Shown here: positions 1-64,000 of the stretch, piece by piece
How positions within the stretch are numbered: the first letter of the stretch is position 1
How the letters are laid out: each line of letters begins with the position of its first letter
Virus record (IMG/VR): IMGVR_UViG_3300042449_001328
Span: 1-64,000 of that record
Origin: a virus
DNA: 64,000 nt
Direction: 5' to 3' (one strand)
The notes under the pieces: model-generated
What the model was told of the DNA's origin: nothing
Database searches by the model: none
What the model saw: only the letters and a program-made list of their open reading frames with translations
Program-made: the position numbers and the translations under genes

Positions 1-187
1 TGCAGGAGAATTGTTGTATCAGTTCTGCGTCCTGATCATCTAGTATCAGATCAAAAGTTTCATCCAATATCCTATCGTCTTTTGCCTCAATAACACAATA
101 GTTATTGTCACCTATATTGAATACCTTGTTTGGTTTAAGCCAAGTGTGAGCAAGATTGTTATCTATTAGGTATTGCGAAATATTCAT
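1..187 (-). CDS. Start of hypothetical protein, runs off the window
   Basis: The first 62 codons of a minus-strand gene are visible, beginning MNISQYLIDNNLAHTW. Its ATG overlaps the TGA of the recombinase gene (ATGA), so the two are probably translationally coupled in one leftward operon. The fragment is acidic toward its end. I do not recognise a family and the rest lies outside the window. Confidence 0.6.
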   Translation of the reverse strand, partial: MNISQYLIDNNLAHTWLKPNKVFNIGDNNYCVIEAKDDRILDETFDLILDDQDAELIQQFSC

Positions 188-996
188 ATTGGCAATTGAA
201 CTTTGGATAATAATTTAGTGGATACATGTGTGTAAATTTCAGTGGTTTTTACATTACTATGCCCTGCTATCTTTTGTATCAACCTTAAATCAGTACCATT
301 TTCTAACAGGTGGGTAAATGAAGAATGCCTTAAATTATGGATACTGGTTTTTGTATCAATGTACTTTTTGTAAATCTGTTGACAGCTTCCTATTGAATAT
401 TTGGGTGAATTCTGGCCATTAAATAAAAATTCTACTGGTTTGTAATTTACAAAATAAAATCTAAGTAGCTTTAATACTGTTTCTGACAATGGAACTATTC
501 TATCCTTTCTACCTTTTGCATTGTTTATATGAATCAACATTCTTTTTGAATCAATATCGTTTATTTTTAAATTAACAATTTCTGACACCCTTAGCCCTAC
601 TGAATAAGCTAGGGTTAGTATCGTCTTATGTTTTAAATTTGGTATAATAGCTATCTTTCCTATTAAATCTTGTTGGTCTATTACCCTAGGCAACTTCTTT
701 TCGCCACGGGGTCTTTTTAGTTTATAAAATTTTTTAGGTTGAGATAATATCTTTTCATAATAAAACTTGATGCAATTAATGATCTGATTTTGTTTTGTTG
801 AAGACAATTCGCCATTGTCCAATAATTTATTCAAATAACCAACTATCTCATCATAAGAAATGTGCCTTACATTTTTATTTTCAAATGAGTTTACAAATTC
901 CTTAAAATAAGACAAATAAACTTTTATAGTGTTTTCTGAATAATTCATTCGTTGAAGTGTGGTAACATAATCTTCAAACAACTTTAAATTTTTCAT
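184..996 (-). CDS. Tyrosine recombinase (XerC/D- or integrase-like)
   Basis: This 270-residue protein should cut and rejoin DNA through a phosphotyrosine intermediate. Residues about 5-90 look like the SAM-like core-binding domain. The catalytic domain carries the full set: R136 (GLRVSE), K161 (AKGRKDR), H220 and R223 (HNLRH), H246 (GHSN) and Y255 (IYTH). The stretch between K161 and H220 is short and lacks the extra helix motif (about 16-20 residues) that defines integron integrases (IntI). Its start faces a cassette array of attC-like sites beginning about 180 bp away, which is the geometry of intI, attI and cassettes. It could instead be the ordinary phage integrase or a resolvase. Family assignment is firm; the role in cassette capture is inference. 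Confidence 0.9.
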   Translation of the reverse strand: MKNLKLFEDYVTTLQRMNYSENTIKVYLSYFKEFVNSFENKNVRHISYDEIVGYLNKLLDNGELSSTKQNQIINCIKFYYEKILSQPKKFYKLKRPRGEKKLPRVIDQQDLIGKIAIIPNLKHKTILTLAYSVGLRVSEIVNLKINDIDSKRMLIHINNAKGRKDRIVPLSETVLKLLRFYFVNYKPVEFLFNGQNSPKYSIGSCQQIYKKYIDTKTSIHNLRHSSFTHLLENGTDLRLIQKIAGHSNVKTTEIYTHVSTKLLSKVQLPI

Positions 997-1048
997 ATAG
1001 GATAGTGTTGGTAATCAATTAGTTAAATGGACATTGATATATATGATT

Positions 1049-1171
1049 GTTGGTGGCAATGCCGCCCCGCTCCAATGGTGCTTCGGGCATGGAAGCTATT
1101 CCTAGCACCGCCCACGCTTCGGGGCGGCACTGTTCGCGCCAACGCGCAAAGGCCGACCCAAGCCCACCAAC
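1049..1171. other. Complex GC-rich palindrome between recombinase and array (attI candidate)
   Basis: The outer arms are GTTGGTGGC (1049-1057) and GCCCACCAAC (1162-1171), complementary except for one extra base in the right arm. A perfect inner stem pairs GCCGCCCCG (1061-1069) with CGGGGCGGC (1120-1128), and further short complementary pieces lie in the loop. GC content is far above the AT-rich surroundings, suggesting a foreign origin. It sits where an integron would have attI or its first recombination site. Two ORFs through this block are artefacts of the palindrome. Function is inferred from position only. Confidence 0.5.
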
Positions 1172-1176
1172 ATGGG

Positions 1177-1851
1177 GTTTAAAACATAGGGCAACATTTA
1201 GCGCGTTTTTCATAGGTAGTTTCGTGGGAAGGTTTTAGAATTAATTGCCGCCCACGCGCGAGAAAGAGATAACCCAAACAAACGGGTTTTCATTCCATGA
1301 TTGTTGACCGTTGACTTTTTCCCATAACATTTGCCATGCAAGTTTAGGTGTACTGGATGTTGGTGAGCAAGCCCCTTCCTTGTAGCAATCAGCAATAGAA
1401 ATACCTTGCAGTTTTTCTGCGCTTATATCTTCAATCCTTAACTTTATTCGGCAAGCCTGTTTTGGCATAAAAATGCTTGGTTTCCATCTCCACTCTTCCA
1501 TAGTTTCCCAATCAGGGTCTGTGGCCCTGTAAACATATCCGTTATCTTCTCCAGCAAAATCAACGTATTGCCATGTTTCACGCACCCAAAGTATGTCTCC
1601 AATTTGTCCGTATGGGCATTGTGTTTTGATTGATTCCCACCACTTCGGGTTACTGGCGGTTTCCATCCATCCACGAAACGGTTCCTTTACTATCCTTCTT
1701 GTTTGTGTTTTGCTGCCATCTAAAATAGCCCTTACCATTGACCCAGAAAATAAAATTGGGTGTTCCTTTGCCCGCCCTTCGGCAATTAATTCTAAAACCT
1801 GTTCGTTTTCCATAGTTATTTTATCTGTTTAGTTGCCCTACGATTTTAAAC
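1177..1851. repeat. Inverted end boxes of cassette 1
   Basis: GTTTAAAA at 1177-1184 is complementary to TTTTAAAC at 1844-1851. The match extends outward (GGGG and CCCC) and inward (AGGGCAAC at 1188-1195 and GTTGCCCT at 1832-1839). These boxes bracket the ASCH-like gene and match the R'/R'' logic of an integron cassette. Confidence 0.7.
1241..1813 (-). CDS. ASCH-domain-like protein (cassette 1)
   Basis: The 190-residue product contains HPILFSGSMVRAILDGSKTQ, then TRR, and later CPYGQIGDILWVRETW. This is the typical opening of phage-borne ASCH/PUA-like proteins (PILFSxxMVRAILDGrKTqTRR, CPYGxpGDxLWVRETW). ASCH domains are predicted RNA- or nucleotide-binding modules; the substrate is unknown. 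The gene fills the first cassette of the array, bracketed by 8-bp complementary boxes, and has no obvious promoter inside the cassette. Expression probably depends on leftward phage transcription. Confidence 0.8.
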   Translation of the reverse strand: MENEQVLELIAEGRAKEHPILFSGSMVRAILDGSKTQTRRIVKEPFRGWMETASNPKWWESIKTQCPYGQIGDILWVRETWQYVDFAGEDNGYVYRATDPDWETMEEWRWKPSIFMPKQACRIKLRIEDISAEKLQGISIADCYKEGACSPTSSTPKLAWQMLWEKVNGQQSWNENPFVWVISFSRVGGN

Positions 1852-1868
1852 CCCTTATACATTATGCG
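1844..1868. other. Truncated attC-like junction between cassettes 1 and 2
   Basis: The right box of cassette 1 (TTTTAAAC, 1844-1851) is followed after 9 bp by the left box of cassette 2 (ATTATGCG, 1861-1868). The internal stem arms seen at the other junctions are missing, and the expected G before TTATGCG is an A. This looks like a deleted or fused recombination site. Confidence 0.5.
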
Positions 1869-2092
1869 TAATGCTCCGAATACTTCTGTTCAAGTTCAAG
1901 CATTTTATCCCATATCTCTTGGTGGTGGACACTATCCCAAGCACATAATCTTGGACTTTTCTTTTTCTCTTGCAAAAATGCTTTCAGTTCATTGTAACAA
2001 TTAGCACTACGCATAACATCGGCTATACGCAATTGCTCTTCGTATTTTTCAACGGTTTCTTTTGCTTTTAAGTAATCTTCTTTTTTTATCAT
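1862..2092 (-). CDS. Hypothetical cassette protein, 76 residues (cassette 2)
   Basis: A lysine- and glutamate-rich, probably helical protein beginning MIKKEDYLKAKETVEKYEEQ. The stop codon TAA lies within the left cassette box (TTATGCG). The first 26 codons overlap the attC-like site at 2010-2141. The right box CGCATAAC (2010-2017) encodes Val-Met-Arg and includes an in-frame ATG, so a shorter 50-residue product starting there is possible. I do not recognise the family. The upstream residues read like natural coding sequence, so I prefer the long start. Confidence 0.55.
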   Translation of the reverse strand: MIKKEDYLKAKETVEKYEEQLRIADVMRSANCYNELKAFLQEKKKSPRLCAWDSVHHQEIWDKMLELEQKYSEHYA

Positions 2093-2141
2093 TTTGTTTA
2101 ATTTTTAAGTTCGCAACTGCGTATAGCCGTAGCCGTTAGGC
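2010..2141. other. attC-like site C
   Basis: Boxes CGCATAAC (2010-2017) and GTTAGGC (2135-2141) enclose 17-nt arms at 2020-2036 and 2113-2129. The arms pair fully except one A-C on the plus strand, which is a G-T pair on the minus strand. Spacers are AT on the left and TAGCC on the right. The terminal loop holds the start of gene 1862-2092. CGCATAAC pairs with TTATGCG at 1862-1868, the other end of the same cassette. Confidence 0.75.
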
Positions 2142-2145
2142 ACAA

Positions 2146-2325
2146 TTAAACCCAACTCTTCCAATGTGTAGGTGTGTAATAAACATACATACTACCATCA
2201 GGCAACCACCAAAGTTTACCATCAAACTTTAATTCTTGTTCGTTCCTTGAACCGTTTTCATCTTCAATTTTGGTCATCATCACCCTATTTTTTGGTGGAT
2301 GCTCTTCTGAAATTTTTTTCCACAT
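2146..2325 (-). CDS. DUF551-like small protein (cassette 3)
   Basis: A 59-residue protein with MWKKISEEHPPKNRV near its start and VYYTPTHWKSW at its end. This resembles DUF551 proteins (W-x-x-I-S-E-x-x-P-P ... TPTHWxP), common in phages and of unknown function. I chose the ATG at 2325 rather than an upstream ATG at 2385, because the extra 20 codons are encoded by the attC-like palindrome. Cassette ends: GTTAGGCACA (2135-2144) pairs with TGTGCCTAAC (2338-2347). Confidence 0.65.
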   Translation of the reverse strand: MWKKISEEHPPKNRVMMTKIEDENGSRNEQELKFDGKLWWLPDGSMYVYYTPTHWKSWV

Positions 2326-2340
2326 AATAAAATTAACTGT

Positions 2341-2435
2341 GCCTAACAACGTATATAATGGATACGCCAATAAGCGGTTATACATTTATTTAAGTTTATC
2401 GGTGGCGTACCCATCATATACGCAACCGTTATAGG
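2341..2435. other. attC-like site D
   Basis: Boxes GCCTAAC (2341-2347) and GTTATAGG (2428-2435) enclose 20-nt arms at 2350-2369 and 2403-2422. The arms are complementary except for two A-C mismatches on the plus strand, which become G-T pairs on the minus strand. Spacers are AA and CAACC. This is the clearest full site in the array. Confidence 0.85.
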
Positions 2436-2457
2436 AAATTTTATTTTTCCCATCGCA

Positions 2458-2808
2458 CTACGAAAAGTGCGAGAAAATGAACAGATAAGGTTCTGCAATT
2501 GGTTCATCTTCTTTCAGCTCAAAAACTTCACGGTATTTTGATTTTACCTTTTCTGCGTCTAAATTTTTGAAATCCAAGTGGACAAAATCCCATCCTTCAT
2601 ATTTATCTCCACCGCTTTCAATCCGTATTCCAAATACGTTATATTGTCCACACATTCCATCGCTTACAAGTGTAAATTCTTCGCCTTGATGTCCTTCAAT
2701 CATTGGCAAAAATTTATCATCCGATAAATCAATTTTACCGTTTTCGTTTTTTAGTTCATAAGGTAATTTATACCCGTAAACAATGTAATCTGTTCTATCT
2801 ACTCCCAT
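2458..2808 (-). CDS. Hypothetical protein, 116 residues (cassette 4)
   Basis: An acidic protein starting MGVDRTDYIVYGYKLPYELK, without signal peptide or membrane segment. Its cassette ends pair: GTTATAGG (2428-2435) with CCTATAAC (2850-2857), and A/T-rich similarity continues inward. It starts 41 bp inside the right box and ends 22 bp from the left one, so the cassette is little more than the gene. I do not recognise the family. Confidence 0.7.
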   Translation of the reverse strand: MGVDRTDYIVYGYKLPYELKNENGKIDLSDDKFLPMIEGHQGEEFTLVSDGMCGQYNVFGIRIESGGDKYEGWDFVHLDFKNLDAEKVKSKYREVFELKEDEPIAEPYLFIFSHFS

Positions 2809-2849
2809 TTTTAAATTTGTTTAAGCCAACCCACAAAAAATAAAACTAT

Positions 2850-2947
2850 CCTATAACACGGGTTTGGCGTAATGCCACCAGATAGTTTGTGCCTAAATTT
2901 AAAGTTCGTGCAAGGTGGCACTAACGCCAAGCCCGAAATCGTTAGGC
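2850..2947. other. attC-like site E
   Basis: Boxes CCTATAAC (2850-2857) and GTTAGGC (2941-2947) enclose arms at 2859-2879 and 2914-2935. The arms pair over about 21 positions, with one unpaired extra A in the right arm, two wobble-type positions and a short spacer AAATC on the right. The single extrahelical base is a known attC feature, but it sits in the opposite arm from classical sites read in this direction. Confidence 0.8.
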
Positions 2948-2960
2948 ACAATAAAATTTG

Positions 2961-3185
2961 CTACCCAACGCACTCCCATTCAACATCAGGAAATTGTTCA
3001 GCAAATCTTTGTTTCTCCTCTGCCTGTCCCTGCTTTACTTCTTTCAATACCTGTTCTTTTGGTATTTCTAAACTTGGCTTATAATTGCTTATACAAAATG
3101 GGTTTCCAGCCCACAAGTTCCAATATTTACGCCCTTTCTTTAACCATGCGTAGTCAGCTATTTGTTCAAATCCTTTAAAATTCAT
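2961..3185 (-). CDS. Hypothetical protein, 74 residues (cassette 5)
   Basis: A small soluble protein starting MNFKGFEQIADYAWLKKGRK, with a Lys/Glu-rich second half. Ends GTTAGGCA (2941-2948) and TGCCTAAC (3204-3211) are complementary, and the similarity extends inward to AAATTTGC near both ends. The family is not recognised. The start is 20 bp inside the right box. Confidence 0.65.
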   Translation of the reverse strand: MNFKGFEQIADYAWLKKGRKYWNLWAGNPFCISNYKPSLEIPKEQVLKEVKQGQAEEKQRFAEQFPDVEWECVG

Positions 3186-3204
3186 AATCGCAAATTTTAC
3201 AGAT

Positions 3205-3297
3205 GCCTAACATGCGGTAAAAGTAAGCCGCAGAAAGGCTGTTACTAAATTTGAGCAGTCTACAAAGCGGCCTACTCTTACCGCCAACCGTTAGTGG
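3205..3297. other. attC-like site F
   Basis: Boxes GCCTAAC (3205-3211) and GTTAGTGG (3290-3297) enclose 18-nt arms at 3214-3231 and 3267-3284. The two departures from perfect pairing are A-C on the plus strand and G-T on the minus strand. Spacers are AT and CAACC, as in site D. Confidence 0.85.
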
Positions 3298-3302
3298 TAA
3301 TG

Positions 3303-3524
3303 CTATAAACACACACCATTAAATGTGTTCAAATAGTTTTTGAACTTTATATAAACATCAAGCATATCGTCAACATGTATTTGTTGCTTATCAAAAACTA
3401 TTTTAGCACTACCTGTATCTAACACAACATTTGGTGGTGTTACCGTAAAAGCACTACCACTAACAGCAAGTATATTCAATTGCTCACTTTCTTGGTTATT
3501 TTCAATTTTATCTTTCATACCCAC
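3303..3524 (-). CDS. Hypothetical protein, 73 residues (cassette 6)
   Basis: The product starts MGMKDKIENNQESEQLNILA and continues with a beta-rich stretch (VTPPNVVLDTGSAKIVF). The first 20 or so codons lie inside attC-like site G, where GTTAGTGG encodes Val-Ser-Gly. Cassette ends GTTAGTGGTAATGC (3290-3303) and GCACTACCACTAAC (3451-3464) are complementary at 13 of 14 positions. The family is not recognised and the true start is uncertain. Confidence 0.55.
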   Translation of the reverse strand: MGMKDKIENNQESEQLNILAVSGSAFTVTPPNVVLDTGSAKIVFDKQQIHVDDMLDVYIKFKNYLNTFNGVCL

Positions 3525-3591
3525 TCTTATTTGTTAATTAAACTTTTGTTTTTCAAAGTCGCAACTAATTATACTTGCAACTCGTTAGCAG
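3457..3591. other. attC-like site G
   Basis: Boxes CCACTAAC (3457-3464) and GTTAGCAG (3584-3591) enclose 18-nt arms at 3466-3483 and 3561-3578. The outer nine positions pair perfectly and the inner part is looser. The loop contains the start codon and leader of the cassette-6 gene. Confidence 0.7.
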
Positions 3592-3594
3592 CCA

Positions 3595-3846
3595 TTAAGG
3601 TAGCGTTTCCAATTCATCGTGACTAAATGTTAAACAAGCTATTGTCCCTTGCGGCACTTGTGGACAAAACTCACCCCACATATTCCATGCCTTGCCATCT
3701 TTTGCAACCACTTGACAAGCAATGAATCTATCATCAGGCAATCCTTCAAGTGCCTTTTTAAGAGTTCCAACCGTATGAAAATTAACGGCTGCTAACACAT
3801 TATTTGCGTCAGTGGGGGTTTCGTGCTTTTTAGAATCTGTCTGCAT
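3595..3846 (-). CDS. Hypothetical protein, 83 residues (cassette 7)
   Basis: The core TVGTLKKALEGLPDDRFIAC resembles short phage proteins with a 'xVxeLkeaLxxLPdD' opening, of unknown role. The first 20 or so residues (MQTDSKKHETPTDANNVLA) are encoded within attC-like site H. Cassette ends GTTAGCAGCCATTAA (3584-3598) and TTAACGGCTGCTAAC (3782-3796) pair at 14 of 15 positions. This is a clear example of a gene whose start sits in the loop of its own recombination site. Confidence 0.65.
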   Translation of the reverse strand: MQTDSKKHETPTDANNVLAAVNFHTVGTLKKALEGLPDDRFIACQVVAKDGKAWNMWGEFCPQVPQGTIACLTFSHDELETLP

Positions 3847-3923
3847 AATTTAAAAATTTGTACTGTTAATAATCTTTGGTGGTGTAACGCCCCACCGAAC
3901 GCAAATAATCGTAACGTTACCTG
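3789..3923. other. attC-like site H
   Basis: Boxes CTGCTAAC (3789-3796) and GTTACCTG (3916-3923) enclose arms at 3799-3817 and 3890-3909. The arms pair over 19 positions with one wobble-type position and one extra A in the right arm. The loop of about 70 nt carries the start of gene 3595-3846. Confidence 0.8.
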
Positions 3924-3929
3924 CAAGTG

Positions 3930-4142
3930 CTACATTTCGGTTTCAAATAAACTTGGTGCAGAAAAACTTTTATTAAAATTTCCCACTCTCTTATTTATAA
4001 TTTCAAAATACTTTTCGTCAATCTCATAACTCACAGTATCAAAACCTAATTCATTTGCAACTTTGCTTGTCGTTCCGCTTCCTCCAAACGGGTCAATAAT
4101 TGTTTCGCCTTCCTTTGCAGTTATCTGTATAAGATGGGTGTT
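3930..4142 (-). pseudogene. C-terminal remnant of a DNA methyltransferase
   Basis: Read on the minus strand, the open frame gives THLIQITAKEGETIIDPFGG, then SGTTSKVANELGF and YEIDEKYFEIINKRV, ending in TAG at 3930. DPFGGSGTT is the SAM-binding motif of the D12/beta-class N4/N6 DNA methylases, which carry it near the C-terminus after a conserved (T/K)xLIxxL helix. The catalytic N-terminal part is absent and a TGA at 4143-4145 closes the frame. It follows left box GTTACCTG (3916) but has no matching right box, so a deletion probably removed most of the gene and its site. Confidence 0.75.
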
Positions 4143-4239
4143 TCAAACGCCCCCGCGCTGGTTTAATTTTAAAAAAGTTTTAGTTTGTATTTCATATTTA
4201 AGTTTGTGCTATGCCTGTTTCAGCAGCTACACTTGATAC

Positions 4240-4248
4240 ATTAGTGGC
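4240..4248. other. Cassette left box with altered first base
   Basis: ATTAGTGGC here is complementary, apart from its first base, to GCCACTAAC at 4436-4444. It marks the left end of the 52-residue cassette. As at 1861, A replaces the G expected before TTAG, and no stem arms precede it. The following GCAAGTGCTACAT also follows the box at 3917. Confidence 0.55.
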
Positions 4249-4253
4249 AAGTG

Positions 4254-4412
4254 CTACATATTGCTATCCAAAAGTTTTATGCTTCTGTATATCGGTATAA
4301 ATAAAAGCCAATAGGTTGTTACAAGATGTACCTCTAAATGAGATTTATCTTTAAAACCAGCATCAAAACTTTTCACATACATTTTTCTTTTGTGTTCTGT
4401 TCTTTTTATCAT
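4254..4412 (-). CDS. Small hypothetical protein, 52 residues (cassette 9)
   Basis: An intact short frame from ATG at 4412 to TAG at 4254. It starts MIKRTEHKRKMYVKSFDAGF and has a hydrophobic middle (TTYWLLFIPIY) that could be a short membrane-associated segment. It is bracketed by TTAGTGGC (4241-4248) and GCCACTAAC (4436-4444) with further pairing (GTGC and GCAC). The strongly basic N-terminus and cassette context support a real gene. Function unknown. Confidence 0.55.
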   Translation of the reverse strand: MIKRTEHKRKMYVKSFDAGFKDKSHLEVHLVTTYWLLFIPIYRSIKLLDSNM

Positions 4413-4436
4413 TTTCGTTTAATTTAACCGCACCAG

Positions 4437-4572
4437 CCACTAACATTGCATTGCAAAAAGCAGGGCTGACGTAATGCTTTCAACAATGGGAATACTATTA
4501 AACTTCACCTATAACGCATTGGGCAGACGTATTCCAATTCCCCTGCCTTCTGCAATGCTTTGCCGTTAGCGG
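4437..4572. other. attC-like site I
   Basis: Boxes CCACTAAC (4437-4444) and GTTAGCGG (4565-4572) enclose 18-nt arms at 4448-4465 and 4541-4558. The arms are complementary except for two positions that are A-C on plus and G-T on minus. The loop is about 75 nt with no gene start. Confidence 0.8.
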
Positions 4573-4577
4573 CAACC

Positions 4578-4793
4578 CTAAACGACCGCAGTAAACGTGG
4601 TTAAAGATTTACGAACGGTTACTTCTTCGCCTTTTTCGACTTCATTGTAAGCAAGAATAGCTTTTGCCTTTCCTTTGGTAATTATACCACTTGCCCAAGT
4701 TTCATCTTGATGGGTAAGTTGCATTCTAAATTTCCCTTTTCGTTGAGATACTACATCGTAAATCTTTCCAACTTCTAAATTTTGATTTTCCAT
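4578..4793 (-). CDS. Hypothetical protein, 71 residues (cassette 10)
   Basis: A small beta-rich basic protein, MENQNLEVGKIYDVVSQRKG onward, with a VGKIYDV-type opening seen in small SH3-like or OB-like phage proteins; this is only a resemblance. Its cassette ends GTTAGCGGC (4565-4573) and GCCGCTAAC (4820-4828) are complementary, with CCCT and AGGG pairing a little further in. Confidence 0.65.
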   Translation of the reverse strand: MENQNLEVGKIYDVVSQRKGKFRMQLTHQDETWASGIITKGKAKAILAYNEVEKGEEVTVRKSLTTFTAVV

Positions 4794-4819
4794 TTTATTT
4801 TGATTTGTGAAGAAGGGCA

Positions 4820-4860
4820 GCCGCTAACAACGTGCTTGTGCCATTTAAAAATGCGTCAAA
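4820..4860. other. Eroded attC-like site J
   Basis: GCCGCTAAC (4820-4828) closes cassette 10 and is followed by AACGTGCTTGTGCC, similar to the start of site D (AACG) and of site K. I could not find a convincing complementary right arm or a GTTRRRY box before the next gene, so only half of a site remains. Confidence 0.45.
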
Positions 4861-4899
4861 GTTCAGTGCCTTTAATCAAGTTCGGTGAGCAAAATAAAT

Positions 4900-5289
4900 T
4901 TAAACAACCCCACCGCACTCCTTCGTAGAAAGTTCGTGTTGCAATTGAAAGTACACGTCAAAGAGTAATTCAATTTCCTTTGCCCGTTCGACAATTTTTC
5001 CTTGTATAATCTCACGGAACTTGTCATAGTTTTCAGGCTCTATTTTATTATGCCAAGAGTGTTTCCATGTGTCCATATCAATTACTATTTTGATAAGTTC
5101 TTTTAAGGGGTCATCACCAAAACAATTTGGTTTCTCCCACCTTAATTCAAACCCGTCTTTGATAATGTACTCTTTGTCTCCTGAAAACGGTCTTACAATT
5201 TCGTAACGTTTCGCAGTCCCTTCAATTGTTGTACCTCTAAGGCCAACACCAATTTTACTAAGTTGGTTGATAAATTCTAAATGATCCAT
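4900..5289 (-). CDS. Hypothetical protein, 129 residues (cassette 11)
   Basis: A soluble acidic protein starting MDHLEFINQLSKIGVGLRGT, with a mixed alpha/beta look (RYEIVRPFSGDKEYIIKDGF) and a helical C-terminal third. It follows the array pattern: minus strand, small, closed on the right by GCTGCTAAC at 5394. Its left boundary box is not recognisable. The family is not recognised. Confidence 0.65.
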   Translation of the reverse strand: MDHLEFINQLSKIGVGLRGTTIEGTAKRYEIVRPFSGDKEYIIKDGFELRWEKPNCFGDDPLKELIKIVIDMDTWKHSWHNKIEPENYDKFREIIQGKIVERAKEIELLFDVYFQLQHELSTKECGGVV

Positions 5290-5393
5290 CGCTCAAGTTG
5301 TTTAAATTTATTTTGTTTAGTATTTCAAATTAATATCGTGACACACAATCCAAAGCCTTGCTATCCGTGCCTAGTTTCGGGTTGGGTGCGCCA

Positions 5394-5420
5394 GCTGCTA
5401 ACAACGTGTTTGCCTCATGG
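5394..5420. other. Eroded attC-like site K
   Basis: GCTGCTAAC (5394-5402) is followed by AACGTGTTTGCC, nearly the same sequence as follows the box at 4820. No complementary right arm or matching left box was found. The rest of the 5290-5608 gap holds nothing else I can support except a 23-codon frame at 5507-5578. Confidence 0.4.
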
Positions 5421-5506
5421 CTGAAAGTGCTATTTGATATTTTTGTTTTCATCTATAAAATTTATCTGTTCAAAAATCTATCCGTTACCCACCGCATTAG
5501 AAACTA

Positions 5507-5578
5507 CTAACTCATTTCCGGTGTGCTTCGTTTCTTTTTCCACTTGGCGGTATCATGTCTATTTTGCGCTTTACTCAT
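5507..5578 (-). CDS. Very short possible gene or gene remnant, 23 residues
   Basis: ATG at 5578 to TAG at 5507 encodes MSKAQNRHDTAKWKKKRSTP and three more residues. It is very basic. It lies between an eroded site and the next gene and may be a real small peptide or the start of a truncated cassette gene. The evidence is only an intact frame with an A/T-rich leader. Confidence 0.25.
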   Translation of the reverse strand: MSKAQNRHDTAKWKKKRSTPEMS

Positions 5579-5608
5579 CTCTATTTATTTAGTTCGTGTT
5601 CGGCCATT

Positions 5609-5863
5609 TTACTGACACATATTTGCGGCTACATTAGTTGTAATTCTACTCAACACCATTCTGTTTAAGATACTCATTGAACATACCTTTCTTTTAAGTC
5701 CTTCAATCATATAATCTTCTAACTGCTTGTTAAGTTGAGAAGAAAGCCTACCTATAACATCCGCTATAAGAATATTTGTTCTTTCTGCATTCATTGGTTG
5801 TAATTTAAAGTTAAGTAGTTCTAAATCCGCGTAATTGAAAAAGCGTCTGAGTTCGTATTTCAT
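5609..5863 (-). CDS. Hypothetical protein, 84 residues
   Basis: Starts MKYELRRFFNYADLELLNFK and contains a helical middle (IADVIGRLSSQLNKQLEDYM). It is basic overall and of unrecognised family. It follows the 58-residue frame upstream after 3 bp, suggesting co-expression. The last residues (TTNVAANMCQ) may come from an old recombination junction. Confidence 0.5.
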   Translation of the reverse strand: MKYELRRFFNYADLELLNFKLQPMNAERTNILIADVIGRLSSQLNKQLEDYMIEGLKRKVCSMSILNRMVLSRITTNVAANMCQ

Positions 5864-5866
5864 AAG

Positions 5867-6043
5867 TCAGTCCATATAGGTGTAGCCACAAAATTGTAAT
5901 CTCAATCGTTTACTTTTACAAAATGAGAATCGCCAGTCATTTTCATCAAAGCCGTAAAGGTCTCCTCTGTAAAGAATAAACTCGCATAGCCACTTTCCAT
6001 CTTGGTTACTACAACAAAGGAATTTTGTGTATAAGTGTTTCAT
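5867..6043 (-). CDS. Hypothetical protein, 58 residues
   Basis: An intact frame from ATG at 6043 to TGA at 5867, starting MKHLYTKFLCCSNQDGKWLC and containing GDLYGFDENDWRFSFCKSKR. It has five cysteines in a short chain. It overlaps the end of gene 6009-6224 by 35 bp and is followed 3 bp later by gene 5609-5863. Family unknown. Confidence 0.5.
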   Translation of the reverse strand: MKHLYTKFLCCSNQDGKWLCEFILYRGDLYGFDENDWRFSFCKSKRLRLQFCGYTYMD

Positions 6044-6224
6044 AATTTCGTTTACATTTGTTAGTGGCAGTTAACTCACCGCCAACATTGTGTTTGAGTA
6101 ATTTTCGTTCACGTTCCAAAACAACAGCTTCATCAAGTAATGAAACTATATATCTAACATCAATCATTGATACTTCGCCAATTTCTCCAGCTATCAATAT
6201 TTGTTCTTTAGTATATTTTTTCAT
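6009..6224 (-). CDS. Hypothetical protein coupled to primase, with array junction in its 3' end
   Basis: A 71-residue protein, MKKYTKEQILIAGEIGEVSM onward, whose ATG overlaps the primase stop (ATGA), so it belongs to the replication operon. Its last third spans a GTTAGTGGC box at 6060-6068 that looks like a cassette end. The C-terminal residues are therefore probably not original, and this is the right-hand limit of the array. Helical, family unknown. Confidence 0.6.
   Translation of the reverse strand: MKKYTKEQILIAGEIGEVSMIDVRYIVSLLDEAVVLERERKLLKHNVGGELTATNKCKRNYETLIHKIPLL
6060..6086. other. Rightmost cassette-type box
   Basis: GTTAGTGGC (6060-6068) matches the box type used throughout the array. 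A short imperfect palindrome follows (GGCAGTTAACTCACCGCC, 6066-6083). No partner box to its right was found, so it may be the fossil outer edge of the array. Confidence 0.35.
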
Positions 6225-7195
6225 AAATAATCTAAGTTTATTTGCATAAAATTAACACTTTTTGTCATAAGTTCCAATGATTGTTCCTCATTTATATCTC
6301 CAGGGTCAAATCCGTTTAAATGAGCTACCCTTACCTCAAAATGGGTTGATAGGTATGCAGCTATTGTTTTTACTTTATCCAAAACGTCAGCTTCAAACCA
6401 TAACCAAATGACAGTCAAGCCTTTATCCTTTAGTAGTTGAACTTGTTGTTCACTTATCTTAGCACCAAATGTAGCCACGCACTTTAACCAATCTTGAGTG
6501 TGTAACTGTAGATTATAATCTGTCTTTGTCTTTGACAATATACCTTCCACTAGGATTACATCAGTTGTTTTGCCTTTTATTATTTCATCGTATCCAAACA
6601 GCATTTTACTGAAATCACTCATCGAGTTCTCATAACGTAGGTACTTTTTGCCCCCTGTTTTTTTTATTTCTTCATTGTAAGCATCTATCCATGCTTTGCT
6701 TTTTATAGACCTTGACACATATCCTGTTATCTTGCCTTCCATTTCAACTAGGAAAGTAATGTAGTCTTTCTTTAGTCTTGATACTCCTATCTTATATTGC
6801 TCGAATTGATAGGACTGCATTCCTCTTTCGTTTTGAAGATATTCGTTTTCAAATACCCTCTTCCATCCTACAGGAGGTTGAACTTCTGGTAATTCTTGTT
6901 GCTGTATTATGTCTTCACTTGTTTCAAATACATCTAGCAATAATCCTTCTGGGTCTATTTCTCTTTCTTGTACAAATTCTTTAAATTTATTTAAGTGTTT
7001 TAAAAGTGTGTATATATTCCCCGTGAAGCCACATTTGGACTTTCTGAAGCAACTGAACGGGTGGTTATTTTCTACAATAGAAATTCCAAACTCATCATGA
7101 CCACACTGAGGGCATAACCCGTAAATATCTTTACCGTCAGAACTGGGTCTTGGATTGGATATGAGTTGCTGCAACTGGTCTTTTGTGAGTTTCAT
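6221..7195 (-). CDS. DnaG-like primase
   Basis: The 324-residue protein should make RNA primers at the phage fork. A zinc-binding head is visible: C28-x2-C31 (CPQC) followed by C49 and C55 (SCFRKSKCG). The middle resembles the RNA-polymerase domain, and a TOPRIM-like core is present: VILVEGIL (acidic E217) followed by VIWLWFEAD (about 262-270). It is shorter than bacterial DnaG (about 600) and lacks the C-terminal helicase-binding domain, as in many phage primases. It is followed in the same operon by overlapping small genes, and the helicase lies upstream. Confidence 0.85.
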   Translation of the reverse strand: MKLTKDQLQQLISNPRPSSDGKDIYGLCPQCGHDEFGISIVENNHPFSCFRKSKCGFTGNIYTLLKHLNKFKEFVQEREIDPEGLLLDVFETSEDIIQQQELPEVQPPVGWKRVFENEYLQNERGMQSYQFEQYKIGVSRLKKDYITFLVEMEGKITGYVSRSIKSKAWIDAYNEEIKKTGGKKYLRYENSMSDFSKMLFGYDEIIKGKTTDVILVEGILSKTKTDYNLQLHTQDWLKCVATFGAKISEQQVQLLKDKGLTVIWLWFEADVLDKVKTIAAYLSTHFEVRVAHLNGFDPGDINEEQSLELMTKSVNFMQINLDYL

Positions 7196-7422
7196 TGCTC
7201 TAATATTCTCTTGTTAACAATTAAACAAGCATTTTCAAAAGTAAAACCTTTGTCTATTAAATCTTTGCGAAAACATCGCTTTTCTAAAACTCGTTTTGCT
7301 GATTCACTCCGTTCTCCCAAATCTAAGTTTGCGATGGCTTGTAGTCTTTCAGGGCTTCCCATACTACCAATACTGTTTATGTAGCTGTTGATGCTACCGT
7401 ATTTTTCAATTAAATGATCCAT
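7192..7422 (-). CDS. Hypothetical protein, 76 residues
   Basis: A helical, basic protein starting MDHLIEKYGSINSYINSIGS. Its stop overlaps the primase start, so translation is coupled. A small accessory role in replication is possible by position, but no family is recognised. Confidence 0.6.
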   Translation of the reverse strand: MDHLIEKYGSINSYINSIGSMGSPERLQAIANLDLGERSESAKRVLEKRCFRKDLIDKGFTFENACLIVNKRILEQ

Positions 7423-7424
7423 AA

Positions 7425-7868
7425 TTATTGTTTGCTTAATTTTGTTTCATTTGATTTTATTCTAACTTTTAAGCTGTGTAGTGGGCATGTTACCCATCCA
7501 TCGCTATCGCATTTTTCGTTTGACAAATCGTATCCTTTATGTGGACATTTTAATTTTTCTAAATTTTTGTAATTTAATTTTGAATTAGATATAAAGGTGT
7601 CTGGTGTTCTATACAAATGTTCTTTAAAATACATCCTTCTTTTTCGGTAACATATTTTTATTAAAAAATTTGGATCGTTTTCAATTCTAGTGGTATTTAT
7701 TTTTTTCAATAAATTCTTATGATGTTTTTTGCTTATAAACCTAAAATCTACATGATAGTGTGGTGTCATTTGACCGTTCTCTTTATCGTGATGCAAATGA
7801 TTGTATATAGGCACAATTAGCCTTTCAGGAAAAGATAATACAGCGCAAGGGACTTTGTGTTTTATCAT
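7425..7868 (-). CDS. Rieske-type [2Fe-2S] protein
   Basis: The C-terminal third carries the complete Rieske cluster pattern C-x-H-x17-C-x2-H: C108-P-H110 (KCPHKGYDLS) and C128-P-L-H131 (TCPLHSLKV). This should bind a [2Fe-2S] cluster with two Cys and two His. Residues 1-100 are basic and unlike Rieske oxygenase or bc1 proteins. At 147 residues it is longer than a bare Rieske ferredoxin. It sits between primase and helicase and overlaps the helicase stop, so it is expressed with replication genes. An electron-transfer or redox-sensing role, or a partner for a host oxygenase, are all open. Confidence 0.8.
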   Translation of the reverse strand: MIKHKVPCAVLSFPERLIVPIYNHLHHDKENGQMTPHYHVDFRFISKKHHKNLLKKINTTRIENDPNFLIKICYRKRRMYFKEHLYRTPDTFISNSKLNYKNLEKLKCPHKGYDLSNEKCDSDGWVTCPLHSLKVRIKSNETKLSKQ

Positions 7869-9250
7869 TTTTGCTTTGGAGCGTTCTTTATTATCTTGTT
7901 ATTGATGGGGTCCCAAAATCTTTTGTTGGTCTCTTGTATGTCTATAAATCTGCCTTTATTTCTATCTTGTGCTATATGATAAGTAGATTCCCATGAAAGT
8001 ATTTTTTGAAACCTGAATGCCTCTTCATGTATGCGCATTATGTCTTTATCATTTTCATCGTCTGTTTGATTTAAAGTAATTGTATAAGCAAAGGGGTCTA
8101 CTGTAGCTTTTAAATTTGAAATATTCTCTCTTGTGATAACAAAATTAGGATCGTTGTAATCTTTTTTCTCTATACTAGATGCTTGAGTGGCAGTGGCGCA
8201 AAATATTTTAAACTCAGTTGCTATGTTGACAATTTTTTCCGCAACAGCTAATTTTTTAGCCCTCTCCCCCTCTGCATTAGTTCCATATCTCTTTCCGTCA
8301 CCTGGATCAAATTTTTCAAGATAATCAAAAATTGCCCATTTTATATTATACTCCTTCATTAAATCCAATATAGCTTGCCTACACTCTGCTATGGAAGCAG
8401 AATTAAATTGTTCATAAGAAACAATGAATATTTCCCCACATTGAGCTAGGAAAGATTTTCTAGCCTTTTCAATAGTCTCTACATCTTTGCCTGTCAAATC
8501 CCCTTTCCTTATATCCATCATAGGCACACCAGTCCACATTGCATCATAAGCATCTTCAACTTCTGATTTTGTACCTTCAGCTTGAAAATGAATTCCATTA
8601 TGCCCCCTGAAAGCCAAATTGTGACCTATTGATCTCAAACAAGTACTTTTACCTACTCCTTTTCTAGCAATCACTAACATTGCCCTTCCAGGTTCAACCC
8701 CTCCCTTAGTGTGATAATCAAAAGCAGGTATGCCAATAGGCCACTTTACATTTGTAAAATCCCTTTGCTTTCTTTCTTGTTGCCGTCTATCAAAATCAGA
8801 AAATACTCTAGTGTGAAGTTTTGAAGTTAAACAAAATGAGTTTATCTCTTTGCTCTCCTTCTCAAGCAGCAACATAGCTTTCTCATGTTCCTGCTTATTG
8901 TACATCTCCTTAACGTCTTCATGTAGTTTTTGAAACCTGCCTTTCTTGATGAAAGATTCAAAGGACTGCATGATCTGGTCTTTACTATCATGTATTGAAG
9001 TTTCCCTAATGTTGTTCAGTACATTTATCAAGGAAGGTTTTTGAGGCAAGTTTTGAGATAATGTCCCTAAAGTAGGGATTTTTGAATGTATGCCATGATA
9101 GTCAAATATGTATTTAAAAACTTCTTTATACTCCTCTCCTTTTATGAAAGAATAATTCAAATGCTGTTTGACAATCTCTGTCACATCTTGACTAGATAGA
9201 CATAGCTTTGCCAGCTCGTTGAGATAGTTGCTTGAAAGTTTATCTGACAT
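7865..9250 (-). CDS. DnaB-like replicative helicase
   Basis: A 461-residue RecA-fold ATPase expected to unwind DNA as a hexamer. The N-terminal 150 residues are helical, as in DnaB, where that region binds primase. The ATPase domain begins near GGVEPGRAMLVIARKGVGKS; the Walker A motif is about residues 195-203. A hydrophobic strand ending in D (KWAIFDYLEKFDPG) fits Walker B, and a Q-containing TATQAS segment follows. Start and stop overlap neighbouring genes, placing it in the primase operon. Confidence 0.88.
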   Translation of the reverse strand: MSDKLSSNYLNELAKLCLSSQDVTEIVKQHLNYSFIKGEEYKEVFKYIFDYHGIHSKIPTLGTLSQNLPQKPSLINVLNNIRETSIHDSKDQIMQSFESFIKKGRFQKLHEDVKEMYNKQEHEKAMLLLEKESKEINSFCLTSKLHTRVFSDFDRRQQERKQRDFTNVKWPIGIPAFDYHTKGGVEPGRAMLVIARKGVGKSTCLRSIGHNLAFRGHNGIHFQAEGTKSEVEDAYDAMWTGVPMMDIRKGDLTGKDVETIEKARKSFLAQCGEIFIVSYEQFNSASIAECRQAILDLMKEYNIKWAIFDYLEKFDPGDGKRYGTNAEGERAKKLAVAEKIVNIATEFKIFCATATQASSIEKKDYNDPNFVITRENISNLKATVDPFAYTITLNQTDDENDKDIMRIHEEAFRFQKILSWESTYHIAQDRNKGRFIDIQETNKRFWDPINNKIIKNAPKQK

Positions 9251-9852
9251 TAGTACCCTCTGTTTTTAAACAATATTGGATTGACCGCTTTCAATATGCT
9301 TTTGCAAGATTTCTTTTGGAGACACGTTACGCAAACAGGACTTCTATGATTGTATAGAGTGGTCAAGGTAGCACAAGAATAAAGCCTTGCTTCTGTGTCT
9401 GGCAACCTGCTTTTATTGGCCTCTTCTATTGGGTTTGTGGAAAGATAGTTTATCTTTTCTGACTGCTCTTCTTTTACCAAAGCTGCCCTTAGTTCATCTA
9501 GGTTTATGGAGTTCTCTCTCAACCACTCTTTTGTATAGTAGTCTTCGCCATCTTTTCTTTCAATGAATCTTTTCAACAGCTTTTTCCCCGCTATCCAGTT
9601 CAATGAGATATTCCTTTTCAAGTGTTTAGAATCAAAATAGTGAAATCCAAAACTAAAGTAGTCTATCAGATAATTTATCCCAACTACTTCAGGCCCATAT
9701 TGGACTGACAATAGTTTGACAAAATTCTCGACTACTTTTCTTTGATTGGCTACGCTGAGATCTAATTTAAACGAGCTCTTGTACTTCTTGTTATAGAAGA
9801 ACTCAAACAGCCTAACGATGTGACGTTCGCTGTCTCTTCTCTGCTCGCTCAT
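9250..9852 (-). CDS. Hypothetical replication-operon protein, 200 residues
   Basis: A mostly helical, basic protein, MSEQRRDSERHIVRLFEFFY onward. The C-terminus has C-x2-C-x4-C-type cysteines (VCVTCLQKKSC). Its stop overlaps the helicase start. A helicase loader or DNA-binding accessory is possible by position, but no motif confirms it. Confidence 0.65.
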   Translation of the reverse strand: MSEQRRDSERHIVRLFEFFYNKKYKSSFKLDLSVANQRKVVENFVKLLSVQYGPEVVGINYLIDYFSFGFHYFDSKHLKRNISLNWIAGKKLLKRFIERKDGEDYYTKEWLRENSINLDELRAALVKEEQSEKINYLSTNPIEEANKSRLPDTEARLYSCATLTTLYNHRSPVCVTCLQKKSCKSILKAVNPILFKNRGY

Positions 9853-10051
9853 CGTATATCTTTATCATTTCATTGATGCCAGCGGCCAGTGCTTGAAAGT
9901 CTTCTGGCTGGATTCTGAGGACGGTATCCCCCTCTTTGTTGACTACATCAATTGTAGAACCTTCGTCTATCTCCCAAGTGGCGTCTTCAAAATCATCATT
10001 GGGGTCAGTGGGGTCTATATCCCTATACAAAATACCAGCTTTTAGGATCAT
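9812..10051 (-). CDS. Acidic hypothetical protein, 79 residues
   Basis: Starts MILKAGILYRDIDPTDPNDD. It is very acidic in the first half and helical in the second, and overlaps the following gene by 41 bp. It is probably the first gene of the replication operon. Family unknown. Confidence 0.55.
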   Translation of the reverse strand: MILKAGILYRDIDPTDPNDDFEDATWEIDEGSTIDVVNKEGDTVLRIQPEDFQALAAGINEMIKIYDERAEKRQRTSHR

Positions 10052-10099
10052 AAAGATTTGTGTGTTAAGATTACAAGTGTAAAATTAACAACAAAATCT

Positions 10100-10675
10100 C
10101 TAAACCCAATCAAAAGTCAAAGAAATATTTTCTTGGGTCTCAGGAAAGTAGACTTTGTTCATGATGTCCACGTATTGTTGAGTGGTCAAAGGGTCTATAA
10201 ATGAAGCCTTTAAGGTTCTCTTTATGTATATGGCTAGGTAGTTGCCATTGTCTAAGTTAGGCAATTGTAGGGCATTATCTATGCCTACTGCGTTTTGAAA
10301 CATGACCGTGTATGGAGTGGCGTATATTGAGCTTAATTGTTCACTTAAAAGGTCACCGCATTCGTCTGCCGTGACAGGGGCGTAACCTATTTGATATTCG
10401 CATACATTGCTGTCTGACAATGGATCGCCTGATTGGGGGTAGGTAAAATAGGCTTTTAATGAAGTTTTTGTTGGTGCGCTGGAGGATTTGATTGCTATTG
10501 CCCTAAACTCAGGTTTGTTCTGAGTTTTTGTAAAAGCACTGATGTCCCCAAACACATTCCTTATAGTAGCATTGGGTATGGATGTAGAACTTATATACCC
10601 TCCTAAAGACTTAGAAGAGTCTTGTTGTATAGCGTTAAACTTAGAAGCTCCAGTATAGTATAAAATTAAACTCAT
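10100..10675 (-). CDS. Putative virion or tail-tip protein, 191 residues
   Basis: A beta-rich protein starting MSLILYYTGASKFNAIQQDS, with no charged coiled coils. It is the last gene of the long tail/fibre module and has a promoter-type box about 63 bp upstream. The composition resembles the flanking fibre and baseplate genes. The specific role is not recognised. Confidence 0.5.
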   Translation of the reverse strand: MSLILYYTGASKFNAIQQDSSKSLGGYISSTSIPNATIRNVFGDISAFTKTQNKPEFRAIAIKSSSAPTKTSLKAYFTYPQSGDPLSDSNVCEYQIGYAPVTADECGDLLSEQLSSIYATPYTVMFQNAVGIDNALQLPNLDNGNYLAIYIKRTLKASFIDPLTTQQYVDIMNKVYFPETQENISLTFDWV

Positions 10676-10738
10676 TGATTATCAGTTAGTTACAAACTAT
10701 TAGGTGAAAGTTAAAATTTTTGTTACTATATTTATGGC

Positions 10739-10752
10739 ATAAAAATACTAAA
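10739..10752 (-). promoter_or_regulatory. Promoter-type box, copy 1
   Basis: Minus-strand TTTAGTATTTTTAT, 63 bp before the start of gene 10100-10675. It also lies just upstream of the plus-strand gene at 10760, but in the opposite orientation to it. Confidence 0.5.
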
Positions 10753-10759
10753 AACATTT

Positions 10760-11236
10760 ATGAAAACAAAATTTATTATTTTATTGATTTCATCTATCCT
10801 ATTTAGATGTATAGTTGTAGAACCTATAACACCAAATTACAATTTTCCAAAAGAGATTGCACCCTATGTGGATAAATTTTTACTTGAAGGAAAAAAAAGA
10901 GGTTTGGATATTGATTTAAAAGGTTTAAAAATATTTTATCAAGATTCTTTGCCATACAATCAATATCAAGGGTACTATTATCCAAACACGCACTCTATTT
11001 ATATAAAAAAAGGAATTGAACCTTATTTAGTCTTCAATGAATTCCCAGAAGAACTGATTATGCACGAACTTGGTCACGGTATTTTAAAAAGAGACCATAT
11101 TTACGACAAACTAGAAAATGGAGATTTTAAATCAGTTATGGCCACTCCTTATGTTGGATGGTCAAGAAATAGAGAAAAAGAACAACATTATTATGATGAA
11201 TTATTTGATAAATCACAATTCAATACTTTGAAGTAA
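10760..11236 (+). CDS. Secreted zincin-like metallopeptidase candidate
   Basis: This is the only supported plus-strand gene in the window. The 158-residue product starts with a hydrophobic export signal (residues 1-20, possible lipidation Cys17 in LFRC). The motif HELGHGILKRDH (102-113) gives an HExxH zinc site with a third His after six residues. VMATP (126-130) resembles a metzincin Met-turn, though metzincins have five residues between the second and third His. Inserted between tail genes on the opposite strand, it looks like a moron: cargo expressed independently, perhaps in a lysogen, and acting at the cell surface. Protease activity is inferred. Confidence 0.6.
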   Translation: MKTKFIILLISSILFRCIVVEPITPNYNFPKEIAPYVDKFLLEGKKRGLDIDLKGLKIFYQDSLPYNQYQGYYYPNTHSIYIKKGIEPYLVFNEFPEELIMHELGHGILKRDHIYDKLENGDFKSVMATPYVGWSRNREKEQHYYDELFDKSQFNTLK

Positions 11237-11242
11237 ATTCTT

Positions 11243-13534
11243 TTAAGGTAAGTATTGAATTGTTACCCATCCACGATTAAATGATGTGGCATTAAAGTCA
11301 ATTGAATCAAAAGCCCCAGTATCTGTTCTTTGTAATATAATATTAGTTGGTCCTATAGAAAGAACTGATCCAGAAGTCAATCCGTTAAGAAAATTAACAA
11401 CTTGCAGATCGTAAAAAAAAGAATCATCATCTCTTCTTATCATTACCGAAACCGTTCTTATTTTCAAGAAATCAGATAATCCATGGGCTACGTTTGTAGA
11501 CGAATTTGCGTCCATATTCCAATCTCCAATATTAATTACTTTTGTAATTAAACCTCCTAAAGCATTAACTACCGCTGCTTGAGTTACAGAACCATCTACA
11601 TTCGATGCAGATAAATCTGTGTATAACTTAGCAATACCAGCTGTTGTGTTAGTGGCATTAGCAATTACATCATCTTTAGATATATAATCAAAGAACCTCC
11701 AATTAGAGCCATCAAAATAAAGCTCAACGGTCAAATTGTTTGCTAGGATTTGAGAAATGTAAAAGGCACTTGATATGTTAAGGATAGTTGTTCCAGGGCT
11801 ACCTGAGTTGATGTAGTTTTGAGTGATTATAAGGCTATTGCCTCCAATAGTTATGTTGCCCCTCAAGTCCAATTTAAAGCTGTTGCCTTGTATAGCCCCA
11901 GAGGTAGATATGTTTATATAATGGTTGACAGAGAAAGCATAAGGGCTTGTAGGGGTGTTAAATATCTGTCTTTGTTTGGCTACACCAACGGTCAAAGTTG
12001 TAACTGGGTTTGCATTGTCAAACAATCTGGTTTCAACTCCAAACAAGTCGCCTGTGGTAATGCCGTTTATTACGTTTATGTAGGCATTGGTAGGTTGAGT
12101 TAACCTAATGTATCCAGCAGTAAAACTTGAAGTGTATGGGTATCTAACGGGTACGTTAAGTGATCCGTCGTTGTTGAAAGAACTCTCTCTAAGGTAACCA
12201 ACTGAGTGTGATGGAGGCTGTCTGTAAGTGCCATTGGCGTTAAAGTGCTTGTAGCGATACCTAAAACCATAATCACATGTTGGTGCAGAGAATACTGTCA
12301 AGGGTATTTGTGCGCTGTATTGATTGATAGGGTACACGTAACGCTCCCAATTTATAAGTTCAGTGTTTGTAACGTCCTTTGCAAAAAACAACTCAATCTC
12401 TTCTACGTTAGGTGCAACCGTCAATTTATAAGCGGTGTCGGTGAACTTACTTGAATCAAGTACATCTACAGTCAAGTTTATTTGGCTGCCTGAACGAGAG
12501 CTTGCACTGATGTTTAAATAAGAGCCGTCTTTTAAGTAAAGTCTCCAGCCATCAAAATCTCCGTTGGTAAAATCTGAAGTAGTGAGAAACTTACCTCCCG
12601 AACCTGAGTTTAAGGTAACTAAGTTAGTGTTGGTGTTAATAGTCCAGTTATCACTAGAGAAAGCCCACTCTACATTAACTAGGTTTTTGCTCCTAGGTGA
12701 AAATACATCGTCAAACTTTACAGAAGTTACAGCAATCAAAGGATTGGCTGCGTCTGGGAATACGTCTATCTCATATCCTGTTACTGATTTATAAATACTG
12801 TTTCTCTTATCTTCAATGTTCAAAGTGCTTCCGTTCCTTCTTACTCTGGCTAAGAAAAATTCAGTACCGCTTATTGAAGATGGAGGTGTGTTTAAAACAG
12901 ACTCTGCAACCAAAGTCATCAAACAACTGTCGTATTGGAATATCTCTTTATCCCCACTAGAAGGGACTGCGTCAGGGGTGAAGCTGCCTATAACTGCATA
13001 TTGAATATTGCTTTCTGCTGAGAATACGCCTGACAAAACTGAGGATGTGTTGCTTATAACTTCAGTTACATCATATTCACCTGTATTTAATACAGAACCA
13101 ACAAATTTAATCCTTGCTGGTATGTTTGGGTTACCCCTCAACACCTCTGTGAACAAAGTACCGTTGCCAGCCAAATTGCCTGAAGCATCTATTGTCACAG
13201 TTCCAGTCTCTGTAGAAGAATATTGAAAAGCTATCTTGACCCAATACCATGAATTGTCATTAGGTACAGAAAAGTTATCAAAGGCTGGTTTGGTTATAAG
13301 CTGACCACTTGAGTTTACCGCCACTCCATTAGCCCCTTGAATTGTCCCTACGTTAGTTCCTTGGCTTATTTTAAAGTTATTGAAGTTTCCGTTTATGGAA
13401 TTGTTGAACAAGCCATATGAAATTGAATTTTGCAGAAATATCTTGCGAAATCCGTCATCGTCCATGAATTTTTTAAAACGATTGAGCTCTTGACTTTCGA
13501 GAAAAAGATCGGGACTAAACTTGACGTATGACAT
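11243..13534 (-). CDS. Large tail fibre / baseplate-associated protein
   Basis: A 763-residue beta-rich Ser/Thr/Asn-rich protein, MSYVKFSPDLFLESQELNRF onward. The N-terminal 100 residues may attach to the baseplate (FKKFMDDDGFRKIFLQNSIS). The rest has many short beta repeats and a C-terminal part (NIGDWNMDANSSTNVAHGL) typical of fibre tips. It lies at the distal end of the fibre cluster after the other baseplate genes. Receptor binding is inferred. Confidence 0.6.
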   Translation of the reverse strand: MSYVKFSPDLFLESQELNRFKKFMDDDGFRKIFLQNSISYGLFNNSINGNFNNFKISQGTNVGTIQGANGVAVNSSGQLITKPAFDNFSVPNDNSWYWVKIAFQYSSTETGTVTIDASGNLAGNGTLFTEVLRGNPNIPARIKFVGSVLNTGEYDVTEVISNTSSVLSGVFSAESNIQYAVIGSFTPDAVPSSGDKEIFQYDSCLMTLVAESVLNTPPSSISGTEFFLARVRRNGSTLNIEDKRNSIYKSVTGYEIDVFPDAANPLIAVTSVKFDDVFSPRSKNLVNVEWAFSSDNWTINTNTNLVTLNSGSGGKFLTTSDFTNGDFDGWRLYLKDGSYLNISASSRSGSQINLTVDVLDSSKFTDTAYKLTVAPNVEEIELFFAKDVTNTELINWERYVYPINQYSAQIPLTVFSAPTCDYGFRYRYKHFNANGTYRQPPSHSVGYLRESSFNNDGSLNVPVRYPYTSSFTAGYIRLTQPTNAYINVINGITTGDLFGVETRLFDNANPVTTLTVGVAKQRQIFNTPTSPYAFSVNHYINISTSGAIQGNSFKLDLRGNITIGGNSLIITQNYINSGSPGTTILNISSAFYISQILANNLTVELYFDGSNWRFFDYISKDDVIANATNTTAGIAKLYTDLSASNVDGSVTQAAVVNALGGLITKVINIGDWNMDANSSTNVAHGLSDFLKIRTVSVMIRRDDDSFFYDLQVVNFLNGLTSGSVLSIGPTNIILQRTDTGAFDSIDFNATSFNRGWVTIQYLP

Positions 13535-13572
13535 TTTTAATTTTTTATTTTTATTGCAAATCAGTTAATGTT

Positions 13573-15198
13573 TTACACTGATGAAACATAACCCTGTGTA
13601 AACTTAAAAATACTATTTCTCTTGAAACTGGTATTGTAAGGGATGAATTCATTTCTCATGATTATATCTATCTCCTCATCAGTGTAGTCTGCGTTATTGT
13701 TGTGGGCTATTACATCTATAAAGTTCTTGTTGTTCAAAAAACAACGGCTATATTCAATGCTAGAAGGCCTTACTTTAATGTCCCATAAGTTGATTCCACT
13801 AGATACAGAGCCTATCAAAGAATTGTCCAGCACTATGTAAGGGATTATCTTTCTGGCTGTACTAGGGAATCTCAAATGATTTCCTATACCTATGTTGAGT
13901 AAACCTTCTGAAGCTGGTCTTATTGACTCAAGGTAGTTGAACACTATCCCCCTGACAAAATAATACTTATCGTTTCTGTTCAATCTTTGTCTCAAAAAGA
14001 AATTATTTTGTGTACCGCCCGTGATTAAGCTCTGTGTATTTATAACATTATTGTCTTTATCCAAACATATGACGCCAAATGTTAGATTGTTAGCCAATGT
14101 GGTTTGTTTTACCTGAAACGTTATTTCAAAATTAACGTTAGGGTCAATCAGTATTGCTTTTGTTGCATCAATAGCCCCTATACCAGCTATTGTGTTTGCA
14201 GGAATAGCGTTTATCCTTAATACACTTTTAGGAGAATCTGGCGTAACGTTGCAATAAGTTGTTTGAAGTAATGGATAAAGGTTTTTGTTTACAACATCTT
14301 TGGTGCTCTCATAACCTAAATTAAGATCTGGTCTATTCAAAGAACCTCTATAACTAGGTGAGGAATTTGATATATTCCATCCGTTGTACTTTGAAGGAGG
14401 GTTTGCCAACAAGAAGAAATCCAATGGGCTTTGGCACAATAACCTCAACAATTCTCCGTCTGCCAAAACTTCACCAGACAGTCTCTTTATCATATTGGAA
14501 GAACCTCTCTGAGACCTTATCCTTAACTGATTTTCTATAACATACAGTAATTGATCTAACGTCTCATCTCCACATGTACGGTTGCCTCTGTTTTGCAAAT
14601 AAAGATTAGCTAAGTTTGCATCGTTTTGGAAGTTTTCAAACGCCCTAGCATACTGCACAAGGTAAGAGAAGAATATGGTTATTGATTTCCAAAACTTGAT
14701 ATAGTCAGCGTCTTGTACAGAATCGCCTACCCTAGTGATGTACTTAGGCACTATACCGGGTCTATATAGTTTCTCTAATACATTTAAAGCCCAAGCAAGT
14801 GCATCAAGGTCTAGTGAGGTGAAATAATCTTTAAATACAGAGTTTGAAAAAATAGGCGGATCTGCTAATGTGGTAAAAGTACCGTTGAGTGTTGTGTTTT
14901 CCCACTCTAGCAAGCCAGAGTTATCAGAACCACTCCTTATATATCTATATTGAACAAAGAATGTGTCGGTAGAGTTGACGGTTATTGCCATCAAATTTGG
15001 GTTGCTTAAAATTGTCCAAGGGGAAAAATTAAGCCCATCCGTACTGTACCTAAACTGACGTTCAAAAAACCTTGATGCTGTCTCACCTTCTGTGGTATCT
15101 AAGAAAGATGAAAGTGCTATTAACCCCACGACAGGCACGGAAACCCTTATTTCTATGATGTCCCCTATTTCGCTTGCCGTATTGTTGACTACTGCCAT
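13573..15198 (-). CDS. Baseplate / tail structural protein, 541 residues
   Basis: Residues 1-130 are beta-rich with a fibronectin-like look (STDGLNFSPWTILSNPN). The middle is helical (LDALAWALNVLEKLYRPGIV) and resembles baseplate wedge proteins that dock fibres. It sits between two fibre genes and is preceded by a 72-residue gene. The role is inferred from location and fold type. Confidence 0.55.
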   Translation of the reverse strand: MAVVNNTASEIGDIIEIRVSVPVVGLIALSSFLDTTEGETASRFFERQFRYSTDGLNFSPWTILSNPNLMAITVNSTDTFFVQYRYIRSGSDNSGLLEWENTTLNGTFTTLADPPIFSNSVFKDYFTSLDLDALAWALNVLEKLYRPGIVPKYITRVGDSVQDADYIKFWKSITIFFSYLVQYARAFENFQNDANLANLYLQNRGNRTCGDETLDQLLYVIENQLRIRSQRGSSNMIKRLSGEVLADGELLRLLCQSPLDFFLLANPPSKYNGWNISNSSPSYRGSLNRPDLNLGYESTKDVVNKNLYPLLQTTYCNVTPDSPKSVLRINAIPANTIAGIGAIDATKAILIDPNVNFEITFQVKQTTLANNLTFGVICLDKDNNVINTQSLITGGTQNNFFLRQRLNRNDKYYFVRGIVFNYLESIRPASEGLLNIGIGNHLRFPSTARKIIPYIVLDNSLIGSVSSGINLWDIKVRPSSIEYSRCFLNNKNFIDVIAHNNNADYTDEEIDIIMRNEFIPYNTSFKRNSIFKFTQGYVSSV

Positions 15199-15221
15199 GA
15201 TTGTTAAATAACTCTATTCTT

Positions 15222-15440
15222 TTACTTTTTGGTTTTTAACTCATATTCTACACCTTCGCTTGTCATGCTTGCAACAACAACATCTTCTGTTTTTATACCA
15301 GCACTTTCTAAAGCTGAAAGTATCAAATCTGACTCATTGCGCAAAACTATGCTAATGGAGTTGTTCAGATTATCGCGCTGCAATTTTAAAACTTGTAAGA
15401 CTGATAGCTGATTTTTTGTTAATTTGATCAATCTTTTCAT
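15222..15440 (-). CDS. Hypothetical protein, 72 residues
   Basis: A leucine- and lysine-rich helical protein, MKRLIKLTKNQLSVLQVLKL onward. It may form a coiled coil and act as a small tail chaperone. A promoter-type box variant lies just upstream. Function unknown. Confidence 0.55.
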   Translation of the reverse strand: MKRLIKLTKNQLSVLQVLKLQRDNLNNSISIVLRNESDLILSALESAGIKTEDVVVASMTSEGVEYELKTKK

Positions 15441-15448
15441 TTTAAAAT

Positions 15449-15462
15449 GTAAAAATAACTAA
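15449..15462 (-). promoter_or_regulatory. Promoter-type box, copy 2 (variant)
   Basis: Minus-strand TTAGTTATTTTTAC ends 8 bp before the start at 15440. The third codon-like position differs from the main consensus (TTA for GTA). Confidence 0.35.
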
Positions 15463-15493
15463 TTTTTTGCTATTGTATGAAATATAAGTTTTG

Positions 15494-17056
15494 TTAGAAT
15501 CCTCTATAACCGTTTACTGTAATAAACACCGTGCCAGTGGTCAAACTAGTTGGTATTAAAAAGTTTGTTATTGTGTTTGCAATCCCCCTTAAAGGTTGAC
15601 TATAATTCATTAATTGAGTCCCTGCTACGGTGTCCAGTACGAATTGATCAAACACTCTATACATTGAAGTGCCAGTGTAAGCTACAGAGGGAACTACGTT
15701 AGCTCCTCCAGGCGTTGCCGAAAAGTTAAATGTAGTTGCTGAAGCTACTGTAGTTACATAGTATATTTGATTTACTGTCACGCCAGTGCCTCCAGCTAAA
15801 GCTGTAAAAATAATAGCATCCCCTACCCTAAGATCGTGTGTACCAGTTGTTGCCAATCCAGTTGTAATAGCAATCGAAGTAACCGATACTATTGAGTCTA
15901 ATATAAGCAGCGTACCGCTTGTACCTAATGTATTGTTCCTAACACGTATTGACTTAATGTAATTTCTTACTGACGCTTGAGCTGGAGATGCCACTAAGCC
16001 TTGTACTGTATTTACAGTACCAACGCTTGATACTGGTATTGTGAAATCTAATTCTGATGTTGCGCCTTCCTTGGTAATTGTTTGAAGACCTGTTGATACA
16101 GGTAAATAGGATGCATCACCAGCTACTAGGGTTGCATCTTGCGTAGCAATAGTTGTAGGGACTACCCTGCCTCCCATTTGGATAGGATTGGCAGTAGTAG
16201 CAGTTGAGTGAGCAACAGATCCGTTAGCTATCACGGTAGCATTTAAGTTTGCTGCCGTTGCGTTGGAGACTTGATAGTATGTTGGAGAGAAAGGGGCTTG
16301 AGAAAAAGTAGAAATAGCCTGTATTGATCCGCCTGTTATTGTTGAAACAATCCTTAAACGTATATACCTAAAAGTTCTTGGGAAGATGTACCCTATTTGT
16401 GAGGCCGTAGCTGTGATTGCTGAAACAATTGGCGTACCTGTAGCTGTAACTTGGTTCCAAACAGGTATTGCTTGGAAGTTGGCTGTAGGGCTGTTACTTC
16501 CCTCAAAGATAAAAGTACCCGCTGTTCCAGTAGATACAACTTGTACACATGCGCTTCTGTATGGCAACATATCGCTCCCATTTGTTCCTGAAGATGGTGT
16601 CAATATATTATTTACAACAGCAGTTTGAGCTGAAGCCCCAACTACAGGCTGGTCTATAATATTGTCAATACTTAAAATCCCAGTTGCATAAGTGGTACGT
16701 ATAAAAATAGAAGCAGATCCAGTTACAGCTGTATTTGCAGAAAGCCTAAAACCTATCCAGCCAGAGCTATTGGCTTCATAACTGCCAACTTGATTTGATG
16801 GTATAAGATTGAAACTATCTTTTGTTATAATATCTATAACTGTTGCAGTCAACCAATTAGTGCCATCAATAGTAAATTGAGGAGTCAACCCTTGGTTTAA
16901 GGTATTGGCTGTAATATGGATTGAAACAGATTCTCTTCCATCCATTTCAATAATATGTACAGTAGAGTTTGCTGTTGCTGTTCCAGAATTAGGGTTTAGG
17001 TTCTGTGTGGTTATATTACCAGAACTTGTTTTATCATTTGGTGGAAAATATGCCAT
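15494..17056 (-). CDS. Virion structural / fibre protein, 520 residues
   Basis: Ala/Thr/Ser-rich beta protein starting MAYFPPNDKTSSGNITTQNL. Segments such as DLRVGDAIIFTALAGGTGVT and VNQIYYVTTVASATTFNFSA are shared in style with the 876-residue protein at 35751-38381. Both recall beta-sandwich decoration proteins of large Bacteroidota phages. Its start is 2 bp from the end of the Kelch-like gene, so the two are co-translated. Confidence 0.55.
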   Translation of the reverse strand: MAYFPPNDKTSSGNITTQNLNPNSGTATANSTVHIIEMDGRESVSIHITANTLNQGLTPQFTIDGTNWLTATVIDIITKDSFNLIPSNQVGSYEANSSGWIGFRLSANTAVTGSASIFIRTTYATGILSIDNIIDQPVVGASAQTAVVNNILTPSSGTNGSDMLPYRSACVQVVSTGTAGTFIFEGSNSPTANFQAIPVWNQVTATGTPIVSAITATASQIGYIFPRTFRYIRLRIVSTITGGSIQAISTFSQAPFSPTYYQVSNATAANLNATVIANGSVAHSTATTANPIQMGGRVVPTTIATQDATLVAGDASYLPVSTGLQTITKEGATSELDFTIPVSSVGTVNTVQGLVASPAQASVRNYIKSIRVRNNTLGTSGTLLILDSIVSVTSIAITTGLATTGTHDLRVGDAIIFTALAGGTGVTVNQIYYVTTVASATTFNFSATPGGANVVPSVAYTGTSMYRVFDQFVLDTVAGTQLMNYSQPLRGIANTITNFLIPTSLTTGTVFITVNGYRGF

Positions 17057-17058
17057 AA

Positions 17059-19137
17059 TTATATTGCGTAAAAATTAGTTCCGTCTGAAATTACAGTAAA
17101 TGAATTGAGTGGCAGTAAACCTGATGAACCCAAATAAGCTGAGTTATTGTCTATTGTGCCTGAGAATGTTACAGTATTTGAAGTTGAATCAATTCTTTTG
17201 ATAGTGTGTTGTGTTGTACTTGAAGGCGTAGGTAAAGTGATAACAATATTGCCTGAAGATGCGTCAACAAATATATTGTAAATGGTACTTGCTGCGCTAG
17301 GCAGAGTCTGAGAGGTGGTTACAGATACGCTTATCAACTCTGCACCAGACGCAGATCCCACCACTACAGTGCCATCTCCTCCAGTAGTCCTTAATACACC
17401 GTTAGTAGTATAGGTGCTTAATTTTAAAGGTGCGTTCACATCAAATACACTACTGGCCTCTACTGTTACCTTACTCGGGGCGGTGACGGCTGCACCAGCC
17501 CATCCACCAATGTAAAGGTCATTCAATCCAGCACCATAGGAGTAGCTACTGAATAGTCCAATGCCATCGCTCGCTATAAGGCCGCTCCCTCCAGTTCCGC
17601 CATCTTGAAATCGAGGAATCGTAAACCGAAAAACTTTAGGTACTCCGCTTGTTATCGTGTTTGATTCAAAAAGATTTACACCAGCACCTTCATCCGCTCC
17701 AGCTTGAAAATTAACACCGTGGTAGGTAAACTTTTTTTCTCCCGGTGTATTTGTGCCGATTGTAAACTTTGAGTTTGTGGTCGATGTAAAATCTGCCACA
17801 TTCAAATTGGTTGTGGGTGCAATCTTGGCAATCACAACATCGGTATCAATCAAAATTGAATTGAACCGAACATTGTCGCCTTGCACTACTGTCTGGTCTA
17901 CATTTAGATTGAGCGTGTACAAATCATTTTGCGCTCCCACACCTGTTTGCGTACCAAGTCCATAAATCAAACGCTGCGAGCCGTCTGCCATTGATACGGT
18001 CAAAGGGCTTGCGGCATCGCGTTGCGGAATGGATGTGTTGTAGATCTGATGGATAGCATTTGTTTTGTCGACACTGTAGGCGAACACATTAAAATTATTA
18101 CCCGGCCCACTGAAGCCTTGCAATAGATAAATCCTGTCGTTAAAAACTGCGGTGGTTGGGAACTGTACGCCCCTGCTAACTTGCCCAAAGTTTGTCCAAG
18201 TCAATCCATTGTCTGAGCTTACCCAACAATTTTTATCGTATGTCCTTACCTCCACATTTGTGTTTGGGTCGGGTGGGTCTTCATAAAACAAATCATCTTC
18301 ATAAACACCGCCCGAAAGAACGTACATTTTGCCGTTAAAACTTGCACCGCAGCCACCTATGTTTTTACCGAATTGCGTCAACCCTGTCTGTACTTGCGCC
18401 CATGTAGCCCCACCGTTTGAGCTTTTCCAAATGTCCGTGTAATACGTTGGAGATACGATGGAGCTTTGGCCGCCAATCGTGTAGAGTTCGTTATTGTGAA
18501 CAAATGCAGAATAGAACACTCTGTTAGTGTAAGGGAGAGTGGCTATCTTTTGCGTCCAAGTAATAACTCCAGTACCTGCATTCACAACACCTTCCCAACA
18601 ATCATGAGCAAAATTTGCAGAGTATGCGTCAGAACCCCAAATGTATATTTTCCCATTGGCAACGCCACACCCTACTGCATGTCTGCGATACCACGGAGCG
18701 TTGGCCAACTGTGTCCACGAAGATAGGTTAGATCTGTTGGTACGATACACTTGCGAATTGGTGACAGGTGTTTGCCCAAGATTCCAGCCTCCCATAATAT
18801 AAACCCAATCGCCTACTTGAACCATTTGAGCACCATCTCTAGCAAAGGCGGTAACGGATGAAGTCAATAATGTAGGATCAAAATCATTTGGCTTAGTTAC
18901 ATTAGCAGAACCTCCTGTACCAGTTTTAGGGATCAAACCTGTATCAGTTAAATCCCCATCTAACCACCAATATTCACCTAGACCAGTGATCATTACAGTT
19001 AGACCTCCTACCCTTAATCCTAAGGGCACTCCCGCTCTAGCTGCCGCCAATGAAGCCCAAGGGCCTCTTCTTATATCTAAAGATACTGGGTTTACAACGT
19101 CTATACCTGTTGATAATGCTAATACTCCTCCTGCCAT
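17059..19137 (-). CDS. Tail adhesin with Kelch-type propeller
   Basis: The first 80 residues are fibre-like (ALSTGIDVVNPVSLDIRRGP). Residues about 95-420 hold repeated blades with a strand ending in GG or G, followed by W/Y signatures: VGDWVYIMGGWN, ANGKIYIWGSD, HNNELYTIGGQ, FNGKMYVLSGG and FNDRIYLLQGF. These are Kelch beta-propeller blades. The C-terminal 270 residues are beta-rich. The propeller-coding DNA (about 17,900-18,850) is visibly more GC-rich than its flanks, suggesting an imported domain. Host receptor or glycan binding is inferred. Confidence 0.7.
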   Translation of the reverse strand: MAGGVLALSTGIDVVNPVSLDIRRGPWASLAAARAGVPLGLRVGGLTVMITGLGEYWWLDGDLTDTGLIPKTGTGGSANVTKPNDFDPTLLTSSVTAFARDGAQMVQVGDWVYIMGGWNLGQTPVTNSQVYRTNRSNLSSWTQLANAPWYRRHAVGCGVANGKIYIWGSDAYSANFAHDCWEGVVNAGTGVITWTQKIATLPYTNRVFYSAFVHNNELYTIGGQSSIVSPTYYTDIWKSSNGGATWAQVQTGLTQFGKNIGGCGASFNGKMYVLSGGVYEDDLFYEDPPDPNTNVEVRTYDKNCWVSSDNGLTWTNFGQVSRGVQFPTTAVFNDRIYLLQGFSGPGNNFNVFAYSVDKTNAIHQIYNTSIPQRDAASPLTVSMADGSQRLIYGLGTQTGVGAQNDLYTLNLNVDQTVVQGDNVRFNSILIDTDVVIAKIAPTTNLNVADFTSTTNSKFTIGTNTPGEKKFTYHGVNFQAGADEGAGVNLFESNTITSGVPKVFRFTIPRFQDGGTGGSGLIASDGIGLFSSYSYGAGLNDLYIGGWAGAAVTAPSKVTVEASSVFDVNAPLKLSTYTTNGVLRTTGGDGTVVVGSASGAELISVSVTTSQTLPSAASTIYNIFVDASSGNIVITLPTPSSTTQHTIKRIDSTSNTVTFSGTIDNNSAYLGSSGLLPLNSFTVISDGTNFYAI

Positions 19138-19138
19138 A

Positions 19139-20074
19139 TTATGATGTTGTTATTCTATGTGTAGTTGATGTTGTGTAAGGAGAAGCTATAACCATCTCAT
19201 ATTTATTGTACAATCTTGATGTTCCTCCAGCATCTAAGACCGATATAGTACCAATAAGAACATATTGGCTGGTAATATTTAGATTTAAGTTTCCTACATC
19301 TATTACAGAAGTGATTGTAACAGAAGGCGGTAAACAAACTGAGAACCTAGTTAAAGATGTTCCTGTTGTTAAATCAAACGTATTACCTGCTGTTTGAAAA
19401 GCATTGCTTGGTAAAGCTCTTACGTTTGCTGATGTAGTTGGCGAAGTAGCTGTAGCTCCCCAAAATCTCCTAAAAAAAGCTGTGACTGTAAAGTTACTAG
19501 AATCTATACTGCCTGGAGTTGACCCAGTATCTATAAGCGTACCTCTATAAACTCTATTTGCGCCATTGCTGTTAAGTATTACTGTGCCTAAAGAAACTCC
19601 TGATTGAATACCATCGTTAGCCGTTCCAGCCACTAAGGTAGTGGCTCCAGATATATCTTTAATATCTATACTGAGTACTATTCCTGAGTTTACTTGAATT
19701 CCCCAAGTAAAGGTAGCAGGTGTGGTCAATGTTGTTCCTACTTCTACTGAAGTAGCCTGTCCAGATATTGCAAATGATGTAAATACGGGGAATATGTATT
19801 CCCTTGCAATCAAGTTCATGACCTGCTCTGGTGTTAATCCAGCGGATGGTATTGTCTGACCGTTTGTATATCTACCAAGTGTTTTGCCTCCTGTAAGAGA
19901 TACAACAATATTGGAAGAAAATGTGCCATCGCTCTTTAGGCTAACCCAATTTGAAACAGTTGAATCATACCATTTAAGTTGATCGACATTGGTGTCTCTC
20001 CAAATCACATTAGTGTTTGTGGGAGCGACTGAACCAACAAAAATAGCTTTTACGAGACCTAGGTTGACTACCAT
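19139..20074 (-). CDS. Tail fibre protein, 311 residues
   Basis: Starts MVVNLGLVKAIFVGSVAPTN and contains WYDSTVSNWVSLKSDG, a phage fibre N-terminal motif that often precedes coiled or beta shafts. TPEQVMNLIAREYIFPVFTS leads to Ig-like beta repeats. The gene is 1 bp from the Kelch gene and likely contributes another fibre subunit. Confidence 0.6.
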   Translation of the reverse strand: MVVNLGLVKAIFVGSVAPTNTNVIWRDTNVDQLKWYDSTVSNWVSLKSDGTFSSNIVVSLTGGKTLGRYTNGQTIPSAGLTPEQVMNLIAREYIFPVFTSFAISGQATSVEVGTTLTTPATFTWGIQVNSGIVLSIDIKDISGATTLVAGTANDGIQSGVSLGTVILNSNGANRVYRGTLIDTGSTPGSIDSSNFTVTAFFRRFWGATATSPTTSANVRALPSNAFQTAGNTFDLTTGTSLTRFSVCLPPSVTITSVIDVGNLNLNITSQYVLIGTISVLDAGGTSRLYNKYEMVIASPYTTSTTHRITTS

Positions 20075-20094
20075 TTTAGTTCAAATATGTATTT

Positions 20095-20109
20095 ATTAAA
20101 AATACTTAA
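20095..20109 (-). promoter_or_regulatory. Promoter-type box, copy 3
   Basis: Minus-strand TTAAGTATTTTTAAT, 20 bp before the fibre gene start at 20074. Confidence 0.5.
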
Positions 20110-20111
20110 TT

Positions 20112-20411
20112 TTAGATTGTGTATGTAAGCTCCCCATTTGAGTTTATGCTGTACTGAAGCGCATCGTCACCTATTATCAATAAATCTCCTCCTGAATTTA
20201 ACTGTACGTCTATTAGCGATGGATAATTTTTCAAGATAGCTAATAGTTCGTTTTCAATAAAATCTGTCCCATCCAAAGAACCAACATAATCCTCTATCAA
20301 CATTTGGATAATGTTTGGAGGAGTGTCTGAATCGTTATAGTACGTGAATATAACAATGTCCCCATCCAGTATCGTGTAGTTTGTAAGAGAGGATACTACT
20401 CTGAGATTCAT
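20112..20411 (-). CDS. Hypothetical baseplate-cluster protein, 99 residues
   Basis: An acidic protein, MNLRVVSSLTNYTILDGDIV onward, whose C-terminal repeats (GDLLIIGDDALQYSINSNGE) look beta-structured. It is placed 2 bp after baseplate J. No family is recognised. Confidence 0.55.
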   Translation of the reverse strand: MNLRVVSSLTNYTILDGDIVIFTYYNDSDTPPNIIQMLIEDYVGSLDGTDFIENELLAILKNYPSLIDVQLNSGGDLLIIGDDALQYSINSNGELTYTI

Positions 20412-20413
20412 TT

Positions 20414-21625
20414 TTATAAAACCGTTAAAGCAAATGAAGGGTCAATTAAATCCTGATAATAAATTGGGTTTATTGTTCCAGATTGATTTATCTGGATATT
20501 GCCGTTTATGTCCCTGACCACAAACCCTCTGAACCTAGGTAGTTTATTGCTTGGTACTTTTATATCTATGTTTGGTGAAAAATAAGTATCAGGCACAGAT
20601 TTTACACCCTTTGTGTTTTTTACTGCAAACAATAAATCTTGCCACTTTATATTGTTCTTAGTAGAAGACCAAAACCTAAAATCAACTAGCTTGTTGAATT
20701 TGAATTGAATTTCTTTAACTACGTCCGTGAAAGTAAATGTATCAAATAGACCTATCCTAAATTCTACATCAATCATGAAATATTCTATATTCTTTAACAT
20801 TACACCGTAAGAAGAAGTGCCTATTGGGTTTAGCTCTGTTAGTGACAAATAAGGGATGATTCCTTGCAATATCACATCCAATTCATTTGTAGTAAAATCT
20901 ATTCCGTTTTGGGATACTACAGACAGTATTGTTTTACCTGTTGTATCCACTCCTTCAAAATTTATTTTCAATACATTTGGGTTAGCCTTCAAAGCGGCTT
21001 GAGTCAAATAAGACAAAGTGCCTCTGGACAATCCATCCGCTCCCTGCTTTATCCTTTGTCTTAACAAACTATCGTCTTCAATATCTCTGCCGCCTACTGC
21101 CGCAAATTCATTTATGACGCCTATGTGACCAGAAGGTATAGGAGACACAGTGGCTATTGTGTAAGGGTCTACATTGGTTATAAAACCTGTAGATTGAGAT
21201 CTTACTTTAATGTAATCATATCCTTTTGTCCCTATTGTTTTTGTTTGTTCTACGTCAAACACTATTCCGTTTTTACCGCTAAAAGTATGGATTCCTGCCG
21301 TATATATGGTTCCTGGATTAGCTTTTACACGTAACCAAGTACTAGATTGAGAAGCTCCAAATCTAGGTGCTATGCCGTTGTTTTCAGCAACTGTATCTAG
21401 GGTTGTTCCAAAAGCGGTATCTGGGAATTGATGAGATGCAGCCAAAGCTATATCCTTCAGTGCTTTCTTTGCTACCTTTGCAGAACCTGCTATTACACCT
21501 TGAATAACTGAGTCATCGTTTACTTTTGTGACTGCCTGAGTTGTATTGACAAAAACCTCTGTCATTACAGCCCTCAACTCTGCTTCAGTTGTAAGTCTAG
21601 TTACGTTATTGCTATTTGAAGCCAT
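20414..21625 (-). CDS. Baseplate J-like wedge protein
   Basis: The 403-residue protein has the baseplate J pattern: an N-terminal helical part with TTLDTVAENNGIAPRFGASQ, a central beta domain (GIHTFSGKNGIVFDVEQTKT), and the conserved segment GVINEFAAVGGRDIEDDSLL followed by RQRIKQG. It should form the ring of the baseplate that links hub and fibres (P2 gpJ / T4 gp6 group). Neighbours on both sides are baseplate genes. Confidence 0.85.
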   Translation of the reverse strand: MASNSNNVTRLTTEAELRAVMTEVFVNTTQAVTKVNDDSVIQGVIAGSAKVAKKALKDIALAASHQFPDTAFGTTLDTVAENNGIAPRFGASQSSTWLRVKANPGTIYTAGIHTFSGKNGIVFDVEQTKTIGTKGYDYIKVRSQSTGFITNVDPYTIATVSPIPSGHIGVINEFAAVGGRDIEDDSLLRQRIKQGADGLSRGTLSYLTQAALKANPNVLKINFEGVDTTGKTILSVVSQNGIDFTTNELDVILQGIIPYLSLTELNPIGTSSYGVMLKNIEYFMIDVEFRIGLFDTFTFTDVVKEIQFKFNKLVDFRFWSSTKNNIKWQDLLFAVKNTKGVKSVPDTYFSPNIDIKVPSNKLPRFRGFVVRDINGNIQINQSGTINPIYYQDLIDPSFALTVL

Positions 21626-21626
21626 G

Positions 21627-22559
21627 TTATAAATTTATCTTGTTGTTAAAAAAATCACCTACCCTTGTTTCTACCTGAAAATAAACCACTGTGTTCTCTA
21701 ACTGCTTATCTATGTTAAGAATAGCAAAAGAGCTGAAGGTATCGTCTTTAGCAAAAGTGGCTGCAAGTTGCCTAAATACTGTTGGGTAAAAAGCCCCTAC
21801 AAAATTATTGCCTACCACTAGTGAATGGTCTACGCCATCTTCTGGGAATATTGGGTTATCCCCCTGCCTCATGCTAGATATAATCTCAACGGCTTGCTGT
21901 ATTGTATCTCTATATGGCAAAGTCTGTAAATCGTTGTTTACAATAGTGAGTTTTCTATATAAATCTTTACCGTAAGTTTTTTGGCTAGAGTCGAGATTGT
22001 CAACTACACTTTCTAAAGAGATAGTCTTGTTTGTTTTAAAAGTAGCTTTTAAAAAAACTCCACCTTCAGGTGTATAATCTTCTTCCCTTAATTGATTTAT
22101 CAACGCAGTATCTACCCAATCTTCTTCTGGATTTTCAGAAGATAACTCTCTCTCTAAATCTTCTAGGGATTGATTTTGTCTAGTCACTAAATCAACTTGG
22201 GTATTGTTTGAATAATTATAATTGACTATACTAGATCTTGTCCATCTACTGGAATTGTTTGCTGTATTAAGTGAAGTGATTATATCTTCTATAAATTCAG
22301 TCAATATCCAAAATTTATAATGACTAAGTGAAGCACTGTTTGAACTTAAAACATCAATTAATTCATTTGAAGATGATCTTAATTTTTTTAAAAAATCAAA
22401 AGAACTTTGAGGAAAAACATCTGAGACTTGGGTGTAAAAATTTATTATTTTCTGGTAATGAATATCATTGAACGTTGTGTAATATGTCAAATAAGTTCTT
22501 ATATCAAACTTAGTGATCGACTCAAAATCATCAATTATCTCCCTTGTTATATCTTCCAT
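21627..22559 (-). CDS. Putative baseplate protein, 310 residues
   Basis: Acidic, mixed helical/beta protein, MEDITREIIDDFESITKFDI onward. It lies 1 bp before baseplate J and directly after a hub-type gene, so a wedge role is likely. No family motif is recognised. Confidence 0.55.
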   Translation of the reverse strand: MEDITREIIDDFESITKFDIRTYLTYYTTFNDIHYQKIINFYTQVSDVFPQSSFDFLKKLRSSSNELIDVLSSNSASLSHYKFWILTEFIEDIITSLNTANNSSRWTRSSIVNYNYSNNTQVDLVTRQNQSLEDLERELSSENPEEDWVDTALINQLREEDYTPEGGVFLKATFKTNKTISLESVVDNLDSSQKTYGKDLYRKLTIVNNDLQTLPYRDTIQQAVEIISSMRQGDNPIFPEDGVDHSLVVGNNFVGAFYPTVFRQLAATFAKDDTFSSFAILNIDKQLENTVVYFQVETRVGDFFNNKINL

Positions 22560-22563
22560 AGTT

Positions 22564-23307
22564 TTAAAAGACAGATTTTAAACCAAACTTTACTTTGTTA
22601 GCTATGGAATTGGCTTTCTTTTGAAGAGAACCAAAAGATATATTTTTGACAGAGTTCAATAAATTCTGTGAACTTGAAAGTAGATTGTTTAATGGAGCAA
22701 CTGCTGTCAATTGAATTGCGTACCCTGAGATCATGTTGTACCTACCGTTATCTTGCTTGTGTGTGAAATTATTGAATTCTACTACATAGTTATTCCCCAA
22801 GATAGGGTTATAAAGGACTAGCGTGTGAGGTTTCTGGTATTCATCTAGTTGCTTACTTTTCTCTTTTATAGACTCTATTGCCTTTACACAACCATACCCG
22901 TTCTTTGCAAAAGAACTAAATTGCGCTCCTTTAAAACTGAACTTCTTGTTCTTAATGCTCTTTATCACCGCCCCTATTCCTGCAAAATCAAATTTTTGGC
23001 CATTTATCAATACCCTAAATTTTCTGCCAAAATCCCCCCTAATGTTTATCTGTCTAGGGTTGAATGTAGGGTTTTTTAATACGCTTACAGCACCTATGCT
23101 TTTTCTTATAGTTGTTATCTCAGGTTGACTGTCTTGTATCTCGTCTGGCAATACTGGAAAAGCAAAGTAATCTACGGTCTTGCCTTTTGAATCAAATAGC
23201 TCAAAAGCTAAAAAGTAATATGGTATTTCTTCAGGAAAAAGAGCATTAGCTGCACCTTTACCTATATTTTTCAATAAGTCAGAATACTTAATATCTATTG
23301 CCGCCAT
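22564..23307 (-). CDS. Baseplate hub-associated protein (DUF6046-like)
   Basis: The 247-residue protein contains YFAFPVLPDEIQDSQPEITT and a GRKFRVLINGQ strand. This resembles Bacteroidota phage proteins of the DUF6046 type and the tail-tube-end or LysM-less hub proteins. I am confident of the structural class, less so of the family. A promoter-type box ends 4 bp before the ATG, so its mRNA may be leaderless. Confidence 0.55.
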   Translation of the reverse strand: MAAIDIKYSDLLKNIGKGAANALFPEEIPYYFLAFELFDSKGKTVDYFAFPVLPDEIQDSQPEITTIRKSIGAVSVLKNPTFNPRQINIRGDFGRKFRVLINGQKFDFAGIGAVIKSIKNKKFSFKGAQFSSFAKNGYGCVKAIESIKEKSKQLDEYQKPHTLVLYNPILGNNYVVEFNNFTHKQDNGRYNMISGYAIQLTAVAPLNNLLSSSQNLLNSVKNISFGSLQKKANSIANKVKFGLKSVF

Positions 23308-23311
23308 TTTA

Positions 23312-23326
23312 ATTAAAAATACTTAA
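23312..23326 (-). promoter_or_regulatory. Promoter-type box, copy 4
   Basis: Minus-strand TTAAGTATTTTTAAT ends only 4 bp before the ATG at 23307. Confidence 0.5.
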
Positions 23327-23328
23327 AA

Positions 23329-23559
23329 CTAAGTCAATGAATTATTTAGTATGACTGGAACTGCGTTGGATTGAGCTGAAGGAGAACCTACTACATTTAT
23401 AGCTCCGCTTGGTATGGTTATAGTGGCTGATTTTATTGCATCAACTATTAATTCAGCTAATTGGGATTTGAATTCGGACTTTGCTTCTTCCAAAGATAAA
23501 GATGCTGTTGAATCCAATAACAAACCTATTTGAGCTTCTATTTGAGATTTTACCATCAT
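23329..23559 (-). CDS. Hypothetical protein, 76 residues
   Basis: Helical N-terminal half (IEAQIGLLLDSTASLSLEEA) followed by a small polar beta part. The start overlaps the stop of the spike gene, suggesting coupled production of a small baseplate component. Not recognised. Confidence 0.55.
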   Translation of the reverse strand: MMVKSQIEAQIGLLLDSTASLSLEEAKSEFKSQLAELIVDAIKSATITIPSGAINVVGSPSAQSNAVPVILNNSLT

Positions 23560-24356
23560 TTGACAAAACTTATTTTACTCTTCAGATCGTCTAATTTATC
23601 TTTCAATTGTATGTATTGCGCGTTATTCAGCAATGGATAAGGCCCCGCGCTATCTTTACCTAGTATGTCTAACAAGTCTGAAATCAGTTGCATTGTTTTG
23701 TTGCCTAACAAAATAGGCTCATCGCTTTCATTCAACTTTATCGACTCTTTGGTCAATATAACTTCATTAATATCTTCTCCCTCTACTTGGGTATCCAATT
23801 TTAATGAAATCTTTTTTGTAGAAATCACATTTACGTTTCCGTCATTGTTTACGTTAATATCTCCATTGCACACCACGTTCAATTGAGCAGTCCTAGAATT
23901 GTTGCTTACATTTAGGTTTATCTCGCCTCCAGTGTCTTCGTCACTATCAACGTTTAAATCTAGTGTACCTGTGTTCACATCCATCACTATCTCTACGTTT
24001 TTCCCTAGGAACGTTTTCTTTATTACAGATACCTTTTCGTTTCCTGTACTATAAGTAGATGGGCTTTGATATACTTGTATTACAAAAGGTTTATCTTGAT
24101 AAGGTAAACTGGCACATAGAACTTGTGAACCTATATCTTGAGAATCGACTGGAAAGGTTATCTCTCTAAGTAAAGAAATTGGAATAGGTACTCTATGCTT
24201 TACTTCTGCCCCCCTAACTAGGGTCACTGTATTTGTAAAGAAACAATTTTTTATGTATTCGTCTCTATCCCTATCTGAAGGTAGATATATTGCCCATAGA
24301 CTTATAGAGTCTCTGGTTCCTGGCAAAGGCTCTCTATCTATGTGATCTATTTCCAT
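23556..24356 (-). CDS. Baseplate spike protein (gpV / gp45-type)
   Basis: A 266-residue protein. An OB-like N-terminal domain (residues 1-110) is followed by alternating beta repeats rich in N/D/V (VNVISTKKISLKLDTQVEGE, DLNVDSDEDTGGEINLNVSN), as in the membrane-piercing beta-helical spike of contractile tails. The C-terminal helix (LKDKLDDLKSKISF) is unusual for a spike tip, so attachment may be C-terminal. Its start overlaps the hub gene. Confidence 0.7.
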   Translation of the reverse strand: MEIDHIDREPLPGTRDSISLWAIYLPSDRDRDEYIKNCFFTNTVTLVRGAEVKHRVPIPISLLREITFPVDSQDIGSQVLCASLPYQDKPFVIQVYQSPSTYSTGNEKVSVIKKTFLGKNVEIVMDVNTGTLDLNVDSDEDTGGEINLNVSNNSRTAQLNVVCNGDINVNNDGNVNVISTKKISLKLDTQVEGEDINEVILTKESIKLNESDEPILLGNKTMQLISDLLDILGKDSAGPYPLLNNAQYIQLKDKLDDLKSKISFVK

Positions 24357-26653
24357 TGCTGTCTTGTAAGGAAAAAATTAAAAACATTTTTATTTACTTT
24401 CCAATCCTTTAAAAAGGAATTATCGGCAGCATTTTTAGGTATCTCCATTTTTATTAGATTGAAATAAGAAACATTGTCCTTAGAACCGTCTTCAAATTTA
24501 ACCTCTACGCCCTTTATATATTTTTCAACCATACCTCTGGTCACACCTATGGTAGTCAATCTGCGGTTTTCTCGACCTGACACTAGTCTTGTGTTGGAAA
24601 CTGAATCAACATAAAATATTTCTCCAGTAGGCTTATATCTTATATACATGCCCCTCTTTATCCTTCTGTCCCCCAAAATTGTTATTGATCCTTTTCTAGT
24701 AAAAGGTAAATGACAATTAGATTCCACTATAAATTTCATGTCGTGAAAAATCTGTGTCAGTAGATTAGTGTTTGCTGAATCAAATGTTTTATCTTGATTG
24801 TATATTTCAATTGGTAGATAGTTGTTAGGCACGGTTAATTGCCTTGATCCCCACACCTCTCCATATTCATCAAAAGAAACTATTGGGATTATTAGGGCAG
24901 CTTTTTTAAAATCTGGTACAAGCCCTTGTGGGTACATACTGTACCATGAATAAGCTGTATTCTCATAAGTCAAGCTCTCACTTTCTACAACTTCATCTTT
25001 TATATCAATTACTAGGCTTTGTCTTTTGCCTGTAACCACTATTTGTTCCAAGTCAACGTCAGTGTTTTGCTCTTCAAACTTAAAACCTCTGTTAACATCA
25101 TTGATAGTGGTTTTAGGCTCTAATTCTTTTAACTCATCGGTATTTTGGTTAACTACCTCTCCATACACTAAACCTAACACTCCTTGTTTATCAAAAGGAG
25201 GCTTTCTTACCATAAGATAAAACTTATCTCCGTATGTATCTGCATAGAATTCAACAAAAGGTTGTTGACACAATTTGTTTATTGAGTTCAATATACTGCC
25301 ACTTTCTGGTGTCAAAGAGCTGTCTGCCAATCTCCGCTGTTGAATTTGTGGGTCAAAAATTAAATTCATTACACGCCAAATGCCCCTAACATCTTCTTTC
25401 AAGAAAATGTCATCAGCTTTTATTATCTCCTTTATAGCAGGGTCTTGAGAGGAGCTTGTCATGCTGTATTTTTTAGACCGCTGGTTACTGCCGTAACCAA
25501 CAAATACATCGTCTGGTACACAACCTAAGTTACTGAATTTATTGAATATAAACTTCATAACTATGTCTATCGGGTTGTTGCTGTATATTGCCGTGATAAC
25601 TGATTGCAATACTAGTTCCACCCTGTTCCTTCTAGCTAGCACTCCATCGTTATTAAAGAAAGAAACACCAGTGCCTCCTTGGGCTGCTAAATATTCTGCT
25701 GAAAAGAAAGAGTTATCTTCAATCAAGGGTTTTATCAAATCCCTGCCTGACACATTTATTCTCACTGAATTTTCATCAGTAACTATACTAGTGGTGTCGA
25801 CCAATCCAATTAAGTCATATACCAATCCTGGCACATCTTGTGCAGACAATTGATTGGCTTGAATCAACTGTGCTTTAGTCTCATTGTTAAGCCTCTCAAA
25901 TCTGATGTACACTACATCGTTCTGTTGAATGCAGTCTTTGAAGAAAAAAACTGGACGTTTAAATGCTGACTTATCAGGGTCTTTGTCTTCTTTATACTTA
26001 GTTACGTGAGAAGTAATCAATATATCTTGATCCACCCCATTGCTAGAATAACTTTTACTTGACTTAGGTTGCCAACCGTTTTCAGGGGTATATGCTGCTT
26101 CAACTGGTAAGAATGAGATATTAAAAGACCCTCCTTGCTTTGTTACGTTTGTGGTACAAGATTCTATAAAAGGCGAAACATCAAGCCATCCTCCTTCACT
26201 CGTTCCTTGTGGCGATGAAGATCTGATCCACATAAAGACACTAAGTTCATTGTTGACCAACTCTACCGTAGTTTCTTTTTTCTTTAGAACACTTATATAA
26301 TTAGGGTCTTCGAATAATTGTTGAAGCTGTAATGCTATAAAGGCTTTGTAGTTAGATGTATCAAAAATGTCAGGCTGATCGGTAGTGCCTATAACCTCTC
26401 TCATGATCTGATCGTCAGGCACAAGTATATTAGTACCGTGTTTCAGTAAAATATCCTGATACTTACCTGAGTCGTATTTTTCTTGTTGCTCTTTTAGTTC
26501 TTGAGCGGTATATCTACGTTTTGCCCTTTGATAATTGGTTATAACAGTATCTCCCTTATAGTCAAGCAAATCTTTGCTTAACAGCAAAGTACGGAAGTTT
26601 GTGAGAAACTTTTCTACTGTTTGGTCTTCTAAAGAAGGGATGGTATTGTACAT
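24347..26653 (-). CDS. Baseplate hub protein, 768 residues
   Basis: A large protein between the tape measure and spike genes, MYNTIPSLEDQTVEKFLTNF onward. VELVNNELSVFMWIRSSSPQ and WLDVSPFIESCTTNV fit gpD/gp27-type hub domains, where strands define a torus around the spike. A C-terminal KRGMYIRYKPTGEIFYVDSV segment matches the last hub domain. Length is about twice that of P2 gpD, suggesting inserted domains. Confidence 0.65.
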   Translation of the reverse strand: MYNTIPSLEDQTVEKFLTNFRTLLLSKDLLDYKGDTVITNYQRAKRRYTAQELKEQQEKYDSGKYQDILLKHGTNILVPDDQIMREVIGTTDQPDIFDTSNYKAFIALQLQQLFEDPNYISVLKKKETTVELVNNELSVFMWIRSSSPQGTSEGGWLDVSPFIESCTTNVTKQGGSFNISFLPVEAAYTPENGWQPKSSKSYSSNGVDQDILITSHVTKYKEDKDPDKSAFKRPVFFFKDCIQQNDVVYIRFERLNNETKAQLIQANQLSAQDVPGLVYDLIGLVDTTSIVTDENSVRINVSGRDLIKPLIEDNSFFSAEYLAAQGGTGVSFFNNDGVLARRNRVELVLQSVITAIYSNNPIDIVMKFIFNKFSNLGCVPDDVFVGYGSNQRSKKYSMTSSSQDPAIKEIIKADDIFLKEDVRGIWRVMNLIFDPQIQQRRLADSSLTPESGSILNSINKLCQQPFVEFYADTYGDKFYLMVRKPPFDKQGVLGLVYGEVVNQNTDELKELEPKTTINDVNRGFKFEEQNTDVDLEQIVVTGKRQSLVIDIKDEVVESESLTYENTAYSWYSMYPQGLVPDFKKAALIIPIVSFDEYGEVWGSRQLTVPNNYLPIEIYNQDKTFDSANTNLLTQIFHDMKFIVESNCHLPFTRKGSITILGDRRIKRGMYIRYKPTGEIFYVDSVSNTRLVSGRENRRLTTIGVTRGMVEKYIKGVEVKFEDGSKDNVSYFNLIKMEIPKNAADNSFLKDWKVNKNVFNFFLTRQQWK

Positions 26654-26659
26654 TTACCT

Positions 26660-28375
26660 TTAATTGCTTTTCTTATCTCTTGCTTGCAAAGATTTCCACT
26701 CTTTTTCAAATTCACTTCTACTCAATCCAGCAACCTTATCATTGCCAGATATTCTATTCAATATATCATCATATATTGCTTTATTGGCTTCAATCATTCT
26801 ATCCTTCCATTGGGAAGCCACTGTATCTATACCTACCTTAAAACTAACAGTAAAAGCATTAGTGGCTTCAGCGGTTTCTCTCTCCTGTCTTGTAGTCAAA
26901 GCACTTGCTTGTGACATTGATGAGTTCTGTAAGGTATAGCTCCTTAAAGTTTCATCAGAAACATCCATGTTGCCAGACATGAAGCCTTTATATAATTCAT
27001 TTGAACCAGTTGCACTTATACCAAAAGGTTTTAAAGCAGTTTGGAACATTAACTTATCAATAGAACTACTGGCTCCTCCAGTGATGGCTAAACTAGATAG
27101 GAATTGCCTTAATACTTTAGGATCACTGCCAGCCGTTTCCTGTAAGGCTTGCAGATCGGCAAAGTCAGCATCAGGATTCATCTTCCTTAAAATCTGATAC
27201 ATTGAGGCTTGTCCGTAAGGAGTGGATGGGTTTTGCATGGCACTCTCCAGTGCCGTCTGATAGCTAGCACCAGTGGCCGAACCTATTGCAAACATACCAC
27301 CTACTTGGTTTAGACCTAGCATGGTCTCCATGATGTTTGAAGTATTGGCAAAACCTCCTGACATTAAATGCCCTTGTGTTATAGATGCTTGTTGAGCCAA
27401 CGCTTCTGATCTAAGGCCTGGCCTTATGTTCAAAGATTCCATAGCACCAAACAAGTTTGATATAACAGAACCTGAATGCCTTTTGGTTTGCCTTGCCTGT
27501 CTCTCTAACGTCATTATAATGCTGTCATCAAGGTCAGCTATCTTTTTGAATACAATGGTGCTTAATAGATTATCCCTAGTGACAGAACCAGTGCCTGATT
27601 TAGCCATACTTCCAGCTAGTTCTGCTACCTGAATATTATCATATCCATAAGATGTGGCTGGTACACCTACATTATATTCACCGCCTGAGATTGCCCTGTA
27701 ACGCCTTGTGGCTCTTTCAAGATCATCTTTTGCCTGAATACTTCTGGTCAAAGCTGAACCATAAAAACCTGCCGCTTCCCTACCAACATAAGCACCTGTG
27801 GTACTAGCCCCAAAGCCGTAACCTATTGCGCCTCCTAGCGCAGAACCTTCTATCTGAAGACCCGATGTTAATAAATCCAATCCAGATCTGGCTGAAGGTA
27901 TTCTGGATACTACATTGATCGTATCGCGAACTATACCAGCCCTCATGATTGAAGTAAAAGTGCTCTCTCTGTTTTTGCTGCTATCTTCTGCATCAGAACC
28001 TTCGCCTTTAGATGGCATTCTATCTTTTACAATAGAGAGAATATTTTTTAATATAGAGTTGGTCTCATTTAAACTGCCTACAGTAAAGTTAGTACCACTT
28101 CCCGTATTGACACCGTAATTTCTTGCAGTAGAAGAACTAGTCCTAGAGGCATATTCTCTATCTCTAGCCGTACTTTCAGAACGCCTATCGTTGTATTGTT
28201 CGTGTTTTTTTGCAAAGGCTTCTCTTCTAGCTTCATCTTTGGCTTTTGCTTCTTGAGCTCTTTCCCACTCAAGCTCTGCCTTATATTGTGCTGAAGTCCT
28301 ATAACTGGTTCTAGGGTCACCTCCACCAGTGACACCGTTGCCTCTACCTGAAAATGTTTGACCTGCGTCTGGCAT
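26660..28375 (-). CDS. Probable tape measure protein
   Basis: A 571-residue Gly/Ser/Ala-rich helical protein positioned directly after the two tail-assembly-chaperone-type genes, where the tape measure is found in tailed phages. The N-terminal 150 residues are highly charged and disordered (KAELEWERAQEAKAKDEARR). The middle has glycine-rich hydrophobic helices (GAIGYGFGASTTGAYVGREA). It is short for a tape measure, implying a tail shorter than 100 nm if the usual rule applies. Confidence 0.6.
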   Translation of the reverse strand: MPDAGQTFSGRGNGVTGGGDPRTSYRTSAQYKAELEWERAQEAKAKDEARREAFAKKHEQYNDRRSESTARDREYASRTSSSTARNYGVNTGSGTNFTVGSLNETNSILKNILSIVKDRMPSKGEGSDAEDSSKNRESTFTSIMRAGIVRDTINVVSRIPSARSGLDLLTSGLQIEGSALGGAIGYGFGASTTGAYVGREAAGFYGSALTRSIQAKDDLERATRRYRAISGGEYNVGVPATSYGYDNIQVAELAGSMAKSGTGSVTRDNLLSTIVFKKIADLDDSIIMTLERQARQTKRHSGSVISNLFGAMESLNIRPGLRSEALAQQASITQGHLMSGGFANTSNIMETMLGLNQVGGMFAIGSATGASYQTALESAMQNPSTPYGQASMYQILRKMNPDADFADLQALQETAGSDPKVLRQFLSSLAITGGASSSIDKLMFQTALKPFGISATGSNELYKGFMSGNMDVSDETLRSYTLQNSSMSQASALTTRQERETAEATNAFTVSFKVGIDTVASQWKDRMIEANKAIYDDILNRISGNDKVAGLSRSEFEKEWKSLQARDKKSN

Positions 28376-28377
28376 AT

Positions 28378-28674
28378 TTATTTTAATTGGCTAAAGTCTA
28401 AATCCTCAAAGCCTTTTTCTATCTCTTTATCGTTTTCCACTGGTCTGATCCAAACATCAGGATTGCCTTTTCTAAACTTTTGATCTTCTTCTATTTTCTC
28501 CCATCTTTTCTTTTCCTGTTCCTCTAGCTTGTATTCTATATATTCAAAAGCTATGTCTATTTGGTTACTATCTCTGTGTTGTTTGCTGTTGAACATGATA
28601 GAGTACTTTCGTCTAAACCAAAGATCATATCTCCATTGATCGTTCCAACGTAAGACTAGTTTTTTTAGGCTCAC
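28378..28674 (-). CDS. Tail assembly chaperone-like protein, second frame
   Basis: A 98-residue charged protein (FEYIEYKLEEQEKKRWEKIE). It starts at a GTG that overlaps the TGA of the preceding gene (GTGA). The pair of small overlapping genes before a tape measure is typical of gpG/gpGT-type chaperones. The usual -1 frameshift is not obvious, because the A-rich CTAAAAAAACT lies after the upstream stop. Coupled reinitiation is more likely. Confidence 0.6.
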   Translation of the reverse strand: MSLKKLVLRWNDQWRYDLWFRRKYSIMFNSKQHRDSNQIDIAFEYIEYKLEEQEKKRWEKIEEDQKFRKGNPDVWIRPVENDKEIEKGFEDLDFSQLK

Positions 28675-29054
28675 AACTGTTCATCATCTTTATCTAAATC
28701 GTTGATTACTTTTCTCCATTGAGAAATCCAAGGGTAGTAGACTTTATTGTAAGCCTTAATGATTGTTTTTGATTGCAATGGGTCTAGTTCTAATAGCGAG
28801 GATACCGCTAAGTCTTTCTTTAACTGTGGAATAAGTACATTGAACGTAGAGATGGCCTCAATAAGTGTCCATGAGATTTGGCCTGACTCTGTATAAACCA
28901 TGTCCCTGTGAGTGCCATTGCTCATTGAGATTTTCATTGCCTCGATGTCGATTAAGGCACCATTTGATGGGAACTTAATCTCGTAGTCATTTTCTCCAAT
29001 TGTAACTGTAATCGCCTTTGAAGGCAATGATGCTTTTTCTTTCTGTTCGCTCAT
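28671..29054 (-). CDS. Tail assembly chaperone-like protein, first frame
   Basis: A 127-residue protein beginning MSEQKEKASLPSKAITVTIG, with a beta N-terminus and helical C-terminus (KVYYPWISQWRKVINDLDKD). It lies between tube and tape measure genes, the expected place for the gpE/gpG chaperone. Its leader carries a perfect 6-bp hairpin followed by a T-run. Assignment is by position. Confidence 0.6.
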   Translation of the reverse strand: MSEQKEKASLPSKAITVTIGENDYEIKFPSNGALIDIEAMKISMSNGTHRDMVYTESGQISWTLIEAISTFNVLIPQLKKDLAVSSLLELDPLQSKTIIKAYNKVYYPWISQWRKVINDLDKDDEQL

Positions 29055-29070
29055 ATTTTTAAATTAAAAA

Positions 29071-29086
29071 GGTCTCTATTGAGACC
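29071..29086 (-). promoter_or_regulatory. Hairpin plus T-run in the chaperone leader (attenuator-like)
   Basis: On the minus strand GGTCTC-AATA-GAGACC is followed by TTTTTAATTT, then the ATG at 29054. A promoter-type box lies immediately upstream. A terminator-like hairpin between promoter and start codon could limit chaperone and tape-measure expression, or terminate upstream tube transcription. Confidence 0.55.
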
Positions 29087-29100
29087 ATAAAAATACTAAA
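29087..29100 (-). promoter_or_regulatory. Promoter-type box, copy 5
   Basis: Minus-strand TTTAGTATTTTTAT, directly before the hairpin in the leader of gene 28671-29054. Confidence 0.5.
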
Positions 29101-29169
29101 TATGTAGTGAATGAAAAAATTAAAGATTGTGGTTAACTAAAGTCAATCTTTGTTATAATTTTTATTTAA

Positions 29170-29379
29170 TCATTTTTTTGCAACCACCTTAGCAACAATA
29201 TTGCCATTGCTATCAAGATTAAAATTTTCGTCACTTAATTTCCAACAAAGGTTATCTGCTAACTTGCTTTTAGTTTGACGCTTTATAATATTTTGCGCTT
29301 CTTTCAAAGAAAATTCAGTTTGTTCGCCAGTTTCTGGATTGGTCATTTTTACTGACATTGGCATTCTTGTTCTCAACAT
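29170..29379 (-). CDS. Hypothetical protein, 69 residues
   Basis: A basic protein starting MLRTRMPMSVKMTNPETGEQ, with KEAQNIIKRQTKSKLADNLC. It stands between tube and chaperone genes. It may be a tail accessory; family not recognised. Confidence 0.55.
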   Translation of the reverse strand: MLRTRMPMSVKMTNPETGEQTEFSLKEAQNIIKRQTKSKLADNLCWKLSDENFNLDSNGNIVAKVVAKK

Positions 29380-29406
29380 ATTTTATATTGATTAAATAGT
29401 TTTAAA

Positions 29407-29889
29407 TTACTGGGGGAACAACACTGGGTCTAAATACCTTCCTGACTGAGAGTGACCAGAAATAGCTCCTTCAGCTAAGTCCATTCCATCTGATTCAATA
29501 AAGAATCTTTTTATACTAGCATAAGGGGTAGCTTTTGGCTTAATTAACCTTGTATTAGGATCAACTAAATCAGATACTTTCTTAAATAAATCCACTTGAA
29601 CTCCGTCCGTATTCAACAGCAATTGGTCTTCGAATTCTTGATTTGTCTGAACATCTCTACGGATAGCTCCTGGAATTCCTGTGTCTTTAAAGTTGATCTC
29701 ATAGAAATCACAACTAAGAGAGCCAGTCCAAGCTGTAGCTGGAGTTTCGCTGGTGAGCAATGTACCTAACCCCATTACCTCAACTCGCCTGATTGATTCA
29801 GTCATTCTCCAGTTGCGCATCTTACCAATAGGCGTACCGTTCACTCTGATAATTGCCAATGCGCCTGTTAACGTTTTAGTATCTGCCAT
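29407..29889 (-). CDS. Tail tube protein
   Basis: The 160-residue protein sits right after the sheath gene and has a tube-type layout: an N-terminal strand (LTGALAIIRVNGTPIGKMRN), a GTLLTSETPATAWTGSLSCD segment and an ISGHS turn near the C-terminus. Tube subunits of contractile phages are about 140-170 residues and follow the sheath. Hexamers would stack inside the sheath to form the DNA channel. Confidence 0.8.
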   Translation of the reverse strand: MADTKTLTGALAIIRVNGTPIGKMRNWRMTESIRRVEVMGLGTLLTSETPATAWTGSLSCDFYEINFKDTGIPGAIRRDVQTNQEFEDQLLLNTDGVQVDLFKKVSDLVDPNTRLIKPKATPYASIKRFFIESDGMDLAEGAISGHSQSGRYLDPVLFPQ

Positions 29890-29911
29890 TTTATTGAATT
29901 CTTTTTATTGT

Positions 29912-29926
29912 ATTAAAAATACTAAA
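29912..29926 (-). promoter_or_regulatory. Promoter-type box, copy 6
   Basis: Minus-strand TTTAGTATTTTTAAT, 22 bp before the tube gene start, allowing strong separate transcription of the tube. Confidence 0.55.
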
Positions 29927-29934
29927 TTATCAAA

Positions 29935-31902
29935 TTAAGAAATTGGGTCCAAGAGCAAGCCCGAAAACAGAAGAAAACTAACTTCATAGTTGGGTATCAC
30001 ACCGTAATTTATAAAGTAAGCATCTCCCTGCACTGTTACTGTAACATTCTGGAAACTGATAATAAGATTATCTAACTGATCTGTCGCTACTTTGCTTGTC
30101 AAGTATGCTTCAACCCATGTTTTTACATCTTCAGCAGAAAGAGTGTTTCTGTTTGCACCGTTTGGTTTTTTAAGCAAAGTCCTCTTACCATTAATTATCA
30201 ATTCTTTGTTCAACTGTCTAACGATACGAGCAAGTTGTTTACTTGAAGTGCTTCCGTCTGGATTGACTAGATATGAATTGATCTGTAAGGTGTTTACTCC
30301 TTTCACTACTTCAAATGCTGAACCGTCCGCTCTTGTCATCAAAACTCCAGCGTCTAGTCCCGCAATAGCCTCATTGTCTCTCAACTGATGTACAACTCCA
30401 TCTACGCCTATGTTCTTAAATGTCAAAGGTACTTGAGGTGCAAGTCCCGCCTCTCTGCCCATCATTACAGCTGCGTGGTAGATTGATTGATAGTTCTTTA
30501 ACAGTCTACCGTTGAAATCGGTTCTTTTTACCCCTGAATGAACTAAGGTAACAAATTGGCTATTGAACGCTTGTGCCATATTCACAGAACTTGTAACACC
30601 TGAATTCCACTTAGAACTATCATTGCCTCCACCAATATATACATCTGGTTTGATTTTAGCTGCGGTAGCATAAGCCTGAATTGCTAAGTTGTTTGCTGAC
30701 CTTGCGTTATCCCCCCAATTGTCTGCTAAGATAAAATCATAAGTGCTTCCAGCAATTGCGTCAAGGGCTTGTGTCAAATACTGAGATCCATAAGTATCTG
30801 TACCGCCTGTAAACATTCTAAGAGCAGAGTTGGAACTCAAATCTCCTGCATTCACCAATCCTGTACCTGCTATTGAACTTGATTGTCTTTCAAAGTAAGA
30901 CTGGAAGGTAGGGTCAGAATCCATCCACGCAATCAAAGTAGAAATGTTTGAGAACTCAGGCGACTGCGCAACTACTTCTGCGGTTGTGCTTAACTCGCTC
31001 ACTCCATCATAAGGAGTGCCGTCACTAATGTCTGTACTTAGCCCTCTGAAAGTTCCCCTTGAGAACTGCATAATAAACCTTGTTGGGTCTATCACACCAG
31101 CAATCATTCTTGCAGCATATCCTCTGGTCAATCTTGTTCCTGTTACACCGCCTGTATATGCTCCAGATATTGATCCTGCACCTGTGGCTGTTGCGACCAA
31201 TACTGGTGTGATTGTGTTGGCTGCTATTCCAAGCCCCCTTGGAGCTGAAAATGTTACAGTAGTACTTGTGCTGGACACTACTGCCGATATACCTAATGAA
31301 TTGATTGAATTAACAAGACCTGCTACAACGGATGCTATATTGTCCCCTACTTGGGTAGCGTATGTGGCAATTGTTTCACCGCTAGATGTGATAGTGAAAG
31401 TACTTGTTCCTACAGTACCTGCGTTTGAAATGGTTACAGTAGCTGCACCTCTAGTTTCATCGCCCATAACACCATTCCCTACCCTGCCTTCTGCTCTATT
31501 TCTTAAAGTAAAAGTTCCTCCGTTACCACCTCCACCAGTGAACGTATAAGATACTGAACTTGGTGTAGTCAATGCTGCTTTGATGAATGTCAAAGATGAA
31601 GCACCTTGAGTAGCTCCTCCTCCTGGAAAGAATATTGGACTAGATAAAAACCAAAAAATACCTCCGTGTTGATGTGCTTGTGCCGAACCTACGTCTGTGA
31701 ATGTGTATATTGAATCTAGGTTTTGTTTTAACGTTCCAGCTATACCAGAACCTCCGCCAAAAAAGCGGGAGCTGCCCGTGTCGATAATTAAACAATTCCC
31801 GAACTCTAATGCTACGGCTGGATTTTTTATACCGGATTTTACTGTTGAGTAAGCTCCGGGAAGAGAAATTTTACGTCCATCGAAAAAAACTGATGTAGCC
31901 AT
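29935..31902 (-). CDS. Contractile tail sheath protein
   Basis: A 655-residue protein, MATSVFFDGRKISLPGAYST onward. The opening 'PGxYs...' is typical of sheath N-termini. The middle holds a beta domain insertion (TVTISNAGTVGTSTFTITSS), and the C-terminal part has the conserved sheath core, including LRDNEAIAGLDAGVLMTRAD and VVKGVNTLQIN, ending with a beta C-terminal arm. It polymerises around the tube and contracts on infection, which makes the virion a myovirus type. Confidence 0.9.
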   Translation of the reverse strand: MATSVFFDGRKISLPGAYSTVKSGIKNPAVALEFGNCLIIDTGSSRFFGGGSGIAGTLKQNLDSIYTFTDVGSAQAHQHGGIFWFLSSPIFFPGGGATQGASSLTFIKAALTTPSSVSYTFTGGGGNGGTFTLRNRAEGRVGNGVMGDETRGAATVTISNAGTVGTSTFTITSSGETIATYATQVGDNIASVVAGLVNSINSLGISAVVSSTSTTVTFSAPRGLGIAANTITPVLVATATGAGSISGAYTGGVTGTRLTRGYAARMIAGVIDPTRFIMQFSRGTFRGLSTDISDGTPYDGVSELSTTAEVVAQSPEFSNISTLIAWMDSDPTFQSYFERQSSSIAGTGLVNAGDLSSNSALRMFTGGTDTYGSQYLTQALDAIAGSTYDFILADNWGDNARSANNLAIQAYATAAKIKPDVYIGGGNDSSKWNSGVTSSVNMAQAFNSQFVTLVHSGVKRTDFNGRLLKNYQSIYHAAVMMGREAGLAPQVPLTFKNIGVDGVVHQLRDNEAIAGLDAGVLMTRADGSAFEVVKGVNTLQINSYLVNPDGSTSSKQLARIVRQLNKELIINGKRTLLKKPNGANRNTLSAEDVKTWVEAYLTSKVATDQLDNLIISFQNVTVTVQGDAYFINYGVIPNYEVSFLLFSGLLLDPIS

Positions 31903-31912
31903 CTGTGTATTT

Positions 31913-32818
31913 TTAATTTTGTTTTAATTTATTGTAATCTTCTAAGTACATCCATTTAAATCCACAAGCAGTTATGGCTTTTGAATGAATTACTCGTGAG
32001 ACAGATCTATTTTTAAAAAATCTAACAGCATCACTTATGCAATCCCATTGCTTAACAAAAGAATCATCCATATTTAACTGGACAATTGATTTAGCCACTG
32101 GACTATTCTTACCAAATTGTTTTAATTTTTGTAATTCTGTTTTCTTTGTTCCAATCCAACCTCCATTTTTTATCCTTGATAAAACCATTTTATCAATTAC
32201 ATCTTTTGACCTTTCTCTTCCTTTTAATGGAGTCACCCAACCTTCTGGTCTAATAGGTTTTTTACCTAAATGAGATTCACTTAATTTTCTTCTATGTTCA
32301 TCTGAAAATTTTCTACCTTTAGTTGCCCCAACTCTTCCAGTTAAAGTTTTAGATATTTTCTTTTTAGTCTCTTCTGAAATAGAGAAATCATAAGTATGTT
32401 TTCTAATCTCTTTAGTTCTTTTCATCTTAGCGATACTTTCTTCAGTAGGCTTTCTACCTTTCTTCAAAAGGGACATCTTTAAACACGACTCTTCGGTATG
32501 CTGTATTCCTTTATTAAAAGCCACTCCCCCTGGAGCTACATTGTAAAACAAGTCTGACTTAACTGCTCCAAAATAGTCGATCCAGTAAATTTCTGATTCA
32601 TTTAAATCTTCTTTGTCTACACAATACTGAAGAATCTCTTTTTGAAAATTTTCAATGCCGTATTTATTAACTGATTTTTGAAAAAACTTACCTGACCCTA
32701 TATAGTTTTTATTACGAGCAGAATTCTTATGCTGCCCAATATACTTCTTCCCATTGACCAAATTTGTGGTACAATAGATTGTTCCAAAACAATTATCTTG
32801 ATTAGGCAGTAAGCTCAT
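31913..32818 (-). CDS. GIY-YIG homing endonuclease
   Basis: The nuclease domain at the N-terminus shows GTIYCTTNLVNGKKYIGQHK (GIY...YIG), then YFGAVKSDLFYNVAPGG with the conserved N. It is followed by repeated NUMOD3-type DNA-binding modules (HTEESCLKMSLLKKGRKPTE; FSDEHRRKLSESHLGKKP) and a C-terminal helix-turn-helix-like part. The 301-residue gene is free-standing between sheath and the next structural gene. A promoter-type box ends 3 bp before the ATG. Such genes spread by cutting homologous phage DNA. Confidence 0.88.
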   Translation of the reverse strand: MSLLPNQDNCFGTIYCTTNLVNGKKYIGQHKNSARNKNYIGSGKFFQKSVNKYGIENFQKEILQYCVDKEDLNESEIYWIDYFGAVKSDLFYNVAPGGVAFNKGIQHTEESCLKMSLLKKGRKPTEESIAKMKRTKEIRKHTYDFSISEETKKKISKTLTGRVGATKGRKFSDEHRRKLSESHLGKKPIRPEGWVTPLKGRERSKDVIDKMVLSRIKNGGWIGTKKTELQKLKQFGKNSPVAKSIVQLNMDDSFVKQWDCISDAVRFFKNRSVSRVIHSKAITACGFKWMYLEDYNKLKQN

Positions 32819-32821
32819 TAA

Positions 32822-32836
32822 ATTAAAAATACTAAA
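32822..32836 (-). promoter_or_regulatory. Promoter-type box, copy 7
   Basis: Minus-strand TTTAGTATTTTTAAT, 3 bp before the ATG at 32818. Confidence 0.5.
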
Positions 32837-32866
32837 AAAAGGTGTAGATTTTAATTTAAAGATTTT

Positions 32867-34267
32867 TCACTTTTTAGGAAATTTTAGTGAAATTTTAAAA
32901 TCTTCTTTTTCTTGATCGGTTTTTAAAGAATCGAATTTATCTAAATTATTGTTTCTTTCTTCTGTGGTTTTACCCCAATCCAGATTGTTCATAAATACTT
33001 TTTTATTTGACTGGTCTAGATGGGATTCAAAAGACTTCTTGCCATGCAATACCGTTGAACCGTCTGCGTCTTTTTTGTGATAATAGGTATAGTGTGCGTC
33101 TGCTGCGTCTTTATGATCTTGTTTTGAAAAGTCTTTGTAAGAATCGTGGTCTGCTGTTCTGTTTTCGTAAATAGGCTTCCCACTTTTTGTATGTCCAATA
33201 ATTTTCCCGCCCCTTGACCCCTCACCGCCTTTCATGAGATCGTAATTTGAGTTAGATTTTTTTAAATTAGATTTTTCTTCACGATCCGCTGCTGCATGAG
33301 TTAAATGACGATGAACTTCATGATCTTCAAGATACGCATTGTGTTTAATAGCAGTGCTTTTATCTTTATTGGGAGCCATCATGTATCTTGAATAAGAACC
33401 TTTATCTTTGCCTTTATTAGGCTGTATATGTTCTATTTGTTTATGACCTTGGTAATCAACTAAGGTTTGATGATTTTCACCAGATTTTAATTTTTCCAAA
33501 GCCTGATCTGCATAATCTTGATGCCTTTTATAAATTGGAGACCCGCTTGAGGTATGCCCTAAAACCTCTCCACCTCTACTGCCTTCACCGCCCTTCATGA
33601 AGTCGGGGTCTGAGTCGGATTTTTTGATTGAATTACCTATTTTTGCAATTCTATCATAAGTTTCTTTTTTCTTTGCTTCAGAATCAGCTATTATTCCAGC
33701 AACTTTTTTATGAACTTCCGCATTCTTTTTATTTCCTGCTTTCTCATGATGAGCGGCGGCGTCTCTATGATCTTGTTCACTCCAATCTAACATAGATGGA
33801 TGATTTTTTTCATAAATAGGTTTGCCACTCTTTGTATGCCCAATGATATGGCCTCCACGAGAGCCTTCGCCTGATTTGGCTTTGATGAGGTCGAGGTCTG
33901 AGTCGGATTTTTTAACATTTTCTGTATGCTTTTCTAACTCATGATCGTCATATACTCCATCTCCTCCACCATCATAGTATACACGAAAACGTTTTCCGCC
34001 AATTAGTTCTCTATGTATCTTGCCAATAAATGTAGAACCATTAGGCGTTTTACCAGTAACAATATCACCAACCTTATGTCTTCCTGAACCAACTCCACCT
34101 TTAACTAGCAAGTTCTCAAGCTGCTCTTTTGCGCTCTCAAAAGTTTGTTCATCAATCAAACCTTTGTTGAAGTTATCTGTAATGATTTGAAGTGGAGTTC
34201 TGTCTTCTTTAAAAGAACCTAAGATATTGTGGCCTTGATAGTCAGCTTTTGAAATTATGTTATCCAT
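32867..34267 (-). CDS. GEGSRGG-module protein with four repeats
   Basis: A 466-residue hydrophilic protein made of repeated modules. Each has an acidic lead (KKSDSDLDLIKA), then (K)GGEGSRGGHIIGHTKSGKPI, then a His/Asp/Ala-rich helix (FSKQDHKDAADAH). One KGGVGSGRHKVGD variant is near residue 55 and three GEGSRGG modules follow. Related modules occur in the 326- and 798-residue proteins here. KGG-x-GSG/GSRGG motifs are familiar in phage head-associated proteins, but their role is not known to me. A capsid-targeting tag or protease site is a guess. Confidence 0.6.
   Translation of the reverse strand: MDNIISKADYQGHNILGSFKEDRTPLQIITDNFNKGLIDEQTFESAKEQLENLLVKGGVGSGRHKVGDIVTGKTPNGSTFIGKIHRELIGGKRFRVYYDGGGDGVYDDHELEKHTENVKKSDSDLDLIKAKSGEGSRGGHIIGHTKSGKPIYEKNHPSMLDWSEQDHRDAAAHHEKAGNKKNAEVHKKVAGIIADSEAKKKETYDRIAKIGNSIKKSDSDPDFMKGGEGSRGGEVLGHTSSGSPIYKRHQDYADQALEKLKSGENHQTLVDYQGHKQIEHIQPNKGKDKGSYSRYMMAPNKDKSTAIKHNAYLEDHEVHRHLTHAAADREEKSNLKKSNSNYDLMKGGEGSRGGKIIGHTKSGKPIYENRTADHDSYKDFSKQDHKDAADAHYTYYHKKDADGSTVLHGKKSFESHLDQSNKKVFMNNLDWGKTTEERNNNLDKFDSLKTDQEKEDFKISLKFPKK
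33852..33912. repeat. 61-bp exact repeat, copy A
   Basis: Identical to 39811-39871 by direct reading. It encodes the end of the acidic lead and the GEGSRGG core in both genes. The identity at silent positions points to recent duplication or gene conversion. Confidence 0.85.
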
Positions 34268-34270
34268 ATT

Positions 34271-34284
34271 GTAAAATTACTAAA
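34271..34284 (-). promoter_or_regulatory. Promoter-type box, copy 8 (variant)
   Basis: Minus-strand TTTAGTAATTTTAC, 3 bp before the ATG at 34267. Confidence 0.45.
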
Positions 34285-34291
34285 ATTATTT

Positions 34292-34990
34292 TTAAAAAGA
34301 ACTATCGTCAACCAAATATAATGAGTAGTTTAATTGATTTATTATGGTGTTCACTAGCAATTCTGGGGCTACTGTTTCGTATTCAAAACTGATTGTGATA
34401 GGCCTTATAAACCTTCTTTCTGGGGCTGATTCGTTCAATCTTACATCTCCGCCACCTAGTTTTATGTTCAATAATCCTGATAGCTCTAAGTGATTGATAC
34501 AAGATATAAGGATCATCTTTATGATTGAATAGATGGCTATTACCTCATTCTTATTGTCTGCCATGATAACTATATGATAGGTAGCAGAAAACCTTCTTCC
34601 AAACTGAGCTCTCCAAGTGTCACCAAAACCGTCATTGTTTGTGTCTGTAACAAATTCAGGATAGTCACCTTCCCCTATCTGAAGTGAATTAGTTCTATCA
34701 CTTTCACTAGGTAGGCTTATATGGATTGATATAGGTCTTTTGCTGTCGTGATCGTAGCTCAGTTTTACTTCAATGTAGTTTGGGTCTTCTGGGGTATTGC
34801 ATATCAGCTTCTTTAGATTATCGTACATGATGTACTTACCTAAAGCAAGTCCGTTGTACATGGTGTACAATAGGCTTTTCTGCTCATTACCTGCTATCAC
34901 TGCGTTCTTGAAATCTTTTCGGAAAGCATCTAGGCCGTTCTTCAGCGTGTCCGCTAGTATTGAATCTGGTATGATTAAGTTTGTTGCCAT
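34292..34990 (-). CDS. Tail terminator / neck-type protein, 232 residues
   Basis: A mixed alpha/beta protein, MATNLIIPDSILADTLKNGL onward, upstream of the sheath and downstream of neck genes. A GQMG-free fold with RPITISFEYETV at its end resembles tail-completion proteins. The position supports a head-tail joining role; the family is not certain. Confidence 0.5.
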   Translation of the reverse strand: MATNLIIPDSILADTLKNGLDAFRKDFKNAVIAGNEQKSLLYTMYNGLALGKYIMYDNLKKLICNTPEDPNYIEVKLSYDHDSKRPISIHISLPSESDRTNSLQIGEGDYPEFVTDTNNDGFGDTWRAQFGRRFSATYHIVIMADNKNEVIAIYSIIKMILISCINHLELSGLLNIKLGGGDVRLNESAPERRFIRPITISFEYETVAPELLVNTIINQLNYSLYLVDDSSF

Positions 34991-34991
34991 T

Positions 34992-35747
34992 TTATGCTAA
35001 ACCTGAATTAACTAACCAAGCATCTATTGCCTGACCTACTTCTACTTCTTTGTTCAATTCACTTAACGCTCTTTGAGAAAAGTTTCTAGCTACAAGTCCG
35101 GGGTGCAACCACGATGCAGGATCTGAATTTTCACTCACCCTTCTAAAAGACATGAATGTGTTTTGCTTGGTAACGCTATCCTGTTTCTTTGTCAACCCTT
35201 CGTATATTGAATTCTTATGCTCATACATTTCAAATTGCTTTGGCTTCATCTCTACTTTATGCGTCTTTTTTTCTTCAAAAGGTTTTGGGATTTCAGATAA
35301 GGTAAGGGGTTTATCTACTTCTCTATCTTTCATTTCTTGATAAATCTCCTTTGGCATTAGCCCGCCATTGAAGTTTTCTTCAAGTGAAGTTGGTGTACCA
35401 ACATAGAAAGGTACTGTATTGTATTTTTTGCCGTCTTTTGAAGTTTTTGCTTTAGGCCCATTTAAAATACCTTCCTTAATATCAAAAGCAGGTGATCCGC
35501 TCTCAATCATGTTAGGGAATTGTCCTACCAGCATAACTGATGCTGTGCCTTTGCCATTGTCTTTTACCACTAGGGATCTGACGTATTGCTGCCTACTGGC
35601 ATGTAGCTCTCTTACAGCCAACTCTTCCCAATTTGCCGCATAAGATGCTGCTATTGTCTTAACCACATAGTTCACCAAGTCATCAGCTTGTGCCTGAGTC
35701 ATTGGGTATTGCTCTGACAGGGATTTGGTATCAATGAATATATCCAT
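34992..35747 (-). CDS. Neck / head-tail joining protein, 251 residues
   Basis: The N-terminal half is helical (VNYVVKTIAASYAANWEELA) with SRQQYVRSLVV and a beta hairpin ASVMLVGQFPNMIESGSPAF. This is the arrangement of HK97 gp10 / Mu gpG-like joining proteins (helix, then 'vG...a..iEfGt.aH'). It lies 1 bp from the tail-terminator-like gene. Confidence 0.6.
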   Translation of the reverse strand: MDIFIDTKSLSEQYPMTQAQADDLVNYVVKTIAASYAANWEELAVRELHASRQQYVRSLVVKDNGKGTASVMLVGQFPNMIESGSPAFDIKEGILNGPKAKTSKDGKKYNTVPFYVGTPTSLEENFNGGLMPKEIYQEMKDREVDKPLTLSEIPKPFEEKKTHKVEMKPKQFEMYEHKNSIYEGLTKKQDSVTKQNTFMSFRRVSENSDPASWLHPGLVARNFSQRALSELNKEVEVGQAIDAWLVNSGLA

Positions 35748-35750
35748 TTT

Positions 35751-38381
35751 TTATTTTGCCCTTATCTCTACTGTATTTATAGTTATGCCTGTTCCCGCTG
35801 TAAGAACTATCAATCTTACAAACCGCCAAATTTCATTTGCTACTTTATAGTGAACAATGCCAACTACTGAGGTCATATTACCACCACCATGATTGTGCCA
35901 AATTGAACCGTCTGTCGAAAATTGCAATCCTAATGTCACTGCTGTTGTTTGTGCTGAAACAGATAGGACAAAATTAAAATTAGTGCAACCTTCAATATAA
36001 TACACTGGAGTTGTTGAATTGAGTGTGCTCAGATTTATAGACCTGTCTATAAATTGTAAAAACCTACTTGTTGAATCACTGGTCTGCAATCTATTGATAG
36101 ACCTAGTAAAAGAAGGTGACGTTCCTCCTATTGTTTGCACATATCGAACCCTATTGCCGCTCAATGATAATTTTGGAGTCCTGTAAACACCAGTGGTTGT
36201 TATCCTAGGTAGATCATAAACCCTATACCAACTGGTACCGCTATCATCGCTTTCCTCTATGGATATATCGTAGGTAGGGTTTGTGCCGCTAACAGCGGTT
36301 ACTGGTATTACCAATTCGTAACTTAACCCAAATGAAGGCGTTATAGCTGCTACTGTATTACTAGATGTAATGGCTGCACTTGCTACGTCTGCAACTATTG
36401 TTGGGATAGGGGATGGAGTTAACCCAATTAAATTTGTTCCAGCCGCTAAAGCTGGAAGTGTTGTAATTGCATTGATATTCCAAGTACCCGCTTGGCTAAT
36501 ACCCGCTGGAACTGTCACTGCCAATGAGCGAGACAAATCGCTAGAACCGTGCTGATTGGCTATCTCAACTATGTGCCTAGTGTATTCCATCTCGTGTATG
36601 AAGTGTACACGCACATCCGTGCGCCTAATAACAGCACCGCCGCAATTGACAGAAACAAAATCAGGGCCTATTGATTCTAATTCGAGAGTAGTAGTGTTTA
36701 GTCTCAGTACTTTGTATGCCCCATCATATAATCCCATTGAAATTGCATCACAACCGTATAATTGGAATGTTTCACCTGGTAAAGGAGTAGTCCAGTTAGC
36801 ATTCCCGATTAGCGTCAATACGTTATTTATTCGCGATATGCTTTGCACGTTTTGATTTAATAAACCTGGGGGAATTACCGATCCTTCTACTTTCCAAACA
36901 CCGCCTCCAGCCGAACTGGCTGTGACCGCTCCGCCTATCACAATAGTAAATTCAGTAGGCGAAACAATTGAAGCAACAGCAGTTTGGGCCGTTAAGTTTG
37001 GGAAGTTAACTATGTCGCGAACACCATAAATCTGTACTTGCTGACCTACGATTAGATTATGATCTACGTCTGTAACCACGTTTGCCGTGGTTGTTCCTGT
37101 TTTTGATATAGAAACAATTTTGGCAATCGGAGTAGTTAAGTTAGAAAGGTTTTTTGCCCTCACTCTAATCTTATAATATTTTTCTTCGTCTGGTATTCCT
37201 TGAGTGTATTTCAAAGGAGTGCTGGAAGCCGCAATTGAATCTGACAGTCTTGGTATCAACAACATTTCTTGCATCGTAGCTTGCAACTCCAAATGTGAAG
37301 CTGCATTAAAAGCATCTGAATACGGTGAAGTGTTTGATTGGGTCGCTGTTGTTGTATTTACTGTTGAGTTTATACTCCTGATGCTTGCACCATTCCTTCT
37401 TGCAAACCAAGAGGCATTTGTAGCGGTAGTGTTTTCAAACAATACGCCTACTGCGTTATCAGCTCTTTTTACATGATCTGCCCATTCAACAAATCCGCCA
37501 GCGTTGTAAGTTCCGTTTGCCAACGTACATGGGACTGTGATTGAAAGAGAAGAAACAATGGTGACCACAACAGGACCAACGTTAAGTCTTTTTTCTTCAT
37601 TACCTTTTATAACAACACGATCTCCACCGTGCAAGTTATGTGGGGACGCAAAGTTTATAGTTGCTACGTTGCTGGTTATTGTAATTGTTCCTAAAATAGA
37701 TAAATCAGCAATTGGTGAACCTACTTCAATAAGCCCTGCATTATCACATCCTACTAAAGAGACTTCAACCTCTTGACCTATAATTCTTTGCGACATTGAA
37801 AGAGCCGCAATAAACCTAGATGGCAGTTTAAACTTATCTTTTGATATTAACTCGTATTCTGAATTTGGCGTCAAAGGCGAGAGTGAAATCTTTAAGTAAG
37901 AAGACCCAGCCGTATCCCCTCCTCTGGCAACAAACGAATCGGATTGGTTTGTCCATATCTGATCCCATACGGTCAGATCGGGAGATCCAGTGATAAAACC
38001 ATCTCTGAATTTTCTCATTGCGTTGCCTGTTGCAACAGCATCGTTTTCAGTCAGTTTACCATATTGAGAATTGCCGTCTGTGTCTTTAAAACCAGCCATT
38101 TGAACTTTTGCTGGAACTGCTGAATTTACTAAAGAGGTAGCGTCACTTTCTTCAACAAATATTTGAAGCACGTCTGTACTGGACATACTAGAAGTGTTGT
38201 AAGCCAAAGTCAACACGTTGCCTGTCAATGAAGCACCTAACAGATTGTCGGCAAAATTATATACAACAATGTTTCTGGTAACGTTAGTGATCAACAGCAA
38301 TTGATCTAATGTTATAGCGTTACTAAAAGTTATTGTTCTATTAGTGGCGTTAAATATATAATCTGTTCTTTTTACTTTCAT
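35751..38381 (-). CDS. Large virion surface protein, 876 residues
   Basis: A Thr/Ser/Val-rich beta protein, MKVKRTDYIFNATNRTITFS onward. It contains repeated beta-sandwich segments (VDHNLIVGQQVQIYGVRDIV; FASPHNLHGGDRVVIKGNEE), the 'HNL..GdqV.i.g' fold common in virion decoration proteins. The last 200 residues resemble those of the 520-residue protein at 15494. It could be a neck whisker or head fibre, since it sits among connector genes. Confidence 0.55.
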   Translation of the reverse strand: MKVKRTDYIFNATNRTITFSNAITLDQLLLITNVTRNIVVYNFADNLLGASLTGNVLTLAYNTSSMSSTDVLQIFVEESDATSLVNSAVPAKVQMAGFKDTDGNSQYGKLTENDAVATGNAMRKFRDGFITGSPDLTVWDQIWTNQSDSFVARGGDTAGSSYLKISLSPLTPNSEYELISKDKFKLPSRFIAALSMSQRIIGQEVEVSLVGCDNAGLIEVGSPIADLSILGTITITSNVATINFASPHNLHGGDRVVIKGNEEKRLNVGPVVVTIVSSLSITVPCTLANGTYNAGGFVEWADHVKRADNAVGVLFENTTATNASWFARRNGASIRSINSTVNTTTATQSNTSPYSDAFNAASHLELQATMQEMLLIPRLSDSIAASSTPLKYTQGIPDEEKYYKIRVRAKNLSNLTTPIAKIVSISKTGTTTANVVTDVDHNLIVGQQVQIYGVRDIVNFPNLTAQTAVASIVSPTEFTIVIGGAVTASSAGGGVWKVEGSVIPPGLLNQNVQSISRINNVLTLIGNANWTTPLPGETFQLYGCDAISMGLYDGAYKVLRLNTTTLELESIGPDFVSVNCGGAVIRRTDVRVHFIHEMEYTRHIVEIANQHGSSDLSRSLAVTVPAGISQAGTWNINAITTLPALAAGTNLIGLTPSPIPTIVADVASAAITSSNTVAAITPSFGLSYELVIPVTAVSGTNPTYDISIEESDDSGTSWYRVYDLPRITTTGVYRTPKLSLSGNRVRYVQTIGGTSPSFTRSINRLQTSDSTSRFLQFIDRSINLSTLNSTTPVYYIEGCTNFNFVLSVSAQTTAVTLGLQFSTDGSIWHNHGGGNMTSVVGIVHYKVANEIWRFVRLIVLTAGTGITINTVEIRAK

Positions 38382-38384
38382 GGC

Positions 38385-39320
38385 TTATTGTAAGGCTATT
38401 GCGTATAATATTTGTTTTTTGAAATAGATTGAATCTAATTCATTTTTTTGCTTTGAGGTCAATGTATCGTACAGTGTTTGAGTGTTTGTGTTTTTAACTT
38501 GACGTTCAAATGCTGTAAGGTCTTCTGTTTGACAGATATTAGGTAGCCAACTGTTATCCAGCAATTTATCTCCATCAAAGTTTTCTGCATCTTTTATGTG
38601 ATGTGCTTTCTTAGCGATTGCATGAACTGGAAGGATAATTGGCGTAGGGACTCCATTGCTCACCACAGTAGACCTCATTGAATCCCTACTTATGTCCCAA
38701 ATATAGTAAGTGGGGGCGTGAACGTATCTAATGCTGACACAAGGATCGACTAATCCATTATAACTAGTATTGAAAGTGATTTTATTGTCTTGAAATGTAT
38801 AATCGGTAATCTCTATTAATTTTGTTACCTTAGTAGACTCGTTTGCATATAACCCAATAAAGTCAATGCTTTTGATGTCGTATTTTGTCATTGAAAACAA
38901 AGTAGTGCCAGCATCATCTAGGACTGGATATAAAATCTCACTCATTTCTGAAGTGCCGTCAACTATCACTAGTTGATCCATTCTCGATAACTTGTTTTCT
39001 TCAAACGCAGTTACCCTGACCATCCCTAGATCATCTCTCCCCCACTCCTCAAACTTTTTATCGTTTGAGATACCTGAGATGATCATTTTGGTCTTTGTGG
39101 GGTTTGCCCAGAATTGACCTACTCCCCCACAGTTCTTGCAAGTTGTTCTGTGATCGCTTTCTTTTGATTTGCAAGGGCAAAGATAGGCTTTGCTGTAAAT
39201 TACATTGTACCCCTTATCTCGAATAGTAGCATATACCTCTGATTTTACAAAGTCGGCATTTAATGTTGGACTTGTATCAAAGATTTGTTGTACTAATGTT
39301 TTTGAGGATAAGCGAGACAT
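38385..39320 (-). CDS. Connector-region protein with zinc ribbon
   Basis: A 311-residue protein with CPCKSKESDHRTTCKNCGG at about residues 48-66, a four-Cys zinc ribbon. The remainder is beta-rich with helical ends. Its place between a GEGSRGG protein and a virion surface protein suggests a neck component. The exact family is unknown. Confidence 0.6.
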   Translation of the reverse strand: MSRLSSKTLVQQIFDTSPTLNADFVKSEVYATIRDKGYNVIYSKAYLCPCKSKESDHRTTCKNCGGVGQFWANPTKTKMIISGISNDKKFEEWGRDDLGMVRVTAFEENKLSRMDQLVIVDGTSEMSEILYPVLDDAGTTLFSMTKYDIKSIDFIGLYANESTKVTKLIEITDYTFQDNKITFNTSYNGLVDPCVSIRYVHAPTYYIWDISRDSMRSTVVSNGVPTPIILPVHAIAKKAHHIKDAENFDGDKLLDNSWLPNICQTEDLTAFERQVKNTNTQTLYDTLTSKQKNELDSIYFKKQILYAIALQ

Positions 39321-39323
39321 TCG

Positions 39324-40304
39324 TTATTTTTGCCCAAGTTCTTTTTGTTTTTGAAAATGATGTTGAGCTTGAGATTGATGATATTTGAAAGCCTCTTGAG
39401 CAGCATTGCTTTGCTCTTTATCAAATCCTACTCCAAAAGCTTCTTTAGTAGCATGTCCAGCCATCCTTGTGTGGAAAGCCTCCATCTTACTGTGATGCTC
39501 AATCTGCTTTTTCTTTTGATCGGCTAGGATTTTCTTTTCGTCTTTTGATAGGCTCGATTCGTGTTCGGATTGAGCATACTTTTGTGACTGCGTATCGTGA
39601 TACTTTGCTTCGTCAGCATGATGCTTGTGAAGTTTCATTTCTAAATCTCTTGCAGCATACCCAACTTTACCTGCTGTATCAAAATGACGAGCAGCTTTAT
39701 CTCTATGGGCAGTGGCTGCATCTGAATAATCTTTTGAAGATAAATTACCTCCACCTATTTTACCATCAGCATAGATTGGCTTTCCACTAGAAGTATGTCC
39801 GATCACATGACCTCCACGAGAGCCTTCGCCTGATTTGGCTTTGATGAGGTCGAGGTCTGAGTCGGATTTTTGCAATAATCCGTTTTTAACTCCTATATGA
39901 TGTTTTTGTTGTTCAAAAGCATAATCATTATCTTCCTTGTCTTTGGCAGTCGATCTAGTGTTATAATGATAATTTTCTCTAACCTTACCATGAGCGTCAA
40001 TAGCATCATTATGATCTTCAACTGTAAAGTCTTTATGGGAACTATGGTCTGCATTACTGTAGATAGGTTTACCAGATTTTGTGTGTCCTATTATGTGACC
40101 TCCTCTACTTCCCTCACCGCCTTTAACTAGCAAGTTCTCCAACTGATCAATTGCCTTATTATATACATCTTGATCGATCAATCCTTTTGATAGATTGTCA
40201 GATAGTTGTTTTCTGATCTGAACCTCAGTGGGAATATTTTCTACAAATCCCTTAACTAGATGAGGATTGGTTGATTGGTTTTTGTAGTCGTCAATAGTGA
40301 TCAT
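39324..40304 (-). CDS. GEGSRGG-module protein with two repeats
   Basis: The 326-residue product has two modules: KGGEGSRGGHIIGHTKSGKP with FTVEDHNDAIDAH, and KSGEGSRGGHVIGHTSSGKP with SSKDYSDAATAH. A long Lys/His/Gln-rich helical tail follows (KMEAFHTRMAGHATKEAFGV). The N-terminal 60 residues (IRKQLSDNLSKGLIDQDVYN...QLENLLVKGG) closely match those of the protein at 32867-34267, so the two are paralogues. Confidence 0.6.
   Translation of the reverse strand: MITIDDYKNQSTNPHLVKGFVENIPTEVQIRKQLSDNLSKGLIDQDVYNKAIDQLENLLVKGGEGSRGGHIIGHTKSGKPIYSNADHSSHKDFTVEDHNDAIDAHGKVRENYHYNTRSTAKDKEDNDYAFEQQKHHIGVKNGLLQKSDSDLDLIKAKSGEGSRGGHVIGHTSSGKPIYADGKIGGGNLSSKDYSDAATAHRDKAARHFDTAGKVGYAARDLEMKLHKHHADEAKYHDTQSQKYAQSEHESSLSKDEKKILADQKKKQIEHHSKMEAFHTRMAGHATKEAFGVGFDKEQSNAAQEAFKYHQSQAQHHFQKQKELGQK
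39811..39871. repeat. 61-bp exact repeat, copy B
   Basis: Second copy of the sequence at 33852-33912, in the same orientation about 6 kb away, inside the paralogous gene. Confidence 0.85.
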
Positions 40305-40322
40305 ATCTTTTTAATTTTAAAT

Positions 40323-41147
40323 TTATAGCATAGGTAAAAATAATCCAAAAATAAGAGCGAGGCTGCCAATAGTCACTCCCACATAATTCGCTTTCAACGC
40401 TTCCATAATCTTGTCAAACTGATCTCCATCAATCTTAGCTAATGCGCCAAATGCTACACTTGAGGAACTAGCGGTTGTGCTTACTGATTGAGAAAGCCCA
40501 TCGATACCTATTGACTTGTTTGTTACTCCAGGAACCCCTACGTTTTGTGAAATGACTGGAAGTAAGTCTATTTTAGCCCTTAATGCAATTGCCTTCAAGA
40601 AATTTTGAGGCACTCGATTGAACCCCGTTACGTAAGTCAATTGCCAGTAGTTAGGGATAGTCTTATTGCCAAAGTAACCTACGTATGGGGTTAATCCTAC
40701 AAATATAGATTGCCCTGATAATGTGGTTACAGAACCTTGCAAGGGTACTAGGTTGATATTCCTATGCCCACTTTCATCCCCTATCTGTTTTTTTACAGAT
40801 AGCCATTCTTTAGGGTAATCTATTTGCAAAGTGGTATTGTAAAAGCCCAATACTTTGTGTGCATCTACTACAGGATATGTGGTAGGGAAGTATCCCCAAT
40901 TCCACCAATCTTCTATGTAAAAAGTCCTATCTTCTTGAATAGCCTGTCTGTTGAGCTTTATGTTCAGAATATCCTCTACATAATCTTGTGCGCCCCTAAT
41001 GTAAGCATCAATCATATCGTCTGTGATAGACTGGCAGTTAACGTTGGTCAACGGCAACCCAAATAAGTACAGTGATTTTAACTCAGAAGCTGAATATACT
41101 AACCCTGTGTTTTTTTGGTATGATATGGTGAATGTGATGCTGGGCAT
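40323..41147 (-). CDS. Head-tail connector protein, 274 residues
   Basis: After a short beta start, residues 40-90 are helical (DDMIDAYIRGAQDYVEDILN) and followed by DRTFYIEDWWNWGYFPTTYP, the layout of gp6-like head completion proteins. A glycine/hydrophobic C-terminus (GVTIGSLALIFGLFLPML) could be a membrane-like or buried helix, which is unusual for a connector. It lies close downstream of the capsid gene. Confidence 0.55.
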   Translation of the reverse strand: MPSITFTISYQKNTGLVYSASELKSLYLFGLPLTNVNCQSITDDMIDAYIRGAQDYVEDILNIKLNRQAIQEDRTFYIEDWWNWGYFPTTYPVVDAHKVLGFYNTTLQIDYPKEWLSVKKQIGDESGHRNINLVPLQGSVTTLSGQSIFVGLTPYVGYFGNKTIPNYWQLTYVTGFNRVPQNFLKAIALRAKIDLLPVISQNVGVPGVTNKSIGIDGLSQSVSTTASSSSVAFGALAKIDGDQFDKIMEALKANYVGVTIGSLALIFGLFLPML

Positions 41148-41150
41148 TCG

Positions 41151-41438
41151 TTAATCTTCGCCATAAGCTTCTTGTCCATCATGTACAATAATGATACTTC
41201 CAGCAGATGAAGCGGTTATAGCCGTAACTGGAAAGGGATAAACCGTATATGCTGGATAAGATGTTAACGTTATGGTATTGCCAGCATACGTTCTTATTGT
41301 AATATTAGATACAGCGGTGCAAAAAAACAAAGCGGCCTCTAGCTTTTGCCCTAGTGAAGGTGAAACTATCCTATTGGCAGATGGTGTATATACTTCTTGC
41401 CAAGATCCGTCAATGTTGAAAGGTTTTAAATATGCCAT
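41151..41438 (-). CDS. Small virion-type protein, 95 residues
   Basis: Beta-rich, MAYLKPFNIDGSWQEVYTPS onward, with TVYPFPVTAITASSAGSIII. It resembles short decoration or fibre-tip domains. It is 3 bp from the connector gene and has its own promoter-type box 4 bp upstream. Not recognised. Confidence 0.5.
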   Translation of the reverse strand: MAYLKPFNIDGSWQEVYTPSANRIVSPSLGQKLEAALFFCTAVSNITIRTYAGNTITLTSYPAYTVYPFPVTAITASSAGSIIIVHDGQEAYGED

Positions 41439-41441
41439 GCT

Positions 41442-41455
41442 GTAAAAATACTAAA
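41442..41455 (-). promoter_or_regulatory. Promoter-type box, copy 9
   Basis: Minus-strand TTTAGTATTTTTAC, ending 4 bp before the ATG region of gene 41151-41438. Confidence 0.5.
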
Positions 41456-41463
41456 AATATTGC

Positions 41464-41877
41464 TTAACTTATTTTATCCAACAAGAACTTTCTTAGCTGA
41501 GTTTCATTCTTTCCTTCTATGTCTTTTTTGCTGATGCCTTCCACTAAAGGGATCAATTCGTTCAATTCATCAAAAGATGCAGACTCGATTGCTTCTATCA
41601 AAGCATCGTCTTTTTCAGGTTTTGATGGTTCTTGCTTTTGCTCTTTTAGTTTTTGTTGTTTGGCCTGTTTCTGTTCTTTGGCTTCTGTTTGTTTTTTCTT
41701 TATCTCCTCTTTTGTGTTGAATTCTAAAGATCCTTTTGATGCTTCGATCAATTGATCTGCCAATTCAGATTCTACTTCTATGCTGCCGTCTGAATCTAAA
41801 GTCACTTCACCTACTACAGGTAAAATAAGGGTTTGACTTGCATACCTAGGATCTGTGAATAATTTTTTTGTTGCCAT
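41464..41877 (-). CDS. Capsid-module protein with coiled coil, 137 residues
   Basis: A short beta N-terminus is followed by a Lys/Gln/Glu coiled coil (EEIKKKQTEAKEQKQAKQQK) and a C-terminal helical domain (KDIEGKNETQLRKFLLDKIS) resembling a small SAP/Rho-N-type helix-extended-helix. It lies directly after the capsid terminator. Possible head accessory; not confirmed. Confidence 0.55.
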   Translation of the reverse strand: MATKKLFTDPRYASQTLILPVVGEVTLDSDGSIEVESELADQLIEASKGSLEFNTKEEIKKKQTEAKEQKQAKQQKLKEQKQEPSKPEKDDALIEAIESASFDELNELIPLVEGISKKDIEGKNETQLRKFLLDKIS

Positions 41878-41910
41878 TTTTAATTAGGTTAATTTAGGAA
41901 GTAAAATTAA

Positions 41911-41938
41911 ATAAAAAAGTCCATATTTCTATGGACTT
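41911..41938 (-). terminator. Rho-independent terminator after the capsid gene
   Basis: Minus-strand stem AAGTCCATA / TATGGACTT with a GAAA loop, then a T-run TTTTTTAT. It lies 26 bp beyond the stop of the major capsid gene. Confidence 0.8.
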
Positions 41939-41964
41939 CTTTAAAATTATTTACTACAGACCTA

Positions 41965-43470
41965 CTATGTAGATGCTACAGTATAAGGGCCTACGTTTAA
42001 AAATCTCACTATTTTGCGCTGTGCAAAAACTACGGGTGTCCCAAAGAGGAACGCGATAAAACGCTTGCTCATTCCAAGTGTAGCTAAATCCAGCTTACCT
42101 AGAGGTGCCAATTGTTTGAAGCTCAATACGTCTTCTGACATTTCAGTACAGAATGCTTCTTCTGTATCAGGCAAGAACCTGTTGCGATCTCTAACTACGT
42201 TAGCTGCCGCTCCGTCAAATCCAGCAGTTCTTTGTGCTACCGATACTTTGAAGATAGGGAAGAAAACAATATTATCTGTAGTAGCGTTCACAGAAGGTGT
42301 AATCTTAGAACGGTAGATTTGATAACCAGTTGCTGGGTTTGCACCACCTGCGTCTGCAAAAGTCAAATCAACTGACTGACCTGCTGTCAAAGTGGTCTTA
42401 GTGGTGTTGTTTAACACTCGCAAAGAGCTTTCACCAAAACGGTTCAAAGCTGATACTGCGTAGAAAACTGCACCCAAAGCACCTGTATGAGTTTCTCCAG
42501 CCACAAACCTTGATTGACCTGCGTCTGCTACTAGGGCTGCGCCTGTAGCAGTTGGTGTGTTAGGGGCTTTTGCTGAAGTGGCTGTTGCAGATAAAGTTTT
42601 GGCTGCATCTTTCTTCATGCCTTTATCGTGCTTCAAAGCTACAGTACCGAATGTTGTGTCAATACCTTTGATTGGTGAACCTGGAGAAATTGCTTGTGGA
42701 GAAGCATTAACCAAGATACGTTGACGTTGGAAGTAGTCTTTGGCAAGACCTGCAATTACAGAAGGAGGTGCAAACAAAGCATCTACGTTACCGAAAGCAT
42801 CGTCTACTTGGATAGAAGCGTCCTCTACTGTTTTTTGGTTCAAAGAAGCACCACGCAAGTCAATGACCGCAGGTGATGTCAAGTAGTCATTCAATGAAGT
42901 GAATGCTGCGCCTGTACCTGTTGCACCGTGCTGTGCGTAAATTCCATTGAATTCTTGACCGATAATAGAAGCGTTCGCTTTGGTCAAGCTGCTGTTGGCT
43001 TTGCGAACAACCCACATTGTCTTGTTCTCAACTTCTTTGCGCATTGCGTCTACGTAAGAGCGAACAAGTTGGGCTTGGTAAGTTACCTCTCCAGTTACCT
43101 GAATATACTTTACCAATTCTGCTTTACGGATGTAAGTAGAATCTTCTACGTCTGAAAGTTCACCCTCAGAATAGAAACCTCCACGATCTGAACCGTAAGA
43201 AGATAATTGCAAATATTCCTCAACAGTGTTGTAAGCTGTTTGCTTAGGAATGGAATTCCAAAGCACGATGTCCTTCATGCGGAAATCGAGTAATTTTAAA
43301 GTAGTCTCTAAGCTCTCAGCTTTAAGAGGCTCTTGACCAAGTAGTTGGTTTGTAGTGTCACGACCAGTTACCGTTCCAGCTTGCATAGCTTTTAATAGGC
43401 TATCTACCTCCTGTTCGCTTCCGAAACCTCCGAAACCACTATCTTGATATGATGATAGATTTACGTCCAT
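41965..43470 (-). CDS. Major capsid protein
   Basis: The 501-residue protein follows the prohead protease and scaffold-like gene in transcription order. The N-terminal arm (residues 1-60) is Gly/Gln-rich and probably processed. The core shows HK97-fold features: long helix and E-loop region (FRMKDIVLWNSIPKQTAYNT; VKYIQVTGEVTYQAQLVRSY) and DVDALFAPP-like A-domain segment NVDALFAPPSVIAGLAKDYF. About 110 residues of Ala/Thr-rich insertion (ATATSAKAPNTPTATGAALV) form an extra surface domain. It ends at a strong terminator. Confidence 0.8.
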   Translation of the reverse strand: MDVNLSSYQDSGFGGFGSEQEVDSLLKAMQAGTVTGRDTTNQLLGQEPLKAESLETTLKLLDFRMKDIVLWNSIPKQTAYNTVEEYLQLSSYGSDRGGFYSEGELSDVEDSTYIRKAELVKYIQVTGEVTYQAQLVRSYVDAMRKEVENKTMWVVRKANSSLTKANASIIGQEFNGIYAQHGATGTGAAFTSLNDYLTSPAVIDLRGASLNQKTVEDASIQVDDAFGNVDALFAPPSVIAGLAKDYFQRQRILVNASPQAISPGSPIKGIDTTFGTVALKHDKGMKKDAAKTLSATATSAKAPNTPTATGAALVADAGQSRFVAGETHTGALGAVFYAVSALNRFGESSLRVLNNTTKTTLTAGQSVDLTFADAGGANPATGYQIYRSKITPSVNATTDNIVFFPIFKVSVAQRTAGFDGAAANVVRDRNRFLPDTEEAFCTEMSEDVLSFKQLAPLGKLDLATLGMSKRFIAFLFGTPVVFAQRKIVRFLNVGPYTVAST

Positions 43471-43508
43471 TTTTATTTATTTATTTAGTTTAATTGTTAC
43501 GATTTAAT

Positions 43509-44237
43509 TTACCCTGTTATTACGATATTATGAAGTCTCCTTAATTCCCTTGCCACTACACCAGCTTCTCTTTGGTCTACACCCAAAGCACCTGCTATCT
43601 CAACTGTTGAAGCGGCTTTTGCAAACATATTGTTCTCGTTGAAGTCATTGCCAGCTGCTTTTACCAAGGCTTCTACTACTTGTTTTTTGTTTCTTGAGAT
43701 TGATAATTCTAGTTCCCCTTCTTGTTTAGAAGCAAAGCGATCCACAAAATTTTGTGTAGTGATCGACTTAGGGCCTGGGTTAGCTTTTGATAAAGCGTTG
43801 ATTGTTTCTTTGATCTCATCCAAAGATTTCTTTAGATCGTTGTTTTCTTGTTCTTTGCTTGACAATAAAGTTGTCATGGCTTCAAACTTTGAATCGTATG
43901 ATTTAACGATTTCAGAAAGTTCTGCTTTAACAAGTTCTTGGGTTTCTGCTTTGTCGAATTTTTGAACAACCGTTCCCACGTTAGGCATTTCCTTTCCAGA
44001 AACTATTTCGCCTTCTTCAGGACCCATTGTAACAGAAGCTATTTTAGCTTTGATTTCTTCAGCCTTTTTCATGTACTCGTTGCCTTTTTTAAGGCACTCA
44101 CTCATTTCGGCTTTCATTTTTTCAATCTCGTCTTTCGACATGCCTTTTACAATTTCTTGTTCAGGTTCAGCTTTAATTAAGCCTAGGGCTTGCTTTGCTA
44201 TTAATATAGACTCTTCTGAAATTTTAGTAACTTCCAT
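43509..44237 (-). CDS. Scaffold-like protein, 242 residues
   Basis: A highly charged coiled-coil protein, MEVTKISEESILIAKQALGL onward (SKDEIEKMKAEMSECLKKGN; LLSSKEQENNDLKKSLDEIK), between protease and capsid genes, where the scaffold normally lies. The C-terminal 60 residues look globular with a winged-helix-like end (VEIAGALGVDQREAGVVARE). It could guide capsid assembly. Confidence 0.6.
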   Translation of the reverse strand: MEVTKISEESILIAKQALGLIKAEPEQEIVKGMSKDEIEKMKAEMSECLKKGNEYMKKAEEIKAKIASVTMGPEEGEIVSGKEMPNVGTVVQKFDKAETQELVKAELSEIVKSYDSKFEAMTTLLSSKEQENNDLKKSLDEIKETINALSKANPGPKSITTQNFVDRFASKQEGELELSISRNKKQVVEALVKAAGNDFNENNMFAKAASTVEIAGALGVDQREAGVVARELRRLHNIVITG

Positions 44238-44270
44238 ATTTAGATTTTTGAAATCTTTTTATTCGTTGAA

Positions 44271-44285
44271 ATTAAAAATACTTAA
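44271..44285 (-). promoter_or_regulatory. Promoter-type box, copy 10
   Basis: Minus-strand TTAAGTATTTTTAAT, 33 bp before the scaffold-like gene start at 44237. Confidence 0.5.
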
Positions 44286-44299
44286 AAAAAATATATGTT

Positions 44300-45166
44300 T
44301 TAAACTTTGGATTTCTGATCAATAATATTCACAAGCTCCCAGAATTTATCACAACTGTCTTTATCCATGTTGTGTTCTTGTACTAGGTTGGAGTATAGTT
44401 CCCCTTTTGAAAACATATAACCTTGTTTCTTTTTCTTTCTTGGATCAATTCCGTTTACGCTTTCAGTTTGAGTTACTCCACTTGAAGCCGCTGCTGTTGA
44501 TGCTGTTTGAATTCCTTCTGCTTTCCAGATTTTGATATTGAAGTCTTTGTCGATTGTCCTTCTTACTCCTTTGTCATCTGTTACGTCAACTAAATAAGGT
44601 GTGAATTCACCTCCGTTATTTACATTCATGTCGGCTTTTTCAAAGTCATAATGAATATCTTCAAAACCGCCTTTCATGATTTCCATTTTTGTCCCCTTGC
44701 ATTTTGGACTTGGTGTGATGGCTACGGCACTCAATTTTGACTTTAGGATTCTATTTTTATTTTTAGGGTCTCTCTGGAGTGCTTTCCCTTCAATGCTGAA
44801 GCCAAGACGTCTTGTGTCACTATCTCTTTCCAATATCTCACCCAAATCATATACGCTACGTGCTGTTTGACTAGATGGGTACAGTTTTCCTTCAATATAT
44901 AAATCACCATCTTTTACTTCAGCTTTTGTAGGTTCGCCTATAATAGCTAGTGGATCTTTGGTCCAGAGATGATGGAAATTTAAGGTGCCTCTTGCAAGCA
45001 AATCTGATAAATCCATTCCTTCTGGTTCAAGAGTTTCACCATCGCTATCAACGCCTTGTTTAGTAGTACTGGCAATTCCCTTTATGCGCATGTTTTGATA
45101 TTTATCAGTGCCTTCGCCGCCTTTTTCTATTTCAAAAGGAATGAATATTGAAAATTTATCTTCCAT
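44300..45166 (-). CDS. Prohead serine protease (HK97/S78-type)
   Basis: The 288-residue protein has GIASTTKQGVDSDGETLEPE, then LNFHHLWTKDPLAIIGEPTK (likely catalytic His) and KLSAVAITPSPKCKG (likely catalytic Ser), the order seen in caudoviral prohead proteases. A KGGEGTDKYQNMRIKG segment near residue 16 echoes the KGGEGS motif of the structural proteins nearby. It should trim scaffold and capsid proteins during maturation. Confidence 0.85.
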   Translation of the reverse strand: MEDKFSIFIPFEIEKGGEGTDKYQNMRIKGIASTTKQGVDSDGETLEPEGMDLSDLLARGTLNFHHLWTKDPLAIIGEPTKAEVKDGDLYIEGKLYPSSQTARSVYDLGEILERDSDTRRLGFSIEGKALQRDPKNKNRILKSKLSAVAITPSPKCKGTKMEIMKGGFEDIHYDFEKADMNVNNGGEFTPYLVDVTDDKGVRRTIDKDFNIKIWKAEGIQTASTAAASSGVTQTESVNGIDPRKKKKQGYMFSKGELYSNLVQEHNMDKDSCDKFWELVNIIDQKSKV

Positions 45167-45192
45167 CTCTATTTTATTTTTATTTTAAATTA

Positions 45193-46686
45193 TCAAACAA
45201 CTGCTATTTCATAATACGTTCCTTGATTTCTTTCTAGTAAGAAAGCATCCGCATTAGAGATTGAACTATTAAATAGAATTGCCTCTCCGATAACTCCAGC
45301 ACCAGCTCCATTGCCTAAAGGACTTCTTGCTCCTATCGTCAAGTTGCCCGCAGTGCTACTCTCTCCCCCAGAACCAGTCGCTCGTACAACCCCGTTTGTT
45401 CTTATATCATTCGCGCCAGCTGCGTATCTTCCAGTTGCAATAGAGTATGCGTTATTAGTAATATCTCCGTTGGATATATCCGCACCTGTTGTGTAACGCC
45501 AGTTAGTCGAACCAGATGGGCCGCCTAATGACCTTAGATTTGTGACTGTTGCTGTACTGCCCAATAGTGAAAAAAAATCCCTATCTGATGTTACTTCTGA
45601 ACGAGCCAAAACGTTCATTGTTTGTGGATTAGCTCCCCATAAGCTTGCATCTGCCGAGGTAGCCGTGTTGAATAACCATGTTGTAGCACTGAAGCGTATA
45701 ACAGGTTTGGTATTTTCAATATTTACTACACCACTCGTTACTATTTGTGGCTGGTTCCCTGCTGTTGTTTGGGTTGCGTTAAATCCATTTATTGATTGGT
45801 CGTACCAAGTCCTTACAAATCCGTTACCTTGGTTGGCTGTGGCTACTGTTTGTCGATATGTTTGAGCGGTTGCCCCTAGAGTTACTTGAGCACCCCATAC
45901 GTATTTATTATGCCCAACCGTTCGAGTGGCATCATTATCTGCTGCGGCACTTGCAATAAGTGCTGCGTAGTCGGTTACCAAGGGAATACTACCTGTAATA
46001 GACACCCTATACCATCCACCCCCCACATTGGTTATTGATGAGCTAGTATAAATTGCAACGCCTATAGCGTCCGCAGTTCCTATTGTCCCAGTGTCTAAGT
46101 TTACCCAACACCTAAATTGATTGCTTGGGCTTGTTATATGATACACACCAACTCTAACCCAAGTTCCTACAGTCGCTTTTTTAAGATATACCGAATGTGT
46201 AACCGTTAGCCCTAATGATAATCCAGCTATTGCTTGAGTTCTTGCACTATTTGTTGATGTACACGTTGTTAAATCAGCAGTCATCTGACCATTTGGGGCT
46301 AAAGCGGCGTTTGTTGTAACTGTTTCACCTGCTCCTGATAATAAATCCCACGCGACATTTTCGAACTGTTCTGAATAGGTCAATAAGTTCTGATACCCCA
46401 CGTGATTCATTAAATCCACTTGGTCTAAATCACCACTGGACGTAAACCCAATATTTGCCTCAGCATTATCTATATCCCTGCGTACTCTAATAGCATTACC
46501 TGTATAAGCATTTCTTAGTCTCCTTAATGAGTAAGCAGCAGAAGATTGAATACTTATTAAATCTAATGGGGTTAGTGGTATTGTTAAACTTTTATATAAA
46601 GTATATGGGGTAAAAATATTTACCGAAGTTGGTTTTTTCTTATCCTTAAAAGCAATTGTCATTGCTGACATTCTGTTTATTCTCAT
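45193..46686 (-). CDS. LamG / AbfB-like virion carbohydrate-binding protein
   Basis: A 497-residue protein. The motifs AAYSLRRLRNAYTGNAIRVR and NGFVRTWYDQSINGFNATQT match the 'YSlRkLrsaYtG.airVRR...TWYDQSG' signature of AbfB-type catalytic-domain relatives, which are frequent in virion proteins of Bacteroidota phages. An inserted carbohydrate-binding-module-like section (SEQFENVAWDLLSGAGETVT; GGWYRVSITGSIPLV) lies in between. It is probably a head decoration or fibre binding host glycans; enzymatic activity is unproven. Confidence 0.7.
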   Translation of the reverse strand: MRINRMSAMTIAFKDKKKPTSVNIFTPYTLYKSLTIPLTPLDLISIQSSAAYSLRRLRNAYTGNAIRVRRDIDNAEANIGFTSSGDLDQVDLMNHVGYQNLLTYSEQFENVAWDLLSGAGETVTTNAALAPNGQMTADLTTCTSTNSARTQAIAGLSLGLTVTHSVYLKKATVGTWVRVGVYHITSPSNQFRCWVNLDTGTIGTADAIGVAIYTSSSITNVGGGWYRVSITGSIPLVTDYAALIASAAADNDATRTVGHNKYVWGAQVTLGATAQTYRQTVATANQGNGFVRTWYDQSINGFNATQTTAGNQPQIVTSGVVNIENTKPVIRFSATTWLFNTATSADASLWGANPQTMNVLARSEVTSDRDFFSLLGSTATVTNLRSLGGPSGSTNWRYTTGADISNGDITNNAYSIATGRYAAGANDIRTNGVVRATGSGGESSTAGNLTIGARSPLGNGAGAGVIGEAILFNSSISNADAFLLERNQGTYYEIAVV

Positions 46687-46710
46687 AAACTTTTATATAT
46701 TCCCACAGTT

Positions 46711-46724
46711 ATTAAAAATACTAA
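46711..46724 (-). promoter_or_regulatory. Promoter-type box, copy 11
   Basis: Minus-strand TTAGTATTTTTAAT, 24 bp before the start at 46686. Confidence 0.5.
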
Positions 46725-46730
46725 TTTTAA

Positions 46731-49085
46731 CTACACTATGTTTAAATCGCTCACAAACGACTTTAAAAGCTCATTGTTCTCTTTGAAGAATTGATCTATC
46801 AATGGCTTTATTTTGCTGTTAAATACCTCTTTAGATACATGATTATCATCTTTGTGGTATGGAACACCAACGCTTTTATATTTTACAACATCTTCGCCTT
46901 CAACATTGACCGCATGATACTGCTCCAAAGCTCTGGCAAAACATTCACAAGTTCTGTTCACATAATCGCTATCTGTCTTTTTGTTCAAATTATTTCTGAA
47001 TGTATTGGCTATTTTCCCAGCAAGTGAATTAAAATCATCTGACGCATAATGTCTGTTTTTTGAATTACCCAATTGATTGTCTAAGAAGTGAGCAAATTCA
47101 TGAGCTAAAGTGAACCCAAACTTGCCATTTTCTTTATTGTCGCTTACACCGATTGCTTTCATTGATGGGTAATATAAACCTAAAGCATTTCTGGCGTGCA
47201 TCATTTTATCCCCACTGTGGCTTATCTTTAGGCCAAACTTTTTCGATATTGATGACCTGTCCCCAAATGATTTGTAAACTTCGTTCAATGAATTTTTTAT
47301 CTGCTCAATTTGCTGCTCTTTTATTTCTTTTCCGTTTTGCAATTTCACTTTCACTCCATGACTGTCAAGTAAAGTGTTTTTTGTCCCAGAGTCACCGTAA
47401 CTGGTCTCCCTGCCTTTATCAAAACTAGTGTTGTTCTCTTCTCTCTGTATACGTAAATCTTTTTTCCTCCACTGCAATTGATCTCTAACCTCTTTATACT
47501 CAATGACACAAGGATCATCGTAACTGTACGATCTTTTGCCCATATCAAAAGGGGTTTTGTAATCCTTGTTTACAAATTTTTTATACATGTCAAAATTAGA
47601 TTTCAACATACTGTTTTCATCTAATTGGCTTATCCTTTTGCCAGTAGGCAATTGGACAGGGGAATTTTTCATGTCTGGTATCTCTGCTATCTTTGCCTCT
47701 TTTGGCAAACCCTCCCATTGTTCCTTAGTGTATTTTTTCTTCTGTTTTTCAGAAAGCCTTTTATCATAATCAAATGGATAATACATTTTTATTTTTTCAT
47801 CACTCCATTCTGCTACTCTGGCCAGTATTTTCTTTGTTTCGTTTTCTTTCTTTTTGGCAATGATCGCTTTTGCAGTTTTTTGATAATAGTCTTGCATTGC
47901 TACCATTTGGTCTATCTGAACAACTGCATATTCTGATATATGGTTGTTCAATAATGCTCTATTATCTTCTTCCCATTTATTTTTATCAGAGTATTCATAT
48001 TTTTTGCCAGATATTTCTATTGCGTATCCATCTTTTTCATTGCCCCACACATTTGTTGGTGAATCTAACTCCAAGTAGCTGTACTTGCCATCAAGTATAT
48101 CCCTTTTCAACTGTTCGTTGTTCAGCTTATAAGAAGATGCTGTTTTATTATATCCATTTGTGGCCAACAAATAGGTATCATCACTTAATTTCACATAATC
48201 AAAAACAAAATTGTCCAACTTCCTTCCTGCAAAAACTGCAAGGTTTATATCTGGACACCAATTTGGTTTAGGCTTATCCAAAATACCTTCTTGTTCCACA
48301 AGCTGTATGTCCATTTGACTAATCAAGGTATAATCCAAGGCTTGTATTTTTTCACCCGATCTGGTTGTAAATTCCTTTACCTCAATATTGCTTTTTTGCT
48401 CTCCCTGTTTCTCTATGGTGTTGCTTACTGGAAGTTCACCGCTCTCTTTGCCAAACAGTTCTTTAACTGCCTTAAACCTGTTGCTTTCAGTAACATTGTT
48501 AATTATTTCAGAAGAATTTTCAACTGGAGGTATGCTTATCTCGCTTTCTGGCACTAGGGTATTGTTAACTTCATAACCTGCTTTATTATCAATAATTGAT
48601 ACACCACTTACCTCAAGTTCTTTTCCGTCAACCGTGACGTTAGTACTAACATCAACTAAATTCTTTAATTCTTTTGCTTGTTCTTTCTGTACAGTCTCTT
48701 GATATGTTTCTTCTGGCATTTTTGAAATCAAATTGGACATGATTTCTTCTTTTGCATTTAACGGGAAAATCCAACCCCCAAGGGTCTTGTTCCAACTACC
48801 TATACCAACATCTGATTTTATTTTTCTCAGCAATTCTAAATTAGCATAAGTGTTGCCTGTTATAAGCAAAGATTTATCTGAATATCTTGTAATTTTTAAA
48901 TCTAGTTTTGTATCCAGGGATTCGCCTAGTGGTAAATTTTCTTCTATCTTATCAGTACCTACCTCTCGGTACTGATAAAATGTTTTACCGCCCCTCTGTA
49001 CTTTTATGTATTCGTACCTTTTGCCTTTTTGGATAGTGTCTAAAACAGACTGTTCAAAAAAAAACCGTCTTCTGACTTTTTTATT
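46731..49085 (-). CDS. LPD/zincin polyvalent protein, probably made by -1 frameshift
   Basis: The frame is open from just after a TAA at 49086-49088 to the stop at 46731, about 780 codons. It has no ATG in its first 100 codons. An isolated TTG at 48869 is the only alternative nearby. The gene upstream overlaps its beginning in the 0 frame. Content: a KRYEYIKVQRGGKTFYQYRE segment, a small domain LITGNTYANLELLRKIKSDV...GWIFP, then LAHEFAHFLDNQLGNSKNRH and ECFARALEQY. The last two are the HExxH and second-helix signature of LPD1-type domains of polyvalent proteins, which are associated with injected phage effectors. Confidence 0.7.
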   Translation of the reverse strand, partial: NKKVRRRFFFEQSVLDTIQKGKRYEYIKVQRGGKTFYQYREVGTDKIEENLPLGESLDTKLDLKITRYSDKSLLITGNTYANLELLRKIKSDVGIGSWNKTLGGWIFPLNAKEEIMSNLISKMPEETYQETVQKEQAKELKNLVDVSTNVTVDGKELEVSGVSIIDNKAGYEVNNTLVPESEISIPPVENSSEIINNVTESNRFKAVKELFGKESGELPVSNTIEKQGEQKSNIEVKEFTTRSGEKIQALDYTLISQMDIQLVEQEGILDKPKPNWCPDINLAVFAGRKLDNFVFDYVKLSDDTYLLATNGYNKTASSYKLNNEQLKRDILDGKYSYLELDSPTNVWGNEKDGYAIEISGKKYEYSDKNKWEEDNRALLNNHISEYAVVQIDQMVAMQDYYQKTAKAIIAKKKENETKKILARVAEWSDEKIKMYYPFDYDKRLSEKQKKKYTKEQWEGLPKEAKIAEIPDMKNSPVQLPTGKRISQLDENSMLKSNFDMYKKFVNKDYKTPFDMGKRSYSYDDPCVIEYKEVRDQLQWRKKDLRIQREENNTSFDKGRETSYGDSGTKNTLLDSHGVKVKLQNGKEIKEQQIEQIKNSLNEVYKSFGDRSSISKKFGLKISHSGDKMMHARNALGLYYPSMKAIGVSDNKENGKFGFTLAHEFAHFLDNQLGNSKNRHYASDDFNSLAGKIANTFRNNLNKKTDSDYVNRTCECFARALEQYHAVNVEGEDVVKYKSVGVPYHKDDNHVSKEVFNSKIKPLIDQFFKENNELLKSFVSDLNIV

Positions 49086-51436
49086 TTAGTCTTTGCTTGT
49101 TCTGCTTTCCTAATCTCTATTTCCCTTTTTGCTGCATTACTTAATGTAGGATCTGAATGTGATTTCATTTTCATCAAAATATCATTTGACGTCCTACCAG
49201 CGTGTTCAGCTAGTTTTTCAGGTGAATGTTGGAATTTTCCCTTGCTGTTAGCTTTTTGTTGATCGTTATTTTCAGATTTAGAGATTAAAGTTTTTTTCTT
49301 TAACCTACTCTCCCACAAAATTTTACCGTCAGGGGTTAAGACATTATCATTTTTTACAAACTCTAGGCCATGTTGTTTTTCTGCTAATTCATAAAGCAAT
49401 GAACCTATTCCTTGACCCCTATGATTTGGATCTACTTGTACAGTTGTAGCTATTAAATTCGGTTTGAATTTGTTTTTTATATAAGTCATGTCTCCCACAT
49501 GATTGTTACCTTTTTTAGCAATAATTTTATATTCATTGTCATCCAAATGCTTTATATGAAATGAAGCATTTTCTCCATTTTTAAGTTTTTTTTCATAAAT
49601 AGGGTAACCTAAGTTTGTGTGACCTACAACAATTCCACCCCTATCCCCCTCAGCTTTTTCGAGATCGTTACTCTCACCCTTCTCAATTCCAAAATACTCT
49701 TTTAAGTGTTCTTTAGTGTCTTTAAATAAATCCGCTGCCATCCACTCGTTTACTGACATAAACTTTAATTGAGTAGCTTCGTTTTCTAAATCAATGTTAG
49801 CTAGAGGTGAAGTGCCTAAGTCTTGATAGAAATTTATGCAGTAACCGTTTAATGTTTGACCTGTTGGCAATTGCTTAGTGTAGCATGGAACTAGATAAGA
49901 GGATTTGTCAATGTCTAGATTTGTTTCTTCTTTGAATTCCCTGAATGCTGCTTCGTCTGGTCTTTCATCTCCGTCCACATGACCTCCAGGCAGCATCCAT
50001 TGTCCGTTATCTTCTCTTTTCATTAAAAGCAACTTTCCTTCGTGGTCTGTGTAGATAATTGCTACATAGTCTCCTTCGGCTTTTTTTAGCTCGTTGCTTA
50101 ATTCTTTCTTTTGCTTTTTAGCCTCTTTCTTTTGCTTTTCATCGTCATCCTCTTCTAGTATTTTTACTAGGTTCTTATGCTCTTCGATGAATTCATCTTT
50201 TGGGATTTCAACTTTTTCAGACTTTTTTATTTCACCTGAGATATGTTTTTTTACCGTATCTACTATTTGTTGTATAGAATCTCCTTCTTTAACATCTATA
50301 TTTATAAACTCAACATTTGGGTGTTCTTTTTTTATTTCTTCAAACGAAGTCTTATTTCTCCTATAATCTGAATTATTAAAATCGCCTACAGTAACATTGA
50401 TTATCTTTTTCAACCCATCATCTTCAATGTCTGAATTAAAGTTGCTCCAATCAGGTGTATGGTCTTTCACCCTTATTCCTATATCTCCAAACCTAGCATA
50501 GCCTTGATTCCCTAACGGGAAACCTAATGAGGCTTGTATGTCAAATTCAGCTTTAACTTGATTTTTTTCATCTAAATCGTAATCTTTGAATTTATGACCC
50601 GATAAAGCTGATTTAAAAGTAGTATGCCCTCTTACTCCACTTCCAATCCCTCCCTTACTCAACTCTATCTCCACAGCTAGTTGATATACTCTTTCGGCTG
50701 ATTCTAGGTCTAGGTTGTGAGATTTTTGGAGGTCGATTAGGATGTCGGCTTTAGAAACTTCCTCTTTTTCAACTTGAGTTTTATGGTAATTTTCACTCAT
50801 TCTATGAGCAGATTCATTAATGCTTGAATCTTTTATTTTACCATCACTGCGAGTACCATGTTTTTTATAAGAATCTGTTAATATTTTATTATGAGCATTT
50901 TGAGCATCTATATGGTCTTGTTTTGAAAAACTCGCATAATGATCCAAAACTTTTGATTTTGTTCCAGGTTTTAAATGAGATTCATAAATCGGTTTATTTG
51001 ATTGCGTAGTCCCTATAACTTTTCCGCCTTTAGAACCAACGCCGCCTTTCTCAATTAGCTCCTCTAACTCCTTCTCAGCTTTTTCTATCCCTTCGTGAAA
51101 CTTAGCTACCTTATTGATAAACTTATCTTCGTTCTTAGATCTCTTTTCTTGAAGGATTTGTTTTGTGGCTTGGATTTCTTCGTTGCCTTCTGATTTAACT
51201 AGGGCTTGATCGCAGGCTTGAATTTTAGATTCAAATTCCTGATCTATTTCATCGAAGTTTTCGATTGCTTTTTGCAAGTCCTCTTTGCCTAACTCAATTA
51301 CCTCCTCCAATGCCTCTGCTTTGCGTAGTTCTATTTGATCGGCAGTAAGATTGTTGCCTTGTTCATCTTGGATAACAACTCCGGGGATTTCTTTGATAGT
51401 GCCAAAAGCATTACGGATAGTTGAAAATAAATTCAT
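49040..51436 (-). CDS. Polyvalent protein with Nudix and GNAT domains
   Basis: The 798-residue product begins with a coiled coil (about 30-130). A KGGVGSKGG module (near 130) and KGGIGSGVRGH (near 262) follow. Then comes a Nudix hydrolase with the box GHVDGDERPDEAAFREFKEE (about 480-505), a KAEGDRGGIVVGHTNLGYPI motif, and a GNAT acetyltransferase with VDPNHRGQGIGSLLYELAEK (about 670). The tail is Lys-rich. A dnaX-type slippery heptamer A AAA AAG (49076-49082) and T9 (49056-49064) precede its stop at 49040. Multi-enzyme fusions of this type are thought to be packaged and injected to counter host defences; that role is inference. Confidence 0.75.
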   Translation of the reverse strand: MNLFSTIRNAFGTIKEIPGVVIQDEQGNNLTADQIELRKAEALEEVIELGKEDLQKAIENFDEIDQEFESKIQACDQALVKSEGNEEIQATKQILQEKRSKNEDKFINKVAKFHEGIEKAEKELEELIEKGGVGSKGGKVIGTTQSNKPIYESHLKPGTKSKVLDHYASFSKQDHIDAQNAHNKILTDSYKKHGTRSDGKIKDSSINESAHRMSENYHKTQVEKEEVSKADILIDLQKSHNLDLESAERVYQLAVEIELSKGGIGSGVRGHTTFKSALSGHKFKDYDLDEKNQVKAEFDIQASLGFPLGNQGYARFGDIGIRVKDHTPDWSNFNSDIEDDGLKKIINVTVGDFNNSDYRRNKTSFEEIKKEHPNVEFINIDVKEGDSIQQIVDTVKKHISGEIKKSEKVEIPKDEFIEEHKNLVKILEEDDDEKQKKEAKKQKKELSNELKKAEGDYVAIIYTDHEGKLLLMKREDNGQWMLPGGHVDGDERPDEAAFREFKEETNLDIDKSSYLVPCYTKQLPTGQTLNGYCINFYQDLGTSPLANIDLENEATQLKFMSVNEWMAADLFKDTKEHLKEYFGIEKGESNDLEKAEGDRGGIVVGHTNLGYPIYEKKLKNGENASFHIKHLDDNEYKIIAKKGNNHVGDMTYIKNKFKPNLIATTVQVDPNHRGQGIGSLLYELAEKQHGLEFVKNDNVLTPDGKILWESRLKKKTLISKSENNDQQKANSKGKFQHSPEKLAEHAGRTSNDILMKMKSHSDPTLSNAAKREIEIRKAEQAKTKIKKSEDGFFLNSLF
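49056..49082 (-). promoter_or_regulatory. Probable -1 ribosomal frameshift signal
   Basis: In the 0 frame ATA AAA AAG contains A AAA AAG, the classic -1 slippery heptamer. Twelve bases further on, GG is followed by nine T residues. A -1 shift at either place leaves the 0 frame before its TAG (49040-49042) and enters the 780-codon frame downstream. The -1 frame is closed by TAA just before this window (49086-49088). A four-base stem GTCT/AGAC lies just after the T-run. Confidence 0.65.
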
Positions 51437-51467
51437 CTTTGTTTTGTTGAAAGTATAATGATTGTAT

Positions 51468-51482
51468 TTAAAAATACTAAAA
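51468..51482 (-). promoter_or_regulatory. Promoter-type box, copy 12
   Basis: Minus-strand TTTAGTATTTTTAAA, about 30 bp before the start of the Nudix/GNAT polyvalent gene. Confidence 0.5.
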
Positions 51483-51483
51483 A

Positions 51484-52206
51484 TCAGCGTTCGTATTTAC
51501 ACTTGTCAGGATACAAGTGTTGTAGCAATATTTGAATCTGTCCGCCCTCAAGGCCAGTGTCGCCTATTGAGAATACTGGAGAATCGGATACTGATTGTTT
51601 TAATTCGTTCAGCGACCTGTGGTCATTGATCTTTATGTCGTTGAACTGGACTTTATCTAAGTTCATCAGGTTTCCATATAACGACTTTATTGTAAAACCA
51701 TTACGTTCTTCTTCCCAAGGGATGGCTGAATTTATGTCTAGGAATGATTGCCTGTTGTACCTGATAGGGGTGTGGCAATCGAAGTTGTGGGTTGTGCTGT
51801 TTCTTGAAAGCAGGTGGTCGATGGTGTTCTTTACCGAAATCCTGTAACTAGATTGAGGGTTTGTCCTTGACAATAACCCTTCCAGTGATTTGTTGTAGTA
51901 ATTAGGGAAAGTGTCCGCTGAATGGTCTTGGTTTAAAAAGTGATCGTCATTGAAAAACAAGAAGGTATCACTGATGCTATGTGTGCTACATGCTTCTTTT
52001 ATCTTGCTGAGTATGTTTTTCTCTTTGCATGGCGACCAATCGTCCATTGGTATGTGGATGCAGTTGTGTTCAAACCAAGGTGGTTCTCCCACTATATAGA
52101 CATTGCCTACGTCTTTTAAATGTTTTTCTATTGACCTAAGTGAATATTTAAGTTCTAGGTCGTAGAATCGACTGCCTATTCCAAGGACATATACAACGTC
52201 TGTCAT
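51484..52206 (-). CDS. Stealth-like sugar-phosphate transferase
   Basis: The 240-residue protein, MTDVVYVLGIGSRFYDLELK onward, has SDTFLFFNDDHFLNQD, the 'fl..nDD.ff' signature of Stealth CR2 domains, which act in capsular polysaccharide phosphate transfer. It lacks the longer CR1/CR3/CR4 regions of bacterial Stealth proteins. It is the last gene of the glycan island, consistent with decorating virion or host surface sugars. Confidence 0.65.
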   Translation of the reverse strand: MTDVVYVLGIGSRFYDLELKYSLRSIEKHLKDVGNVYIVGEPPWFEHNCIHIPMDDWSPCKEKNILSKIKEACSTHSISDTFLFFNDDHFLNQDHSADTFPNYYNKSLEGLLSRTNPQSSYRISVKNTIDHLLSRNSTTHNFDCHTPIRYNRQSFLDINSAIPWEEERNGFTIKSLYGNLMNLDKVQFNDIKINDHRSLNELKQSVSDSPVFSIGDTGLEGGQIQILLQHLYPDKCKYER

Positions 52207-52266
52207 GAACGCATTATCGTAACCCTATAACTTGATAAAATCAGAGGTTATAGGGAATAAGAAATT

Positions 52267-52578
52267 TTAGAAGCTAGAAGGGCCAGGGTTTTCAACCACT
52301 AAGGTCAGTATATTGGCTTCGTCTGTTTCTGAAACAAGAAGCCCTAATCCTCTCAATTGAGCTATGGCTACCAGTTCCTGAACAGTTGTTTCCTTCAATT
52401 GGATGTTTGACAAAATCTTTTGGTGAAAACTGTTTGTTATATTTTGAGGGTGTAAACCTTTTATTTCTAAAACGGTAAGGTTGCCCATAGCATCAGACAA
52501 ACCAGTGATATTAGGCATGAAGTCTGTATATAATCGAACTCTTACTTGTTGGTCTGTAAAGGTGAATAGTTTTGCCAT
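52267..52578 (-). CDS. Hypothetical protein, 103 residues
   Basis: A mixed alpha/beta protein, MAKLFTFTDQQVRVRLYTDF onward. A promoter-type box is 19 bp upstream. The strand FTFTDQQVRVRLYTD and helical middle do not match a family I recognise. Confidence 0.55.
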   Translation of the reverse strand: MAKLFTFTDQQVRVRLYTDFMPNITGLSDAMGNLTVLEIKGLHPQNITNSFHQKILSNIQLKETTVQELVAIAQLRGLGLLVSETDEANILTLVVENPGPSSF

Positions 52579-52597
52579 CGGTCTTTTTAGTATTGAA

Positions 52598-52612
52598 ATT
52601 AAAAATACTAAA
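52598..52612 (-). promoter_or_regulatory. Promoter-type box, copy 13
   Basis: Minus-strand TTTAGTATTTTTAAT, 19 bp before gene 52267-52578 and at the end of the main glycan operon. Confidence 0.5.
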
Positions 52613-52649
52613 TTTTTCTTTTACTTTTTAATCTCAACAATTAGTAAAA

Positions 52650-53285
52650 TCAAAATGGCAAAGAAGATGCTTGGACATAAAAAGCATCCCCCCAAGACTT
52701 ATTGAGTGCCCATTGGGTCTGTACCCTTGTGAAACCAAATGCACCTAAATAGAAATCAACATCTTCGATCAAAGCGCAGCCAGCATATAGTTCTGCTTTG
52801 TTGACCTCAATATATACTGCCTGAAATTGTTTTAACAAATCCCCCATGCCCCTTAATGCCAATAGATCTGCGCCCTGCAAGTCTATGTTCAATAGATCGC
52901 AGTTTTTTAAATCCAATCCCAACTTATCTACCCTTCTCATTACTGTCTTGAATTCACTGATATAAGTCACGTCAGGATGTTCTACGCTATGTAATTTTAA
53001 GTCCAATATTGAACTAGATTGACCTTTGTTGCTCGATACATGGAAGGTCACTTCTTTGCCCTCTTCATCTCCTATGCAATAATTGAATCCAGTTGCATCA
53101 GGGTACTTGCTCAAATTCTCTTTGAGTTTTAAAAATATCTCTGGATTGGCTTCAATCCAAATTTGTTTCTTTATACCCAATTGATCGTATATAGGAGCTT
53201 CTTCACCTACATTTCCTCCTATATGTAGGACGCCTGTGAATTTCAAATCATAGTATGGGAAAAGTTTTCTAAAATCTATTAGCAT
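52650..53285 (-). CDS. FkbM-family methyltransferase
   Basis: A 211-residue SAM-dependent enzyme. GVLHIGGNVGEEAPIYDQLG is motif I with the acidic partner IEANPE, and NCDLLNIDLQGADLLALRGM is the FkbM core, ending with a YIEVNKAELYAGCA segment. FkbM enzymes O-methylate sugars or small molecules. It overlaps the following small gene's stop and is one of three FkbM domains in this island. Confidence 0.8.
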   Translation of the reverse strand: MLIDFRKLFPYYDLKFTGVLHIGGNVGEEAPIYDQLGIKKQIWIEANPEIFLKLKENLSKYPDATGFNYCIGDEEGKEVTFHVSSNKGQSSSILDLKLHSVEHPDVTYISEFKTVMRRVDKLGLDLKNCDLLNIDLQGADLLALRGMGDLLKQFQAVYIEVNKAELYAGCALIEDVDFYLGAFGFTRVQTQWALNKSWGDAFYVQASSLPF

Positions 53286-53473
53286 TTTTGTATAATCATT
53301 AAGTGGATAATATCGTTAATATTTGAAGTAGGTTTGTCTTTATAAGCAAACGAATAAACTGCTGATGTGGTCTCATAAATCCTATCCATACCCCAATCAA
53401 CAAACTGTTTCCCATCTTCTTGTGGGACTATACCTTGTAGTTTAATAGATTTTAGTATGCTTAAATAATCCAT
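53279..53473 (-). CDS. Hypothetical protein, 64 residues
   Basis: MDYLSILKSIKLQGIVPQED onward, with a short helical C-terminus (NDIIHLMIIQKC). It overlaps the FkbM gene's start by 7 bp. Family not recognised. Confidence 0.55.
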   Translation of the reverse strand: MDYLSILKSIKLQGIVPQEDGKQFVDWGMDRIYETTSAVYSFAYKDKPTSNINDIIHLMIIQKC

Positions 53474-53478
53474 AATTT

Positions 53479-54054
53479 TTATTTTTTTATAAACCAGAAT
53501 GAAACCATACTATCATCTCCATTTTCAAATGTTGTGTGAATATCAGACATAGTATATTTATTGTTACTTTCAGATACAAAACATTTAACTGCCTCATTAA
53601 CGCCATATTGAGGACTTAAATAATCATGCCCTGAAATTACCCCTCCACTCCTTACTTTAGGATATATAGCTTTCAAATCAGCTAAACACCCCTTGTAGCT
53701 GTGATCTCCATCTAAGTAGGCAAAGATAAGTGAATTGTCAGTTATTAATGGGATAGTGTCACTCGATTTGCCTTGATATATATATCTTTTGTTTTCAAAA
53801 GCGTTTGTTCTATACAATGCTTCTTTTAAATTATCGTCATGCCAGTTTTGTTCAAAGCCTCCGTCTCCTTTTTGATTGAGGGTTTGCCAAGCGTCAATCA
53901 TGTAATGTTTGGTAACATTAGGCCAAGAGATAATGTGTTCACTAAATCGTCCTTCAGCTACTCCTATTTCAACAGAGTGACCTACTAGGTTATTGTGTAT
54001 TAATAAGTTACAAAACTCTGTTCGGTAATTAAGTTGGTTTGATTTTAAGCCCAT
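53479..54054 (-). CDS. Class I SAM methyltransferase (Methyltransf_24-type)
   Basis: The 191-residue protein has HSVEIGVAEGRFSEHIISWP (SAM motif I), YMIDAW with the acidic residue after strand 2, and SLIFAYLDGDHSYKGCLADL (D-G-D-H-sY), typical of Methyltransf_24 enzymes acting on sugars. Overlaps the downstream end of the FkbM gene at 54045. Confidence 0.75.
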   Translation of the reverse strand: MGLKSNQLNYRTEFCNLLIHNNLVGHSVEIGVAEGRFSEHIISWPNVTKHYMIDAWQTLNQKGDGGFEQNWHDDNLKEALYRTNAFENKRYIYQGKSSDTIPLITDNSLIFAYLDGDHSYKGCLADLKAIYPKVRSGGVISGHDYLSPQYGVNEAVKCFVSESNNKYTMSDIHTTFENGDDSMVSFWFIKK

Positions 54055-54728
54055 CTTTTCTTTGCAAATAAATATATGTGTTCATATTCCACGTCATGGG
54101 TCTTTTTCAAGAACTCAATAGCGTTCATCAAATTTTGTTTTGCCTTCTCTTTCTCTATTCCCGTGAATGCGTGTGGATGGATTTCTGCTACTAGGTAATC
54201 TACTCGGTCGGCTATTTCTTCCAATGATTCTTTATGTTCCCATATTGTATTTTCGTTGCCCTCTATGTCGATCTTCATTACCACATTATCATCAGGGTAG
54301 CAATAATCGGTTAATAATTTATCTGGCATGATAAGCTCTACATTGGACACCTCTGCTCTGGGGTTGTTCTCCATATCTTGCTCATTGATATGATCACTGA
54401 TCGATAAGTATTCTTCGTTTGATCCATTTGTAGCATCTGTCTTGTGCCAAGTTTTACCTCTTCCTATTGCTTTTCTAATTAAATGGCTTTTTTCAATTTT
54501 AGTATGTTCTAACCATACTTTTTGATTCTCAGGATTAGGTTCTACTGCTATTATCCAAGCATTAGGGAAAAGCTCGTGAGCAAATCTAGTAAAGCAGCCT
54601 ACATTTGCCCCAAGGTCGAATATAATATTTGGGGTAAAGTCAAGTTGCCTAAGTCTATAACTATCATTGGTAACAACTTCTGCATACAAACCCCTAAATC
54701 CTCCGTTTAAACTGTCTTCTAGTTTCAT
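54045..54728 (-). CDS. FkbM-family methyltransferase
   Basis: The 227-residue protein shows IIFDLGANVGCFTRFAHELF (motif I), IAVEPNPENQ, and VVMKIDIEGNENTIWEHKES, all diagnostic of FkbM enzymes. Its start overlaps the stop of a 34-residue membrane peptide (ATGA). Confidence 0.85.
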   Translation of the reverse strand: MKLEDSLNGGFRGLYAEVVTNDSYRLRQLDFTPNIIFDLGANVGCFTRFAHELFPNAWIIAVEPNPENQKVWLEHTKIEKSHLIRKAIGRGKTWHKTDATNGSNEEYLSISDHINEQDMENNPRAEVSNVELIMPDKLLTDYCYPDDNVVMKIDIEGNENTIWEHKESLEEIADRVDYLVAEIHPHAFTGIEKEKAKQNLMNAIEFLKKTHDVEYEHIYLFAKKRWA

Positions 54729-54829
54729 TTGTCTTTATTGTTTCTTTTAAAATCAACTACATCTTGCAATATCATAAATACCAAAATTGCCAACACAATA
54801 AAAAATTGAACAGTCAATGTATTTTTCAT
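54725..54829 (-). CDS. Small membrane peptide, 34 residues
   Basis: ATG at 54829 to TGA at 54725 encodes MKNTLTVQFFIVLAILVFMI, then LQDVVDFKRNNKDK: one transmembrane helix and a charged tail. Both ends overlap the neighbouring genes by ATGA, which argues that it is translated. Function unknown; it could anchor a glycan enzyme or be an inhibitor peptide. Confidence 0.6.
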   Translation of the reverse strand: MKNTLTVQFFIVLAILVFMILQDVVDFKRNNKDK

Positions 54830-55659
54830 AATCTTGCTTCTTTCCAATCAAATTTTTCTGGATCAAAATTTTCCATCCTGTCTTGATACCAGTAGGCACT
54901 ATTTTCTTCCGTACCGTTAAGTTTGCTGAATCGGCTAAATTCAGTTATATGCCCTGAACCTGGAATTTGATCGCTCAAATTATCCATTTGCTTTACACAA
55001 CCTGGAACAAATGCAAAAGTATGCAATTTCTGTGAAATATTTATCATTGAATGATCAATGCCAATTGATTGAGGTAAAAATTCGTCCAGTAAAGATAATA
55101 CTTTTTGAATCGAATTCCTATTTACAATGTAAGCGTAAGTACAAAAAGATCCGTAAGTACGAATCATTCTAGGATCATCTGTGAGTTCAGCGTCCCTGCC
55201 TAACTGTTCTTCTGGTTTTCTTTTCTCATCCCACCAAGGTTTCCCTATATGAAATGTTGCGCCAAGCCATACTGCATCCCACTTTCTTTCGATCTCTATT
55301 TTTTCTCCTAGATTGCAACATCTCCAATTATCAATATATTCTAATCTTTTTTCTAGGTCACTGCAAAATATTAAATCATCTTCCATTACAAAAGCATGTT
55401 TATTTTGCTGTAATGCTTGCTTCATGATTTTTTCTTGGCTAAGATAGCAACCAATAGCACCCTTCTGAGGTCTAGCTAGCATAGCTTTCATTTGATACGC
55501 TTTATAAGGCCACTCTTCTGGAGTCATTCCTTTTACTCTTACTGAATAACTAAATATATCAGGGAATCTATCAAACTGATTAAGCATGTGTTGCCTACGA
55601 TCATTTCTATGATCAAGATTTACATAAGCAACTAAACTGTCTTTTATCAATTGCATCAT
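54826..55659 (-). CDS. Glycosyltransferase family 25-like
   Basis: The 277-residue protein matches the GT25 layout: VAYVNLDHRNDRRQHMLNQF at the N-terminus, KGAIGCYLSQEKIMKQALQQ, then AFVMEDDLIF with the D-x-D metal site, and WDAVWLG. GT25 enzymes add galactose or related sugars to lipo-oligosaccharide. It sits between FkbM-type methyltransferases. Confidence 0.8.
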   Translation of the reverse strand: MMQLIKDSLVAYVNLDHRNDRRQHMLNQFDRFPDIFSYSVRVKGMTPEEWPYKAYQMKAMLARPQKGAIGCYLSQEKIMKQALQQNKHAFVMEDDLIFCSDLEKRLEYIDNWRCCNLGEKIEIERKWDAVWLGATFHIGKPWWDEKRKPEEQLGRDAELTDDPRMIRTYGSFCTYAYIVNRNSIQKVLSLLDEFLPQSIGIDHSMINISQKLHTFAFVPGCVKQMDNLSDQIPGSGHITEFSRFSKLNGTEENSAYWYQDRMENFDPEKFDWKEARL

Positions 55660-56888
55660 ATTGTCTTTTTTATTAATACTTGGTAGTCTCTTACTAGGAT
55701 TTCTAGGTTTCCTTTGTTTTTATCTAAGAATTTATCGATGCCTGTTTTTGTTTCTTTGCTCTGACCATAGTCATCGAATAGCATGTATCCATTTAACCGC
55801 AAAACATTGAATGAAAATTCTGCGTCCATAAATACACCCTCCTCAGTGTGGTCGCCATCTACATAAACAAAGTCAAACAAGTATTGTGATAAGTAATTAT
55901 AAGCCTCTGAACTTTTTTTTCTTACAAGCTCTATTGGTTGCCCTTTTGTGTTTTTTATAAAACGCTCATATTGGCCTTTAAACATCTCATTATCTTTATG
56001 ATCTGGCAGATATATATCTGTCAAAGGGTCTACGCAAATGAGCCTACTGCCGTCAACATCTTTGTTCAGCAAACAATCACAAATGTGGTTTGAACTTAAT
56101 CCTTCAAAACAACCTATTTCTAAAGCCAGGTGTACTTTACCTTTTAGGAATTCAGTATTTTTCTTAAATTCACTGTTCCAAAGCTGAGTGTACTCATACC
56201 TACCTATCTCTAGGTAACTTATGATGTAATTCTCTGCATGATAATCTTCCACAAACTCCCCTGCTTTTACTTCATTAAAGTATTTACCGTCCCAACCCCA
56301 CACCTTGTAACCAAAATCATTTACTAGCTCAATGATTGGTTTGAAAGTAAATCCACCTACTTTATAGTGTTCACTGTATTCGATCTGGATGAACTTGACT
56401 TGTTTTTCTTTTAAAATTCTTTTAGCACCATCTATGACTAGTTTTTCAGCACCCTCTACATCTATCTTGATTATATCTATTTCAAGTACTTCAAAAATAT
56501 TATCAAGTGTTGAACTATGTATTGTCTTTCTTTTTCTATCCAAAATTTCCTTTTCCCATTTTTTATTATTTAGAATAGAAGACAGACCTGAATGTTTATT
56601 GTCCCAATGATAAAAATCAACTAATTCTTCTTTATCAGAAATAGCATTTGACCTAAATATGATATTGGGATTATAGCTATATTTTACTTCCTGATAGCTT
56701 CTTAACTTATCATTGGGCTCTACTGAAATAACATTATATTTCAACGCTTCAGTGGACGTATCTCTATAATCTATTAAAGCATCAAACCATTCGCCTTTAT
56801 GGCTGCCTACATCAACAATTAGCCAAAATGGATTAAAGTATTGTGTTAAACTGAGTACCATCTCAGCTTCTTGTTTAGCTATTGCCAT
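55656..56888 (-). CDS. Fused FkbM plus class I methyltransferase
   Basis: The 410-residue protein holds two SAM domains. Residues 1-215 are FkbM-like (WLIVDVGSHKGEWFDALIDY; IDIIKIDVEGAEKLVIDGAK). Residues 230-410 are a second class I fold (VHLALEIGCFEGLSSNHICD; LFDFVYVDGDHTEEGVFMDA). A bifunctional enzyme placing two methyl groups on one glycan is a reasonable inference. Its start overlaps the end of the epimerase gene. Confidence 0.8.
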   Translation of the reverse strand: MAIAKQEAEMVLSLTQYFNPFWLIVDVGSHKGEWFDALIDYRDTSTEALKYNVISVEPNDKLRSYQEVKYSYNPNIIFRSNAISDKEELVDFYHWDNKHSGLSSILNNKKWEKEILDRKRKTIHSSTLDNIFEVLEIDIIKIDVEGAEKLVIDGAKRILKEKQVKFIQIEYSEHYKVGGFTFKPIIELVNDFGYKVWGWDGKYFNEVKAGEFVEDYHAENYIISYLEIGRYEYTQLWNSEFKKNTEFLKGKVHLALEIGCFEGLSSNHICDCLLNKDVDGSRLICVDPLTDIYLPDHKDNEMFKGQYERFIKNTKGQPIELVRKKSSEAYNYLSQYLFDFVYVDGDHTEEGVFMDAEFSFNVLRLNGYMLFDDYGQSKETKTGIDKFLDKNKGNLEILVRDYQVLIKKTI

Positions 56889-57856
56889 TTATTTGCTTGA
56901 GATTTAATCCAATCGTAAGTCAACTTAATTCCTTCTTCAAGTGAGTATTTAGGTTTCCATCCTAACTCTTTTTCTATCAACGTGTTATCTGAGTTTCTGC
57001 CTCTAACACCTTGAGGTTTAGTTAAATCATTTGCTATTGAAAGATTTTTGCCGCTTATTTTGATAATAAGTTTAGCTAAATCGTTAATGGAGATAACTTC
57101 ATCGCTGCCTATGTTTATAGGTTCAGTAAAATTACTATTCATCAATCTTTCTACTCCCTCTAAGCACTCGCTAATAAAAAGAAAACTTCTCACTTGAGAA
57201 CCATCCCCCCATATTTCTATAGCATCCCCATTTTTTGCTTGTGCAACTTTACGTGCAATTGCAGCAGGAGCTTTTTCTTTTCCACCATCCCAAATCCCTT
57301 CATGTCCAAAAATATTATGAAAACGAGCAATTCTAACATCTAAATTATGTGATTGAGTTGCCGCTTTATACATTAATTCACTCATTAACTTCTGCCACCC
57401 ATAGATCAAGTCAGGCATTGCAGGGAACACATCGGATTCTTTTAAAGAAATGTTTTGCACCCCTTCTTGTAAATACATATTGTACACACAAGCGGAACTG
57501 CTATAAAATGATTTCTTTACTTTATGGGCAATACTGCAATCAATTACATTAGCAACAATCTGTGTTGATCCAGTCATAATATCATGACTGTGTTTAGTGT
57601 CACCTATATAACCCATTCCGCCCATCAAACAAGCTAGGTTGTAAACTTCATCTATCCCATTTTTTAAATGAAATGAATTAAACACTTCCCTACACTGTAG
57701 TTGGTTTCTCAAATCCCTATTGAAGAATAAATGAGGCTTTTCGTATTTAGGTTCAACTATATCAACGCCAACAACAAAGTGGCCTTGTTGCTTTAATTTC
57801 CTGACTAAGTGGCTGCCAATGAATCCAGAAGATCCTGTGACAATAATATTTTTCAT
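56879..57856 (-). CDS. GDP-mannose 3,5-epimerase-like enzyme
   Basis: A 325-residue extended short-chain dehydrogenase: GSSGFIGSH nucleotide site (8-16), SSSACVYN with catalytic Ser, and YGWQK (YxxxK). The specific segments GGMGYI, RFHNIFGHEGIWDGGKEKAP, EIWGDGSQVRSFLFI, INIGSDEVISINDL and GVRGRNSDNTLIEKELGWKP closely resemble GDP-mannose 3,5-epimerase, which makes GDP-L-galactose. A related epimerase or GDP-fucose synthase is less likely. The two GT11 genes nearby could use its product. Confidence 0.75.
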   Translation of the reverse strand: MKNIIVTGSSGFIGSHLVRKLKQQGHFVVGVDIVEPKYEKPHLFFNRDLRNQLQCREVFNSFHLKNGIDEVYNLACLMGGMGYIGDTKHSHDIMTGSTQIVANVIDCSIAHKVKKSFYSSSACVYNMYLQEGVQNISLKESDVFPAMPDLIYGWQKLMSELMYKAATQSHNLDVRIARFHNIFGHEGIWDGGKEKAPAAIARKVAQAKNGDAIEIWGDGSQVRSFLFISECLEGVERLMNSNFTEPINIGSDEVISINDLAKLIIKISGKNLSIANDLTKPQGVRGRNSDNTLIEKELGWKPKYSLEEGIKLTYDWIKSQANKWQ

Positions 57857-57876
57857 ATCTGAACTTTTAATATTCG

Positions 57877-58617
57877 TTAAATTCTAATCCACTCTTTAGG
57901 GACAATCTCTTCCGTCCATTCATTACTGTGCGATTCTGTCAACCATCGTTTCGGCACTATCACTTTTTTATTTGGGTTTTGATTTAACCAAGCTCCCCAC
58001 CACGAGAATGTACTGGCACTGTTTATGTGATGCTCGCATTGGCTAATTTGCTGTAAGTCCGTTAACTCATTTTGCCTTACTGAAAAAGAGCAATCTTTTC
58101 TTCCTCCAAACTCTCTTTGACACCATTCTATGTCGTCACTAAAGAAGTAAAATTCTTTTCCTTTAAATAAATCCATTGCATTTTCATACCACTCTTTGGT
58201 GACTAGGGGATGTTTGTGTTGTAAAGTCAAATAATCGCCCCTCCTTACGTGAACTGATACAGTATCTTCTTGATGTTTGTTGTATTGAAATCCCAGTGTT
58301 TCAATTATTTCTTTCCTGTAATCTTGGAAGTATTTTGGGTTCTGGAAGTAGCCTCTCAATAAGATATTTTGACTTCTATATGATTGATCAAATGGTAACT
58401 TGTCGTATCTGTAATATTGCTGTTCAACGATTATTCGATCTATATCACTAAAGTTTGTTGTAGGCAATCCTCCCATACTGTAAATTGGATCGTGATATTG
58501 ATCATTTGTTACTCCAGGCAGATATACTGAAAAACCATGTTCTAATCCGTAAGCTATTGCTGTGGCTACACAAAACAACCAGTTTCCCAATCTGCCTTGC
58601 GGCTTAAATGTTACCAT
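57877..58617 (-). CDS. GT11 glycosyltransferase (alpha-1,2-fucosyltransferase-like)
   Basis: The 246-residue protein starts FKPQGRLGNWLFCVATAIAY (G-x-LGNxLF motif) and has VSVHVRRGDYLTL (HxRRGDY, nucleotide-sugar binding) and NSASTFSWWGAWLNQNPNKK, the three GT11 signatures. GT11 enzymes transfer L-fucose from GDP-L-fucose. With the epimerase next door, GDP-L-galactose is a possible donor here. Confidence 0.85.
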   Translation of the reverse strand: MVTFKPQGRLGNWLFCVATAIAYGLEHGFSVYLPGVTNDQYHDPIYSMGGLPTTNFSDIDRIIVEQQYYRYDKLPFDQSYRSQNILLRGYFQNPKYFQDYRKEIIETLGFQYNKHQEDTVSVHVRRGDYLTLQHKHPLVTKEWYENAMDLFKGKEFYFFSDDIEWCQREFGGRKDCSFSVRQNELTDLQQISQCEHHINSASTFSWWGAWLNQNPNKKVIVPKRWLTESHSNEWTEEIVPKEWIRI

Positions 58618-58844
58618 TACAATTCTACGTTAAATACTTTAAGATTTGTAAATTGTCCGCCAGAAGCTACCCAATATCCTTGTACCATAATTGGGGTTGA
58701 CCAATTGTTGATTATAGTATTTGTTAACAAGGTGTATTCCTTCCACTCAGGTATCAATTTGCTGATCTTTTCAATAAACTCTCCAAGATTAACTTCTCCT
58801 TCTATCTTGATTGTTTTAGCTGTGTCGTTAATTTGTAGTTTCAC
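58617..58844 (-). CDS. Hypothetical protein, 75 residues
   Basis: MKLQINDTAKTIKIEGEVNL onward: short beta N-terminus, one helix (GEFIEKISKLIPEWKEYTLL) and a beta C-terminus. Its stop overlaps the GT11 start. It resembles small phage proteins of unknown function. Confidence 0.55.
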   Translation of the reverse strand: MKLQINDTAKTIKIEGEVNLGEFIEKISKLIPEWKEYTLLTNTIINNWSTPIMVQGYWVASGGQFTNLKVFNVEL

Positions 58845-58847
58845 GTC

Positions 58848-59546
58848 TTATTTCATTTCTCTAATTTTGCCCATCAATACTTCAAATAAATTACCTGTCT
58901 TATGTACATTGTTCTTATAGTGAGACCCTGAATGAACAAGGTGGTCATATCTCATGTTTGGCACAACGTATATTGAATTTCCTGCTTTTAGCCAATTATA
59001 ATTTTGGAGTATCGTATCACTGGTATGAGGATCAATTGATCCATCCCACACGCGCAAATATTCGTCACGGTTGACAAAATAGTTCATGGCATTGATCATC
59101 CACAAGAAAGGTTTTATATCAGTGTAATTGGCCACGTTGTATTTTGAAATCACTTGACCTGACATTTGCCTGAAATCAAACAATGGTCTAGCAAATTCAG
59201 GTTGTAAGATTACTGATTTGTCCCATACTGGAGTCCTGTATATTGCATCTAAGTAATCAGTACCTATTTTATTGTCACTGTCCAAAATAATTACCCATTT
59301 GTTTTCTGCTTTTGAAATTGCTTCTCTCTTGTTCTTGTAGCAATCTAGGTTTTTATCGTTGCGATATAACTTGATCTTGTTTAGGTTTATAGCTTCCAAC
59401 TTAGCTTGTAAGCTGTAAAAATTTTCTAAAGCACTGTGGTCATCAACTATTACTATTTCTGAAATCCTTTCATCGTACATTACGTCTTCAATGGCATTTA
59501 TAACCATATCGGTACGATTCCATACAGTTAGGCAAAGTGAAATCAT
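58848..59546 (-). CDS. Family 2 glycosyltransferase
   Basis: A 232-residue GT-A fold enzyme: MISLCLTVWNRTDMVINAIE opening, IVIVDDHSAL (DD nucleotide site) and WVIILDSDNKIG with the D-x-D metal site. It overlaps the downstream end of the cREC gene by ATGA. The acceptor is unknown. Confidence 0.8.
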   Translation of the reverse strand: MISLCLTVWNRTDMVINAIEDVMYDERISEIVIVDDHSALENFYSLQAKLEAINLNKIKLYRNDKNLDCYKNKREAISKAENKWVIILDSDNKIGTDYLDAIYRTPVWDKSVILQPEFARPLFDFRQMSGQVISKYNVANYTDIKPFLWMINAMNYFVNRDEYLRVWDGSIDPHTSDTILQNYNWLKAGNSIYVVPNMRYDHLVHSGSHYKNNVHKTGNLFEVLMGKIREMK

Positions 59547-59944
59547 TTCTTAAATAGATTAACAATATTTTCTGTTCCTACTGGATTCATAGAATGTACA
59601 AATAACACAGGGTATTCCAGCTTTTCTTGGTCATAAACTTGTTTAAAGTATTTAGCAGCATGAAAACCTGTTTTATTAAAATCATCAGAATTGAAGTCTT
59701 CTGAGTTGTAATTAATTACTCCTTTCTGCATATTTTTATGATAGTGTCCATCTGCTAAGTCATGATCAAAAGATATATGAGTTATTTTACCTTTGAACTT
59801 ATCAATCACTTTAACAAATTCTGGATAGTTTCTTACTACATTCCAATCATAATCAAGGTAAGTATAAGTAAGTTTTCCTATTCTTTTTCCCATATATTCA
59901 ATACAATCAGTAGGAATGCGTATATCATCTAAGAAAATTTTCAT
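59543..59944 (-). CDS. Cyclic-phosphate-processing receiver-like (cREC) protein
   Basis: The 133-residue protein has MKIFLDDIRIP, ITHISFDHDLADG and a C-terminal VLFVHSMNPVGTENIVNL. This is the FLDDxRxP ... SxDHDLg ... VHSaNPvG pattern of REC-like domains proposed to process cyclic phosphates. It lies inside the glycan operon with overlaps on both sides. A role in RNA or nucleotide processing during infection is possible; the location suggests capture together with the sugar genes. Confidence 0.75.
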   Translation of the reverse strand: MKIFLDDIRIPTDCIEYMGKRIGKLTYTYLDYDWNVVRNYPEFVKVIDKFKGKITHISFDHDLADGHYHKNMQKGVINYNSEDFNSDDFNKTGFHAAKYFKQVYDQEKLEYPVLFVHSMNPVGTENIVNLFKK

Positions 59945-60708
59945 ATATCTATTTGTATCCAGTTATCTTCAACTATATCTTCTGCTGTCAAATGTTCTTT
60001 ATATTTGTCACTGAACCAAGTGTGCTTACTGGGGCATATTACTGTACCTCCGTATCTTGAATGTGTGTTAAGGTCTAGGTAAGCACCCCACCAACTAAAA
60101 GTGCTGTTAGTTATGATGTGGTGAATACACGAAGTCATTTCTGTTAACGCTGATTTGGGGTCTTGTTTGTCACTTATTGTAAACCTATCTCCTTTGAAGT
60201 TTTCTTTTGCCCAAACAATATCGTCTGTAAAAATCAATACTTTATATCTATCTGGGAAATGCTCAATAGCATCATGAAAATACTTTAATGAAGGTTGATT
60301 TAATCTCTCATTGGAAAGTGAATCGCCACGCCTAATGTGCATTGATATTGTCTCATTCAATCTTTGTTCGTACTTAGGTAGTTGAAATGCTTCAATTACT
60401 TTAACCAGATAATCTTCAAAATATTTTGAAGACTGAAAGTATCCAACTAGGTAATTTGCAGATTGAGGTATCTCAAAATACCTGCCAAATTTTTCTTCTC
60501 TATAAAAGCCGTTTATTGGCAAAGGGTATTCATGCAAGGTAGATAAGTGAGGGAACATCATTGGGAATTGATCTCTCTTACCACTTCTTTGAGGAAACAC
60601 ATATTGCTTTTTATGTCTCAACGAATGAGCTATCACTGCTGCGATCTGGAACATTTGGTTGCCCATTTGCCCCATCAACTTGCAGTAAATCGTGTTTTCT
60701 TTAATCAC
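59941..60708 (-). CDS. GT11 glycosyltransferase, second copy
   Basis: A 255-residue GT11 enzyme: KLMGQMGNQMFQIAAVIAHS, ISMHIRRGDSL and NSTFSWWGAYLDLNTHSRYG. It is only distantly similar to the copy at 57877, so they probably make different linkages. A promoter-type box sits 3 bp before the ATG, so it is the first gene of the glycan operon. Confidence 0.85.
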   Translation of the reverse strand: MIKENTIYCKLMGQMGNQMFQIAAVIAHSLRHKKQYVFPQRSGKRDQFPMMFPHLSTLHEYPLPINGFYREEKFGRYFEIPQSANYLVGYFQSSKYFEDYLVKVIEAFQLPKYEQRLNETISMHIRRGDSLSNERLNQPSLKYFHDAIEHFPDRYKVLIFTDDIVWAKENFKGDRFTISDKQDPKSALTEMTSCIHHIITNSTFSWWGAYLDLNTHSRYGGTVICPSKHTWFSDKYKEHLTAEDIVEDNWIQIDI

Positions 60709-60711
60709 GCA

Positions 60712-60725
60712 GTAAAATTAATAAA
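60712..60725 (-). promoter_or_regulatory. Promoter-type box, copy 14 (variant)
   Basis: Minus-strand TTTATTAATTTTAC, 3 bp before the first GT11 gene; the AG of the consensus is AT here. Confidence 0.35.
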
Positions 60726-60754
60726 ATTTTTTATAATTGAAAATTTTATTTTTG

Positions 60755-60878
60755 TTGACCAGATAGGAGTCGAACCTATAATGAGGCGGTTGTTAGGCAA
60801 TAAGCCGAGCAGTGCTATTTTAAAACGCTTACTCTATTACTAACTTACCACTGTGTTTGCCAGTTTCACCACTAGTCA
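60755..60878 (-). tRNA. tRNA-like gene with oversized anticodon domain
   Basis: Acceptor strands TGACTAG and CTGGTCA pair fully (one G-T), a D-arm GTG...CAC with CTGG loop fits leucine-type tRNAs, and the T-arm ATAGG-TTCGACT-CCTAT is perfect. Total length is 124 nt, against about 85-90 for class II tRNAs. The region between D- and T-arms contains TTTTAAAA, which could present a UAA (Leu) anticodon within AGTG...CACT arms, but about 20 extra bases interrupt the 5' stem. It may be a tRNA with an insertion, a decayed gene, or a tRNA-like RNA. It starts 7 bp after the tmRNA end. Confidence 0.5.
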
Positions 60879-60885
60879 ATTTTTG

Positions 60886-61300
60886 TGGACCTGAGCGGAT
60901 TCGAACCGCTGTCCAGATAGCATACAATACCACGATTACTTACAGCTTGTTTGGTTTAAGTCCAACAACTCACTTTTAGGGCTACCAGCAGTTTTTCAAC
61001 TACCTACAACCTCCACCATTCGATTGCCATTACTTCTTTTGTGTCATATCGAAAATCCCCTTTGTTTTACTCATTAAGCAGCAAGCTCTAATTCTTGCTC
61101 TGCTTCAACTCTATTAAAGTTAAAGGCTGAGAAATCAAAACCTACTTTTGCATCTTGACGATTGCCAATAGTACCACCTAGGATACTGTTAGCGATTAAT
61201 TGATTGTCAATTGTTTGTGTATGCATATTTTCAGTAGGTACAGCATACTTCCCTACGCTGATTGTGTTACCAATTACTACTGTCAATTCCTGTCAGGCCC
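60886..61300 (-). ncRNA. ssrA: Phage-encoded tmRNA (SsrA)
   Basis: The 5' strand GGGCCTG (61294-61300) pairs with the 3' strand CAGGTCC (60887-60893; one G-T), and GAATTGACAG follows the 5' strand. The 3' half has CTGGAC, the T-arm AGCGG-TTCGAAT-CCGCT and discriminator A. An internal frame ends GCAGAGCAAGAATTAGAGCT, then TGCTGCTTAA, giving a tag ending AEQELELAA, with the LAA end expected for ClpX recognition. The ssrA RNA would rescue stalled ribosomes and tag their products. No CCA is encoded. A promoter-type box lies 46 bp upstream. Confidence 0.85.
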
Positions 61301-61345
61301 ATTTATTTTAAAGAACGTTTTTCTATTTTAGTCGTTTATTGAGGA

Positions 61346-61358
61346 CATAAAATTACTA
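61346..61358 (-). promoter_or_regulatory. Promoter-type box, copy 15 (variant)
   Basis: Minus-strand TAGTAATTTTATG, 46 bp before the tmRNA 5' end. Confidence 0.4.
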
Positions 61359-61382
61359 CTTATCGATCAAATAAAAAAATTT

Positions 61383-62006
61383 TTAACTATTTATTTTTAC
61401 ACTGTTTGCTCTATTCAGCCAGCCTTCCAAAAACCTTGATTGAGTACTGTCTTTCTTGACCAATTGTTGATAGAATTCATATCTGTCTTTTTTTAACCTA
61501 TCTAACAATGTTTTGCTAGGGATTTTGTTTATTGTCTCAATATCCTCAACTGTTATCTTATTGTCCAATTTAAGCCCCTTCAATTCAAACAATGCTTTCT
61601 CCAACATCTTGACAAATAATGTTGGTCCGTTGACCCTAAAGTCAAAAAGATAATCTGCTACTTGTTGATTGTCTAGTTCATACCACCCTTCTTTCACCCA
61701 AATGTCAAGATAATAATCAAGTACCCAAAATTCAGCCTCTGGAACTAGGTCATGCCTTTCTCTTTTGCTTTTGTCTATGTGTCTCCAGCCGTACCAATCT
61801 TTGTTCCATTTCTTTGTTATGCCAGCATAGGTCTCACCCCCTCTATCAAGTGGGTCGTTTACGTAGTTGCCTTCATAAGACCTTATGTAAGAGTATGTCA
61901 ATCTAAAATCTGCCTTATATCTCTTTAATTCATTTTTTGAAACTAAAACATTGTTTGCTTTAATAGCGACTATTAAAAACAGTATAGTTAGTATTAGTTT
62001 TTTCAT
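61383..62006 (-). CDS. GH108 endolysin with N-terminal signal
   Basis: A 207-residue lysozyme. Residues 1-18 (MKKLILTILFLIVAIKAN) form a signal or signal-anchor, so it may be exported by Sec. The GH108 core is YIRSYEGNYVNDPLDRGGET, then YAGITKKWN with the catalytic Glu in the EGNYVND motif, followed by a helical domain. The C-terminal region matches the peptidoglycan-binding domain of this family. It should cut peptidoglycan at lysis. A holin candidate is at 62626. Confidence 0.85.
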   Translation of the reverse strand: MKKLILTILFLIVAIKANNVLVSKNELKRYKADFRLTYSYIRSYEGNYVNDPLDRGGETYAGITKKWNKDWYGWRHIDKSKRERHDLVPEAEFWVLDYYLDIWVKEGWYELDNQQVADYLFDFRVNGPTLFVKMLEKALFELKGLKLDNKITVEDIETINKIPSKTLLDRLKKDRYEFYQQLVKKDSTQSRFLEGWLNRANSVKINS

Positions 62007-62019
62007 TTAATGTTTTTAG

Positions 62020-62092
62020 ATCCGATGGACGGGTTCGAACCGACAACCTTCTGCTTACAAGGCAGTAGCTCTTCCACATGAGCTTCATCGGA
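62020..62092 (-). tRNA. tRNA-Thr (anticodon TGT)
   Basis: Acceptor TCCGATG / CATCGGA, D-arm GCTC-ATGTGGAA-GAGC, anticodon arm with loop CTTGTAA giving TGT, and T-arm with TTCGAAC loop. The outermost anticodon pair and one T-stem pair are mismatched. It reads ACA codons. No CCA is encoded. It lies 9 bp after a terminator. Confidence 0.88.
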
Positions 62093-62101
62093 TTGTGGCT
62101 A

Positions 62102-62135
62102 AAAAATAAGAGGCTTAAACTTTCGTTTAAACCTC
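62102..62135 (-). terminator. Rho-independent terminator before tRNA-Thr
   Basis: Minus-strand stem GAGGTTTAAAC / GTTTAAGCCTC (one mismatch) with GAAA loop, followed by TTATTTTTT. It ends transcription of the small upstream genes. Confidence 0.8.
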
Positions 62136-62162
62136 TCAAAACACAACACACATTTGTCTTGC

Positions 62163-62363
62163 TTATCGAGATAAGACGCTAAGTCTACCTGTAAAATTAC
62201 CTCCTATGTTCCTAATGTCCCGCTTCACTTCAAAATCATTTCCTTTCTTCTCCACTTCCCAGCTCTCTAAAGATGTTTCTACATTTAATGAATCCAGCTT
62301 CTCCTCAAATAAGGAGTTTGGTTTACTAAGGTTTTCATTTGTTTCTTTTTCAACGCTGTTCAT
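62163..62363 (-). CDS. Hypothetical protein, 66 residues
   Basis: A charged protein, MNSVEKETNENLSKPNSLFE onward, that ends RDIRNIGGNFTGRLSVLSR. A promoter-type box is 7 bp upstream and a terminator follows. Function unknown. Confidence 0.55.
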   Translation of the reverse strand: MNSVEKETNENLSKPNSLFEEKLDSLNVETSLESWEVEKKGNDFEVKRDIRNIGGNFTGRLSVLSR

Positions 62364-62370
62364 AACAGCA

Positions 62371-62384
62371 GTAAAATTACTAAT
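62371..62384 (-). promoter_or_regulatory. Promoter-type box, copy 16 (variant)
   Basis: Minus-strand AATTAGTAATTTTAC, 7 bp before the gene 62163-62363 start. Confidence 0.45.
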
Positions 62385-62404
62385 TTTTTATAAATTGTCA
62401 AAAT

Positions 62405-62629
62405 TTAATTTCTTTGCCATCCGTTTATAAATCCTCCTAAATGTTTCCTGACTACCCCTATTTCGTCTGATAGACAATACTTGTTGCTTCTATTGAATAC
62501 AGATATAAATTTTTTAGGGTCAGGATGATTTTCCAATATCTCCCTTATGGTTTTATCTTTGAACTTATTTATGTTTGCGTTGTTCAACAAGTCCTCTGGA
62601 TATATATCGTCTTCGTAAATAATTGTCAT
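62405..62629 (-). CDS. Hypothetical protein, 74 residues
   Basis: Begins MTIIYEDDIYPEDLLNNANI and contains KTIREILENHPDPKKFISVF. The ATG at 62629 overlaps the stop of the membrane gene upstream (ATGA), which I prefer to a longer frame starting at 62749. Family unknown. Confidence 0.6.
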   Translation of the reverse strand: MTIIYEDDIYPEDLLNNANINKFKDKTIREILENHPDPKKFISVFNRSNKYCLSDEIGVVRKHLGGFINGWQRN

Positions 62630-62799
62630 CCCACTATTATAAAGTAAATACACCAGCCGATTATTTCTATTACAGTTGAAACAAATATACCTGACACGAC
62701 AGGATAATGCCATTTGTATTTTAATGTGAGATCGTCTCTCCAGAGCCAAATTATTAAAAAAATTGTAATTGCCAAAACATACAATGCTATGTGTCTCAT
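62626..62799 (-). CDS. Two-helix membrane protein, holin candidate, 57 residues
   Basis: ATG at 62799 to TGA at 62626 encodes MRHIALYVLAITIFLIIWLW (helix 1), a polar loop RDDLTLKYKWHYP and a second helix VVSGIFVSTVIEIIGWCIYF. Two helices, small size and a GH108 endolysin nearby fit a class II holin. It overlaps the next gene by ATGA. Lysis role is inferred. Confidence 0.6.
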   Translation of the reverse strand: MRHIALYVLAITIFLIIWLWRDDLTLKYKWHYPVVSGIFVSTVIEIIGWCIYFIIVG

Positions 62800-62805
62800 G
62801 TTTTT

Positions 62806-63009
62806 TTAATTTTGGGTTAACTTTTCATCTGAAAACGATACCACGCACTTAAATTCCCCATCAAGTTCTTCGTACAGTGTTTTGATTTGCTGACGTGTAA
62901 ACATCCTGTCCTCTGGCTGTTCAATGCTAGCTTGGGGTATCTCCATCTCGTACCAATATGATTGAATTCCTACGCTAAGGTCCCCTGAAAAATAGATGTA
63001 TGCTTTCAT
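62806..63009 (-). CDS. Hypothetical protein, 67 residues
   Basis: Starts MKAYIYFSGDLSVGIQSYWY, a beta-rich opening; helical C-terminus (RQQIKTLYEELDGEFKCVVS). Overlaps the next upstream gene by 4 bp. Unknown. Confidence 0.55.
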   Translation of the reverse strand: MKAYIYFSGDLSVGIQSYWYEMEIPQASIEQPEDRMFTRQQIKTLYEELDGEFKCVVSFSDEKLTQN

Positions 63010-63200
63010 CTTGTTGGCATTTTAAAATCCTTCAAACTTAATCCTTTTGTGATACTCCACAAAGTAAATCTTGATTTATTACTTCTGAACAATGCAATGG
63101 ATTCATTTGCATCTTGCAATGTCTCTTTTTCAAATGAAATGAAATCCTTGTATTCCCCTTGTGGGGAATTAGGATTGTGGTAGGTGTATATTTTGGTCAT
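63006..63200 (-). CDS. Hypothetical protein, 64 residues
   Basis: MTKIYTYHNPNSPQGEYKDF onward; a small basic alpha/beta protein with GLSLKDFKMPTR at the end. Overlaps its neighbours at both ends. Unknown. Confidence 0.55.
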   Translation of the reverse strand: MTKIYTYHNPNSPQGEYKDFISFEKETLQDANESIALFRSNKSRFTLWSITKGLSLKDFKMPTR

Positions 63201-63423
63201 TGTGTGTTTTAGTTTTCTTGTTCTTAAATAAATTACTGTACTGTAGTTCTCCGTTCTTGACTACCTTAAATCTAGTGTGCAGACTAATCGGTCTTAGGAA
63301 TTCTATTTTTCTTTTCTCAGCATAGCACATGGCTTTTGGTTTATTGGTCATGTGTGTCTGATGCTTTATGAAAGTTCTGGCTCGGTGATCAAACCAGAAC
63401 TCTACTAGGTCATGGAGTTGCAT
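63169..63423 (-). CDS. Hypothetical protein, 84 residues
   Basis: A basic protein, MQLHDLVEFWFDHRARTFIK onward; the C-terminal part is hydrophilic (KNKKTKTHNDQNIHL). Overlaps the next gene by 32 bp. Unknown. Confidence 0.5.
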   Translation of the reverse strand: MQLHDLVEFWFDHRARTFIKHQTHMTNKPKAMCYAEKRKIEFLRPISLHTRFKVVKNGELQYSNLFKNKKTKTHNDQNIHLPQS

Positions 63424-63424
63424 T

Positions 63425-63664
63425 TTATTCCACTCTTTTTATTTGGCCTAGGCTATCTGCATTATCACGATTAAAATGCAATTGGATTCTTTCTCCAACT
63501 TTGAGGTCAAGAACTCTATCAAGATGTTCTTGCAAAGCATACTTCCATTCATCATTTGAATCTTCCAATATCTCAGACAAGGAGGGGAATTGTGTAACGG
63601 CAGCAGTGCCTTCAATAAAGGCTACTACATACTTTCTTTTAGATGGCAAATGTGTGTTTTTCAT
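63425..63664 (-). CDS. Hypothetical protein, 79 residues
   Basis: MKNTHLPSKRKYVVAFIEGT onward, with LKVGERIQLHFNRDNADSLG. A small beta-rich protein one base upstream of gene 63169-63423. Unknown. The 137-bp gap to its right is A/T-rich and may hold its promoter. Confidence 0.55.
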   Translation of the reverse strand: MKNTHLPSKRKYVVAFIEGTAAVTQFPSLSEILEDSNDEWKYALQEHLDRVLDLKVGERIQLHFNRDNADSLGQIKRVE

Positions 63665-63801
63665 TTTTGTGTGTGTTTAATTATGGTATAAATATATAAT
63701 CTATTTCCTGTATCAGAAAACATTTTACTGTATTTATTTTCATTAAATACGTAACTACTTGATAATCAATTCAATTGATTTTACTAAGGTTTTTAGTAAT
63801 T

Positions 63802-64000
63802 CTAAGTGATCTGCAATGGCTGCGAGAATCTAGCTACTTGACCGTGGGCAAACCAGTTAGCGTTGCATTCAGTGTTCTTTATGAATTTACCATCCCTATC
63901 AACCAATTGTTTAGTCCAAGACAAATAGTGGAAAAGCTCGTGCGACAATATGTAGACAGACGCTTCCTCTACGCTATCGTACTTCCAAGATACCTTCAAA
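63802..64000 (-). CDS. Zincin-like protein, incomplete at the window edge
   Basis: The frame continues beyond the right edge. The visible part contains VYILSHELFHYLSWTKQLVD (HExxH zinc motif) and NTECNANWFAHG with the likely third ligand Glu. This HELFH...EcxAnxfA pattern resembles SprT/ImmA-like metallopeptidase domains. The start is not in the window. Confidence 0.6.
   Translation of the reverse strand, partial: LKVSWKYDSVEEASVYILSHELFHYLSWTKQLVDRDGKFIKNTECNANWFAHGQVARFSQPLQIT

What the first reader, a model, noticed from the sequence alone, without database searches (positions are those of the whole stretch)
1000..6086. Integron-like gene-cassette array inside a phage
Seen: at least seven well-formed imperfect palindromes (C to I) of integron attC type separate small single-gene units. 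For cassettes 1-7, 9 and 10 the box on one side of the gene is the complement of the box on the other side, while boxes of neighbouring cassettes differ. Examples: GTTATAGG 2428 with CCTATAAC 2850; GTTAGCAGCC 3584 with GGCTGCTAAC 3787; GTTAGCGGC 4565 with GCCGCTAAC 4820. Established: this pairing arises because a cassette circle carries one attC that is cut between its box halves. Inference: the phage has gained these genes by integron-type recombination. Arrays in virulent or temperate phage genomes are rare as far as I know.
Basis: partly seen in the sequence, partly recalled or inferred. Interest (0 to 1): 0.95.

Follow-up and report, generated by a model that had tools for sequence, protein, structure and literature searches.

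The report
Phage-borne integron with stripped-down integrase
A bacterial virus carries its own gene-collecting machine, an integron-like array run by a short integrase that lacks the part integron integrases were thought to need, and cultivated relatives are seen gaining genes at exactly its insertion point.

Summary
Seven hairpin sites (2008-4574) score far above shuffles and occur nowhere else in the 64 kb window, and neighbouring boxes pair across most genes. The window is a tailed phage. The array starts at an attI-like site (about 1036-1056) beside a 270-aa integrase (184-996, -). That integrase is not IntI: the IntI-specific I2 region is missing. About 80 viral loci with this integrase and enough upstream DNA have the same array; one does not. 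In 324 phage cassettes the boxes pair at >=9 nt in 65% (1.7% by chance).

Direct evidence of activity comes from relatives. Metagenomic phages with identical integrase DNA differ by whole cassettes at attI. In cultivated Polaribacter phage Freya, the entire 43,978-nt Freya_1 genome is 100% identical to Freya_10; isolates differ by cassette DNA (307-902 bp steps) inserted at attI.

Three things are unusual: no I2; fixed G.T pairs instead of the one-sided extrahelical bases seen in all 36 IntI sites checked; phage ORFs inverted relative to attC (278 of 289). Related chromosomal arrays exist in Bacteroidota.

Phage integrons are already reported (Qi 2023); this I2-less, self-contained type was not found in the papers searched. 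New variant of a known kind.

The parts
184..996 (-). Tyrosine recombinase, 270 aa, catalytic R136 K161 H220 R223 H246 Y255; lacks the IntI-specific I2 region
   Evidence: PF00589 + PF13495; NF040815 186.6 bits; TIGR02249 161.6 bits (cut-off 265), split with the I2 region missing
1036..1056 (+). attI-like site GATATATATGATT|GTTGGTGG beside the integrase start
   Evidence: motif YAAC followed within a few bases by TATATA-like sequence, within 90 nt upstream of the ATG in 87 of 92 phage loci (mostly 36-54 nt) versus 1.35% of random windows; window example read from sequence
1164..1870 (+). attC-like site 1 with a long loop: R'' CCACCAAC 1164-1171, stem 1174-1195 / 1832-1854, R' TTATGCGTA 1862-1870
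   Evidence: Direct reading; similar long-loop sites in relatives
1241..1813 (-). ORF of 190 aa (PHROG 874, unknown function) inside the loop of site 1
2008..2144 (+). attC-like site 2
   Evidence: z -3.55
2338..2437 (+). attC-like site 3
   Evidence: z -1.73
2848..2950 (+). attC-like site 4
   Evidence: z -3.58
3202..3299 (+). attC-like site 5
   Evidence: z -3.16
3455..3593 (+). attC-like site 6 (weak fold)
   Evidence: z -1.08
3787..3925 (+). attC-like site 7
   Evidence: z -1.77
4435..4574 (+). attC-like site 8
   Evidence: z -3.14
1862..2092 (-). cassette ORF, 76 aa; 5' end lies in the loop of site 2
   Evidence: 52% identity over 42 aa to a stretch of phage array locus L156
2146..2385 (-). 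cassette ORF, 79 aa
2458..2808 (-). cassette ORF, 116 aa
2961..3185 (-). cassette ORF, 74 aa
3303..3524 (-). cassette ORF, 73 aa; start inside site 6
3595..3846 (-). cassette ORF, 83 aa (PHROG 35443); start inside site 7
4578..4793 (-). cassette ORF, 71 aa, between paired boxes 4565 and 4820
4820..4833 (+). orphan R'' box and left arm without a right arm (decayed site)

Best explanation
The locus is a complete integron-like gene-capture system belonging to the phage. A short XerA-like tyrosine recombinase that lacks the IntI I2 helix (184-996) joins circular, usually one-gene cassettes to an attI site in its own leader (about 1036-1056). It recombines them through hairpin attC-like sites at the G|TT (complement YAA|C) core, so new cassettes enter next to the integrase and older ones are pushed away or excised. 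Shown: the anatomy; paired boxes; stem covariation; cassette gain at attI and internal cassette presence/absence in relatives, including cultivated ones; a site type that differs between I2-less and I2-bearing integrases. Inferred: that this integrase is the catalyst; that the reacting form is the folded single (bottom = coding) strand, with fixed G.T pairs in place of extrahelical bases for strand choice; that cassettes are read leftwards by phage transcription; and that the cargo is accessory, including anti-restriction, genes.
For: Seven sites only here. 324 phage cassettes pair at >=9 nt in 65% versus 1.7% shuffled. About 80 phage-clade integrases with enough upstream DNA have an array upstream; only L193 (7.9 kb upstream) lacks one. 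attI motif in 87/92; first-cassette box near the integrase in 82/85. Phages with identical integrase DNA have different first cassettes cut exactly at attI: L016 carries an extra cassette that L018 lacks, between identical flanks. Freya_1 is 100.000% identical over 43,978 nt to Freya_10; F1 to F2 +842, F2 to F5 +902, F5 to F6 +472 and F9 to F10 +307 bp, all at AAC|ACCCCTATAACAAC (attI); F8 lacks 902 bp of F10 at an internal box. Cassette footprints start at the outer end of one site and stop at YAAC of the next. Stem positions 1-7 are 98-100% Watson-Crick with several pair types (5/2 register), with fixed G.T at position 13 (90%). One-sided extrahelical bases in 36/36 IntI sites versus G.T in 95% of phage sites. 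Phage integrases form one clade.
Against: No recombination was measured. The window's own array has no near-identical relative with a different cassette content. The window integrase is only about 36% identical to Freya's, so activity is carried over from relatives (the metagenomic ones are 45-63% identical). Three of seven window sites fold only slightly better than shuffles and the far end is decayed. Danklef has only a short integrase annotation yet its isolates still differ by a cassette, so a recombinase in trans can act or the break is recent.
Confidence: 0.88

Rival explanations
1. The sites are ordinary integron attCs recombined in trans by a host IntI; the neighbouring integrase only serves lysogenic integration.
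For: True IntI is over its cut-off in 70 of 248 sampled Bacteroidota genomes. Qi et al. 2023 (PMC9892861) showed that one P12002L attC is recombined by IntI1, and P12002L carries sites of this geometry. Danklef varies with only a short integrase annotation.
Against: The integrase is tied to the array in about 80 loci, with attI 36-54 nt from its start codon in most. Sites lack the one-sided extrahelical bases of Bacteroidota IntI sites. None of 8 genomes (7 Bacteroidota) with a short integrase has IntI over the cut-off.
Confidence: 0.07
2. Same system, but recombination uses double-stranded sites in the Xer/dif manner; the hairpins serve another role such as termination or regulation.
For: Best sequence family and best PDB sequence hit are XerA-like recombinases. 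I2 has been called necessary for cassette capture and single-strand recombination (PMC7790495).
Against: Stem pairing is kept by changes on both sides with G.T at constant positions and constant polarity across 242 sites, which double-stranded recognition would not require.
Confidence: 0.15
3. The arrays are products of ordinary phage mosaicism with terminator hairpins between small genes.
For: Phage accessory regions are rich in small unknown genes, and ORFs share one direction.
Against: Exact box complementarity across genes, gains at attI with no other change in the Freya genome, and the attI motif.
Confidence: 0.02

Closest known systems
Integron (IntI/attI/attC), chromosomal or mobile
   Same: Integrase start codon next to attI and array; cassette = one gene plus one hairpin site; R'/R'' boxes paired across the gene; entry at attI; YAAC/GTTR core; site polarity away from the integrase
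   Different: Integrase lacks I2; sites have G.T wobbles instead of one-sided extrahelical bases; 10-nt paired boxes; ORF inverted relative to attC in phages
Phage integrons and CALINs of Qi et al. 2023 (PMC9892861)
   Same: attC arrays in phages; P12002L shows the same geometry and ORF direction in our scan
   Different: Their complete integrons are bacterial types (Vibrio, Shewanella, class 1); CALINs have no integrase; the I2-less system with its own attI is not described in the parts read
XerA/XerC/XerD recombinases
   Same: Catalytic core, length and absence of I2
   Different: XerC/D fall in a separate clade; here linked to cassette arrays and attI, not to dif
Chromosomal short-integrase arrays of Bacteroidota found here (Flavobacterium, Arundinibacter and others)
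   Same: Neighbouring integrase clade, same G.T-type sites, same box pairing
   Different: Array lies downstream of the integrase stop; ORFs run with attC polarity (60 of 65); cassettes larger (median gap 806 versus 310 bp)

Membership tests
Integron | IntI-type integrase with the I2 helix / additional domain | tested here: not met
   TIGR02249 161.6 versus cut-off 265 bits, split; the IntI insert is absent in the alignment
Integron | attI site beside the integrase, where the first cassette begins | tested here: met
Integron | attC sites that fold into hairpins with RYYYAAC/GTTRRRY boxes | tested here: met
Integron | One-sided extrahelical bases in attC | tested here: not met
   36/36 IntI sites versus no consistent one-sided bulge here; G.T pairs instead
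Integron | Cassette boxes paired across the gene | tested here: met
Integron | Cassette gain or loss at the core junction | tested here: met
   In relatives, not in the window itself
Integron | Cassette ORF reads towards its attC | tested here: not met
   Phage 11 of 289; canonical Bacteroidota IntI arrays 22 of 22
Integron | Integrase recombines folded single-stranded attC | not testable with these tools
   Needs an assay
XerC/XerD/XerA | Equivalog score over the curated cut-off | tested here: not met
   NF040815 186.6 < 220; TIGR02225 153.9 < 329.6
Tailed phage | Structural genes in the same contig | tested here: met
   Major head protein, head maturation protease, baseplate wedge

The most novel reading that the evidence does not exclude
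I2-less integrases carry out integron-type cassette capture on hairpin sites without extrahelical bases, using G.T/A.C asymmetry to choose the strand. They would be a second, independent or pre-I2 kind of integron, and phages hold a private pool of inverted cassettes that turns over on the scale of one bloom.
Probability: 0.45. Interest if true: 0.95.

Novelty: new variant of a known kind. Interest (0 to 1): 0.9.

Why it matters
I2 is held to be what allowed integron integrases to recombine folded single-stranded sites (PMC7790495). Natural integrases without I2 that sit beside cassette arrays with signs of recent activity make that claim directly testable. The site structure differs in step with the integrase type, which offers a natural comparison. 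Phages would have a dedicated system for trading accessory genes, including DNA methyltransferases, and a cultivated phage-host pair (Freya with Polaribacter sp. HaHaR_3_91) is available.

Tried and rejected
Rfam has no hit in the array, so my own detector was used; no covariance model was built because loop lengths vary widely. A relaxed blastn of cassettes gave spurious 59-65% alignments and was discarded for a strict run. A primase-based search found one relative (L285) with neither integrase nor array. Ingeline (about 40% identity to the Freya integrase) showed no clear array. A promoter role for attC (Bacteroidetes TAnnTTTG) was considered from the site profile, but the conserved TATA does not fit that consensus in general, so it is not claimed. 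Terminase PHROG 2 was found in 15 of 35 viral records other than the window's own; I do not read its absence elsewhere as non-viral.

Full report
WHAT IS THERE. The window is 1-64000 of an 89,689-base IMG/VR record. It is a tailed phage: major head protein, head maturation protease and baseplate wedge, DnaB-like helicase and primase. At its left end lies a 270-aa tyrosine recombinase (184-996, -), and directly in front of its start codon an array of small minus-strand genes separated by hairpin sites. A detector requiring YAAC, arm, complementary arm and GTTR finds seven sites, all at 2008-4574 and none elsewhere in 64 kb; shuffles give none at the real scores. Folding is clearly better than shuffles for four and weakly for three. 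Beyond 4574 the array is decayed: the 4820 and 5394 boxes have no right arm. An eighth site (1164-1870) has a 20-bp stem that encloses a whole gene, PHROG 874. Sites with gene-sized loops (184-774 nt) occur in relatives too.

THE FAMILY. Searches with the integrase returned well over a hundred viral loci. About 80 phage-clade integrases with enough upstream DNA have an array upstream, the nearest site 141-1906 nt away; only L193, with 7.9 kb upstream, does not. In 324 unique phage cassettes the R' box and the next R'' match for >=9 nt in 65%, versus 1.7% after shuffling partners. Matching runs to at most 10 nt, longer than the classical 7-nt core.

attI. In 82 of 85 loci the complement of the first cassette's box lies between the last site and the integrase. 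In most it is followed by an A/T-rich motif (YAAC-TANTATATA) mostly 36-54 nt upstream of the ATG: 87 of 92 loci against 1.35% of random windows. In the window this is GATATATATGATT|GTTGGTGG at 1036-1056.

DIRECT EVIDENCE OF RECOMBINATION. L015/L017, L016 and L018 have identical integrase DNA but different DNA up to exactly attI. L016 1-118 equals L018 2494-2611; in L018 it abuts attI, in L016 one extra cassette (169-aa ORF, its own site) lies between. L013 and L014 behave alike. The best case is cultivated: ten Polaribacter phage Freya records from one host (PMC8776804). All 43,978 nt of Freya_1 match Freya_10 with no mismatch; the difference is array DNA. F1 to F2 +842, F2 to F5 +902, F5 to F6 +472 and F9 to F10 +307 bp, each at ...AAC|ACCCCTATAACAACAATAAG in front of the integrase; F8 lacks an internal 902-bp unit that F10 has. 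The paper reads the integrase as a sign of a possible temperate lifestyle, and its main text never uses the word integron. Danklef isolates differ by a 781-bp cassette with an adenine methylase, at a box.

THE INTEGRASE IS NOT IntI. TIGR02249 scores 161.6 (cut-off 265) in two stretches with the I2 region missing; the alignment shows the IntI insert (KDL...ALxRKYPNA...WQYVFP) absent from phage and bacterial short integrases. The AlphaFold model (pLDDT 87) matches VchIntIA and XerA about equally well. In the trees IntI and Xer are separate clades; phage short integrases form one clade (SH-aLRT 100, together with two contigs binned in MAGs), next to bacterial short integrases. Freya, Leef and Ingeline group with the phage clade with weak support. 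Whether I2 was never present or was lost is not decided.

SITE TYPE FOLLOWS INTEGRASE TYPE. In Bacteroidota arrays with true IntI, 36 of 36 sites have one-sided extra bases and 6% have a G.T. In phage short-integrase arrays 95% have G.T, and in the chromosomal ones 83%, without consistent bulges. Across 242 phage sites the outer stem is nearly always Watson-Crick with several pair types, and G.T sits at fixed positions, G on the R'' arm of the coding strand; the other strand reads A.C. This fits selection on a folded single strand and gives a means of strand choice (inference).

INVERTED CARGO. Site polarity (about 2-nt spacer at R'', 5-nt at R') points away from the integrase, as in canonical Bacteroidota integrons. 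Cassette footprints confirm that polarity: in the informative pairs homology begins at the outer end of the site on the ORF's 5' side and stops at YAAC of the next site. Yet the longest ORF is opposite to polarity in 278 of 289 phage cassettes, against 60 of 65 with polarity in chromosomal short-integrase arrays and 22 of 22 in IntI arrays. So phage cassettes carry attC in front of the gene and look like a separate pool. The likely reason (inference) is that the array lies in a unit transcribed towards the integrase.

CARGO. 273 cassette proteins fall into 225 clusters. Few are recognisable: DNA methyltransferases, RNA ligase, exonuclease, acetyltransferases, Lar restriction alleviation. This fits accessory and anti-restriction roles (inference).

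BACTERIAL COUSINS. Related integrases (mostly 40-51%) in Flavobacterium, Arundinibacter and others, and in MAGs labelled Nitrospirae or archaea, have arrays downstream of the integrase stop, with an attI-like hairpin often 35-130 nt after the stop.

LITERATURE. Qi et al. 2023 report three complete integrons, one integrase without cassettes and 17 CALINs in 10,705 phage genomes; P12002L has sites of the present geometry. Eight paper searches found no description of I2-less integrases with cassette arrays, but only open-licence papers were searchable. As far as I know, standard integron finders require the IntI-specific domain and would not call these complete integrons (own knowledge).

VERDICT. 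Real, active in relatives, widespread, and a new variant of the integron. Untested: enzymology and single-strand use.

Noticed in passing
L012:6882-7451, L012:19173-19463, L013:649-1098, L016:312-821, L018:1016-1567, L168:8672-9100, L181:6415-7266: Several otherwise different cassette proteins share an N-terminal peptide like MKDLKQFIKTTIREFLNE. It recalls T4 capsid-targeting leaders with an LxE cleavage site (own knowledge); possibly cassette products packaged in the head. The motif is in 6 of 273 cassette ORFs scanned, plus those in L016 and L018.
   Followed up: partly
L300-L304 (Polaribacter phage Danklef 1-5): Only a short integrase CDS is annotated and the match covers residues 96-271, yet isolates still differ by a cassette carrying an adenine methylase.
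   Followed up: partly
L071-L150: Chromosomal arrays in Bacteroidota with the integrase flipped relative to the array, larger cassettes and ORFs in the usual direction; a few in MAGs labelled Nitrospirae, Micrarchaeota or Altarchaeum.
   Followed up: partly
phage loci, e.g. L004:2869, L007:8496, L029: A minimal 44-nt site with a near-constant core (ATCGTTTTAATGT) recurs in many unrelated arrays (28 of the first 216 sites have this length).
   Followed up: no
L004:5264-5572, L178:1556-2329, window 1164-1870: Sites whose loops are gene-sized; in the window a whole gene sits in the loop.
   Followed up: partly
L285: Relative of the window phage (primase 53%) with neither integrase nor array near its primase: possibly the empty state.
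   Followed up: partly
window 60883-61300 and 62020-62092: tmRNA and tRNA genes in the phage.
   Followed up: no
window 49040-51436: 798-aa protein with NUDIX and acetyltransferase domains; the NUDIX part also hits a PHROG labelled portal protein.
   Followed up: no
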